NCBI GenBank assembly: GCA_947589125.1
Contig: CANPZZ010000008.1
Coordinates: 1-40,356, forward strand
Direction of reading: 5' to 3'
From: an uncultured Lachnospiraceae bacterium
Lineage (GTDB): Bacteria; Bacillota; Clostridia; Lachnospirales; Lachnospiraceae
Length of the DNA: 40,356 bases
Positions within the stretch are counted from its first letter, which is position 1; every line of letters begins with the position of its first letter. Of the stretch, positions 1 to 40,356 are shown in pieces. The translations under genes were made by a program, and so were the position numbers. The notes under the pieces are model-generated. The model was not told the DNA's origin. It worked only from the letters and a program-made list of their open reading frames with translations, and made no database searches.

Positions 1-1109
1 ATTTCGCGGCGACTACCGGCTATGGCTATAACGATATCGGCCGCGACACCCTGGAGCAGGTCTACGCCTCCTGCTTCCATACTGAGGCGGCCCTGGTTCG
101 CCCCCAGCTTATGAGCGGCACTCACGCGCTCCATATCGCGCTTTCCGGCAATCTGCGTCCGGGAGACGAGCTTCTGTCTCCGGCAGGCGGCCCCTACGAT
201 ACGCTGGAAGAGGTCATCGGCATACGCCCGTCGGTCGGTTCCCTGGCTGAATACGGCATTTCCTACCGGCAGGTTGACCTGCTGCCGGACGGCGCCTTCG
301 ATTATGAAAATATCGCGAAAGCGGTCAATAATAAGACAAAGCTGGTCACGATCCAGCGCTCCAAAGGCTACGCGACCCGGCCAACCTTTTCGGTGGAACA
401 GATCGGCCGGCTGATCGCGTTTGTGAAGAAGATCAAACCGGATGTGATCTGCATGGTTGACAACTGCTACGGTGAGTTCGTTGAGACGATCGAGCCCACC
501 GACGTGGGAGCGGACATGATCGTCGGCTCCCTGATCAAGAATCCGGGCGGCGGCCTGGCGCCCATCGGCGGCTACATTGCGGGACGGCAGGACTGTATCA
601 ACCGCGCTTCCTACCGTTTGAGCGCGCCGGGGCTGGGCAGAGAGGTCGGCGCAAGCCTGGGCCTTAACCAATCCCTGTATCAGGGCTTTTTCCTGGCGCC
701 TACCGTAGTGGCGGGAGCCCTGAAGGGAGCTGTTTTTGCGGCAAATGTCTATGAGAAGCTGGGATTTTCCGTTCATCCGAACGGAACAGAGGAGCGCCAT
801 GACATCATCCAGGCTGTTACATTTGGAAAGCCGGAGGCGGTTATCGCGTTCTGTGAAGGCATTCAGGCGGCGGCCCCGGTAGACAGCTATGTGAAGCCGG
901 AGCCTTGGGATATGCCCGGATATGATTCGCCGGTGATCATGGCGGCTGGAGCCTTTGTACAGGGCTCGTCCATCGAGCTGAGCGCCGACGCGCCGATACG
1001 GCCGCCGTATACCGTGTTTTTCCAGGGCGGACTGACCTGGTACCATGCGAAACTGGGGATATTGAAGTCGCTGCAGGCGCTGTGCGATGCGGGAATCGTG
1101 AGTTTATAA
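1..1109 (+). CDS. Methionine gamma-lyase family / aluminium-resistance-type PLP enzyme (5' truncated)
   Basis: The reading frame is open from base 3, upstream of the first Met in the ORF track, and begins in the middle of a protein (AATTGYGYNDIGRDTLEQ), so the N-terminus lies outside the window. The sequence fits the cystathionine beta-lyase/aluminium-resistance family of fold-type I PLP enzymes. The segment GSLIKNPGGGLAP carries the lysine expected to form the Schiff base with PLP, and MSGTHALHIAL is the cofactor-phosphate region. Family members are annotated as carbon-sulfur lyases, but the physiological substrate is usually unproven. The gene is followed by about 140 bp of non-coding DNA before radC, so it probably ends a separate transcript. 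Confidence 0.85.
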   Translation, partial: FAATTGYGYNDIGRDTLEQVYASCFHTEAALVRPQLMSGTHALHIALSGNLRPGDELLSPAGGPYDTLEEVIGIRPSVGSLAEYGISYRQVDLLPDGAFDYENIAKAVNNKTKLVTIQRSKGYATRPTFSVEQIGRLIAFVKKIKPDVICMVDNCYGEFVETIEPTDVGADMIVGSLIKNPGGGLAPIGGYIAGRQDCINRASYRLSAPGLGREVGASLGLNQSLYQGFFLAPTVVAGALKGAVFAANVYEKLGFSVHPNGTEERHDIIQAVTFGKPEAVIAFCEGIQAAAPVDSYVKPEPWDMPGYDSPVIMAAGAFVQGSSIELSADAPIRPPYTVFFQGGLTWYHAKLGILKSLQALCDAGIVSL

Positions 1110-1250
1110 CCGCGTTTCGCGCCGCCTGAACTTTTACATTTTCATTACTTTTTGGCAAACTCTGTATACAATGATACCAGTTTATGGTAAACTATATTAA
1201 ATATGTCCATTTCGGTTATCGTGCTTGGAGAGCTGCGGACCGGAGGTTTT

Positions 1251-1949
1251 ATGGACAAAAGGAAGATGAAAGACATCCCTGCGGATGACCGTCCCTATGA
1301 GAAGTGCGTGCGTATGGGACCGGACGCCTTAAGTGATGAAGAACTGCTTTCCATCATTATACGGACCGGCAGCCGCGGACAGAATTCCCTGGAGACAGCC
1401 AGACGGATCCTGGCGCTCAGCTATCCGGAGGACGGCATCCTCGGACTCAGCCATCTGTCCCTGCAGGATCTTACGGGCGTGGAAGGCATCGGTACCGTTA
1501 AGGGGATTCAATTACTCTGCATCGGCGAACTTTCCAGGCGGATCAGCAAGCGGTTCGCCATTTCCCGGATCCGGGTTTTCAATCTGCCGGAAGAAGTGGT
1601 GAACTACTATATGGAAGACATGCGCCATATGGAACAGGAGCATCTGTATGCCATGTATCTGGACACAAAGCACCGTCTGATCAAGGACATGCTCATTTCC
1701 AAAGGGACTGTAAGCGCAACGATCATTTCGCCGCGGGAGATCTTTATCGAAGCGGTGCGCTGCCGTGCGACGGGAGTGATCCTGGTGCATAACCATCCAA
1801 GCGGCGACCCGACGCCGAGCCGTCAGGACTGCCTGCTGACGAAGCGCGTACAGGAAGCGGGGAATCTCCTGGGGATTCAGCTTCTGGATCATGTGGTGAT
1901 CGGCGACCAGACCTACTGTAGTTTTAAAAGAGAAGGACAACTAGAATGA
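1251..1949 (+). CDS. radC: RadC family JAB/MPN-domain protein
   Basis: The protein has 232 residues from the chosen ATG, which follows GGAGG by 4 nt. The upstream ATG at 1203 has no ribosome-binding site. The N-terminal part is the helix-hairpin-helix-like RadC region (PYEKCVRMGPDALSDEELL; GVEGIGTVKGIQL). The C-terminal part is a JAB1/MPN-like metal-binding domain with the motif HNHPSGDPTPSRQD. The biochemical role of RadC is unsettled despite its DNA-repair name. Its stop overlaps the mreC start (ATGA), so the two are translationally coupled. In many Firmicutes mreB lies between radC and mreC; it does not here. Confidence 0.93.
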   Translation: MDKRKMKDIPADDRPYEKCVRMGPDALSDEELLSIIIRTGSRGQNSLETARRILALSYPEDGILGLSHLSLQDLTGVEGIGTVKGIQLLCIGELSRRISKRFAISRIRVFNLPEEVVNYYMEDMRHMEQEHLYAMYLDTKHRLIKDMLISKGTVSATIISPREIFIEAVRCRATGVILVHNHPSGDPTPSRQDCLLTKRVQEAGNLLGIQLLDHVVIGDQTYCSFKREGQLE

Positions 1950-2791
1950 ACTCCAAATATAACCGCTATATTCTGATCGGACTGACTGTATGCTGCCTGG
2001 CCCTGATCGTTGTGACTACGTTCACGGATCAGTGGCTGGCGCCGCTGCGCACTGCGGTAGGCTATCTGGTGATCCCGATCCAGACCGGCGTCAACCGTGT
2101 TGGAGTCACGATCTACGATGAAGTGGCTGATTATACGAAACTGAAGTCCGCTCTTTCCGAGAATGAAAGACTGCGCGCTCAGATCGCGGAACTGACAGAG
2201 GAGAACAACCGTCTGACCTCGGAGGTCTTTGAGCTTGACCGTCTCCGGGAGCTTTATGAACTGGATCAGGAGTATATGCAGTATGAGAAGACTGCCGCGC
2301 GGGTCATTGCCAACGATTCCGGCGACTGGTTTCAGGTTTTCCGCGTAGATAAGGGATCCGCGGACGGGATCCAGGAGGGGAATAATGTCCTGGCCGGCGG
2401 CGGGCTTGTCGGTATCGTGACCGACGTGGGCGCCCACTACGCTACGGTCCGCTCCATTATCGATGATTCCAGCCGTGTCAGCGCTATGGCGCTCCAGTCC
2501 GGCGACACCTGTATCGTGGGCGGAGACCTGACCCTTTACCGGGAGGGGCGGCTCACGATCTCCAATATCCAGAAAGACGGCGATGTGAAGGACGGCGACA
2601 GGATCGTTACGTCCAATATCAGTTCCAGCTATCTGCCCGGGATCCTGATCGGTTACGCCAAGGACATTACCCTGGATAACAACCAGCTTACAAGCTCCGG
2701 TTATCTGGTGCCGGTGGCGGAATTCCATAATCTCCGGGAGGTCCTGATCATCACCGATGTAAAGGAATCCGAAGATCCGGAGGTGGACTGA
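1946..2791 (+). CDS. mreC: Rod shape-determining protein MreC
   Basis: The protein has 281 residues, typical of MreC. A single N-terminal membrane segment (about residues 8-27) is followed by a coiled coil rich in heptad Leu/Glu (about 65-110) and then the beta-rich extracytoplasmic domain (AARVIANDSGDWFQVFRVDKG; GLVGIVTDVG). MreC organises the elongation peptidoglycan synthase with MreD, RodA and PBP2 on the outer face of the membrane. The start overlaps the radC stop by 4 bases and the stop overlaps the mreD start (TGATG), indicating tight coupling within one shape operon. Confidence 0.95.
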   Translation: MNSKYNRYILIGLTVCCLALIVVTTFTDQWLAPLRTAVGYLVIPIQTGVNRVGVTIYDEVADYTKLKSALSENERLRAQIAELTEENNRLTSEVFELDRLRELYELDQEYMQYEKTAARVIANDSGDWFQVFRVDKGSADGIQEGNNVLAGGGLVGIVTDVGAHYATVRSIIDDSSRVSAMALQSGDTCIVGGDLTLYREGRLTISNIQKDGDVKDGDRIVTSNISSSYLPGILIGYAKDITLDNNQLTSSGYLVPVAEFHNLREVLIITDVKESEDPEVD

Positions 2792-3309
2792 TGAGGCGGG
2801 CGCTTGTCAATCTGGCTCTGATCATTGTGGCGTTCACGATTCAGAACAGTATATTTCCGCTGATCCCTGTGCTTGTATCGACGCCGAACCTGCTTCTGAT
2901 CCTGACATTCTCCTTTGCCTTCATGGACGGGCGGAAGATGGGCATGCTTTACGGCGTTCTGGCCGGGCTTATGCTGGATCTTTTTTACAGCGGCCCGTTC
3001 GGCTTCTACACGCTGTTTTATGTGTACGTAGGCTATATCAACGGGCTTTGTACGAAGTATTTTTACGAAGATTACGTGACCATTCCCCTGATCTTAAGCG
3101 TTGCCAATGAACTGGCCTACAACCTTTATGTGTATGTGTTCCGGTTCCTGATCCGGGGGCGGCTTGACTTTATGTACTATTTCCGGGAGATCATGGTGCC
3201 GGAGACGATCTTTACCATTGTCACGACCCTGTTCCTTTACCGGCTGCTTCTGTTTATCAACCGGAAGCTTAAGGACTATGAAAGCGGGAGGGATACCACC
3301 CTTGTTTAA
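2791..3309 (+). CDS. mreD: Rod shape-determining protein MreD
   Basis: This is a 172-residue, very hydrophobic protein with several predicted membrane helices. It has the MreD-type signature region GVLAGLMLDLFYSGPFGFYTLFYV. The position directly after mreC and before a class B penicillin-binding protein is the classic mreC-mreD-pbp2 arrangement. It starts one base into the mreC stop, and the pbp2 start lies inside its last codons. The role is as a membrane scaffold partner of MreC in cell-wall elongation. Confidence 0.92.
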   Translation: MRRALVNLALIIVAFTIQNSIFPLIPVLVSTPNLLLILTFSFAFMDGRKMGMLYGVLAGLMLDLFYSGPFGFYTLFYVYVGYINGLCTKYFYEDYVTIPLILSVANELAYNLYVYVFRFLIRGRLDFMYYFREIMVPETIFTIVTTLFLYRLLLFINRKLKDYESGRDTTLV

Positions 3310-6187
3310 AGAGATTCTGGAGATTATCTTAGAGCTGCTGAAACGCCTGGTCACATCCAGGCTTTTTCTGCTGTTTATAATCTTTACCGGAATGTTCATG
3401 GTGCTGGTCGGGCGTCTTTTTAACCTGCAGATCATCAACGGTGAACAGTACCTGGACGATTATGTGACTACCACATACCGGACTATGACCACTCCCGGAA
3501 CCAGGGGCAATATTTATGACGCCGACGGCAATCTTCTGGCATACAATGAACTGGCTTATTCCGTGACGCTGCGCGATACCGGAACTTATAAGAACAACCA
3601 GTCCATGAATCTGATGCTTTATCAGCTGATCCAAATTCTGGACAAGCATGGCGAGACGGTGGCATCCAAACTGGAAATCGGTTTTGACGCCGACGGCAAT
3701 CTGGTTTATACATCCGCTTCCGAGGCGGCAAGGAAACGTTTCCTGCGCGATTATTACGGGCTGACTTCCGTGGATAAGCTGGACGATGCCAATGGAAAAT
3801 ATCCGTCGAATATCACGGCGGCGGAACTTCTTGCGCAGCTGCGCTCAAAGAGCCGCTACGATCTGGACAGCCTGAAAGACAAGAAGGGCAACGCCATTGT
3901 CCTTACAGACCGGGAAGCCCTTCAGATCGCCCACCTGCGCTATGCCCTGTCGCTGATCGCTTACCGCAAGTATGTAACGGTCAACGTGGCGGATCATGTT
4001 TCCCAGGAGACCGTAGCGGATATTCTGGAACACACGGCGGATATGGACGGGGTGGAGATCGCGGAATCCACGGTGCGTGTCTATAACGACGCGGTCTATT
4101 TCGCGCCGATCATCGGCTATACGGGCAAGGTCCAGACAGAACAGCTCGAACAGCTTCAGGAGCAGGATCCCAGCTATGACGCCAACGACATTGTCGGGCG
4201 CACCGGAGTGGAGGCATCCATGGAAAGCGTGCTCCACGGTCAGAAAGGCGTTACCAACATGTATGTGGACAGCTACGGACAGATTCTGAAGGTGGAAGAC
4301 GATTCCACAGAGGCCAGCGCCGGCGACGATATCTATCTGACCATAAGGAGCGACCTGCAGAAAGGAATCTATCATCTTCTGGAACAGCAGTTAGCCGGCG
4401 TACTGGTGTCCCATCTCGTGAACCGCGACGTTACGGAAGAGGAGAACCGCGACTCCAGTAAGATCAAGATTTCGATCAAGGACGCGTACTATCAGCTTGT
4501 CAATAATAATGTTCTTTCCCTGAGCCATATGGAAGGGGAGGACGCGTCGTCCATCGAGCGCCAGATCTATGAGAAATATGTATCGTCCCGCGAACAGATC
4601 CTTCAGAATATCGAAGCGCAGCTTGACGATCCGGGCGCGCCTCCGCTGTCGGAGCTGCCGGAAGATATGCGTTCTTATATGAACTATATCTATACTTACC
4701 TGGCCAGCGATACCGTGGGGATCATCCGCCGCGACCTGATCGATTCGGAAAATGAGCAGACGATTGCCTGGAACGAGGGAAGCATAAGTCTGCGCGATTA
4801 TCTTTACGCCGGTATTTCCGGAAGCTGGGTGGATACGACGAAACTGGAGACAGAACACAAGTATTCCAGCGCGGACAACAGTTTCCAGACGCTTAAGGAG
4901 TATATCATCTCTTCGATCAGGGACGACGCCGCGTTTACGAAACGCATTTACCGCTATCTTGTAAACCAGAACATCGTTACCGGAAGGGAACTGTGCCTGG
5001 CGCTCTATTACCAGGGAGTCCTTCCCTATGACGAAGAACAGGTCCAGATGCTGACGGAAGGCGGAGCGGATTATGCGTTTGATTTCCTGATCGATAAACT
5101 TACCAAGCTGGAGATCACGCCGGCCCAGTTAGCGCTTGATCCGTGTACTGCCGGCTGCACTGTAGTTGATATTAAGACCGGTAAGGTGCTTGCGGTTGTT
5201 ACCTACCCAAGTTACGACAATAACCGGATGAGCGGAAGCGTGGACGCAGCTTATTTTAACCAGCTGAACAACGATCTGTCCCGGCCGTTTTACAATAACG
5301 CGACCCAGGCGCTGAAGGCGCCCGGATCTACATTTAAGCCGATCACGGCGATCGCTGCCCTGGAGGAACACGCGGTCACGATCGATGAGAAGATCGAGTG
5401 TACGGGACGGTACACGGAGATCACGAATCCGATCCGCTGCTGGATCTATCCCGGAAAGCACGGCGAGCTGACCATCGCGGAAGGCATTCAGGAATCCTGC
5501 AACTATTTCTTCGCGGAACTGGCCCACCGGCTGTCCACGGATGAGAACGGCGTTTATTCCACGGACACCGGACTTAAGATCATCCAGAAATACGCGGCCA
5601 TGTTCGGACTGGACCATACCTCCGGGATCGAGATCGAGGAGAATTCGCCGAGTCTTTCAGACATGGACCCGGAGCGTTCCGCCATGGGACAGGGTACCCA
5701 CGCCTACACGAACGTCCAGCTGTCGCGCTATGTGACTGCGCTGGCCAACCGGGGCAATGTATTCGAGCTGAGCCTGATCGACCATATTACCAATCCGGAC
5801 GGAAGTCTGGTACAGGAGTATGTGCCGGAGATATCCAACCATATTGACGTCGCGGAATCCACCTGGGATACGGTCCAGAAGGGCATGAGAAATGTGATCG
5901 CCCTCGGTTCCGTAAGGTCGATCTTCAAGGATCTGGAAGTGGATATCGCCGGGAAGACCGGTACAGCCCAGGAGAACGCACGCGGCAATCACGCGTTCTT
6001 CATTTCCTACGGCCCGTACGCCAATCCTGAGATCAGCGTGACCGTTAATATTCCCTACGGCTACAGTTCCGCGGAAGCGGCGGCCGTCGCAAAGAACGTA
6101 TACCGGCTCTATTACGGCTATACGGATCTGGATTACATTATGAATACCGGCGCACTCGATGCCACCAACATCGTCGTCGGCGACTAA
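3302..6187 (+). CDS. mrdA: Class B penicillin-binding protein 2 (elongation transpeptidase), large form
   Basis: I chose the TTG at 3302 because GGGAGGG lies 10 nt upstream and the product then begins MFKEILEIILELL. The ORF-track start lies deep in mreD, and the ATG at 3278 has only a weak site. The protein has 961 residues with one N-terminal membrane anchor (about 17-36), then the PBP dimerisation region (TPGTRGNIYDADGN; VGRTGVEASME). The transpeptidase domain carries all three motifs: STFK (S676-K679), SCN (732-734) and KTG (885-887). It is much longer than E. coli PBP2 (about 630) because of acidic, helical-looking insertions on either side of the GRTG region. It cross-links peptidoglycan during elongation, presumably paired with RodA encoded downstream. 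Confidence 0.93.
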   Translation: MFKEILEIILELLKRLVTSRLFLLFIIFTGMFMVLVGRLFNLQIINGEQYLDDYVTTTYRTMTTPGTRGNIYDADGNLLAYNELAYSVTLRDTGTYKNNQSMNLMLYQLIQILDKHGETVASKLEIGFDADGNLVYTSASEAARKRFLRDYYGLTSVDKLDDANGKYPSNITAAELLAQLRSKSRYDLDSLKDKKGNAIVLTDREALQIAHLRYALSLIAYRKYVTVNVADHVSQETVADILEHTADMDGVEIAESTVRVYNDAVYFAPIIGYTGKVQTEQLEQLQEQDPSYDANDIVGRTGVEASMESVLHGQKGVTNMYVDSYGQILKVEDDSTEASAGDDIYLTIRSDLQKGIYHLLEQQLAGVLVSHLVNRDVTEEENRDSSKIKISIKDAYYQLVNNNVLSLSHMEGEDASSIERQIYEKYVSSREQILQNIEAQLDDPGAPPLSELPEDMRSYMNYIYTYLASDTVGIIRRDLIDSENEQTIAWNEGSISLRDYLYAGISGSWVDTTKLETEHKYSSADNSFQTLKEYIISSIRDDAAFTKRIYRYLVNQNIVTGRELCLALYYQGVLPYDEEQVQMLTEGGADYAFDFLIDKLTKLEITPAQLALDPCTAGCTVVDIKTGKVLAVVTYPSYDNNRMSGSVDAAYFNQLNNDLSRPFYNNATQALKAPGSTFKPITAIAALEEHAVTIDEKIECTGRYTEITNPIRCWIYPGKHGELTIAEGIQESCNYFFAELAHRLSTDENGVYSTDTGLKIIQKYAAMFGLDHTSGIEIEENSPSLSDMDPERSAMGQGTHAYTNVQLSRYVTALANRGNVFELSLIDHITNPDGSLVQEYVPEISNHIDVAESTWDTVQKGMRNVIALGSVRSIFKDLEVDIAGKTGTAQENARGNHAFFISYGPYANPEISVTVNIPYGYSSAEAAAVAKNVYRLYYGYTDLDYIMNTGALDATNIVVGD

Positions 6188-6226
6188 GCAGTGAACCAGG
6201 CAATCTATTGAGCAAGGAGGCATACC

Positions 6227-6877
6227 ATGAAGAATTCAGTAGTGATCAAAAGCAACCGTTCCGGCATGACGGTGATCCTGGATCCTGAGCTGCCTTTTGA
6301 ACAGCTCGTTCAGGATGTGGCCGTCAAATTCGGAGAGAGCGCTAAGTTCTGGGGATCGGTGCAGATGGCTCTTACACTGGCCGGCCGGGATCTGTCCCCG
6401 GAGGAAGAATTTGAACTGGTCAATGTGATCACCGGCAATTCCGATATCGAGATCCTGTGCCTGTTGGATCAGGATCTGGAGCGTACGAGAAAATGCGAGA
6501 AAGCGCTTAATGAGAAACTGATGGAGATCTCCGCCGCCAGCGGTCAGTTCTACCGCGGCACGCTGAAAGAGGGGGAGAGCATTGACGCGGAAACCAGCAT
6601 CGTCGTCATCGGCGATGTGGAGAAGGGCGCGAGGATCATTTCCAAAGGGCATGTAGTGGTGATCGGCGATCTGCGCGGCTCCGTTACAGCGGGTCTTTCC
6701 GGCAATTCCGACGCAGTCGTGGCCGCCATGGAGATGGCGCCATCCGCGCTTCGGATCGCGGACTACGAAGTACCCTGCTCCGCAAAAGGCAAACGGCTCG
6801 CGAAAGGCCCGGTGATCGTAAGCATAGTGGACGGGCAGGTCAATATTAAGAGCATGCGCAAAGGCCTGTTTGGCTGA
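6227..6877 (+). CDS. minC: Septum site-determining protein MinC
   Basis: The protein has 216 residues, the usual MinC length. The N-terminal domain (about 1-95) is followed by the C-terminal right-handed beta-helix, recognisable by the repeated GDV..GARIISKGHVVVIGDLRGS and the ending region AMEMAPSALRIADYEV. MinC inhibits FtsZ polymerisation away from mid-cell and is brought to the membrane by MinD. A good site (AGGAGG) lies just upstream of the ATG. It is followed by minD after a roughly 105-bp AT-rich gap that contains a possible weak terminator and promoter. Confidence 0.93.
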   Translation: MKNSVVIKSNRSGMTVILDPELPFEQLVQDVAVKFGESAKFWGSVQMALTLAGRDLSPEEEFELVNVITGNSDIEILCLLDQDLERTRKCEKALNEKLMEISAASGQFYRGTLKEGESIDAETSIVVIGDVEKGARIISKGHVVVIGDLRGSVTAGLSGNSDAVVAAMEMAPSALRIADYEVPCSAKGKRLAKGPVIVSIVDGQVNIKSMRKGLFG

Positions 6878-6897
6878 GATAACCAAATTTTTTTAGC
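6867..6897 (+). terminator. Weak terminator-like hairpin after minC
   Basis: TTTGG and CCAAA form a 5-bp stem around a 9-nt loop, followed directly by seven T. The stem overlaps the minC stop codon and is short, so termination is likely partial if it occurs at all. Confidence 0.3.
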
Positions 6898-6918
6898 AAA
6901 ATATATATAAAATACTAC

Positions 6919-6947
6919 TGGAAATCTCCATAAAGATAGAGTAGAAT
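6919..6947 (+). promoter_or_regulatory. Possible promoter for minD-minE-rodA
   Basis: TGGAAA and TAGAAT are separated by 17 bp in the AT-rich gap before minD. Each element matches the sigma-A consensus at four or five of six positions. It lies about 35 bp upstream of the minD start. This is a prediction from spacing and consensus only. Confidence 0.33.
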
Positions 6948-6982
6948 ATTTGTGACAGTCAATTTTTTTGGAGGAATCAGAC

Positions 6983-7774
6983 ATGAGTGAAGTCATTGTT
7001 GTTACCTCCGGAAAAGGCGGGGTGGGTAAGACCACAACCTCTGCCAACATTGGGACAGGCCTGGCGATCCTGGGCAAGCGCACCGTGATGATCGATACGG
7101 ACATCGGACTGCGCAACCTGGATGTCGTCATGGGACTGGAGAACCGGATCGTTTATAATCTGGTCGATGTGGTGGAGGGTAACTGCAGAATGAAGCAGGC
7201 CCTGATTAGAGACAAGAGATACCCGAACCTGTATTTACTCCCTTCGGCCCAGACCAGGGACAAATCGGCGGTAAACCCGGAACAGATGATGAAACTGGTG
7301 GAGGATCTGCAGGACGATTTCGATTACATACTGCTCGACTGCCCGGCCGGGATCGAGCAGGGCTTCCGAAACGCCGTGGCGGGCGCCGACCGGGCGCTGG
7401 TGGTAACGACGCCGGAAGTATCCGCCATACGCGACGCCGACCGCATCATCGGCCTTCTGGACGCAGGACAGATGCGCAGTATCCATTTGATCGTTAACCG
7501 TGTGCGTCACGATATGGTGCGCAGGGGAGATATGATGTCAGTGGACGACGTCATGGATATCCTGGCCGTACCGCTCATCGGAGCCATTCCTGACGATGAG
7601 GCGATCGTGATCTCCACGAATCAGGGGGAACCGCTGGCCGGTACGGATACCGCGGCCGGACAGGCTTTCCTGGATATCTGCCGGCGGCTGCTGGGTGAAG
7701 ATGTGCCGCTGACCCTCCCGAATGTGTCGTACGGCCTGCTCGGCCGCCTGGCAGGACTTCTTAAGAGGGCATAG
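6983..7774 (+). CDS. minD: Septum site-determining ATPase MinD
   Basis: The protein has 263 residues from the ATG at 6983, which follows GGAGGA by 7 nt. The ORF track extends to an upstream TTG that is itself inside the ribosome-binding site. The deviant Walker A motif GKGGVGKTT is at residues 10-18, and the switch/Walker regions IDTDIGLRNLD and YILLDCPAGIEQGF are present. The C-terminus ends in an amphipathic, basic stretch (LLGRLAGLLKRA) suited to membrane targeting. MinD recruits MinC to the membrane and is regulated by MinE, encoded next. Confidence 0.96.
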   Translation: MSEVIVVTSGKGGVGKTTTSANIGTGLAILGKRTVMIDTDIGLRNLDVVMGLENRIVYNLVDVVEGNCRMKQALIRDKRYPNLYLLPSAQTRDKSAVNPEQMMKLVEDLQDDFDYILLDCPAGIEQGFRNAVAGADRALVVTTPEVSAIRDADRIIGLLDAGQMRSIHLIVNRVRHDMVRRGDMMSVDDVMDILAVPLIGAIPDDEAIVISTNQGEPLAGTDTAAGQAFLDICRRLLGEDVPLTLPNVSYGLLGRLAGLLKRA

Positions 7775-7785
7775 GGGGGTGCGTC

Positions 7786-8085
7786 ATGAAGGACAGACGG
7801 ACCGCCGTACTCAGGAAGAAGCGGTCGGGAGCGATCGCCGCCAGACGCCTGAAATTCCTGCTTACAGCAGATCAGACCGGAATCCCGCCTGAGGTTCTGG
7901 CGATGCTCCGGGACGATATCTGCCGTGTCATATCCAGATATATGGATGTCGACGCGTCGGGGATGGAACTGCGCGTCAGATACAGTCACGGAGAGTTATC
8001 CGGTGAGGACAGCGCGGACAGATCCGCGGTGCTTTGTACCGCGATACCGGTAAGGAACCTCAGACTTAAGGGGATCATTACATGA
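7786..8085 (+). CDS. minE: Cell division topological specificity factor MinE
   Basis: The protein has 99 residues, close to typical MinE. The region AARRLKFLLTADQTGIPPEVLAMLRDDICRVI (split across residues about 19-50) matches the MinE MinD-binding and dimerisation segment. It stimulates MinD ATPase to give pole-to-pole dynamics. It follows minD by 11 bp with an AGGGGGG site, and its last four bases overlap the rodA start (ATGA). Having MinE rather than only DivIVA implies the oscillating Min system in this organism. Confidence 0.88.
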   Translation: MKDRRTAVLRKKRSGAIAARRLKFLLTADQTGIPPEVLAMLRDDICRVISRYMDVDASGMELRVRYSHGELSGEDSADRSAVLCTAIPVRNLRLKGIIT

Positions 8086-9206
8086 CATTTTTGGATTATA
8101 ATTTTCGAAGATACAATTTCCGCCTGCTTCTGTATATGATAGTACTGAGCGTGATCGGCCTTATGGCGATCTACAGTGCCACGAACCAGAATCAGGCTAC
8201 GGTCAATAAACAGCTCATGGGGATAGGAGTCGGTCTGGCGATCGCACTTGTGCTTTCGCTGATTGATTATCACTGGATCCTGTCTTTCCATATACTGATC
8301 TACCTTGCGTGCGTGGCGTTTTTGGCAGCCGTGATCCTTTTTGGCCGAAGCCGCGGGATCTCGACCCGCTGGCTTCAGCTTCCGGTCATCGGACAGATCC
8401 AGCCGTCGGAGTTCGTCAAGATCGGGATCATTCTGTTCTTCTCCTGGTATTTTGAACGATACCGGGAGAAGATGAACCGGATCGCCGTGGTATTCGCGGC
8501 CGCGGCCCTGTTCGCGGTTCCGGCAATCCTGATCTATAAGCAGCCGAATCTGTCCACGCTGATCGTAATGACGATCGTAGTGGCCGCCATTGTATTCTCT
8601 GCCGGGATCAGCTATCGGTGGATCCTGGGAGTGCTGGCTGTAGCCATACCGGCCGTGTTTCTGCTGTTTTATCTGCTTCAGAAGGGAATGATCCCGTTCC
8701 TGGAGCAGTATCAGGCGAACCGGATCCTGTCCTGGCAGAATCCGGAGCTGTATTCCGAGACCTATTACCAGCAGGAGAATTCCATCATGGCGATTGGTTC
8801 CGGACAGCTGTGGGGCAAAGGATGGAACAATACCGGTATCCTCTCCGTTAAAGCAGGGAACTTCCTGGTAGAAGAGCAGAATGATTTTATCTTTGCCATT
8901 ATCGGGGAAGAGTTTGGATTTGTCGGCTCTCTGGTCGTCATCGGCCTGTATCTTATTTTGGTTTACGAATGCCTGCTTATGGCCATGAGGGCGTCCGATC
9001 TTTCGGGCCGCATGATCTGTGTGGGTATGGCGACTCTGCTTGGTTTTCAGAGTTTCGCCAATATCGCGGTGGCTACGGCCATCTTTCCCAACACGGGTCT
9101 GCCGCTTCCGTTTATCAGTTCCGGTGTAAGTTCTCTTCTGAGTCTGTTCATCGGTATGGGTATCGTTCTCAATGTGGGACTGCAGCGCAAGTACAACAAC
9201 GAATAA
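8082..9206 (+). CDS. rodA: Peptidoglycan glycosyltransferase RodA (SEDS family)
   Basis: A 374-residue SEDS-family polytopic membrane protein with about ten hydrophobic helices. Diagnostic segments include IYSATNQNQ near the start, STRWLQLPVIGQIQPSEFVK in the middle, and the C-terminal NTGLPLPFISSGVSSL. Position with mreCD and pbp2, and not with cell-division or sporulation genes, favours RodA over FtsW or SpoVE. It polymerises glycan strands from lipid II with its partner PBP2. It is translationally coupled to minE by a 4-bp overlap. Confidence 0.93.
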   Translation: MTFLDYNFRRYNFRLLLYMIVLSVIGLMAIYSATNQNQATVNKQLMGIGVGLAIALVLSLIDYHWILSFHILIYLACVAFLAAVILFGRSRGISTRWLQLPVIGQIQPSEFVKIGIILFFSWYFERYREKMNRIAVVFAAAALFAVPAILIYKQPNLSTLIVMTIVVAAIVFSAGISYRWILGVLAVAIPAVFLLFYLLQKGMIPFLEQYQANRILSWQNPELYSETYYQQENSIMAIGSGQLWGKGWNNTGILSVKAGNFLVEEQNDFIFAIIGEEFGFVGSLVVIGLYLILVYECLLMAMRASDLSGRMICVGMATLLGFQSFANIAVATAIFPNTGLPLPFISSGVSSLLSLFIGMGIVLNVGLQRKYNNE

Positions 9207-9219
9207 AGGAGGAGTGTAC

Positions 9220-9615
9220 ATGAATGTAGGTTTGATCGCACATGATTCCAAGAAGAAACTGATGCAGAACTTCTGTATCGCCTACAGAGGTACCTTAAGC
9301 AAACATTCTCTTTATGCCACCGGCACTACCGGACGGCTTATCGAGGAAGTAACGAATCTGAACGTTCATAAGTATCTGGCCGGACACCTGGGCGGTGCGG
9401 AACAGATGTGTACAGACATTGAACAGGATCAGCTTGATCTGGTGATCTTTTTCCGCGAGCCCGTATCTCCCAAGCGGACAGATCCGGACGAAAGCAGCAT
9501 TATCCGAATGTGCGACCTTCATAATATACCAGTCGCTACGAACCTGGCTACCGGCGAACTTCTTGTCAAGGCGCTGGAGCATGGTGATCTGGAATGGCGG
9601 GAGATGTACAAATAA
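9220..9615 (+). CDS. mgsA: Methylglyoxal synthase-like protein with altered active site
   Basis: The protein has 131 residues from the ATG at 9220, preceded by AAAGGAGGAG. The ORF-track start lies inside rodA. The fold is clearly MGS-like: AHDSKK at the N-terminus (equivalent of E. coli His19), LYATGTTGRLIEE (phosphate-binding), and NIPVATNLATGELLVKAL. However, by my alignment to E. coli MgsA the GGDQQ motif carrying catalytic Asp71 reads GGAEQ, the PHDPD motif carrying His98 reads RTDPD, and Asp91 is Glu; only Asp101 is kept. The typical reaction (dihydroxyacetone phosphate to methylglyoxal) is therefore doubtful. It lies 13 bp after rodA, in the shape operon. Confidence 0.8.
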   Translation: MNVGLIAHDSKKKLMQNFCIAYRGTLSKHSLYATGTTGRLIEEVTNLNVHKYLAGHLGGAEQMCTDIEQDQLDLVIFFREPVSPKRTDPDESSIIRMCDLHNIPVATNLATGELLVKALEHGDLEWREMYK

Positions 9616-9654
9616 TCCGCCGGTGACTATTTGCGGCGGTGGGAGGTCTATTTG

Positions 9655-10668
9655 ATGGATATTCACAGCGGCAGGCGGCATACCGTGATCCGCGCTGTTC
9701 TTATGTGCGCGTTTCTGGCGGTTCCGGTATCTGTAACCGGCTGCGGAGAGAGGAAATTCGAAGATCCGTATCTGTTTGTAGACAGAAGCATGGAGCTGAC
9801 CGACATACTTTCGGAAAGCGGTTTTGTGAAGAAAGGTTCCGGATACGGAGAATTATTTGCTTCGGATCTGTGCGTCGTAATGGACGAAGGAGCCTACGAC
9901 TCCGGCGAGATCACCGCTGAAGCAGGTGCTGTCTTCGATCTGTCTTCCTGTGAGACACTTTACAGCAAGAACGCGTTCGAACGCCTGTATCCGGCCAGCA
10001 TTACGAAAGTTATGACCGCGATCCTGGCGATCCGGTACGGCAATCTGTCAGACATGGTAACCGTGACGGAAGATGCGGTGATCACAGAGTCCGGCGCGTC
10101 TCTTTGCGGGATCAGGCCGGGTGACCAGCTGACCCTGGAACAGCTCCTGTACGGACTGATGCTTCCGTCCGGCAATGATGCCGGCGCGGCCATTGCCGTA
10201 CATATTGCGGGAAGCATCGAGGCATTTGCGGATATGATGAATCAGGAAGCCCGCGCGCTCGGCGCGGCGGACACGCATTTTGTGAATCCGCACGGCCTTA
10301 CGGATGAGAACCATTACACGACGGCTTACGATCTGTATCTGATCTATAAGGAAGCTCTGACACTTCCTGAATTCCGCAAGATCACCGGCACAGTGTCCTA
10401 TGACGCCTCTTATGTGGACGTGTCGGGAGCGGCTGTAGAGAAGACATGGAGCGGCACCAACATGTATATGCTGGGAAAGCGGGATACCCCTGAAGGCCTT
10501 ACTGTTTTCTCCAGTAAGACCGGCACTACCCAGGCGGCGGGAAGCTGCCTGATCATGGCGACGCAGGATGCGGACGGAGACGAGTATATTTCCGTGATTC
10601 TGAAGTCCGAAGACAGAAACACTCTGTATGATAATATGACAAAGTTAATTACCAAGATTGACAATTAG
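9655..10668 (+). CDS. Lipid-anchored serine-type D-Ala-D-Ala carboxypeptidase (S11 family)
   Basis: The protein has 337 residues from the ATG at 9655, which follows GGGAGG by 8 nt. The N-terminus is a lipoprotein signal with lipobox VTGC (Cys30), so the enzyme should be tethered to the outer membrane leaflet. The penicillin-binding motifs are complete: SITK (S115-K118), SGN (172-174) and KTG (288-290). This is the catalytic domain of a DacA/DacF-type carboxypeptidase that trims pentapeptide stems. Most relatives are held by a C-terminal amphipathic helix after a beta domain; both appear missing here, replaced by the lipid anchor. Confidence 0.9.
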   Translation: MDIHSGRRHTVIRAVLMCAFLAVPVSVTGCGERKFEDPYLFVDRSMELTDILSESGFVKKGSGYGELFASDLCVVMDEGAYDSGEITAEAGAVFDLSSCETLYSKNAFERLYPASITKVMTAILAIRYGNLSDMVTVTEDAVITESGASLCGIRPGDQLTLEQLLYGLMLPSGNDAGAAIAVHIAGSIEAFADMMNQEARALGAADTHFVNPHGLTDENHYTTAYDLYLIYKEALTLPEFRKITGTVSYDASYVDVSGAAVEKTWSGTNMYMLGKRDTPEGLTVFSSKTGTTQAAGSCLIMATQDADGDEYISVILKSEDRNTLYDNMTKLITKIDN

Positions 10669-10671
10669 TGA

Positions 10672-10700
10672 TTGCCTTTTCGGACGAGATATACTATAAT
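10672..10700 (+). promoter_or_regulatory. Sigma-A-type promoter for the small P-loop gene
   Basis: TTGCCT and a perfect TATAAT are separated by 17 bp, right after the carboxypeptidase stop codon. The expected transcript starts about 50 bases before the P-loop gene. Confidence 0.6.
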
Positions 10701-10755
10701 TGATTTGAAAATAAATAACTTTTTATACAACCTATCACTCAAGGAGGACAAACAC

Positions 10756-11175
10756 ATGGTGCAGATTATCGCAGGCGACAAGGGAAAGGGCAAGACCAAG
10801 TATCTGCTGGACAAGGCTAATGCGGCGATCAAGGAAGCGAAAGGCTCCATCGTTTATCTGGATAAAAGTTCCAAGCATATGTATGAGCTGAACAACAAGA
10901 TCCGTCTGATCAACGTTAAAGGATTCGATATTAACGACAGTTCGGGATTCCTCGGATTTGTCAGCGGGATCATTTCCCAGGATCATGATCTGGAGATCAT
11001 GTTCTTAGACAGCTTTTTGAAGCTTGCCTGCCTGGAAGGCCAGGACATCACAGAAACCGTGAACGCGCTGGAACAGATCGGAGAGAAGTTCCATGTAACA
11101 TTTGTTTTGAGCGTATCCCGCGACGCCGACGCGCTGCCGGACAGCATGAAAGAGAAGATTACGATCTCCCTGTAA
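10756..11175 (+). CDS. Small P-loop protein of unknown function
   Basis: The protein has 139 residues from the ATG at 10756, preceded by AAGGAGG with 8-nt spacing. A Walker A motif, GDKGKGKT, lies at residues 7-14, directly after the first beta strand (VQIIA). A hydrophobic strand ending in Asp (LEIMFLDSF) may be Walker B, and another strand (HVTFVLSVSRD) follows. It is much too short for a PilT or AAA+ ATPase and looks like a minimal RecA/kinase-like core. It has its own promoter and terminator, so it is a single-gene unit. The closest memory match is an uncharacterised protein group in Lachnospiraceae; no function can be assigned. Confidence 0.75.
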   Translation: MVQIIAGDKGKGKTKYLLDKANAAIKEAKGSIVYLDKSSKHMYELNNKIRLINVKGFDINDSSGFLGFVSGIISQDHDLEIMFLDSFLKLACLEGQDITETVNALEQIGEKFHVTFVLSVSRDADALPDSMKEKITISL

Positions 11176-11210
11176 GAGACCGACAGTCATAAGATATTTA
11201 CATGATACTT

Positions 11211-11237
11211 AAGAGCCTGCCAAGCCAGGCTCTTTTT
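11211..11237 (+). terminator. Intrinsic terminator after the small P-loop gene
   Basis: AAGAGCCTG and CAGGCTCTT form a perfect 9-bp stem with a short loop, followed by a run of T. The ribosome-binding site of the next gene begins immediately after the T run. Confidence 0.85.
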
Positions 11238-11253
11238 GAGGAGAACCGGTTCC

Positions 11254-12651
11254 ATGGCGAAGAAGAACAAGAAGATAGTCAAATACCGCCGTCCGTTACA
11301 GATCAATATCGGAATGATCATTTTTTTCGTTATTTTTCTGTATCTGGCCTTTTATGTCTATCAGTATTGTACCAGGGACAAAGTTCAGCCCTATGAAGTG
11401 ACGGAAGGGTCAATCGCGAGCGACCGTAATTTTACCGGCATTATTCTTCGGGATGAAACAACCGAATACGCGGTTCAGAGCGGATATATCAATTATTATA
11501 TCCGTGAGGGAAAGAGGGCCGCTGCCGGGACAAGCATCTATTCTATGGATGAAACCGGGGAAGCCGCGAAGCTTATGGAAGAGAACGCCGCCGCGGAGCA
11601 GCTGTCCGAGGAGGATGTGATCAGCGTCAAGAAGGCGCTGTCAGCATTCAGCCTGTCCTATTCGGATATGGATTTCAGTCAGGTCTATGATTCCAAGTAT
11701 TCCCTGGACGCCATGGTCATGGAATACGCGAATTTCAACGCAGCCAACGCGGATGAACAGCTGGCCGAACAGTTAGGGGGCAATTTCTCCCAGATCCATA
11801 CTCCGGTCAGCGGTGTGATTTCATATTCCATCGATGGTTTTGAGGACGTGGATGCTTCCCAGATCTCAGAAAGCAGTTTTGACCGAAGCCAGTACAGCAG
11901 GGCTATCACTCATGCAGGGGACCTGGTAGAGCAGGGAACGCCGATCTATAAGGTCATCACCGACGACAACTGGTCGCTCATCTTTCCGCTCGCAGAGAAC
12001 GATGTGACGGATTTTAGCGGCCTCACTTCGCTTAAAGTGCGTTTTCCGGGACACGATCTTACGACAAACGGCAATTTCTCCATCCTTACAGGAACGGATG
12101 GCAATCCTTACGGCAGGCTTGATTTTAACCGTTATATGGTGCAGTTCATTTCCGAGCGTTATCTGGACTTCCAGGTGATCATGGAAGTGGCCGAGGGTCT
12201 TAAGATCCCTGTCAGTTCCGTCACCTCAAAGAATTTCTATCTTGTACCTGTTACCTATCTGACGACGGGCGGCGATACGGATCAGGAAGGCTTTAATAAA
12301 GAGATCTACACGGAGAATGGTACGCTGGTGGAGTTTGTGCCGGCGACGATCTACTATTCCACGGATGAATTCTACTATATCGACACAGCGGAAGACGCGG
12401 AGATACATGCGGGAGATTATCTGGTCAAGCCGGATTCCTCTGACCGCTTCCAGGTGGGGCAGACGGCCTCTCTTCAGGGAGTTTACAATATCAACCGCGG
12501 ATATTCGGTATTCAAGCAGATCGAGATCCTTGCCCAGAATAACGAGTTCTATACGGTTAAGAAGGGAACCAGCTACGGCCTGAGCGTTTACGATCATATA
12601 GTTCTTGACGCGTCTACCGTGGCGGGCGAGGATCAGCTGATCTATCAATAG
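11254..12651 (+). CDS. HlyD-like membrane-anchored adaptor/envelope protein
   Basis: The protein has 465 residues from the ATG at 11254 (GAGGAGA upstream). Basic residues are followed by one membrane helix (about 20-38), then a long extracytoplasmic part. Features fit the HlyD/membrane-fusion-protein fold: a lipoyl-like half near GYINYYIREGKRAAAGTSIYSMD, a second near THAGDLVEQGTPIYKVITDDNW, and a short helical hairpin between them. No transporter gene is adjacent; the next genes are yggS and sepF, so a role at the division or envelope machinery is as plausible as efflux. The immediate upstream terminator implies that transcription starts very close to the gene or reads through. Confidence 0.7.
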   Translation: MAKKNKKIVKYRRPLQINIGMIIFFVIFLYLAFYVYQYCTRDKVQPYEVTEGSIASDRNFTGIILRDETTEYAVQSGYINYYIREGKRAAAGTSIYSMDETGEAAKLMEENAAAEQLSEEDVISVKKALSAFSLSYSDMDFSQVYDSKYSLDAMVMEYANFNAANADEQLAEQLGGNFSQIHTPVSGVISYSIDGFEDVDASQISESSFDRSQYSRAITHAGDLVEQGTPIYKVITDDNWSLIFPLAENDVTDFSGLTSLKVRFPGHDLTTNGNFSILTGTDGNPYGRLDFNRYMVQFISERYLDFQVIMEVAEGLKIPVSSVTSKNFYLVPVTYLTTGGDTDQEGFNKEIYTENGTLVEFVPATIYYSTDEFYYIDTAEDAEIHAGDYLVKPDSSDRFQVGQTASLQGVYNINRGYSVFKQIEILAQNNEFYTVKKGTSYGLSVYDHIVLDASTVAGEDQLIYQ

Positions 12652-12667
12652 GCAGGGAGTATTGGAA

Positions 12668-13366
12668 ATGGTTGCAGAACGATATCATGAGATTCAGAAA
12701 AGAGTGGAGGCCGCCTGCGCGAGAGCCGGGCGGGAAGCGTCGGATGTAACGCTGATCGCCGTCAGCAAGACGAAGCCCGTAGAGATGTTAAAGGAGGCAT
12801 ATGCGGCGGGAGCCAGAAATTTCGGGGAGAATAAAGTTCAGGAAATCCTGGAGAAATCCCCGGCGCTTCCTGAAGATATAAGATGGCATATGATCGGCCA
12901 TCTTCAGACGAATAAGGTACGTCAGATAGTTGGCAGGGCATGTATGATCCACTCCGTCGATTCTGTAAAGCTGGCGAGGGAGATCGAGAAGGAAGCGGCC
13001 AAGCGAAACCTGTCGGTGCCGGTTCTTCTGGAAGTCAATGTGGCCAAAGAAGAAAGCAAATTCGGTTTCTATCTGGAGGATACGGAAGCCGCCCTGCGCG
13101 AAATAGCCGCATTTCCTCATGTAAATATACAGGGACTTATGACGATCGCGCCTTTCGTGGAGAATCCGGAGGAAAACCGGCAAATTTTTCGGGAATTGCA
13201 TCAATTTTTTATTGACATCAAAAGCAAAAACGTCGATAATGTTAATATGAATGTTCTCTCCATGGGTATGACCGGAGATTTTGAAGTTGCGATTGAAGAG
13301 GGCGCTACCATGGTGAGAGTAGGCACCGGAATTTTCGGTGAACGACAAATAAGGGAGAATATTTAG
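12668..13366 (+). CDS. yggS: YggS/YlmE family PLP homeostasis protein
   Basis: The protein has 232 residues from the ATG at 12668; GGGAG lies 8 nt upstream, better placed than for the TTG at 12662. The family signature LIAVSKTKPVE contains the PLP-binding lysine, and WHMIGHLQTNKV, MGMTGDFEVAIEEGATMVRVGTGIFG and the TIM-barrel length are typical. YggS proteins bind PLP and maintain vitamin B6 and amino-acid balance without a known catalytic reaction. In Gram-positive bacteria the gene (ylmE) lies beside sepF (ylmF), exactly as here. Confidence 0.93.
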   Translation: MVAERYHEIQKRVEAACARAGREASDVTLIAVSKTKPVEMLKEAYAAGARNFGENKVQEILEKSPALPEDIRWHMIGHLQTNKVRQIVGRACMIHSVDSVKLAREIEKEAAKRNLSVPVLLEVNVAKEESKFGFYLEDTEAALREIAAFPHVNIQGLMTIAPFVENPEENRQIFRELHQFFIDIKSKNVDNVNMNVLSMGMTGDFEVAIEEGATMVRVGTGIFGERQIRENI

Positions 13367-13368
13367 AG

Positions 13369-13899
13369 ATGGGTGTTTTTGGTAAATTTATGGACAGCAT
13401 TCGGCTGCGAGACAATGAGGATGACGATTATTTTCTGGATGATGATTATGAGGAAGAAGAGAAGCCCGCGAAGAAGAGTCTGTTCGGAGGCGGAAGCCGT
13501 CAGGATGACGACTACTATGACGATATAGAAGAGGAAGAACCGCCCAAGCCCCGTTTCTTAGGAAGCAGCCGGTCTGCCAAGGTAGTTCCGATGAAGCAGC
13601 GTTCCATGGAGGTTTCCATGGTGAAGCCGACGTCCATTGAGGATGCTAAGGAGATCTGCGATTATCTGCTGGCAGGCAAGGCAGTCGTTCTGAATATGGA
13701 AGGGCTGCAGACCGAAGTCGCCCAGAGGATCATTGACTTTACCTCCGGCGCCACCTACTCCATGAACGGCAACCTGCAGAAGATATCCAATTATATTTTC
13801 ATTGCCACTCCTGAGTCGGTAGAACTTTCCGGAGATTTTCAGGATCTGTTAGGCAGCGGAAGCAGCATGGATATTTCCGGATTGAATTTCCGGATCTGA
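13369..13899 (+). CDS. sepF: Cell division protein SepF
   Basis: The protein has 176 residues. It has an N-terminal membrane-targeting helix (GVFGKFMDSIRL), a long acidic and disordered linker rich in Asp, Glu and Tyr (about 18-65), and the SepF core (VVPMKQRSMEVSMVKPTSIEDAKEI in segments, then LEGLQ-like MEGLQTEVAQRIIDFTSGATYSMNG). SepF bundles FtsZ filaments and tethers the ring to the membrane. It starts 2 bp after yggS. A terminator-like structured region follows, so it should close this transcript. Confidence 0.93.
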   Translation: MGVFGKFMDSIRLRDNEDDDYFLDDDYEEEEKPAKKSLFGGGSRQDDDYYDDIEEEEPPKPRFLGSSRSAKVVPMKQRSMEVSMVKPTSIEDAKEICDYLLAGKAVVLNMEGLQTEVAQRIIDFTSGATYSMNGNLQKISNYIFIATPESVELSGDFQDLLGSGSSMDISGLNFRI

Positions 13900-13916
13900 T
13901 AGGACAGGAATTTATA

Positions 13917-13986
13917 GCAGGCATTCCCTTGTCTGTGATCCTGCCGTAAGGCAGCAGAACCGATAGGGCGGAGTGTCTGCTTTTTT
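13917..13986 (+). terminator. Structured terminator after sepF with inner GNRA hairpin
   Basis: GCAGGCATTCC (13917-13927) pairs with GGAGTGTCTGC (13970-13980), including two G-T wobbles, followed by six T. Inside it lies a perfect hairpin, CTGCC-GTAA-GGCAG (13941-13954), with a GNRA-type loop. It is unusually elaborate for a simple terminator. Confidence 0.65.
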
Positions 13987-13999
13987 ATATCACAGACAA
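13929..13999. repeat. Perfect 11-bp inverted repeat crossing the sepF terminator
   Basis: TTGTCTGTGAT (13929-13939) is perfectly complementary to ATCACAGACAA (13989-13999). The right arm lies just after the terminator T run. This pairing interleaves with the terminator stem, so the two either exclude each other or form a pseudoknot. The pair lies in the leader region of aroB. Confidence 0.75.
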
Positions 14000-14026
14000 A
14001 TAATTACAGGAAGGTGTTTTCATAAT

Positions 14027-15115
14027 ATGGACAGACGGCTGACAGTACACCGGGAAGGCGTTCCGATCTATGATATTGTATTGTCCGGTTCTTTCGATGA
14101 ACTGGCAGATGAAGTAAAACGGCTGGACGTTGGCGGCCGCCGGCTCTGCATCGTGACAGACTCCAATGTGGCCGCGCTTTATCTGGAAACAGTATCAGAC
14201 ATATTGAAGGACTGCTGCCGCGGACTGACTTCGTTTGTATTTCACGCGGGGGAAGAATACAAGAATCTTGACACCGTGCGTGATCTGTACCGGCACCTGA
14301 TCAGCAATCGGTTTGACCGGAAGGACATGCTCGTGGCGCTGGGCGGCGGCGTGGTCGGCGATCTGTGCGGTTATGCCGCGGCCACTTATCTGCGCGGGAT
14401 CTCATTTATCCAGATTCCGACAACGCTCCTTTCCCAGGTGGACAGTTCCATCGGCGGGAAGACCGGCGTTGACGTCGACGCTTATAAGAACATGGTCGGC
14501 GCGTTCCATATGCCGGTTCTGGTATATACGAATGTAAGTACGTTAAAGACGCTTCCGCCCGTGCAGTACAGCTCCGGGATGGGAGAGATCATCAAGCACG
14601 GCCTGATCCGCGATATCGGGTACTATGAGTGGCTCGGCGCGAACCGGGAGCAGATCCTGCAAAAGGATGAAGCCGTCTGTATGGCGATGATCCGGCGCAG
14701 CGATGAGATCAAAAGACAGATCGTGGAAGCAGACCCTACCGAGAAGGGAGAACGGGCGCTTCTGAATCTTGGGCATACGCTGGGACACGCGATCGAAAAA
14801 ATGGCAGATTTTACTCTGCCTCACGGGCACTGTGTCGGCTTGGGACTTCTGGCGGCCGCGGAGATCTCGAAGGCGCGCGGATGGATCTCTGAGGATGATA
14901 TTATCCGGCTGAAGAATCTCCTTAAAGATTACGACATTCCGGTATCTGTGAGCGGCCAGGACGCGGATGCGGTTCTGGCGGCCACGAAGAATGACAAGAA
15001 GATGGACGGCGGAAAGATCCGTTTTATCCTTCTTAAGTCGGTCGGCGACGCCGTTATCGACAAGACGGTAACAGACGATGAGATGAGAGCAGCGCTGAAT
15101 ACGATATTATCGTAA
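14027..15115 (+). CDS. aroB: 3-dehydroquinate synthase
   Basis: The protein has 362 residues from the ATG at 14027. The ORF-track start at 13973 is a GTG inside the upstream terminator. Diagnostic segments are ALGGGVVGDLCGYAAATYLRG (split motif), IQIPTTLLSQVDSSIGGKTGVD, GMGEIIKHGLI and LNLGHTLGHAIE, which contains metal-binding histidines. It converts DAHP to 3-dehydroquinate in the shikimate pathway, using NAD and a divalent metal in the cytoplasm. No other aro gene is adjacent. The ribosome-binding site AGGAAGG is rather distant (12 nt). The structured leader upstream may influence its expression. Confidence 0.96.
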   Translation: MDRRLTVHREGVPIYDIVLSGSFDELADEVKRLDVGGRRLCIVTDSNVAALYLETVSDILKDCCRGLTSFVFHAGEEYKNLDTVRDLYRHLISNRFDRKDMLVALGGGVVGDLCGYAAATYLRGISFIQIPTTLLSQVDSSIGGKTGVDVDAYKNMVGAFHMPVLVYTNVSTLKTLPPVQYSSGMGEIIKHGLIRDIGYYEWLGANREQILQKDEAVCMAMIRRSDEIKRQIVEADPTEKGERALLNLGHTLGHAIEKMADFTLPHGHCVGLGLLAAAEISKARGWISEDDIIRLKNLLKDYDIPVSVSGQDADAVLAATKNDKKMDGGKIRFILLKSVGDAVIDKTVTDDEMRAALNTILS

Positions 15116-15146
15116 ATTTGGATAGCATCTGGAGGATATTAATATC

Positions 15147-15665
15147 ATGAATAAGCGGATCCTGCGTCTGACATTGAGTTTTCTGCTTTTCGGCCTTCTT
15201 TACGTTCTGGATCAGTTCACAAAAGGACTGGCCGTAGAAAGGCTGAAAGGCGGTGAACCATATGTGATCTGGAAAGGCGTTTTTGAATTACAGTATTCAG
15301 AGAATCAGGGGGCGGCTTTCGGGCTTCTGCAGGGACAGCAGCTCCTGTTCTTTATCGTTGCGTTTATCGTATTCGCTGCCGCGCTTTATCTGATATGGAC
15401 CTTGCCTGAGAAGACGCGTTATCTGCCTCTGATCCTCTGCCTGACAGTCATTGCGGCCGGAGCGGCCGGCAATCTTGCTGATCGTGTCACGCAGGGGTAT
15501 GTGGTGGATTTCCTTTATTTCAAGCTGATCGATTTCCCGATTTTTAATGTAGCGGACTGTTATGTGACCGGTGCGACCGGACTGCTTTTTGTCCTGCTGT
15601 TCTTTGGCTTTTACAGCGAAGAGGAGATCGCGTCCATGATTCCGGGAAGAAAGGAGACGCAGTGA
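15147..15665 (+). CDS. lspA: Signal peptidase II (lipoprotein signal peptidase)
   Basis: A 172-residue membrane protein with four hydrophobic helices, the normal length. Conserved motifs include QYSENQGAAFGLL, GNLADRVTQGYVVDFL (first catalytic Asp region) and FPIFNVADCYVT (second catalytic Asp). It cleaves the signal peptide of prolipoproteins before the lipidated Cys, and would process the lipoproteins encoded elsewhere in this window. Its stop overlaps the GTG start of the pseudouridine synthase downstream; lspA followed by an rluD-type gene is a common Firmicutes pair. Confidence 0.96.
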   Translation: MNKRILRLTLSFLLFGLLYVLDQFTKGLAVERLKGGEPYVIWKGVFELQYSENQGAAFGLLQGQQLLFFIVAFIVFAAALYLIWTLPEKTRYLPLILCLTVIAAGAAGNLADRVTQGYVVDFLYFKLIDFPIFNVADCYVTGATGLLFVLLFFGFYSEEEIASMIPGRKETQ

Positions 15666-16579
15666 AGTATCAGCTCCTGGTTGCGGAAGAAGAGCGCGCC
15701 GAAAGGATCGACCGCTACCTGGCCGGACATTGCGTGGATCTGTCGCGTTCCTATCTGCAAAAGATCCTGAAATCCGAAGGAGTTATGGTGAACGGCTCTC
15801 CGGTAAAGGCAAATTATAAAGTAAATGCCGGAGACCGGATCGAATTTGAAACACCGGACGCTGCGGAACCGGAGATTACCGCGAAAGAAATGGATCTGGA
15901 TATCGTTTATGAAGACGAAGACATTCTGCTGGTCAATAAGCCCAAGGGAATGGTTGTTCATCCGGCAGCGGGGCATACAGACGATACGCTGGTCAACGGA
16001 CTGATGGCTCATTGCAAAGGACAGCTTTCCGGAATCAACGGCGTCATGCGTCCCGGGATCGTACATCGTATCGACCGGGATACCACGGGTATCCTGATTG
16101 TTTGTAAAAATGATCTTGCCCATAATTCCATTGCGCAGCAGCTGAAGGACCACACGATCACCCGGCGTTACCAGGCCATTGTATACGGCGTCGTGAAAGA
16201 AGAGGAAGGCACTGTTGACGCTCCCATCGGGCGCCATCCCACAGACCGGAAGAAGATGGCCGTAAATGTAAAAAACGGGCGGCGGGCGGTGACTCATTAC
16301 CGGGTACTGGAGCGGTTTGCCGGATATACCTATATCGAATGCCGCCTGGAAACCGGAAGGACACATCAGATCCGCGTGCATATGAGTTCGATCCATCATC
16401 CGGTGCTTGGCGATACCGTGTATGGACCGGCCAAATGTCCGTTCGCGCTGGAAGGGCAGACGCTTCACGCGGGCGTATTGGGGTTTATCCATCCAAGGAC
16501 CGGCGAATATATGGAATTTCGTGCGCCGCTTCCGGAATACTTTACGGAACTGCTTGAAAAGCTGAGAAAATTAACATAA
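15662..16579 (+). CDS. rluD: RluD/RluA family 23S rRNA pseudouridine synthase
   Basis: The protein has 305 residues starting at GTG 15662, which overlaps the lspA stop and follows AAAGGAG. The N-terminal S4 RNA-binding domain (RIDRYLAGHCVDLSRSYLQKIL) is followed by the catalytic domain with HRIDRDTTGILIV, which holds the catalytic Asp, and the RTHQIRVHM motif. It converts specific uridines in ribosomal RNA to pseudouridine. Which rRNA positions it modifies cannot be told from sequence alone; the symbol follows the usual family name. Confidence 0.92.
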   Translation: MKYQLLVAEEERAERIDRYLAGHCVDLSRSYLQKILKSEGVMVNGSPVKANYKVNAGDRIEFETPDAAEPEITAKEMDLDIVYEDEDILLVNKPKGMVVHPAAGHTDDTLVNGLMAHCKGQLSGINGVMRPGIVHRIDRDTTGILIVCKNDLAHNSIAQQLKDHTITRRYQAIVYGVVKEEEGTVDAPIGRHPTDRKKMAVNVKNGRRAVTHYRVLERFAGYTYIECRLETGRTHQIRVHMSSIHHPVLGDTVYGPAKCPFALEGQTLHAGVLGFIHPRTGEYMEFRAPLPEYFTELLEKLRKLT

Positions 16580-16610
16580 ATTTATACTATACTTTCCGAA
16601 ATGATTGATG

Positions 16611-16616
16611 TATAAT
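16611..16616 (+). promoter_or_regulatory. Possible -10 element upstream of the cytidylate-kinase-like gene
   Basis: A perfect TATAAT preceded by TG lies about 70 bp before the gene. No convincing -35 is present at 16-18 bp, so only the -10 is proposed. Confidence 0.35.
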
Positions 16617-16630
16617 TTTTTCGAAGGGAT

Positions 16631-16647
16631 CATGTCCGGAGGACATG
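16631..16647. repeat. CATGTCC-GGA-GGACATG hairpin in the leader of the kinase-like gene
   Basis: A perfect 7-bp stem with a 3-nt loop lies between the proposed -10 and the coding start. It has no following T run. The right arm contains GGAGGACATG, a site-plus-ATG arrangement leading only to a two-codon frame. Confidence 0.6.
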
Positions 16648-16687
16648 GTTTGATGTTCGTTTCTATGTACGGGAAGGAGAGGGGTAT

Positions 16688-17320
16688 ATGGAAGGCAAAC
16701 TTATATTTACGATCGGACGGCAGTGCGGAAGTAAAGGGCGTTCCATCGGTCTGAAACTGGCGGAAACGATGGGGATCAAGTGTTACGACAAAGAACTTCT
16801 GACAGAAGCGGCCAAAAACAGCGGTCTCTGCAAGGAAGTATTTGAATCCCACGACGAGAAAGCGGCAGGCAGCTTCCTTTATTCTCTTGTTATGGATACC
16901 TATTCGATGGGATATAATACTTCATCTTATATGAATATGCCGATCAACCATAAGGTCTTTCTGGCTCAGTTTGATACGATCAAGAAGCTGGCGGAAGAAG
17001 AGTCCTGTGTGTTTGTAGGGCGCTGTGCGGATTATGCTCTGGCCGAGCACGCCAACACGGTTACGATCTTTATCACCGGGAACGAGGAAGATAAGATCCA
17101 TCATCTGATGGAACTTCATAATGTAAATGAATCAAAAGCCAAAGATATCATGATCAAGACAGATAAAAACCGTTCCAGCTATTATAATTACTATTCCGGC
17201 AAGAAGTGGGGTGACGCCAGGAATTATGATCTGTGCATTAACAGCAGCGAGGTAGGCGTCGACGGCGCAGTCAGGCTGATCAGCGAATTTGCCCGCCTCA
17301 AATCAGATTACCTTAGATAA
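16688..17320 (+). CDS. Cytidylate kinase-like family protein
   Basis: The protein has 210 residues with the P-loop variant TIGRQCGSKGRSIGLKLAE near the N-terminus. This matches the cytidylate-kinase-like family common in Clostridia, not the Cmk core enzyme. Other recognisable parts are YDKELLTEAAKNSGL and CVFVGRCADYAL. Family members resemble nucleoside-monophosphate kinases but their substrate has not been established. The ATG follows GGAAGGAGAGG. The gene is preceded by a hairpin and a possible -10, so it may be an independent unit. Confidence 0.85.
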   Translation: MEGKLIFTIGRQCGSKGRSIGLKLAETMGIKCYDKELLTEAAKNSGLCKEVFESHDEKAAGSFLYSLVMDTYSMGYNTSSYMNMPINHKVFLAQFDTIKKLAEEESCVFVGRCADYALAEHANTVTIFITGNEEDKIHHLMELHNVNESKAKDIMIKTDKNRSSYYNYYSGKKWGDARNYDLCINSSEVGVDGAVRLISEFARLKSDYLR

Positions 17321-17341
17321 CACAGGAGTACTATCGATATT

Positions 17342-19177
17342 ATGAATTATTTTCATATAGATTGGAAAAAAGGATTGGAGATGATCCGGCACAAGGCGTC
17401 TGCAGAAATTGCCGCTATGCTGATTGTCTCCATTTTCTGTTGCTTTGTCGCAGAAAGATATCAGAGGACTGCTCCGGATACAATTTCCATAATATCCGGC
17501 CAGACTGTCCCGGAAGAGAAAAGCACAGCGGATATCGCAGCTCTTCCTGCGGTTTCTCATGAAATAACCAATGCGGCAAACTCAGAGGATGACACAGCCG
17601 CGGTGAATAATATCTCTGGTACGGAGCAAACAGTCCCTCTCGAATCGCCAGAGGCAGAAAAGTCTGTGCCAGAAAAGGAAACCGGAGAAAAGTCTAATGT
17701 GGAAGAAACAATCGCAGAAGAAACGGCGGCAGAAGAGTCTTCCGCCGCTCCCAAAGAGCCTCTGACAGCGGCGGAGCTCATGGCGCAGGCCCCGCCTTCT
17801 CCCAGCAGACTTAATATGGCATACGAATTCGCTTCAGATATTCCCGGCGAACCTGAGGACAGCTACGCCGGAACCGCCTATCATAGACTGATCAACAGAG
17901 ACGAAGACTGGATATACCAGATCTACGGAAACAGGGCAGTTGCTCCCGGAATACTGGCCGTAAACCTTGGAATCACCGGAAAGAACATCGGCAATTATTC
18001 CGACTGGACGAACGTGGGCTTACTGTTTTATGACGGTGACGGCAATATGATCCAGGGATACTCCAACGCCAGGGATATTCTGGCTATGGCAAGCGTGTAT
18101 TCTTATTTTCATCCATTTGATAATATAGATGAGTTCTATCAATATGCGGAACAGCTATGGAAAAATTCCCACAAATACAGCCTCTCTGTCAGCGATGTGT
18201 ATTTCTGCGAGGGCGAATGTAAATACACTGATTTCCATATTAATGAAGATGAATCCGGATCAAATACTCCTTTAGATTCTCAGACGTCTGCCACAGGTAT
18301 AGCTTCTCCAGCCGTTGCGGAAGCAGCACCTGACCCGGCAGACCAGACATCCGCACCAACCGGAACTGACCCGGCAGACCAGACATCCGCATCAACCGCA
18401 ACTGTATCGTCTCAGCAGAGCAGCAGTGCCGGTAATATAATGGATGAGACCAAATGCCGCGGTCATGTGGATCTGATAATCCGAGCTACGATTATCGGCC
18501 TTGATGAAAGCAATAAGAATCTGTTTAAACTGGATACGCAAGGCAGTTCTGATAAAAACTACACAGATACCTGGAAAGGCTGGTCGATGCTCAGAAAGCG
18601 TTATGTATCCGATTTGCTTAAGCAGGACTGGTTCGATCTCTATGGGCTGACGATACCAGCCGGTATGCATATCCAGAATCCGCTTACCGCGGCGGAGATT
18701 CAGTATTATATGAATATGATGCCGGAGGATACCAGTGAAGAGCGGCGTACGCTGGTCAAATTGGCACTTCAGTCTGTGGGATCTATTCCATATTACATGG
18801 GTGGTAAGCCTTCCGGCCCAGGATATGAAGCGAACGGCTTTGGAAATCCGGTTGCTCCGGATATAAATGGTCGCAGCCTGAGAGGGCTGGATTGTTCCGG
18901 CTGGATCTCATGGCTCTACTGGACAGCGCTGGAACGTCATCTGCCGTATGAAAGTACAGACGGTCTTTGTGCCCTCGGCAGGCAAATTGACCGGTCTGAA
19001 TTAAAACCCGGCGATTATATCGTACGCACCGGCGATGACGCTCATGTATGCCTGTTCCTGGCCTGGGCTCCGGATGGTACCATGTATGTAATCCATGAAC
19101 GAGGAAGTTCCTGTAACAATGTGATCGTTAGCAATTCTGATCTGCACTGGCCTTACTACCGTAATTTGCTGGATTAA
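17342..19177 (+). CDS. Secreted/membrane-anchored NlpC/P60-type peptidoglycan hydrolase
   Basis: The protein has 611 residues. A short cytoplasmic tail is followed by one hydrophobic segment (about 20-38), then a Glu/Ser/Ala/Thr-rich spacer (about 50-145), a middle region of unknown fold, a second Ser/Thr/Pro-poor linker, and a C-terminal cysteine-peptidase-like domain (about 470-611). Candidate catalytic residues are Cys in LDCSGWISWLYW, His in DDAHVCLFLAW and a polar residue near VIHERGSS. This suggests cleavage of wall peptides outside the cell. The middle linker contains an exact-phase 36-bp tandem duplication. The ATG follows AGGAG. Specificity is unknown. Confidence 0.8.
   Translation: MNYFHIDWKKGLEMIRHKASAEIAAMLIVSIFCCFVAERYQRTAPDTISIISGQTVPEEKSTADIAALPAVSHEITNAANSEDDTAAVNNISGTEQTVPLESPEAEKSVPEKETGEKSNVEETIAEETAAEESSAAPKEPLTAAELMAQAPPSPSRLNMAYEFASDIPGEPEDSYAGTAYHRLINRDEDWIYQIYGNRAVAPGILAVNLGITGKNIGNYSDWTNVGLLFYDGDGNMIQGYSNARDILAMASVYSYFHPFDNIDEFYQYAEQLWKNSHKYSLSVSDVYFCEGECKYTDFHINEDESGSNTPLDSQTSATGIASPAVAEAAPDPADQTSAPTGTDPADQTSASTATVSSQQSSSAGNIMDETKCRGHVDLIIRATIIGLDESNKNLFKLDTQGSSDKNYTDTWKGWSMLRKRYVSDLLKQDWFDLYGLTIPAGMHIQNPLTAAEIQYYMNMMPEDTSEERRTLVKLALQSVGSIPYYMGGKPSGPGYEANGFGNPVAPDINGRSLRGLDCSGWISWLYWTALERHLPYESTDGLCALGRQIDRSELKPGDYIVRTGDDAHVCLFLAWAPDGTMYVIHERGSSCNNVIVSNSDLHWPYYRNLLD
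18332..18403 (+). repeat. 36-bp tandem duplication inside the NlpC/P60 gene
   Basis: Two consecutive 36-bp copies, differing at three positions, encode DPADQTSAPTGT and DPADQTSASTAT. They lie in a low-complexity linker, so they change linker length without disturbing a fold. Confidence 0.85.
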
Positions 19178-19199
19178 AAAGTCATTATTGACTTTTTAA
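19174..19199. terminator. AT-rich hairpin after the NlpC/P60 gene, overlapping the ttcA -35
   Basis: TTAAAAAGTCA and TGACTTTTTAA form a perfect 11-bp inverted repeat with a 4-nt TTAT loop. The T-rich arm could terminate transcription. The same bases carry the stop codon of the upstream gene and the TTGACT -35 of the next promoter. Confidence 0.55.
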
Positions 19200-19216
19200 A
19201 CGGTATATAGTAGAAT
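19188..19216 (+). promoter_or_regulatory. Promoter upstream of ttcA
   Basis: TTGACT and TAGAAT are separated by exactly 17 bp. The predicted start is near 19223, so a perfect 12-bp inverted repeat falls within the transcribed leader. Confidence 0.6.
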
Positions 19217-19227
19217 AGGACTATCGA

Positions 19228-19267
19228 AGCAACTATTCGCGAAAGTCTAGTTTAACGAATAGTTGCT
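19228..19267. repeat. Perfect 12-bp inverted repeat in the ttcA leader
   Basis: AGCAACTATTCG and CGAATAGTTGCT are perfectly complementary around a 16-nt loop. No T run follows. As RNA it would form a stable leader hairpin ending 16 bases before the ttcA start; as DNA it could be an operator just downstream of the promoter. Confidence 0.8.
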
Positions 19268-19283
19268 AGTGTAGGGGGCTGAT

Positions 19284-20021
19284 ATGAAGCTGCAGCGACT
19301 ATATAGTTTAACGCGTCAGGCAATCGATGATTACCAGTTGATTCAGGATGGTGATCGTATCGCTGTCGGAATCTCCGGCGGCAAGGACAGCCTGACGCTT
19401 CTTTATGCGCTGCATGGTCTGCAGAGGTTTTATCCGAAAAAATTCGAACTGCAGGCAATTACCGTAGATCTCGGTTATGAAGGGTTCGATCTTACCCCTG
19501 TAAAAACGCTCTGTGAGCGATTTCTGGTTCCGTACACGATAGTTTCTACAGATATCGGAAAAATATTGTTTCAGGAACGCAGGGAAACCAATCCCTGTTC
19601 TCTGTGTGCGAAGCTTCGGAAAGGCGCTCTTAATAAGGCGGCTGTTGACCTTGGCTGTAATAAAGTCGCGTATGCGCATCACAAAGACGACGTGATCGAA
19701 ACCATATTATTGTCGCTGATGTATGAAGGACGTTTCTACGCGTTTCCCCCTGAGACTTATCTGGACCGTTCCGGCCTGACAGTTATCCGGCCGATGATCT
19801 ATGTAAATGAAGCCGATGTGATCGGTTTTAAAAACAAATATAAACTTCCGGTATGTAAAAATCCATGTCCTGTGGATGGCTACACAAAACGCGAATATGT
19901 TAAAAAATTAACAAATAAATTAGTAATAGATAATCCCCAATTTAAGGATAATCTTTTCCATGCGATCACTTCCAGTTCTGTTCCCGGATGGTCGGCCGGA
20001 AAATATACGGAGGAAAATTAA
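19284..20021 (+). CDS. ttcA: TtcA-type tRNA 2-thiolation PP-loop ATPase
   Basis: The protein has 245 residues. The PP-loop SGGKDS lies at residues 30-35. The cysteines in NPCSLCAKLRKG and in CKNPCPVDG fit the TtcA/Ncs6-like group that binds an iron-sulfur cluster and thiolates tRNA. AYAHHKDDVIETILL is the family's second conserved block. The expected role is 2-thiocytidine formation in tRNA, though Firmicutes members are less studied. The start follows AGGGGG. The recombinase gene begins 3 bp after its stop and is probably co-transcribed. Confidence 0.85.
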   Translation: MKLQRLYSLTRQAIDDYQLIQDGDRIAVGISGGKDSLTLLYALHGLQRFYPKKFELQAITVDLGYEGFDLTPVKTLCERFLVPYTIVSTDIGKILFQERRETNPCSLCAKLRKGALNKAAVDLGCNKVAYAHHKDDVIETILLSLMYEGRFYAFPPETYLDRSGLTVIRPMIYVNEADVIGFKNKYKLPVCKNPCPVDGYTKREYVKKLTNKLVIDNPQFKDNLFHAITSSSVPGWSAGKYTEEN

Positions 20022-20024
20022 ATT

Positions 20025-21170
20025 ATGGCCGGTAATATCCCATATTATGAACAAAAAGACCGAGAAAACACGCTTCGTCTGCGCGAAATGATCAAGGAAC
20101 TGCCGCCCTTCTGCGTCGATTTCTTCCGCGGGATCGAGCCGCAGACGTCATCCAGGACCAGAATCGCCTATGCTTACGATATGAAGGTTTTCTTCGAATT
20201 CCTGAAAAAAGAAAACCCTATGCTCAGTTCCCTGGATATCCGTGATATTACGCTGGAGCATCTTGATCAGATCCGTGCAGGCGATCTGGAAGAATACATG
20301 GAATATCTGAAATACCGCTATGACGATAAGAATGCGGAAGTCGTCGTCAACAAAGAACGCGGCATAATGCGGAAAATCTCCTCTTTGAAAAGCTTCTACA
20401 ACTACTTCTACCGCCAGGAACGGCTGAAGAACAATCCGGCAGCTCTGATAAAGCTGCCCAAGCTGCATGAAAAAGAGATCATCCGACTGGATATCGACGA
20501 AGTGGCCATGCTGCTCGACACCGTGGAAAACGGTGATTCCCTGACAAAGAAGCAGCGGGAATTTCACGAAAAAACACAGGTAAGGGATCTGGCGCTCATG
20601 ACGCTTCTTCTGGGAACCGGGATCCGTGTATCAGAATGCGTTGGTCTGGATATCAGCGATGTGGACTTCAAAAACAGCGGGATCCGAATCCACCGCAAAG
20701 GCGGCAAGGAAGTTACGGTCTATTTCGGCGATGAAGTTGAAGAAGCTCTGCTTGAATATCTGGAACAGCGCAGGCATATCGTTCCGGCCGAGGGGCACGA
20801 AAACGCACTCTTCCTCTCTCTGCAGATGAAACGGATGTCCGTGCGCAGTGTAGAAAATCTGGTAAAGAAATATGCCAGGATCGTCACACCGCTCAAAAAG
20901 ATCACTCCGCATAAGCTTCGCAGCACCTACGGTACAACTCTGTATCAGGAAACAGGCGATATCTATCTGGTTGCGGATGTTCTCGGCCATACCGATGTTA
21001 ATACGACCAAGAAGCACTATGCGGCTCTGGATAATGAACGCAGACGCAGCGCACGCGACAAAGTCCGTCTCCGCGAAGAATCTCCTGCCCTGCCATCCGC
21101 CGTGGCCGCCGTTATACAGGCAGGGCCGGCAGATAACGCGGCCATGGATGACTCAGGCAGCGATGACTAA
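20025..21170 (+). CDS. Tyrosine recombinase, XerC/XerD-like
   Basis: The protein has 381 residues with the N-terminal SAM-like DNA-binding domain (about 30-145) and a C-terminal catalytic domain. Catalytic residues are visible as Arg in GTGIRVSECVGLD, Lys in HRKGGKE, HKLRSTYG (His and Arg), LGHTDVNTT (second His) and Tyr in KKHYAALD. It is longer than standard Xer proteins (about 300) owing to an N-terminal extension and a polar C-terminal tail. Chromosomal context beside ttcA, and the lack of phage genes or attachment sites, suggest a resident Xer-like protein. Whether it resolves dif sites is unknown. Confidence 0.88.
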   Translation: MAGNIPYYEQKDRENTLRLREMIKELPPFCVDFFRGIEPQTSSRTRIAYAYDMKVFFEFLKKENPMLSSLDIRDITLEHLDQIRAGDLEEYMEYLKYRYDDKNAEVVVNKERGIMRKISSLKSFYNYFYRQERLKNNPAALIKLPKLHEKEIIRLDIDEVAMLLDTVENGDSLTKKQREFHEKTQVRDLALMTLLLGTGIRVSECVGLDISDVDFKNSGIRIHRKGGKEVTVYFGDEVEEALLEYLEQRRHIVPAEGHENALFLSLQMKRMSVRSVENLVKKYARIVTPLKKITPHKLRSTYGTTLYQETGDIYLVADVLGHTDVNTTKKHYAALDNERRRSARDKVRLREESPALPSAVAAVIQAGPADNAAMDDSGSDD

Positions 21171-21213
21171 ACAAATTGCCGATTACATTACCGATTATCG
21201 TTCAATCACTTGA

Positions 21214-21236
21214 TATAATATTCTTTCGATATTATA
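21214..21236. terminator. AT-only hairpin between convergent recombinase and LysM genes
   Basis: TATAATAT and ATATTATA form a perfect 8-bp stem with a 7-nt loop in the short gap between convergent genes. It is a weak candidate for a bidirectional terminator. Confidence 0.35.
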
Positions 21237-21237
21237 T

Positions 21238-21537
21238 TCATTCATCTGCGCCGTACATTATGGTCAGATAACATCCCTCGTGAATCGTATCGCCATTCAG
21301 ACGATTCATCTTCTTAAGCAGCTTGATATACTCCTGGGTCGATAATCCCAGTTCCGGAGCATACTTATGGGCAATGCTCCATAAAGAATCTCCGTCGTTA
21401 ATCTCGATACTGGTATAATAAACGGCCTTACCGGTTTGTGCCGGCTCCTTCGCCATCGTATTCATCAGAGTGCTTCCGCAGAAGCCAAAACCAAGCATAA
21501 CGATTGCCGCGGCTGCAAGAAAACTCCTTCTCATCAT
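21238..21537 (-). CDS. YneA-like LysM protein, probable SOS-induced division inhibitor
   Basis: The protein has 99 residues with a signal/anchor segment (about 5-22) and one LysM domain (about 43-93: INDGDSLWSIAHKYAPE, then CYLTIMYG). The start is supported by GGAGG 6 nt upstream. It is divergent from lexA, and its promoter is overlapped by LexA-box-like palindromes. This is the layout of B. subtilis yneA-lexA, where YneA delays division during DNA damage. The sequence is not close enough to YneA to name it; the assignment rests on domain, size and context. Confidence 0.75.
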   Translation of the reverse strand: MMRRSFLAAAAIVMLGFGFCGSTLMNTMAKEPAQTGKAVYYTSIEINDGDSLWSIAHKYAPELGLSTQEYIKLLKKMNRLNGDTIHEGCYLTIMYGADE

Positions 21538-21552
21538 ATCGCGCCTCCATGC

Positions 21553-21579
21553 CGAACGTATGTTGCGAACAAATGTTCT
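21553..21579. promoter_or_regulatory. Two overlapping LexA-box-like palindromes in the yneA-like leader
   Basis: CGAACGTATGTTGC (21553-21566) and CGAACAAATGTTCT (21566-21579) share one base. The second contains a perfect GAAC-N4-GTTC. Both match the Gram-positive LexA box CGAAC-N4-GTTCG and lie downstream of the LysM-gene -10, where a bound repressor would block transcription. Confidence 0.8.
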
Positions 21580-21589
21580 GTATGTTCTT

Positions 21590-21617
21590 ATTATACCATC
21601 GAACAGATGTTTGTCAA
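21590..21617 (-). promoter_or_regulatory. Promoter of the yneA-like gene
   Basis: On the minus strand, a perfect TTGACA (21617-21612) and a perfect TATAAT (21595-21590) are separated by 16 bp. A LexA-box-like site occupies the spacer and enters the -35. Confidence 0.8.
21600..21613. promoter_or_regulatory. LexA-box-like site inside the yneA-like promoter
   Basis: CGAACAGATGTTTG has the GAAC-N4-GTTT form. It lies between and partly over the -10 and -35 of the LysM gene. Confidence 0.7.
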
Positions 21618-21636
21618 GATATTTTTTGATTTTTTT

Positions 21637-21673
21637 CGAACAAAAGTTTGCATTTTAGCCGAACATATGGTAA
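21637..21673. promoter_or_regulatory. Two LexA-box-like sites in the lexA promoter region
   Basis: CGAACAAAAGTTTG (21637-21650) and the half-degenerate CGAACATATGGTAA (21660-21673) lie 45-80 bp before lexA. A TTTGCA/TAAGATAAT-like promoter may overlap them. They imply autoregulation of lexA. Confidence 0.65.
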
Positions 21674-21717
21674 GATAATAGCAGAAACAGAATATGTGTT
21701 CTGATTGGAGGTAAATT

Positions 21718-22332
21718 ATGGCACAGGGGAAGATCAGTGCGAAACAGCAGGAGATACTGGAATATATTAAAGAGACGATTCTGAAGAAAGGATACCCGCC
21801 CGCGGTCCGTGAGATCTGCGAAGCGGTTCATTTAAAGTCCACTTCTTCTGTCCATTCCCATCTTGAAACCCTGGAGAAGAACGGCTATATCCGCAGAGAT
21901 CCGACAAAGCCCAGAACGATCGAGATCATCGACGACTGTTTTAATCTGACCCGCAGAGAGGTCGTTAATGTTCCGCTTGTCGGTACAATCGCAGCCGGCC
22001 AGCCAATCCTGGCTGAGCAGAATATTGAGAATTATTTTCCGATTCCTGTAGAATTTTTACCGAACCAGGAGACATTTATGCTTCGCGTGAAAGGCGACAG
22101 CATGATCAATGTCGGCATCTTTGACGGCGACCAGATCATTGTCAAGAGCCAGCCTTCCGCCCGCAACGGAGAGATCGTCGCCGCTCTTGTTGATGATTCC
22201 GCGACGGTGAAGCGTTTTTATAAGGAGAACGGCCACTACCGTCTCCAGCCCGAGAATGACAATATGGACCCGATCATCGTAGATCATGTCGATATTCTCG
22301 GCGTCGTGATCGGCCTGATTCGTATGATGTAA
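21718..22332 (+). CDS. lexA: SOS transcriptional repressor LexA
   Basis: The protein has 204 residues with an N-terminal winged helix-turn-helix (about 1-65; YPPAVREICEAVHLKSTSSVHSHLETL in segments) and a C-terminal S24 autoprotease domain. The self-cleavage bond is Ala93-Gly94 in GTIAAGQP. The catalytic pair is Ser128 in GDSMI and Lys165 in ATVKRF. It represses DNA-damage genes until RecA-stimulated cleavage. GGAGG lies 7 nt upstream of the ATG. The LexA-box-like sites in its own upstream region and in front of the LysM gene support a local SOS circuit. Confidence 0.97.
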   Translation: MAQGKISAKQQEILEYIKETILKKGYPPAVREICEAVHLKSTSSVHSHLETLEKNGYIRRDPTKPRTIEIIDDCFNLTRREVVNVPLVGTIAAGQPILAEQNIENYFPIPVEFLPNQETFMLRVKGDSMINVGIFDGDQIIVKSQPSARNGEIVAALVDDSATVKRFYKENGHYRLQPENDNMDPIIVDHVDILGVVIGLIRMM

Positions 22333-22387
22333 GTTATAAAGACATAATATGAACCGTGTCATTGTTACCGCTTGTGCTTTGTAATAT

Positions 22388-22440
22388 AATATCCGCCCGA
22401 GCAGGGATTATCTCCCCCCGCCCAGACGGATATTTTCATT
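22388..22440. terminator. Terminator-like hairpin between lexA and rsfS
   Basis: AATATCCG and CGGATATT form an 8-bp stem enclosing a GC-rich loop with an inner GGG/CCC pairing, followed by TTTT. It sits between convergent genes and could serve both. Confidence 0.5.
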
Positions 22441-22445
22441 ACATC

Positions 22446-22485
22446 GAATCTCTCTGTGAATATTTCATTGAATCTCTCTGTGAAT
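22446..22485. repeat. Short direct repeat after lexA
   Basis: The 16-bp word GAATCTCTCTGTGAAT occurs twice, offset by 24 bp, in the otherwise empty gap between lexA and rsfS. Confidence 0.8.
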
Positions 22486-22501
22486 GCGTCACAGACGGTT
22501 A

Positions 22502-22918
22502 TTACACATCCTCTTCCACCAGTTTCCCGTCTCTCCAGATCCTCTCAAGATCATAGAACAGCCGGTCCTCCCTGCAGAACGCGTGAACGATCATATCGCC
22601 ATAGTCCATCAGGATCCAGTTGGCCGTGCCGTAGCCTTCGATCTGACGGCACGCATACCCTGCTTTGCCGAGGACTTCCTCTACGTTATCCACCATTGCC
22701 TGAACCTGATTGGGATTGGACCCGTCGGCAATGATAAAATAATCTGCGAGTACAGAAACCTTGCTGATATCGATGATCTTGATGTTCTGCCCCTTCTTGT
22801 CTTCCAGCGCTTCTTTCGCCAGGCGTACCATCTCGGGCGCATCGGCCAGATTCTCTGTCGCGTTCCGGTCCTGAGGCATTTTCTCTCCGGCCGGTTCTTT
22901 CTTTTTCACTTCACCCAT
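22502..22918 (-). CDS. rsfS: Ribosomal silencing factor RsfS
   Basis: The protein has 138 residues from the internal Met (MGEVKKK), which has AAGGAG upstream; the ORF-track extension has no such site. The RsfS/Iojap domain (about 40-135) is shown by ALEDKKGQNIKIIDISKVS, DYFIIADGSNPNQV and WILMDYGDMIVHAF. RsfS binds ribosomal protein L14 and blocks subunit joining in slow growth. The charged N-terminal tail is somewhat longer than usual. It is the last gene of the rplU-to-rsfS cluster. Confidence 0.94.
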   Translation of the reverse strand: MGEVKKKEPAGEKMPQDRNATENLADAPEMVRLAKEALEDKKGQNIKIIDISKVSVLADYFIIADGSNPNQVQAMVDNVEEVLGKAGYACRQIEGYGTANWILMDYGDMIVHAFCREDRLFYDLERIWRDGKLVEEDV

Positions 22919-22965
22919 GCGTATTCTCCTTTTTGTGAAATTATCCGCCGCAGGCACGGCGTGTT

Positions 22966-23562
22966 TTAAGGACGTTCTTTACGGTGTGTTTGCCGCTCTT
23001 CACACAGATACCGGTATGTCCTTTCGGTCATCGGATCAATGGACATACCGCGTTTATTCAGATAAGTAAGCGTGCCTTCCACGATCTGAAACAGGGCTTC
23101 GTCAATATCTTCGAATGCCAGCCGGCGCATCGCGGGCAGATTATCCGCCTTATCGCGCCGTACTTCGATATAATCCGCGATATAAAGGATCTTGTCCAAA
23201 AGCCCCATGTTCGGTTTCCCCGTGGTATGGCACGCGATGGCGCTCAGTATCTCTTCGTCCTTGATCCCATAACGTTCTTTCGCCATCCATGCGCCCAGCT
23301 TGGCGTGAAGGACAGCCGGAGCCGCCTTCTCCTCGTCCGTCAGCGGTATTCCGTGCTTGCTGCAGCGGCTGACGTAGCTGTCTTCCGGATAACATTTGGC
23401 ACAGTCATGCAGAAGTCCTGCGATCTCGGCCTTCTCCAGCGGATAGCCATACCGCATGGCCAGACAGACGCAGGTATAGGACACACTCAATGTATGCTCA
23501 TACCGGGATTCGCTCAGCTTCTTCTTCAGCTTTTTTCTCGCATATTGAATGAATTCATTCAT
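22966..23562 (-). CDS. yqeK: YqeK-type HD-domain hydrolase
   Basis: The protein has 198 residues from the Met in MNEFIQYARK, which follows GGGAG and overlaps the nadD stop by 8 bases. The HD-domain metal ligands are visible in RYEHTLSV, LLHDCAK, VLHAKLGA and the IADYIE segment. YqeK proteins hydrolyse diadenosine tetraphosphate symmetrically. The nadD-yqeK-rsfS order is a very common Firmicutes module. Confidence 0.93.
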   Translation of the reverse strand: MNEFIQYARKKLKKKLSESRYEHTLSVSYTCVCLAMRYGYPLEKAEIAGLLHDCAKCYPEDSYVSRCSKHGIPLTDEEKAAPAVLHAKLGAWMAKERYGIKDEEILSAIACHTTGKPNMGLLDKILYIADYIEVRRDKADNLPAMRRLAFEDIDEALFQIVEGTLTYLNKRGMSIDPMTERTYRYLCEERQTHRKERP

Positions 23563-24175
23563 GGCGTTTCTCCCTGTACAGACGATGTTCTTCAATATAA
23601 TCCGCTACGGATTCCGGTACCCACTGCCGGATGTCAAGGCCGTCTTCCACGGCTTTCCGAATCTCATGGGAGGAAATATCCACCTCCGGGCAGTGAAGCT
23701 TTCCAATCCTGGCGCCGAAACGTTCCTCAAGGTATGCGATCTGACCGTCCAGAGAGCGGTGAAACTCCTCGTATTCACGGGAAGCCGCCAGGATCTCAGC
23801 CCTCGCGAGGACCTCTTCCGGATGGTACCAGTTCTCGATCTCATACAGGGAATCCGCTCCGATGATAAAATAAAACATATCCGCGGGGAATTCTTCCGCA
23901 AGCAGCTTAAGCGTCATAGCGGTATAGGTCGTCCCCGTCCGGGACGTCTCAAACTCCGAGAGAACCAGACCCGACTCGCCCTCCAATGCCAGGGAAACCA
24001 TGGCACAGCGGACCTTTGCCGGGGATATCTCGTGGTCCTTCTTGTGCGGCGGCTGTCCGGAAGGCATGTACCAGACCTGATCAAGACAGTATTCTTTATA
24101 GGCCTGTCTGCCCAGCATCAGATGTCCGTTATGGATCGGGTCGAACGTGCCGCCCATAATTCCGATTCTGGCCAT
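23555..24175 (-). CDS. nadD: Nicotinate-nucleotide adenylyltransferase
   Basis: The protein has 206 residues. The nucleotidyltransferase motif GGTFDPIHNGHL is at the N-terminus, and the C-terminal ISSHEIRKAVEDG corresponds to the ISSTxIR motif (the usual Thr is His here). The enzyme makes nicotinic acid adenine dinucleotide in NAD synthesis. AAGGAG precedes the ATG, and the stop overlaps the yqeK start. Confidence 0.95.
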   Translation of the reverse strand: MARIGIMGGTFDPIHNGHLMLGRQAYKEYCLDQVWYMPSGQPPHKKDHEISPAKVRCAMVSLALEGESGLVLSEFETSRTGTTYTAMTLKLLAEEFPADMFYFIIGADSLYEIENWYHPEEVLARAEILAASREYEEFHRSLDGQIAYLEERFGARIGKLHCPEVDISSHEIRKAVEDGLDIRQWVPESVADYIEEHRLYREKRHE

Positions 24176-24207
24176 ATCCGGAGACTCCTTATCATTTATC
24201 GTAAATA

Positions 24208-24504
24208 TTACCGCGGAAGTACGATCTTCCTTTTAAATTCGTCTTTCGCCGGTTTGTAGAGCACGATTTTATTCCCGATCACCTGCACTACCTCTGAACG
24301 CGTGCGCTCCGCGATCGTCGCGGCGATCTCCCTGCCGTCGTCCAGGCAGTTCTTTAACACGTTCAGCTTCACAAGTTCCCGCGCTTCCAGCGCCTCCGCT
24401 ACCGCCCTGGTAAGTTCCGGCGTCACGCTGGATTTGCCCACCTGGAAAATGGGCTCGATATTCATCGCAAGGCCCTTTAAATAGGACCGCTGTTTTGAAG
24501 TCAT
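24208..24504 (-). CDS. yhbY: YhbY-family CRM-domain RNA-binding protein
   Basis: The protein has 98 residues and is a single CRM domain: TSKQRSYLKGLAMNIEPIFQVGKS at the N-terminus, a GxxG-like loop, and VVQVIGNKIVLYKPA near the end. YhbY associates with pre-50S particles. The position between obgE and nadD is standard for Clostridia. Confidence 0.93.
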   Translation of the reverse strand: MTSKQRSYLKGLAMNIEPIFQVGKSSVTPELTRAVAEALEARELVKLNVLKNCLDDGREIAATIAERTRSEVVQVIGNKIVLYKPAKDEFKRKIVLPR

Positions 24505-24575
24505 AAAAAATTCTCCTCCGCCTCTTACGCGAGGCTGCCCCGGCCACGCAAAACCTGTCCGCAGCCGTCTTACTG

Positions 24576-25880
24576 TTACTTATAGTAGTCAAACGCGAAT
24601 CCGTACATCCGCACTGTGTCTCCGTCCTGGATACCGGCGTCCTCCAGATCCTTCAGAATACCGGTATCCTTAAGGAAATTCTGGAAGAACAGAAAGCCTT
24701 TCTCCGATTCCAGATTCGTATATCCCAGCATCTTCTCGATCCGCGGTCCCTCGACCACAAAAGCGCCGTCTTCATCACGTTCAATCGTATAAGGCAGGTT
24801 CGAACCGGCGCGGAGTACATTCACGTCAAATTCCTTCGCAAAGACCGTCGGCGTCCGGTCGACTGTCTGAAGGAGCTGGTATACCGCGTATAAAAGCTCT
24901 TTCACACCCTCTCCGCTTACCGCCGAGATCGGAAAGACCTGTATCCCCTCCGGCTCAAACGCCGCTTTCAGACGGCCCAGCGGATCCGTATCGTTGCCCT
25001 GGGCGTCCAGCGTTCCGTACATGGCGTCGATCTTATTGGCGGCGATGATCTGTGGCCTCTTAAGAAGCTCCGGATCGTATTTCTCCAGCTCGCCGTTTAT
25101 CACGCGGATATCCTCCACCGGATCGCGCCCTTCCGTGGACGCGGCGTCCACCACATGCAGAAGCACCTTCGTCCGTTCGATATGCTGCAGAAAATCGTGT
25201 CCGAGGCCCACGCCCTCCGACGCGCCCTCGATCAGTCCGGGGATATCCGCCATGACAAATCCGGCCCCGTCGTCCAGATCGACCACACCGAGATGGGGAT
25301 CCAGCGTCGTAAAATGATAATTGGCGATCTTCGGTCTGGCATTGCTGACACGGGAGATCAATGTGGATTTGCCTACGTTCGGGAACCCGATCAGCCCCAC
25401 GTCGGCGATCACCTTAAGTTCCAACTGGACCCAGAGCTCCTGGCCCGGCTGGCCCGGCTGCGCGTACTGGGGCGCCTGCATCGTGGCGGTGGCATAGTTC
25501 ATATTCCCCTGACCGCCTTTTCCGCCCTTTAAGACCACTTCCCTGCGGTTTTCACCGGACATATCGGTAATTACCTTGCCTGACTCGAAATCCTTGATTA
25601 CGGTGCCCTCAGGGACTTTGATGATCAGATCCTCGCCGTTCTTGCCGCTGCAGCGGCGCTTGCCGCCCGGTTCTCCGTTCCCGGCGGCGTACTTGCGCTT
25701 ATATCGGAAATCGGTCAGCGTGTTCAGGCCATCATCCACCACAAAGATCACGTCGCCGCCCCGGCCGCCGTTGCCGCCGTCCGGACCGCCGGCCGGCACG
25801 TAAAGCTCCCTTCGGAAGCTCACATGGCCGTCGCCGCCATTGCCGGATTTAATAAATATTTTTGCACGGTCTGCAAACAT
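24576..25880 (-). CDS. obgE: GTPase Obg/CgtA
   Basis: The protein has 434 residues from the Met of MFADRAKIFIKSG, preceded by AGGAAGAGG; the ORF-track N-terminal extension lies in the hairpin-containing gap. Domains in order are the glycine-rich Obg fold (about 1-158), the GTPase domain with G1 GFPNVGKST, G3 DIPGL and G4 NKID, and the C-terminal OCT domain (about 350-430). It is an essential GTPase in 50S maturation and stress signalling. It lies after rpmA, the usual order. Confidence 0.96.
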   Translation of the reverse strand: MFADRAKIFIKSGNGGDGHVSFRRELYVPAGGPDGGNGGRGGDVIFVVDDGLNTLTDFRYKRKYAAGNGEPGGKRRCSGKNGEDLIIKVPEGTVIKDFESGKVITDMSGENRREVVLKGGKGGQGNMNYATATMQAPQYAQPGQPGQELWVQLELKVIADVGLIGFPNVGKSTLISRVSNARPKIANYHFTTLDPHLGVVDLDDGAGFVMADIPGLIEGASEGVGLGHDFLQHIERTKVLLHVVDAASTEGRDPVEDIRVINGELEKYDPELLKRPQIIAANKIDAMYGTLDAQGNDTDPLGRLKAAFEPEGIQVFPISAVSGEGVKELLYAVYQLLQTVDRTPTVFAKEFDVNVLRAGSNLPYTIERDEDGAFVVEGPRIEKMLGYTNLESEKGFLFFQNFLKDTGILKDLEDAGIQDGDTVRMYGFAFDYYK

Positions 25881-25922
25881 AGATACCTCTTCCTGCTGAA
25901 ATAAATCCTGCCATTCAGACAA

Positions 25923-25954
25923 GAAGGCTTCATACCAGTCAGTATGAAGCCTTC
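25923..25954. repeat. 13-bp perfect inverted repeat between rpmA and obgE
   Basis: GAAGGCTTCATAC and GTATGAAGCCTTC pair perfectly around a 6-nt loop. Downstream bases on the minus strand (TTGTCTG) are not a real T run, so it could be a partial terminator or an RNA-processing/stability hairpin that sets the L27 to Obg ratio. Confidence 0.7.
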
Positions 25955-25966
25955 GGACAAATCACA

Positions 25967-26260
25967 TTACTCAGCTGCTTCCACTCTCGGATACACAGAA
26001 ACCTGCTTCTTGTCTCTGCCCTTCCTCTCGAAGCGGACGATTCCGTCTACCTTGGCGAACAGGGTGTCGTCTCCGCCGCGGCCAACGTTGTTGCCGGGAT
26101 GGATCTTGGTTCCGCGCTGCCGGTAGAGAACGTTGCCAGCCAGAACGAACTGTCCGTCAGCTCTCTTGGCGCCGAGACGCTTGGACTCGGAGTCACGGCC
26201 GTTCTTCGTAGAACCAACGCCCTTCTTGTGAGCGAATAACTGAAGGTTCATCTGAAACAT
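25967..26260 (-). CDS. rpmA: 50S ribosomal protein L27 with cleavable N-terminus
   Basis: The protein has 97 residues. The start at 26260 has GGAGG 8 nt upstream. The N-terminus [21 protein letters not shown] carries the Firmicutes-type extension ending QLFA just before HKKG, which is removed by the cysteine protease Prp. The gene for Prp lies immediately upstream with a 3-bp gap. The mature tail reaches the peptidyl-transferase centre. Confidence 0.97.
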
Positions 26261-26263
26261 GAA

Positions 26264-26602
26264 TTACACCTCCTCAAATCGAATGTTGATATATGGTTCC
26301 CCGTACGCTTCCTCGATGTTCATAAGCCCGAACACCAGGGAATTCATAAGGAGACTTGATTCGGAACTGATGACATCCGTAAACTGGAAATCAAACATCC
26401 CCTCGTCTTCATCCTCGTCCGCCGTAAAACGGTCGTCGGTAAAATGCTCTACCGAGTTGGCCATATTAAGCGTCATCGCGGATACCGCTGCGCACACGGC
26501 TTCCTGCCCTTCCTGCGGATCATCCGCAAGTCCGGCGTGGCCGGTCAGATGAATGCCTCTGTAATTGTGTTCCGAATCAACCAGTACTGTCACATGAATC
26601 AT
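26264..26602 (-). CDS. prp: Ribosomal-processing cysteine protease Prp
   Basis: The protein has 112 residues. Catalytic His and Cys are visible in GIHLTGHAGLA and EAVCAAVSAMTL, the family pattern. The acidic loop TADEDEDEG is typical. Prp removes the N-terminal extension of L27 before ribosome assembly. Its gene sits between rplU and rpmA as usual. The ribosome-binding site is weak, and a GC-rich inverted repeat lies in the 52-bp gap after rplU, which may keep its expression below that of the ribosomal proteins. Confidence 0.95.
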   Translation of the reverse strand: MIHVTVLVDSEHNYRGIHLTGHAGLADDPQEGQEAVCAAVSAMTLNMANSVEHFTDDRFTADEDEDEGMFDFQFTDVISSESSLLMNSLVFGLMNIEEAYGEPYINIRFEEV

Positions 26603-26654
26603 ACGATCACTGCGCGTTTTCCGCGCTCATGCACCGGCCTGCGCCGGCAAACGA

Positions 26655-26963
26655 TTAAGCGTTGATCTTGTCGATCTTAACCTGGGTGAACAGCTGTCTG
26701 TGACCGTTCTTCTTGTGATATCCGGTCTTTCTCTTGTACTTGTAGACGATCACTTTCTTCGCTTTCCCCTGCTTCTCAACAGTCGCGGAAACGCTGGCTC
26801 CCTCGACAGTCGGGCATCCGACCTTGAGTTCTCCGTCACTCACCGCAAGCACCTGGTCAAAGGTCACGGTTTCGCCAGCTTCTGCTTCAAGCTTCTCAAT
26901 CCTAATGACATCGCCCTCGGATACCTTATACTGCTTACCGCCGGTAGCAATAATAGCGTACAT
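26655..26963 (-). CDS. rplU: 50S ribosomal protein L21
   Basis: The protein has 102 residues from the Met of [14 protein letters not shown], with AGGAGG just upstream; the ORF-track extension runs into the leader. The C-terminal [21 protein letters not shown] (in part) is the L21 signature. It is the first gene of the ribosomal/GTPase cluster and has its own promoter and a structured leader of about 100 nt. Confidence 0.97.
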
Positions 26964-27070
26964 ATATGGCACCTCCTCTTTATCATTACTCGCCAACTAC
27001 GGTGTCCCCGCAGCCTGTCCGCAAAGCGGAACCGGCCCGGAATCTTACAGAACCTCATTGTGCGGCACAC
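26964..27070 (-). ncRNA. Probable L21 leader (5' UTR autoregulatory structure)
   Basis: About 100 nt of non-coding, GC-rich sequence lie between the rplU promoter and start codon. It contains a TCCGC-TTT-GCGGA hairpin and a conserved-looking end (CCGTAGTTGGCGAGTA) before the ribosome-binding site. Firmicutes rplU mRNAs often carry an L21 leader at this place. The match is by position and general form; I could not test a covariance model. Confidence 0.45.
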
Positions 27071-27076
27071 TAACAA

Positions 27077-27105
27077 ATCATACCATCCTGTATATGAAAA
27101 GTCAA
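27077..27105 (-). promoter_or_regulatory. Promoter of the rplU cluster
   Basis: On the minus strand TTGACT (27105-27100) and TATGAT (27082-27077) are separated by 17 bp, and TGG precedes the -10. This is the strongest promoter candidate for the eight-gene rplU-rsfS cluster. Confidence 0.75.
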
Positions 27106-27135
27106 CAGTTTTTTCATGAAATTCCTTAACCGAAA

Positions 27136-28293
27136 TTAATTATTTCTGGAAAAATGCATGTAATCCGGTTCGTCGCTCCATGCTCCTCCCCATGTGAAGC
27201 CGGCTTCGGTAAACAGCTTATAGCAAAGATCGTTCCTGTCGATCTTATGCGGGAAATCCAGGCTGCGATCCATATAGGCACGGCCATTCTCGGGCGCACA
27301 GACTTCTCCGCCATTAGTCACATACGGATTATACAACGGGTTGATATCGATAGCCACCCCATACGCATGACGGGACAGACTGCTGGTTCCGGCTACAGTC
27401 CTGTAATTAAAACAGGATGTATTATTGTCGGAACTGGACGCGTCGTCATCCCCGCCGTACTCATCTACAAGAACCATCTTCTCGATCGGATATTTCGCCG
27501 CGTAGAGCCGATGGAATATAGAGAGAAGGTCGCTGCTGATCGACCGGTTGCTGATAAGCTCTCCGACGCGGATATTTCCATCAAAATCATAATACAGAAC
27601 CCGCATATACCGCAGACTGCTTATCGGGACCGGACAGCCGTCGCTATATGATTTGCCGTAAATACGTTCAAATATATGATCCGTAATCTCGCTCTGCCAG
27701 AACAGATTATCTTCCCCCACAAGTTCTATCTGTTCAATCGTCAGTATATCGCCCACAGCGACTGTCGGCATTGCCGGTACGGTCTCCTCAGCAGTATCAG
27801 CCGTCGGTTCTTCAGAAGATAGTTCTTCAGAAGACGCTTCGCTCTCATCCAGACTTTCCGGAAGCATTTCCTCTGTGACTTCTGATGTCATTGCCTCCGT
27901 CTGGACGCGGTCAGATCCGTCCCCGGAAGAAGCCAGGACGGCAGCCGGCAAGGAATTCGCCGGCTGATCCGCCAGTATCCGTATGGGTTCTGATGCCGTT
28001 TCCTCTGCCGCAGCCGTCTTGTAGGTAGCTTTCTGATAACTGCCGCCCAAAAGTCCGGATGCGGTGATCAGAACCGCTATAACCACCGGCACCATCATCC
28101 AGACCGCTGTCAGAGATATTCCTCTGCGGCGTTTTTTTACCGCCCGTTTTCTTTGAGATGATCTGCGCTGCCGGTATCTTCCGCTTGGATAACTGTAACG
28201 CAGATCCACGGTGTGGGAATATTTCACCATTTCCCCTCTATGGCGGTTACGGTTCGTTCGTCTTCTTCTTCGGAAGCCATTAGCGCTATACAT
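27136..28293 (-). CDS. Membrane-anchored M15-type metallopeptidase (DD-carboxypeptidase-like), copy 1
   Basis: The protein has 385 residues from the ATG that overlaps the end of the DltA-like gene by 8 bases. A basic, Arg/Tyr-rich cytoplasmic tail of about 60 residues precedes one membrane segment (about 64-83), then a Ser/Glu-rich spacer, then the M15C/VanY-like domain. Zinc ligands are expected at H309 and D316 in SRHAYGVAID and H380 in DYMHF; D377 takes the place of the catalytic acid. It should trim D-Ala or cleave peptide stems. Its catalytic half closely resembles the lipoprotein copy at 34671. Spacing makes it the last gene of the dlt-like operon. Confidence 0.88.
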   Translation of the reverse strand: MYSANGFRRRRRTNRNRHRGEMVKYSHTVDLRYSYPSGRYRQRRSSQRKRAVKKRRRGISLTAVWMMVPVVIAVLITASGLLGGSYQKATYKTAAAEETASEPIRILADQPANSLPAAVLASSGDGSDRVQTEAMTSEVTEEMLPESLDESEASSEELSSEEPTADTAEETVPAMPTVAVGDILTIEQIELVGEDNLFWQSEITDHIFERIYGKSYSDGCPVPISSLRYMRVLYYDFDGNIRVGELISNRSISSDLLSIFHRLYAAKYPIEKMVLVDEYGGDDDASSSDNNTSCFNYRTVAGTSSLSRHAYGVAIDINPLYNPYVTNGGEVCAPENGRAYMDRSLDFPHKIDRNDLCYKLFTEAGFTWGGAWSDEPDYMHFSRNN

Positions 28294-29797
28294 AAAGTTC
28301 CTTCAGACGTTTTCTGTCGATTTTTCCGTTGGCATTGCGGGGCATCTCATCAAGATAAATGTATTTGTTAGGAAGCATATACCTAGGAACACGTCCCGCA
28401 AGAGTTTTCGACAGGATTTTCTTGTCTGTCTGTGTTCCCGTATACAAAAACAAAATCATCTGCCGGCCTCTGTCATAGATGCAGGCGCACTCTTCAATTT
28501 CAGGCATCAGACCTGCCGCGGCTTCGATCTCTCCAAGCTCGATCCGATAGCCCAGCCGCTTGATCTGATAATCCAGCCGGTCATGGTACAAAAGCTCTCC
28601 CCGGTCATTATAGCTGACAAGATCACCAGTCCGGTAAATGATCTCCGGATAAGCGCTGTTCAGCGGATTCTGAACAAATCTCTCCGCTGTCCGTTCCGGA
28701 TTGTTATAATAGCCGCTGGCCAGCGTACAGCCGCGAACGCATAATTCGCCTTCCTTTTCGCTGCCCGGAAGCACCAGCTGGTTCTGCTCATCCAGAACCA
28801 TAATGTCGATATTGCCGCAGGGCCATCCGATCGGAAGGGACTCATCGTCAGCAAACTCACGGTCCAGATTGTAATATGTACATACATATGTCTCCGTAGG
28901 TCCATACATATTGCAGTAAAGCGCGTCCGGCACATATTTTCTCCAGTAATTCAGCTGCTTCATGGGCATCACTTCTCCCGCGAAGAAAACGTAGCGGAGG
29001 TATTTGGGCACTTCGGCCTCAAAGCCGTGCAGATTGGCTACTACACTCAGCGCGAAAGGAACCCAGAAGACAGCTGTTACATGATGCCCGTTAAGAAATG
29101 CAATCAGATTGGCCGGAAACGTAAAGTTTTCCTGCGGGATGATCACTGTCCTGCATCCGAATTTCAGCGGGCAGTAAACATCATGATCAGAGACATCAAA
29201 ATAAAGCGGAACCTGGTTGCCGAGTACATCTGAAGGCCCAAAATCATATTCCTTCTCCAGCCACTGCATATTATTGATCACGACGCGGTGGCTGACGACA
29301 ACCCCTTTGGGGACGCCTGTGGAACCGCTGGTAAACAGAATATACAACGGATCGGAATCAACCTGGCGGCGGCGCACCGCGTGTAAGAGCTCCGTATCCG
29401 TCGGTCCGCGCACCAGATCGTCAAACAGCAGGAGCGGACATCCCGCGTCAAGGCTCTCTGCCAGCGTCATCTGCGCCGGTTCTGTAATAACCGCCGCCGG
29501 TTTCAGAACGGAAAAGATCGTCCGGATCCGGTCAGCCGGCATGGTAACATCGATGGGGCAATAACAGCATCCGCCGTAAACAGCCCCCAAAAAAGCGACG
29601 ATCATGGACGCGCTCTTTTCCATCAGTACCGCGACAGGTCTCTGAAAAGCATCAAGAGCCGCGATCCGGCTCCCGATGGCGCGGGCAGCCTCTCCGGTCT
29701 GAGCAAATGTATAGCTTTGTTTTACGTCTTCATATGCACAATGATCCCGAAAGCGTCCTTCGGACGCCTCCAGGAACTCCAGTACGCTTCTGATCAT
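28286..29797 (-). CDS. DltA-like amino-acid adenylating enzyme (carrier-protein ligase)
   Basis: The protein has 503 residues, the same length as DltA. Adenylation-domain motifs are complete: TSGSTGVPKG (156-165), MYGPTET, YRTGD (388-392), RLGYRIELGEIE, and NANGKIDR with catalytic K492. It should activate an amino acid and load it onto the carrier protein encoded upstream. In DltA proteins the segment FCGEV has a Cys that helps select D-Ala; here it is FAGEV (Ala273), and the nearby pocket segment SFDLSVMDLY reads YFDVSDHDVY. The substrate may therefore not be D-Ala. Gene order and partners place it in an envelope acylation operon. Confidence 0.85.
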   Translation of the reverse strand: MIRSVLEFLEASEGRFRDHCAYEDVKQSYTFAQTGEAARAIGSRIAALDAFQRPVAVLMEKSASMIVAFLGAVYGGCCYCPIDVTMPADRIRTIFSVLKPAAVITEPAQMTLAESLDAGCPLLLFDDLVRGPTDTELLHAVRRRQVDSDPLYILFTSGSTGVPKGVVVSHRVVINNMQWLEKEYDFGPSDVLGNQVPLYFDVSDHDVYCPLKFGCRTVIIPQENFTFPANLIAFLNGHHVTAVFWVPFALSVVANLHGFEAEVPKYLRYVFFAGEVMPMKQLNYWRKYVPDALYCNMYGPTETYVCTYYNLDREFADDESLPIGWPCGNIDIMVLDEQNQLVLPGSEKEGELCVRGCTLASGYYNNPERTAERFVQNPLNSAYPEIIYRTGDLVSYNDRGELLYHDRLDYQIKRLGYRIELGEIEAAAGLMPEIEECACIYDRGRQMILFLYTGTQTDKKILSKTLAGRVPRYMLPNKYIYLDEMPRNANGKIDRKRLKELYV

Positions 29798-29808
29798 ATC
29801 GGTCTCTC

Positions 29809-30549
29809 CTATTCATTCTCCGTCACTACCAGATATTCGATTCCGTCAACGATATCGTTGGTGGTATAGATGATGAGTTCGGTCCTGCCGTCCGTCATGC
29901 GGTAAACGCCAAATTCTTCCGTATAATTATCCTTGTAAGCTTCCCTGACGTCATCCGCGGTGGAACCGATCCTGATGCCTTCTGCCGTGGCGACCGTATC
30001 GTCAAGAACATATACGGAGGCAACGCAGTCTTTGCCGTCTGCAGGATATGTACTAAGTTCAAAACCTTTGTAGGTATAAACGATGTCTTTGCCCTGATAA
30101 GCGCAGCTGTCCTGCTCAAAGGTCTTTTCAGGCTCTCCCAGTTTCTCAAGGATCGGGGCGGCCTCGGCTCCCATAATCACCGTAACATCCCCAACCACAA
30201 ACGTATATCCGTCCGCTGACGCTGCCGCCGCTGCGGTCGTTTCTGCTTCTGCGGTCTCTGCCTCTGTAGTCTCGGCTTCTGTAGTCTCTGCCTCTGTAGT
30301 CTCGGCTTCCGTGGTTTTCGCTTCTGTTGTCTCGGGCGCCGCCGTTGTCTCCGCTTCCGTAGTCTTCGCCGCTTCTGTCTCTGCCTTTGTCGTCTCCTCC
30401 GCCGTCGTTTCAGCCGTTTCGGCCTCCGTCGTCACAGCCGTTGTCGCTGCCGTATCGTTCGCCCCGGAGGACCGCGCACAGGAAACAATCACTATCGCCG
30501 CCGCCAGAACAACACCCGCTGTCAAAACATTTCTTACGGGTTTTTTCAT
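29809..30549 (-). CDS. Lipoprotein with Thr/Glu pentapeptide repeats and a small C-terminal domain
   Basis: The protein has 246 residues. The signal ends in lipobox IVSC (Cys24), so it is anchored outside the membrane. Residues about 30-112 are a low-complexity stalk of TTEAE-type repeats rich in Thr, Glu and Ala. The C-terminal domain (about 113-246) has short motifs such as KLGEPEKTFEQDSCAY and GIRIGSTADDVREAY, reminiscent of BamE/SmpA-like folds. Function is unknown. It lies 11-13 bp from both neighbours inside the dlt-like operon, so it probably acts with the acylation machinery or senses its substrate. Confidence 0.82.
   Translation of the reverse strand: MKKPVRNVLTAGVVLAAAIVIVSCARSSGANDTAATTAVTTEAETAETTAEETTKAETEAAKTTEAETTAAPETTEAKTTEAETTEAETTEAETTEAETAEAETTAAAAASADGYTFVVGDVTVIMGAEAAPILEKLGEPEKTFEQDSCAYQGKDIVYTYKGFELSTYPADGKDCVASVYVLDDTVATAEGIRIGSTADDVREAYKDNYTEEFGVYRMTDGRTELIIYTTNDIVDGIEYLVVTENE
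30237..30420 (-). repeat. 15-bp minisatellite encoding the lipoprotein stalk
   Basis: The unit GTAGTCTCNGCNTCN and close variants recur in tandem in phase with the reading frame, giving TTEAE pentapeptides. Copies near 30266-30310 are almost identical, the outer ones diverged. Length variation by slippage is likely. Confidence 0.85.
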
Positions 30550-30562
30550 AATTTTCTCCTCC

Positions 30563-31627
30563 TTATTCCTCTGTTTTAAATTGCTTCAGAAAGCCTGTCC
30601 GCGCAAATTCTTCTTCCTGCTGCGCTTTCATGCTGTCGTAATATGATTCCTTCTCCGCCCAGACAGCCGCCAGACCGCTGTCGTCCCGTCGGTCGGCTGC
30701 GCCGGCATCATAAAGCAGCGGTCCAAGGTAACGGGACACCTTCTCGGCGCCGTAAACATTCATATGGAGTCCGCCGTCGTAAGTATCCTGAGAAAAATCC
30801 AGTCCAATCTCATCGATCGCGCTGATACAGTTAATATAGGTCAGGTCGTGTTCTTCCGCATATGCAGCGATCTGTTCTTCCCACTGATCATGCCAGGCAG
30901 GATATAGGGACGGGGCCTTCATCAGAAGAAAGGTAATTCCGTTTTCTTCACAAAGTGTCCGCATCCGCTCAAGATATTCCCAGGCCCTGTCGTCAAACGA
31001 ATAGTCAGCAAGTCTCCGCACGGTGGGGAAATCCCCGGCAGGTCTCACATCGGCACGCATATAATAGCCGTTGTGGGACACCTGGTTCCTGTGGAAATAA
31101 TACCGGAAATCATCTGCTTCCAGCTGATTCCACCGCGAATGGAAACGCAGCAGCGGAAAGATATATTCGATCATATGCTCGTCGTCCATCGCAGTGGCAC
31201 GAATGGCATTCCACTTGGAGGAAGACCAGCGCATACCGTCAAGCGTCATTCGGTTATAGGTCTCATTGGTCTGCTCATACTGCTGCATTGCAGAGACACT
31301 GAACACAACGACCTTAGGGGTCTCCTTTTTCAGCGTATCTTCCAGCAGGTAATAGGATTGGGCGATCAGCTGCTGGGCGCTTCCGCGGATGTAGCTTGTA
31401 ATCCCGTATTCACGGAAAAGCACGACCGGGGAAATATTCTCGTAGACCTCACAGTCTCCAAGAAAGATCACATCATGGTCCGTTGTTTCCTTATAGTATT
31501 CCTGAATGAAATTTCCCTCTACCACCAGCCCCATATACTTGGGAACCAGAAGACGCTGCAGGCCCGCAAGCACGACAACCGAACATATAACAATCACCAG
31601 AAGCGTCAAAAAAAACTTTCTTTTCAT
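30563..31627 (-). CDS. SGNH-hydrolase-like / DltD-like protein with Cys in the nucleophile position
   Basis: The protein has 354 residues with one N-terminal membrane segment (about 5-23) and an extracytoplasmic SGNH-like domain. The first block reads VIFLGDCEVYE: the usual GDS Ser is Cys59. The last block, DGGLHMNVYG, supplies D284 and H288. Together with an MBOAT protein, such proteins (DltD, AlgJ/AlgX-like) complete transfer of an acyl group to a surface polymer. A Cys nucleophile would use a thioester intermediate, or the protein may be non-catalytic. It lies 11 bp after the MBOAT gene. Confidence 0.8.
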   Translation of the reverse strand: MKRKFFLTLLVIVICSVVVLAGLQRLLVPKYMGLVVEGNFIQEYYKETTDHDVIFLGDCEVYENISPVVLFREYGITSYIRGSAQQLIAQSYYLLEDTLKKETPKVVVFSVSAMQQYEQTNETYNRMTLDGMRWSSSKWNAIRATAMDDEHMIEYIFPLLRFHSRWNQLEADDFRYYFHRNQVSHNGYYMRADVRPAGDFPTVRRLADYSFDDRAWEYLERMRTLCEENGITFLLMKAPSLYPAWHDQWEEQIAAYAEEHDLTYINCISAIDEIGLDFSQDTYDGGLHMNVYGAEKVSRYLGPLLYDAGAADRRDDSGLAAVWAEKESYYDSMKAQQEEEFARTGFLKQFKTEE

Positions 31628-31638
31628 TATGCCGCCTC

Positions 31639-33222
31639 CTAGAACTGATTGTAAATAAACTGGCTCGCGTCATAACCCTGTCCGTACGCACCGGTCAGCA
31701 GCACGACCAGAAACAACCCGAAAACCGCGGCATACTGCAGCCAGACCGGTTTCCGGTCAAGCCATTCGCGATAGCCGTTTCCCTTTTGGAACACAGCGCC
31801 AAGCGCCATGACCGCGATACTGATAAGAAGCAGTATCCAGTCCGCATATCCCAGTCCCAGGGACGCCATCCGCCCGTCCGTCAGCTGTGACAGCGACGAG
31901 GAGGTAAGCATATTGCCAAACATGGAAAATACCGTTAAAAACGGATAATATTCAAACATCTCCAAGCAGCAGAACAGGAAAAAGGTTCTGACTATACCAA
32001 ACCAGCGGTAACCCTGTGATCCGGTGAAGGAAAAGCGTTTCCGGAACGCGCGGTATACGCCGGAAAGCTCGGCGGAGATCAGCATGACGATACAGTTCGC
32101 CATCCCCCACGCAACGAAATTCCAGGACGCCCCGTGCCATATGCCCGCCGTCAGCCATACCACGATATTGGCCACATAAACCGGCGCCTTCTGCCCTGCT
32201 TTACGGCCCAGAAGCTTTCCTGTCACTGCCGATATCTTCTTGCTGAACCTGCTGGTGGATACAGGGAAGAAAATATATTCCCTGAGCCACTGCATCAGCG
32301 ACATATGCCATCTGCGCCAGAATTCCGCCAGGCTTGCGGACATAAACGGCCGGTCGAAATTCTCAGGGAGCTTCACTCCGAAAATCTGGGCGACGCCTAT
32401 CACAATATCGATTCCGCCCGCAAAATCCGCATACATCCAGACAGTATATCCTACCATCCCCAGAAATACGTAGATTCCGTTATATTCGGATGGAGAAGAA
32501 ATAATTGCGGTAACGGCCGGGCCCAGGCGGTCAGCGATCACAAGTTTTTTAAAATAACCCCAGAGCATCCGCTCCGCGCCGAGCTTCAGCCGGCGCATAT
32601 CAAATGTATGCGAGGCAAACAGATCCTCTTTGATCTGATCAAACCGGCTGATCGGTCCCGCAACCAGCTGCGGAAAAAAAGAAACAAACAAAGCGAACCG
32701 GGCCGGGTTCTGTTCCGGCTCGTATTTTCCGTTATATACATCGATCAGATATCCCATGGACTGGAATGTATAATAAGAAATGCCAAGCGGCAGGAGCCAG
32801 CCGACATAGTTAAAATTCAGAGTGGAATGGAACAAATGCAGCAGTCCGTTTATATTCTCCAGGGCAAAATTCGCATATTTCAATACAGCCAAAATCCCGA
32901 AATTCATGAAAAGCCCGCATAAGAGCAGCCGCTTCCTGCGGCGTTTCACTGTCTGATTATAGGCTTTCTTCTGCTCGCGGTCAAACCCCTGTTCCTTTAT
33001 ATACCGTCTGGCGTCTGCGGAGATCCTTCCCATGCGGCGGGCCAGCAGCCAGGTAGTAAACGTTGTGATCAAAGGATAGAGGATATACAGCGGGCCTCCG
33101 CACAAATAAAAGAGATAACTGGCGGCAAGCAGTAATATCCACTGGAATTTTCCGGGAACCAGATAGTAAATGACCGTCAAAAGGATCAGGAACAGCCCAA
33201 ATTCATAGGATACCAGAAGCAT
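31639..33222 (-). CDS. MBOAT family membrane acyltransferase (DltB/AlgI-like)
   Basis: The protein has 527 residues with about a dozen hydrophobic helices. MBOAT hallmarks are FFPQLVAGPISRF (182-194), FWRRWHMSL (301-309) and the catalytic His363 in AGIWHGASWNF. Family members pass an acyl group from a cytoplasmic donor across the membrane toward an external acceptor. Immediate neighbours are a carrier protein (1-bp gap) and an SGNH-like protein, the same functional trio as dltC-dltB-dltD. Overall sequence looks as close to AlgI-type proteins as to DltB. Confidence 0.92.
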   Translation of the reverse strand: MLLVSYEFGLFLILLTVIYYLVPGKFQWILLLAASYLFYLCGGPLYILYPLITTFTTWLLARRMGRISADARRYIKEQGFDREQKKAYNQTVKRRRKRLLLCGLFMNFGILAVLKYANFALENINGLLHLFHSTLNFNYVGWLLPLGISYYTFQSMGYLIDVYNGKYEPEQNPARFALFVSFFPQLVAGPISRFDQIKEDLFASHTFDMRRLKLGAERMLWGYFKKLVIADRLGPAVTAIISSPSEYNGIYVFLGMVGYTVWMYADFAGGIDIVIGVAQIFGVKLPENFDRPFMSASLAEFWRRWHMSLMQWLREYIFFPVSTSRFSKKISAVTGKLLGRKAGQKAPVYVANIVVWLTAGIWHGASWNFVAWGMANCIVMLISAELSGVYRAFRKRFSFTGSQGYRWFGIVRTFFLFCCLEMFEYYPFLTVFSMFGNMLTSSSLSQLTDGRMASLGLGYADWILLLISIAVMALGAVFQKGNGYREWLDRKPVWLQYAAVFGLFLVVLLTGAYGQGYDASQFIYNQF

Positions 33223-33223
33223 T

Positions 33224-33454
33224 TTATTCGTCCCCTTCCAGGTCCCTGATCATCGCCCATATACTGGCAGCAGAATTGAAAATTTCAGGCACGATCTTCA
33301 CCGGCGGAATCTTTACATCAAAATTATCTTCAATCTGTGTCACCAGCATGACTACTTCAAAAGAAGTAAGAATCCCGTCGTCGACAAGCGTATTGCAGTT
33401 TTCATAATCGGCATCCGGATTGATGCCCTCCAGAATCTCTATTAATTCATCCAT
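33224..33454 (-). CDS. Acyl/aminoacyl carrier protein (DltC-like)
   Basis: A 76-residue acidic protein with carrier-protein fold. The attachment site reads DDGILTSFEVVML: Ser31 is where 4'-phosphopantetheine should be joined, but the preceding residue is Thr30 where carrier proteins nearly always have Asp (DS motif). It should carry the aminoacyl group made by the DltA-like enzyme to the MBOAT protein. The ATG is 13 nt from an AAAGG site, a rather long spacing. Confidence 0.85.
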   Translation of the reverse strand: MDELIEILEGINPDADYENCNTLVDDGILTSFEVVMLVTQIEDNFDVKIPPVKIVPEIFNSAASIWAMIRDLEGDE

Positions 33455-33498
33455 AATCGCTTAAATTCATCCTTTCTGTTACTGTCATCAATCGTGTA

Positions 33499-34590
33499 TC
33501 ACGGCGTACTCGGATATAGGGAACGGTCAAAAGCAAAGCATCCGTTGTGCTGGGCTGAATAATTCAGCATCTGCGCATCCGTCCACAGACAGAAATACCC
33601 GCCCGCTCTTCTGGGCGTTGCATCAAAGTGATACCAGGAACCGTCATCCATCTGTACAAGGTTCCAATAATGGTCATTATCCGTATAACGGATCACCTCG
33701 ATACTGGGGATGCCCGCCCTCACAAGCAGCTCCTGCGAAACTGCAAAGTAAGTGTAACAGTCGCCATGACGTTTACGAAGACCCTGATAGGCCTCTTCCA
33801 CCCAGTCTCTTGTGGCGGAATGGCCGTTGTAACTGAAATTCGCGCGGATCCACGCATAGATTTTCTCTGCTTTTTGCTGCCTTGACATAGAATTATTGAT
33901 CAGACCTGACAGGATGGAGTCGGCCATAGCATCGACCGTTTTACGGAATTCCGTCTTTTCAGAATCAGGAATATCGACCGTAACCGCCTTATACGGCCAT
34001 ACCGCCTCGCCTTCACCGTTACTGTTAAAGTTATAAATTACGCCGTTAAGTGTTCGCTCTGCGTCATGAACCATGGCGCCGCTTTCTTCATCAAAATAAT
34101 AAGTATGTCCGTCAATCTCAACAAGACCGGTCTTCATATAACCAGTCTCATCAAAACAATAGTTTTCACCCTTAATCTGTTTTTGCGTATTAGTAACGTA
34201 ACTTCCGTCAGAAAGACGGTAACTCCAGCCGATATCATCCAATAACCAGCCAGAGTAGCCGCTTGAAAGATTTGTGGCCTCACCACTTCCGTTAAATAAC
34301 CAAACCCCCCCGGAGATTACCATGGTCTGGTTTGCACGCATGGTTCCGTCTTCCGTTCGGAGATAATAGGTTTTGCCCCCGTCGCTCAGCCATCCGTGAT
34401 GCGCATATCCATCCTCATCAAAATAGTACCAGGGTCCGTTCTCTCCGTCCTGATACCATCCATGTATGTCCGTACCGTCGTCGTCACGGCACCGTGTATT
34501 AATTCCGTCGTTATATAATGTGCCAGCCAAAGATGAAAAACTGAAAATAAATGAAAAAAATACTGAAAAAAATAGTAACCGTACCTTCAT
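33499..34590 (-). CDS. Secreted protein with cell-wall-binding-like repeats and a transglutaminase-like domain
   Basis: The protein has 363 residues with an N-terminal signal peptide (about 1-22). Residues 40-195 contain Trp/Tyr/Gly-rich repeats of choline-binding/cell-wall-binding type (GPWYYFDEDGYAHHGWL; DGHTYYFDEESGAM). The C-terminal part (about 235-350) is transglutaminase-like with a full Cys-His-Asp triad: C278 in HGDCYTYFA, H307 in DNDHYWNLV, D323 in WYHFDATP. Such domains act as proteases, peptidases or transamidases on wall components. It is the first gene after a strong promoter and probably the lead gene of the dlt-like operon. Confidence 0.85.
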   Translation of the reverse strand: MKVRLLFFSVFFSFIFSFSSLAGTLYNDGINTRCRDDDGTDIHGWYQDGENGPWYYFDEDGYAHHGWLSDGGKTYYLRTEDGTMRANQTMVISGGVWLFNGSGEATNLSSGYSGWLLDDIGWSYRLSDGSYVTNTQKQIKGENYCFDETGYMKTGLVEIDGHTYYFDEESGAMVHDAERTLNGVIYNFNSNGEGEAVWPYKAVTVDIPDSEKTEFRKTVDAMADSILSGLINNSMSRQQKAEKIYAWIRANFSYNGHSATRDWVEEAYQGLRKRHGDCYTYFAVSQELLVRAGIPSIEVIRYTDNDHYWNLVQMDDGSWYHFDATPRRAGGYFCLWTDAQMLNYSAQHNGCFAFDRSLYPSTP

Positions 34591-34637
34591 AAACCGTTAT
34601 CCATCCTCTTCGTATATTAGCAAAATAAATCTTTTAA

Positions 34638-34666
34638 ATTATATCGCCCGCTGTATGATAAGTCAA
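34638..34666 (-). promoter_or_regulatory. Promoter of the dlt-like operon
   Basis: On the minus strand TTGACT (34666-34661) and a perfect TATAAT (34643-34638) are separated by 17 bp. It lies directly after the M15 lipoprotein stop and about 48 bp before the transglutaminase-protein start. Confidence 0.78.
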
Positions 34667-34670
34667 TACT

Positions 34671-35570
34671 TTATTTTCTGAGTTTCTCGAAGTGCATGTA
34701 ATCCGGCGTACTGGACCAACTGCCGCCCCAGGTAAACCCGGCTTCGACAAAAAGTTTATAACACTGGTCGTTTTCATCGATTTTATGAGGAAAATCCCGG
34801 TCTCTCCTCATATAAGCCGCTCCCAGCGCCGGTACACAGCTTCCCCTGTCGGAAGTGATATACGGATTATAAAGAGGATTGATATCGATGGCCACTCCCC
34901 GCGCATGTTTGGACAGTCCATTCCCGTCAGTGGTACTGCGGTAATTAAAACAGGATGTATTATTATCCGAACTCGAAAGCTTGTCGTCCGCATCGTATTC
35001 ATCGATCAGGATCACTTTTTCGATAGGATATTGGCAATCGAAAAGCTGACGGAAAACATAAAGCAGATCATCGCTGATCAGTTCGTTGCTTACCAGTTCA
35101 CCCACCCGCACATTTCCGTCAAAATCATAATGAAGAATCTGAATATAACGCAGCTGATCCCGCAGATTACATTCCTCTTTATAGGATTTGCCGTCCATAC
35201 GGGCAAAAATCTCGTCAGATATTCCGCTCTGCCAGAAGTAGGAGTCTATATCTGCGGTTTCAAGGGCTTCCTGAGACAGAATCTGCCCGGGTTCGGTATC
35301 GCGCGGAAACGGAAGAACTTCGCTTACCGCCCGTTCTGTTTCTGATGAAACGCCGTCTCCGTCCTGAGCATCCGGCATCTGGTTCTGCATTGTCTCGGGT
35401 ACAACCTCATTGGAACCGGGCGCTATTGTTTCATAGGATAGATGTTTATCCAAACCCAGAAGCTCATGCGGTTTTATGCCGCATCCGCCAAGGAACAGGG
35501 CAAGAACCGCGCTGGTAAGCACTGCCGTTATTCTTAATGTATCCTTTTTCGGACCGCCGTATTTTCTCAT
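34671..35570 (-). CDS. M15-type metallopeptidase lipoprotein (DD-carboxypeptidase-like), copy 2
   Basis: The protein has 299 residues. The signal ends in lipobox LGGC (Cys30), so unlike copy 1 it is lipid-anchored. The catalytic domain has H222 and D229 in SKHARGVAID and D290/H293 in DYMHF, with the shared block SSSDNNTSCFNYR. Its catalytic half aligns almost without gaps to copy 1 at 27136. Its GGAGG overlaps the last codons of rng and the ATG lies 6 bp after the rng stop, so it is probably transcribed with the radical SAM-rng operon and not with the dlt-like operon that follows. Confidence 0.88.
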   Translation of the reverse strand: MRKYGGPKKDTLRITAVLTSAVLALFLGGCGIKPHELLGLDKHLSYETIAPGSNEVVPETMQNQMPDAQDGDGVSSETERAVSEVLPFPRDTEPGQILSQEALETADIDSYFWQSGISDEIFARMDGKSYKEECNLRDQLRYIQILHYDFDGNVRVGELVSNELISDDLLYVFRQLFDCQYPIEKVILIDEYDADDKLSSSDNNTSCFNYRSTTDGNGLSKHARGVAIDINPLYNPYITSDRGSCVPALGAAYMRRDRDFPHKIDENDQCYKLFVEAGFTWGGSWSSTPDYMHFEKLRK

Positions 35571-35576
35571 CCTTTT

Positions 35577-36890
35577 TCACCTCCATTGCTCATGCAGCGG
35601 TTTTCTTGTTTTTTTTCTGGTGAGTTCTGCTAATCCAAGCCTTGTCATATCAACAACCGATACCTTTACCGGATCACCGGAACAGTATTCTTCCAGTTTC
35701 CGCATCAGTTCTTCCCGGTCGACGGCTGATTCCATATTGATGAAATCGACCAGAATGATCCCCGACAGGTTCCGGAGACGGATCTGTCTCGCCGTCTCCC
35801 TCGCTGCCTCCAGATTGATCATGCGGACCGTGTCGCGCATGGTCTTACGGCCCGTAAATTTGCCGGTATTCACATCGATAACCGTCATGGCCTCTGTCTG
35901 CTCAATAACCAGATAGGCGCCGGAAGGAAGCCATACGCGCTTCTGAAGGGCGTCCTGAAGGTTCTTCTCGATGGAATACAGCTTTGACAGCGGAACCAGC
36001 GGATCCTTATAAAGGCGGAGCCGGCCGGCCATATCCGGCTGTTCCTGTGTCAGATGCGCGTTCAGCATCTGGAAAATATCTTCGTCGTCCGTCAGTATCT
36101 CGTCGGCTGTCTGGGCGTCACGGTCCCGCAGCCTGGACACGCAGGAAGGAACTTCTTCGTAAAGACGGCTGAAACAGGTACGGTGAGGAGCCGACGCAAG
36201 GATCTGTTTCATCCGCTCCGTCAGCCGGTTCATTTCCGTAAGGATCTGCTCCGGCGGCGCCTGATAGGCAGTTGTCCGCACGATCAGACCAAACGTCTCC
36301 TCCTTTGCGGGGCGAAGGAATTCTGTTGTTTTCTTCTTCCAGTCATTGTCACTGATCTTACCGGAAAAACGGATATAATTCTTCCTGCCGGAAGGTTCCG
36401 CCGATAAGACGCAGTAGCGGCCGGTAAGGGTAAGCTCAGAGGTAAGTACCGGATCTTTTGTCTTAACCGCGTCTTTCAGCACCTGAACGACGATCTCATC
36501 GCCGGAACGTAAGGGGCGCGGCGTTTTTTTTGCCGTGTCTTTCGTTTCCATGCAACCAGGGAGCCGGCAGCACTCTTCCTGTAGTTCCATGCTGGCAGGA
36601 CGCCAGTGACGCTCCGCCTGTATCTCCTCTTTGCCGGAAATTCGCGCCGGTATCCGGGACGCAAGCCACGGTTCCGGGTTGGCGTCCAGACTGTAATAGC
36701 CGGTAACGCCTCCGCCCAGATCCACGAACGCAGCGTTGATGTTCTGCACCACATCTTTCACTTTGCCAATATAAATACTGCCCAGGTTCGACGGCTGCGG
36801 ATCTTCAAAATCCATCTGGACCGCTTTCATATCGTCCATAAGGGCGGTCAATATCCGCCCGTCAAGCCGGGTAATAATCAGTCTGTTCAA
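35577..36890 (-). CDS. rng: Ribonuclease E/G family endoribonuclease
   Basis: The protein has 437 residues, near RNase G length. The S1-like region (NLGSIYIGKVKDVVQNINAAFVDLG in segments) is near the N-terminus. The catalytic Asp residues are visible in MTVIDVNTGKF and IILVDFINM. The long C-terminal scaffold and the CPxC zinc-link of RNase E are missing, as in other clostridial members. It processes or degrades RNA, cutting 5'-monophosphate substrates. The start overlaps the upstream DUF2344 gene by 4 bp. Confidence 0.93.
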   Translation of the reverse strand: MNRLIITRLDGRILTALMDDMKAVQMDFEDPQPSNLGSIYIGKVKDVVQNINAAFVDLGGGVTGYYSLDANPEPWLASRIPARISGKEEIQAERHWRPASMELQEECCRLPGCMETKDTAKKTPRPLRSGDEIVVQVLKDAVKTKDPVLTSELTLTGRYCVLSAEPSGRKNYIRFSGKISDNDWKKKTTEFLRPAKEETFGLIVRTTAYQAPPEQILTEMNRLTERMKQILASAPHRTCFSRLYEEVPSCVSRLRDRDAQTADEILTDDEDIFQMLNAHLTQEQPDMAGRLRLYKDPLVPLSKLYSIEKNLQDALQKRVWLPSGAYLVIEQTEAMTVIDVNTGKFTGRKTMRDTVRMINLEAARETARQIRLRNLSGIILVDFINMESAVDREELMRKLEEYCSGDPVKVSVVDMTRLGLAELTRKKTRKPLHEQWR

Positions 36891-37687
36891 ATGTCCTCTC
36901 CCAACGCCTCAAGGGGCACTAAGTTACGGCTGTCTCCGCCGCTGCCGCCCAGGGCCGCGTAGACCTCTTCCCGCTCCGCCTGGAACGTGAACGGGGCCGG
37001 TTCAAGTCCCATAAAATCATAGAGCGCTTTCATGACAAGTTCCGGCTTGACATTATCGGTGCTGCCGGTGCAGACCTGAAGGAATACTGCATCCGCAGGT
37101 TCACTCACCGCACCGGAAATGATCACCGGAAATCTTTTTTCATTCAGTGCTGCGCCGGGAGCAGCGCCGGCCGGCACTGCCCATACCCGCTCCATTCGGT
37201 AGATCAGCGGCTTCAGATCCATCTCTTTCTCTCCGCTTTTCGTCTTCTTCATGACCGGAATCTGCGTCTGCGCGTAAAACCGCTTAAGCGCCGCAAAAAA
37301 AGCTTCTATATCCTCCGGCTCCTTCCCCGGCCTGAACGCCAGCACATAGTCGGCGGCCGCCACCAGCGACATCGCGCTTTTAGCGGAATCATCCAGCCTG
37401 CGATAGGAAATGACTTCCATGCCTTCCGACATGACCGCATTCATCCGCCGGATCATCTCCGCAGAACTGTCCGTCGAATTTACTTCGATGTCCAGATACT
37501 CTCCGTTGCTTAAGAGCCCGACACCCAGCGGCGCCGCGAAAGACATGATCTGATGGGGGCTGAAGCCGCCGCTGTAGCAGATATCCACGTCCGCCCGCCG
37601 CATGACCTTCTGGAAATACCGCATGATATCCAGGTGTCCGATGAATTTCATGGCGCCCTGCTTGCGGAATTTAATTCTTATCTTCAA
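36887..37687 (-). CDS. TIGR03936/DUF2344 radical SAM-associated protein
   Basis: The protein has 266 residues if translation begins at the TTG at 37687, which has GGAGG 8 nt upstream and gives KIRIKFRKQGAMKFIGHLD. The ORF-track extension overlaps the radical SAM gene and is compositionally odd. Conserved parts are FIGHLDIMRYFQKVMRRADV, YSGGFSPHQIMSFAAPLGVG and DSSAEMIRRMN. Its function is unknown; it is nearly always encoded next to, or fused with, the TIGR03960 radical SAM protein, with which it overlaps by 17 bp here. Confidence 0.9.
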   Translation of the reverse strand: MKIRIKFRKQGAMKFIGHLDIMRYFQKVMRRADVDICYSGGFSPHQIMSFAAPLGVGLLSNGEYLDIEVNSTDSSAEMIRRMNAVMSEGMEVISYRRLDDSAKSAMSLVAAADYVLAFRPGKEPEDIEAFFAALKRFYAQTQIPVMKKTKSGEKEMDLKPLIYRMERVWAVPAGAAPGAALNEKRFPVIISGAVSEPADAVFLQVCTGSTDNVKPELVMKALYDFMGLEPAPFTFQAEREEVYAALGGSGGDSRNLVPLEALGEDI

Positions 37688-39536
37688 AGCAGACACCTCC
37701 TCCGAACACCCGGGCGCCGCAGCCGGCGCATCCCTGACGGCAGTTGGGCGTGACGATCTCTTCCGTCGCCCTCTTCCATTCACGCTTTAAGAATTCCTTC
37801 GACACACCCGCGTCGATGAAATCCCACGGCAGCTTCTCATCCAGATCCCGGTCGCGGACCGTATAGAAATCCGGATCCACGCCGCAGGCGTCAAACGCCG
37901 CCATCCACAGAGCGTTATCAAAATTCTCGCCCCAGGAGTCGAACATGGCTCCGCGGCGATACGCCTCTTCGATCACCGGCGCTACCCGGCGGTCTCCGCG
38001 GGCCAGAACGCCTTCCAGCACGCTTAAATCGGCCTCATGATAGTTGTATTTCAGGCTGCGGGCGTTCTTCATCTCCTGGAAGGTATCGCGCACCAGCCAG
38101 GCCCGCCGCAGGAATTCTTCCTTCGTACACTGCTTCGCCCACTGGAACGGTGTGAACGGCTTCGGCACAAAGAAGGACGAACTGGCGACGATCTGCACCC
38201 GCTTCTGCCGCTGCTCCACGGGCAGGTCGTAGAACGTCTCCGCCACCTTCTCCGACAGATATGCGATGCCCTTCATATCCTCTTCCGTTTCTGTCGGCTG
38301 TCCAAGCATAAAGTATAACTTGACCCGGCTCCAGCCGCCCAGGAAGGCGTCGCGGGCGCCGTTTAGGATTGCTTCCTCCGTCAGTCCCTTATTGATCACG
38401 TCGCGCAGGCGCTGGGAACCGGCTTCCGGCGCGAAGGTCAGAGAACTTTTCTTCACATCCTGGACCTTGCTCATCACGTCCAGGAAAAAGGCGTCGATGC
38501 GCAGGGACGGCAGGGAGATATTGATCCCCCTGCCTTTCACCTCGTCGAGAAGAAAGCTGATCAGTTCCGGAAGCTTCGAGTAATCGCTGGAGCTTAAAGA
38601 ACTTAAGGAGATCTCCTCGTGGCCGGTGCTCTTTAACATTTTCACTGCGTAATCCTTCAGATATTCCAGGCTGTGTTCCCGAAGCGGCCGGTAGATGTTC
38701 CCGGCCTGGCAGAACCGGCAGCCGCGGATGCAGCCCCGCTGGATCTCCAGGACTACCCTGTCCTGGGTCACCTTGATAAACGGCACCAGAGGCTTTTCGA
38801 TATACCAGGCGTCGTCCATATTGACGACCAGCTGCTTAGTGACCGTTTCCGGCGCGCAGGGGGTATTGGGCTTAAAATCGGCGATGGTTCCGTCGCTGTT
38901 ATACGTCACGTCATAGAAAACCGGAACATAGAGGCCGGGAATCTGCGCCGCCGCTTCCAGGAACTCTCTGCGGCTCCCTCCGCAGTCTTTATTGGCCTTG
39001 TAAGCATCGAAAAGCTGTCCGTAGACTGTTTCCCCTTCGCCGATGTAAAAAATATCAAAGAAGGGCGCTAAAGGTTCCGGATTGTAGGCGCAGGGGCCGC
39101 CCCCGATGACGATGGGATCCGCTTCGGTCCGGTCGGCGGCATGCAGCGGGATCCGGCTCAGATCCAGGATCTGAAGCACATTGGTATAGCACATCTCGTA
39201 CTGGAGCGTGATGCCCAGGAAATCGAAATCTTTTACAGGGTCCTGGGACTCCAGCGCAAACAGGGGGATATTCTTCTCCCGCAGCAGCTTGTCCATATCG
39301 GTCCACGGCGAATAGACCCGCTCGCAGTAAACGTCGTCCCGGCCGTTGAACATGTCATAGAGGATCTGGATGCCCAGATGGGACATGCCGATCTCATAGA
39401 CGTCCGGGAACGCGAAACAAAAGCGGATGGCCACTTTCTTCGGATCTTTTACCGCCATATTCACTTCCCCGCCGATGTAACGGGCGGGCTGCTGGACGGA
39501 CAGCAAAATTTCGTCACTTAGTGCTAATTTTCTCAT
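37671..39536 (-). CDS. TIGR03960 family B12-binding-type radical SAM protein
   Basis: The protein has 621 residues. The N-terminal half has the B12-binding-like Rossmann region (RFCFAFPDVYEIGMSHLGIQ in segments). The radical SAM cluster motif is CIRGCRFCQAG, followed by a TIM-barrel. The C-terminus is Cys-rich (CRQGCAGCGARVFGGGVC), suggesting an extra metal cluster. The reaction is unknown. AGGAG lies 7 nt before the ATG. It begins the radical SAM-DUF2344-rng operon, a group often linked to the L21/L27 cluster. Confidence 0.93.
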   Translation of the reverse strand: MRKLALSDEILLSVQQPARYIGGEVNMAVKDPKKVAIRFCFAFPDVYEIGMSHLGIQILYDMFNGRDDVYCERVYSPWTDMDKLLREKNIPLFALESQDPVKDFDFLGITLQYEMCYTNVLQILDLSRIPLHAADRTEADPIVIGGGPCAYNPEPLAPFFDIFYIGEGETVYGQLFDAYKANKDCGGSRREFLEAAAQIPGLYVPVFYDVTYNSDGTIADFKPNTPCAPETVTKQLVVNMDDAWYIEKPLVPFIKVTQDRVVLEIQRGCIRGCRFCQAGNIYRPLREHSLEYLKDYAVKMLKSTGHEEISLSSLSSSDYSKLPELISFLLDEVKGRGINISLPSLRIDAFFLDVMSKVQDVKKSSLTFAPEAGSQRLRDVINKGLTEEAILNGARDAFLGGWSRVKLYFMLGQPTETEEDMKGIAYLSEKVAETFYDLPVEQRQKRVQIVASSSFFVPKPFTPFQWAKQCTKEEFLRRAWLVRDTFQEMKNARSLKYNYHEADLSVLEGVLARGDRRVAPVIEEAYRRGAMFDSWGENFDNALWMAAFDACGVDPDFYTVRDRDLDEKLPWDFIDAGVSKEFLKREWKRATEEIVTPNCRQGCAGCGARVFGGGVCFEDKN

Positions 39537-39780
39537 GAATATCTCCTAAAACTTTGTATATTGTTCATAAAAATTTATTGTCCCGCCCGAGGTTTATCTC
39601 TGCAGCTATTTTTGTGCAACAGGGTCCTTATTTGCGGATGAAAAAGCCTTATTTTGACCACTTTTTCGCCCTGTTTTTGAAATTTTCCACAAATTTCTTT
39701 TGTCTGATTATTCATAACATTTTAGCATTATACAACACCAATCGGATGTATAGACATCTTCCAAAGTAAAATCACTCATG
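39537..39780. other. AT-rich intergenic region upstream of the radical SAM gene
   Basis: No gene is visible in about 240 bp. A TATAAT on the minus strand (39732-39727) could be a distant -10, but no -35 fits at normal spacing. The short ORFs here have no ribosome-binding site. With the hairpin at 39784-39830 and about 100 further featureless bases, the full gap to the next coding remnant is about 390 bp. Confidence 0.5.
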
Positions 39781-39830
39781 AAAAAGTCCGCCAACCAATA
39801 TGCTAGATTATAACATATCAGCGCGGACTT
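39781..39830 (-). terminator. Terminator downstream of the aldo/keto reductase remnant
   Basis: AAGTCCGC and GCGGACTT form a perfect 8-bp stem with an inner ATATG/CATAT pairing. On the minus strand the stem is followed by TTTTT. It lies about 100 bp after the reductase stop. Confidence 0.65.
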
Positions 39831-39930
39831 ATCTATATAAAATTAATAATTGACTCCTAAAATTGTTTGAGACTTTTACTTGCCGTGAAATGAAAATGCT
39901 AACTGCTTGATTCCATGAGCTATTCTCCTA

Positions 39931-40271
39931 TTATTTTTTCACCGGCGAACCGCCGAACACGCTGGAAGTGCTGACTTTATCAAGCTGTGCGTCGATGTTC
40001 GCTACTTCCTCCGCAGACAGTACAATAGTGCCTGCTTCAAAGTTTTCACGGATTCTCGCCACTTTGCGGGAGCCGGGAATCGGCACGATATAAGGCTTCT
40101 TGCTTATCATCCACGCAAGGGAGATCTGCGCCGGAGTCGCGTTCTTCTCAGCGGCAAGCCGTCTCACTAAATCCAGCAGTTTCCGGTTGGCATCGTAGTT
40201 TTCTTCCTTATACAGCCAAGGCCGACAGCGGAAACTTCTAAATCTTTTCCTAAAATTCTGCTTTTCACCAT
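39931..40271 (-). pseudogene. Aldo/keto reductase pseudogene with large internal deletion
   Basis: A proper start (GTAGGAGG, then ATG at 40271) opens a frame reading MVKSRILGKDLEVSAVGLGC, the typical N-terminus of a clostridial aldo/keto reductase. After about 20 codons the frame shifts and soon stops. In another frame the sequence continues at once with the family's C-terminus (ENYDANRKLLDLVRR, ATPAQISLAWMISKKPYIVPIPGSRK, VANIDAQLDKV). Intact enzymes have about 310-330 residues, so roughly 200 codons including the catalytic Tyr and His are missing. It cannot make a functional reductase. Confidence 0.85.
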
Positions 40272-40314
40272 AAACCTCCTACATATTCCATCGTGTTTTC
40301 TCCTCTCTGTTCAT

Positions 40315-40356
40315 TCATTGTTCCGGCTTCAATGGCCCGTAGTAGTAACTGGCCGT
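40315..40356 (-). CDS. Possible 3' end of an unknown gene at the window edge
   Basis: On the minus strand a frame reading TASYYYGPLKPEQ and a stop enters from outside the window. Its stop is about 40 bp before the reductase remnant, which has its own ribosome-binding site. Only 13 codons are visible, so it could be chance. Confidence 0.3.
   Translation of the reverse strand, partial: TASYYYGPLKPEQ

Follow-up and report, generated by a model that had tools for sequence, protein, structure and literature searches.

A widespread, apparently undescribed gene set of Lachnospiraceae predicted to mediate carrier-dependent MBOAT-SGNH acylation of the cell envelope

The window analyzed here, a stretch of 40,356 nucleotides from an uncultured Lachnospiraceae bacterium, contains an operon that, judging from sequence comparisons and structure models, probably encodes a carrier-dependent MBOAT-SGNH pathway of envelope acylation, which would add a third architecture to those of Dlt and PatA/AlgI. 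The underlying gene set is real and widespread, appears to be undescribed, and is related to, yet distinct from, that for D-alanylation. All features described below lie on the minus strand. As proposed in an earlier note on this DNA, seven tightly spaced genes follow one promoter-like site, and the coordinates and spacing of all seven open reading frames were confirmed. They encode, in this order, a transglutaminase-like protein (TGL), a carrier protein (ACP), an MBOAT protein, an SGNH-fold protein, a lipoprotein-like protein (LIPO), an adenylation-domain ligase (LIG) and an M15-type peptidase. The gaps between them measure 44 bp (TGL-ACP), 1 bp (ACP-MBOAT), 11 bp (MBOAT-SGNH), 13 bp (SGNH-LIPO) and 11 bp (LIPO-LIG), and the ligase and M15 genes overlap by 8 bp. 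The sigma-70-like promoter TTGACT-17-TATAAT (34638..34666) is located immediately upstream of the gene set, within an 80-bp gap (34591-34670), and matches the consensus at 11 of 12 positions, in a window where promoter-like matches are frequent (22 found vs 11.2 expected). An Rfam search of the window gave no match, and no dif site was found near the skew switch.

The genes for TGL, ACP, MBOAT, SGNH, LIPO and LIG recur together in more than 100 loci, which belong to Lachnospiraceae, to other Clostridia and to Paenibacillus/Gottfriedia. The set is not a product of chance: of 28 further loci of the window's type, 23 show TGL-ACP-MBOAT-SGNH-LIPO-LIG in full. In three of the remaining five, all that is missing is an unambiguous LIPO gene, and the other two are truncated where their contigs end. 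Among 80 loci retrieved with a profile of the Cys-type SGNH protein, many of them on short contigs, MBOAT was present in 76, LIG in 72, LIPO in 71, and TGL and ACP in 67 each. LIG is close to the adenylation domains of nonribosomal peptide synthetases (NRPS) by sequence, as would be expected if ligase and carrier served to make a small metabolite, non-ribosomal or acyl, that has nothing to do with the wall, with the MBOAT and SGNH genes as mere neighbors. However, the set lacks condensation and thioesterase modules as well as any additional NRPS module, and from one family to another the six genes remain linked in differing orders, which makes such a role highly improbable.

Members of the gene-set family were detected in 58 of 299 Lachnospiraceae genomes (E<=1e-90), corresponding to about a fifth of the sampled genera. 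Canonical DltA was rarer, with matches in 13 of the same 299 genomes (E<=1e-120), eight of them over the cut-off. The evidence for a wide distribution comes from a separate scan and not from the phylum-wide sample, where strong matches were obtained in 3 of 399 genomes, all from Lachnospiraceae and including the window's own, together with two weak matches. Searches of the open-access literature turned up neither an account of the gene set nor one of a Cys-type SGNH transferase, which is weak evidence given that scope.

The set shares with the DltXABCD system for teichoic acid D-alanylation a ligase, a carrier, an MBOAT and an SGNH protein, a FxYxxF Tyr shuttle and an operon organization in Gram-positive bacteria. 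It differs in that the motif is located on the MBOAT protein, DltX is absent, the SGNH protein has Cys for Ser and the ligase pocket is another one; furthermore, transglutaminase and lipoprotein-like genes are added, the gene order is different and the proteins form separate clades. The earlier note had taken the pathway to be Dlt-like but not canonical, and this view is borne out by the scores. LIG (28286..29797; PF00501/PF13193, AMP-binding), a stand-alone adenylation-domain ligase, reached 265 bits against the DltA equivalog TIGR01734 (cut-off 559.85), and canonical DltA forms a separate clade with 99% support that excludes it. The 76-aa DltC-like carrier (33224..33454) has a weak PF00550 match and scored below both DltC cut-offs (TIGR01688, 18.8 vs 52.35 bits; NF003464, 29.5 vs 68); its phosphopantetheine Ser, in the motif ILTSFE, is kept in 53/53 sequences. 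The MBOAT protein (31639..33222; PF03062) is longer than DltB (527 vs about 385 aa), scored 157.9 bits against a DltB cut-off of 375 and lies outside a DltB clade with 100% support. Thus, in the ligase and MBOAT trees these core proteins do not fall within the canonical Dlt clades, the placement that the earlier note had named as evidence against its proposal.

These data bear on the possibility that the operon is an ordinary D-alanylation operon that has diverged, acting on the substrate and polymer of DltABCD with its genes rearranged and with an MBOAT protein that has acquired the DltX motif by fusion. The four functions are equal, and canonical dltA, dltB and dltD, a search for which had been suggested before, were not found in the window's genome (88% complete), so that the window's operon may fill their role; DltA, DltB and DltD were likewise not found in a 98%-complete genus-mate. 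The genome also encodes PF00884 proteins, which could include an LTA synthase even though this family is not specific to it, and a TagF-type polymerase (PF04464) was not found there. Yet the ligase pocket (DVHFFAMVCK) differs from that of same-family DltA (DLMVLCTAVK) at 8 of 10 positions and varies even in near relatives, DltA and DltB group in supported clades of their own, and the Cys-type SGNH protein has no PF04914 (DltD) match in a profile search. A diverged dlt operon is therefore unlikely. As a control, nine canonical dlt loci of the same family were inspected; these encode DltA with a pocket Cys, DltB of 382-404 aa without FxYxxF and DltD with GSSE, and all nine contain a DltX-like microprotein ORF. 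No separate DltX microprotein is present at the window's locus, as its gaps of 1-44 bp leave no space for one and the motif forms the C terminus of the MBOAT protein.

This C terminus, FIYNQF, was overlooked in the earlier note. Among relatives of the MBOAT protein, the catalytic His, located in a WHG motif, is kept in 61/61 and the C-terminal FxYxxF in 59/61, and the protein branches with the PatA/AlgI type, away from DltB. In PatA and DltX, FxYxxF at the C terminus has been demonstrated to shuttle the acyl group on its Tyr (PMC12148441). The O-acetylation systems PatA/PatB and AlgI/AlgJ/AlgX share with the window's set an MBOAT protein with this C-terminal motif and a separate SGNH partner, but according to a recent mechanistic study (PMC12148441), MBOAT/SGNH pathways other than Dlt work without a carrier protein, evidently with acyl-CoA as donor, whereas the window's set combines carrier and ligase with a Cys-type SGNH protein. 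A further group, the Ser-type Lachnospiraceae loci (for example L075, L081, L085, L082 and L094), also encodes a ligase (pocket codes DAIRIGIVCK or DVKILSLNCK), a carrier, an MBOAT protein with the C-terminal motif and an SGNH protein, but has Ser in block I and neither a transglutaminase nor a lipoprotein gene. No description of these carrier-dependent MBOAT loci was found in the open-access literature either.

The SGNH protein (30563..31627) has an N-terminal membrane helix and, in block I, the sequence G-D-C59-E with Cys in place of Ser, together with H288 and D284/D281. The Cys in this active-site motif had escaped the earlier note. The Pfam match of the protein is under the gathering score, and a PDB profile search with its alignment gave no true match. 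Its AlphaFold model (pLDDT 92.9) gave 35 Foldseek matches at E<=1e-3, mostly to SGNH enzymes and including DltD and PatB. Among 134 relatives, the nucleophile position is Cys in 123, comprising all 123 of the window's clade, and Ser in 11, which belong exclusively to outgroup loci; H288 is present in 134/134. Of the Cys loci with a ligase, 105/106 have TGL and/or LIPO, as opposed to 0/10 of the Ser loci, although this link reflects one or few evolutionary events and its counts are hence not independent.

TGL (33499..34590; PF01841, Transglut_core; PF19127; PF01473) is secreted, resembles transglutaminases and bears wall repeats of the choline-binding type. Its triad Cys278-His307-Asp323 is invariant (104/104 relatives), and its co-inheritance with the Cys-type SGNH protein, together with its absence from the Ser-type relatives, would also be compatible with Cys59 being structural or regulatory and the transglutaminase, by means of its Cys-His-Asp triad, receiving the acyl group and making the final bond, possibly an amide. 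A second cysteine, C226, is invariant also in Ser-type relatives, so that a structural role for C59 is possible. Nevertheless, His288 and the position in block I show no variation, the SGNH fold is that of acyl-transferring enzymes, and TGL varies much in length and accessory domains, unlike what would be expected of a shared docking partner, so that we consider TGL quite unlikely to be the final transferase.

The earlier note had envisaged three built-in wall-directed partners. Two of these, the transglutaminase and the lipoprotein, recur with the core genes and are thus conserved, contrary to the other outcome that the note had named as speaking against its proposal, but the M15 peptidase is not part of the core. 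LIPO (29809..30549) is secreted, with a lipobox-like sequence (IVSC), a linker rich in Thr and Glu and, at the C terminus, a tandem alpha-beta4 domain, the model of which (pLDDT 95.3) gave weak Foldseek matches to 4ifa, YfeY and YjgB; at locus L045, SGNH and LIPO are fused in one polypeptide. The membrane-anchored M15-type carboxypeptidase-like protein M15b (27136..28293; PF13539, Peptidase_M15_4) is accessory, since M15 peptidases are confined to part of the window's sub-branch, with at least 17 of 27 loci of the H239 type and none in the sister branch. Its paralogue M15a (34671..35570; PF13539), overlooked previously, lies just upstream of the operon, 6 bp after RNase G, likely belongs to the upstream transcription unit and is found at the equivalent position in L108, L114, L117, L120 and L121. 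The operon may be coupled to trimming or cross-linking of the wall, as proposed earlier.

In the carrier-dependent acylation pathway that we favor, LIG would adenylate a carboxylic acid and load it as a thioester onto the carrier, and MBOAT would take the acyl group across the membrane and place it on the Tyr in its C-terminal FIYNQF, a shuttle that would make DltX unnecessary. The SGNH protein would then take over the acyl group from the acyl-Tyr onto Cys59, putatively as a thioester, and pass it to a surface polymer. TGL, wall-binding in the window's type, and LIPO, both co-inherited with the Cys form, would probably act on or steer this final step. Gene content, conservation, motifs, fold, phylogeny and the lack of detectable canonical dlt genes are direct results of the comparisons; the order of transfer, the Cys thioester, the substrate class and the polymer are what we infer from these features.

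As to the substrate, the pocket Asp is the residue that binds the alpha-amino group. Asp235 is kept in the window's LIG, in line with the earlier suggestion of an amino acid, but several close relatives, among them the genus-mate, have Val, Ala or Asn in its place, a loss that fits poorly with a fixed alpha-amino acid substrate. We know of no specificity code that confidently matches DVHFFAMVCK. In the sister branch, the ligase has Lys at position 239 of the pocket, and its gene is accompanied by one for an acidic-amino-acid-type racemase. The racemase is present in 62 loci, all K239, and in none of the window's H239 branch, which has a different and variable pocket; this association also stems from one or few evolutionary events, so that these counts are not independent. 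Ten racemases were scored, and every one of them reached or surpassed the cut-offs of both TIGR00035 and CuyB; the name cysteate racemase was not adopted, as TIGR00035, the broader family of amino acid racemases, fits equally well. The acyl group of the sister branch is probably an acidic amino acid of the Asp, Glu or cysteate type, perhaps in the D form, and that of the window's branch would be a different small acid.

The gene set unites the carrier design of Dlt with the C-terminal MBOAT shuttle design of PatA. Tentatively, it may represent a third kind of envelope acylation, in which an MBOAT supplied by a carrier and equipped with its own Tyr shuttle passes the acyl group, via a thioester, to a Cys-type SGNH transferase, possibly resulting in amides instead of esters, with the racemase branch adding acidic amino acids, although we hold this full scheme to be doubtful. 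The replacement of Ser by Cys at the nucleophile position across a whole SGNH clade provides a clean system for testing the chemistry of acyl transfer. If acidic amino acids are indeed added in the racemase branch, the surface would become more negative, the opposite of the effect of D-alanylation. As the family is commoner than canonical DltA in the sampled Lachnospiraceae, it may account for a common surface modification in gut commensals, with possible effects on resistance to antimicrobial peptides and on host recognition.

In the window, RNase G (35577-36890) and rplU (26655-26996), a ribosomal protein gene, enclose eight minus-strand genes; the contig is chromosomal and comes from a Lachnospiraceae-type genome of 2.5 Mb in 219 contigs that is 88% complete. 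The first encodes an M15-type peptidase (34671-35570, minus strand) and begins 6 bp after RNase G. An 80-bp gap then holds a near-consensus promoter-like site (34666-34638, minus strand, 11/12), followed by seven genes with gaps of 44, 1, 11, 13 and 11 bp and a final overlap of 8 bp. The ORF coordinates and the 11/12 promoter thus bear out the earlier note, which had described seven close-set minus-strand genes behind one promoter-like site. The operon is flanked by two M15 paralogues (34671-35570 and 27136-28293), and both are identically placed between RNase G and rplU in three relatives' loci (L108, L114 and L121). Elsewhere in the window, at 20025-22332, the GC skew switches sign at about 21 kb, where genes converge beside an XerC/D-like recombinase and lexA; this could be a replication terminus, but two dif-like patterns tried near the switch gave zero matches.

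Pfam and NCBIfam searches identified a transglutaminase-core protein with choline-binding-type repeats, an MBOAT acyltransferase, an adenylation-domain ligase and, downstream, an M15_4 peptidase. The carrier protein had only a weak family match, the SGNH-like protein scored under the gathering threshold and had no PF04914 match, and the Thr/Glu-rich, lipoprotein-like protein was unmatched, its domain being predicted with confidence as a tandem alpha-beta4 fold with weak PDB matches. Scores against the Dlt equivalog models were well under the cut-offs for the ligase (265 against 560 bits), the MBOAT protein (158 against 375) and the carrier (19 against 52).

Canonical DltA was matched in 13 of 299 Lachnospiraceae genomes (E<=1e-120; 8 above the cut-off), and nine canonical dlt loci were read as a within-family control. 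In all nine, DltB had 382-404 aa and lacked the FxYxxF motif, DltD carried GSSE, and a small ORF ended in F[IV]Y..F; one of the two such ORFs scanned matched Pfam DltX. Ligase pockets taken from identical alignment columns read DLMVLCTAVK in 5/9 control DltA proteins, and position 301, which is known to favour D-Ala in DltA, was Cys in 9/9. In a quick tree method with SH-aLRT support only, DltA (99%) and DltB (100%) formed separate long branches. Canonical DltA, DltB and DltD were not found in the window's genome, at 88% completeness, or in a genus-mate. Lachnospiraceae thus do have a typical canonical Dlt, from which the system in the window departs at each of the features that mark it.

The MBOAT protein (527 aa) ends in FIYNQF; FxYxxF was found in 59, and the MBOAT His in all, of 61 aligned relatives. 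This hexapeptide has been shown biochemically to be an acyl-Tyr shuttle, in PatA within the acyltransferase itself and in Dlt on the separate microprotein DltX (PMC12148441). Three further MBOAT proteins of the window's genome (L001-L003) have FIYFxF-type C-terminal motifs and fall into neither the DltB clade nor that of the operon's MBOAT.

The SGNH partner has a confident AlphaFold model (pLDDT 92.9) that matches SGNH hydrolases, DltD and PatB among them. Its block I reads G-D/N-C-E. Across 134 aligned partner proteins, Cys stood at position 59 in 123 and Ser in the other 11, with His288 invariant. Cys59, right after the first strand (53-57) in the predicted secondary structure, would occupy the site of the fold's Ser nucleophile. 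Ser-type partners occurred only in loci whose MBOAT branches outside the window's clade. Among loci with a ligase, a transglutaminase or lipoprotein-like gene accompanied 0/10 Ser types, and one or both accompanied 105/106 Cys types. Uncharacterised ligase-carrier-MBOAT loci with Ser-type SGNH (L075, L081, L082, L084, L085, L087, L089, L093, L094 and L095) lack both genes and have other pocket codes (DAIRIGIVCK, DVKILSLNCK). In locus L045 (501-2036), a single 511-aa ORF fuses the SGNH and lipoprotein-like domains, which suggests that the two act jointly.

MBOAT relatives of several types were found in 167 of 299 Lachnospiraceae genomes (E<=1e-60). Of 60 neighbourhoods fetched around the best of these and searched for partner genes, the closest 45 or so mostly held ligase, carrier, MBOAT, SGNH, lipoprotein-like and transglutaminase genes together. 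A second sample, taken from titled genome records by means of an SGNH profile, comprised 80 loci, many of them on short contigs, and covered Lachnospiraceae (Oribacterium, Roseburia, Mediterraneibacter, Pseudobutyrivibrio, Mobilitalea), Oscillospiraceae, one Tissierellia bin and Bacilli (Gottfriedia endophytica, Paenibacillus glycanilyticus, P. lupini). Counting related sequences as separate, as in the other counts here, these clusters held SGNH in 80, MBOAT in 76, ligase in 72, lipoprotein-like protein in 71, and transglutaminase and carrier in 67 each. The order transglutaminase-carrier-MBOAT-SGNH-lipoprotein-ligase is constant within the window's type, and in the larger sister branch it is mostly transglutaminase-(racemase)-ligase-carrier-MBOAT-SGNH-lipoprotein. 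That the set stays together despite this rearrangement is good evidence that the six genes work as a single system. An M15 peptidase was seen in just part of the window's sub-branch and is hence accessory. The transglutaminase, which bears wall-binding repeats in the window's type, is probably an active enzyme, as its triad is intact in 104/104 relatives.

Operons of the sister branch have a racemase gene of the Asp/Glu family (PF01177) beside them or close by. Each of the 62 loci in which this gene was found has Lys at ligase pocket position 239, and the 27 loci with His there have none, a link that a simple Fisher test overstates, as it is largely one evolutionary event. All ten racemases tested reach or pass the cut-offs of both the amino acid racemase model TIGR00035 and the cysteate racemase model NF052483. 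Lys at 239 is found in known glutamate codes. Together, racemase and Lys239 point to an acidic amino acid as the sister-branch substrate. Two Paenibacillus loci (L173 and L182) each have two divergent genes of this racemase family near the operon, on opposite strands. The window's branch has His239 and lacks the racemase. Its pocket differs even between close relatives, in several of which, the genus-mate included (VIHFFIMVSK), Asp235 is replaced by Val, Ala or Asn; the acyl group in this branch could in some cases be other than an alpha-amino acid.

In the proposed mechanism, the ligase would load the acyl group as a thioester onto the carrier, and MBOAT would pass it to the Tyr of its own C-terminus at the outer face, from where it would move to a thioester on SGNH Cys59 and then to a surface acceptor. 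Thioesters are more reactive to amines than esters, so amide formation is conceivable, if speculative. As to the acceptor polymer, a PF04464 polymerase was not found in the window's genome, which encodes several PF00884 proteins. On sequence and predicted structure, from short contigs and an incomplete host genome, the gene set described in the earlier note is real, and the core of the note's interpretation, a dlt-like but non-canonical envelope acylation operon, holds. The system has carrier use in common with Dlt, a built-in shuttle in common with PatA, and a Cys-type SGNH partner as a feature of its own; by the features tested, it would best be filed as a variant of MBOAT-SGNH envelope acylation that belongs to neither family.
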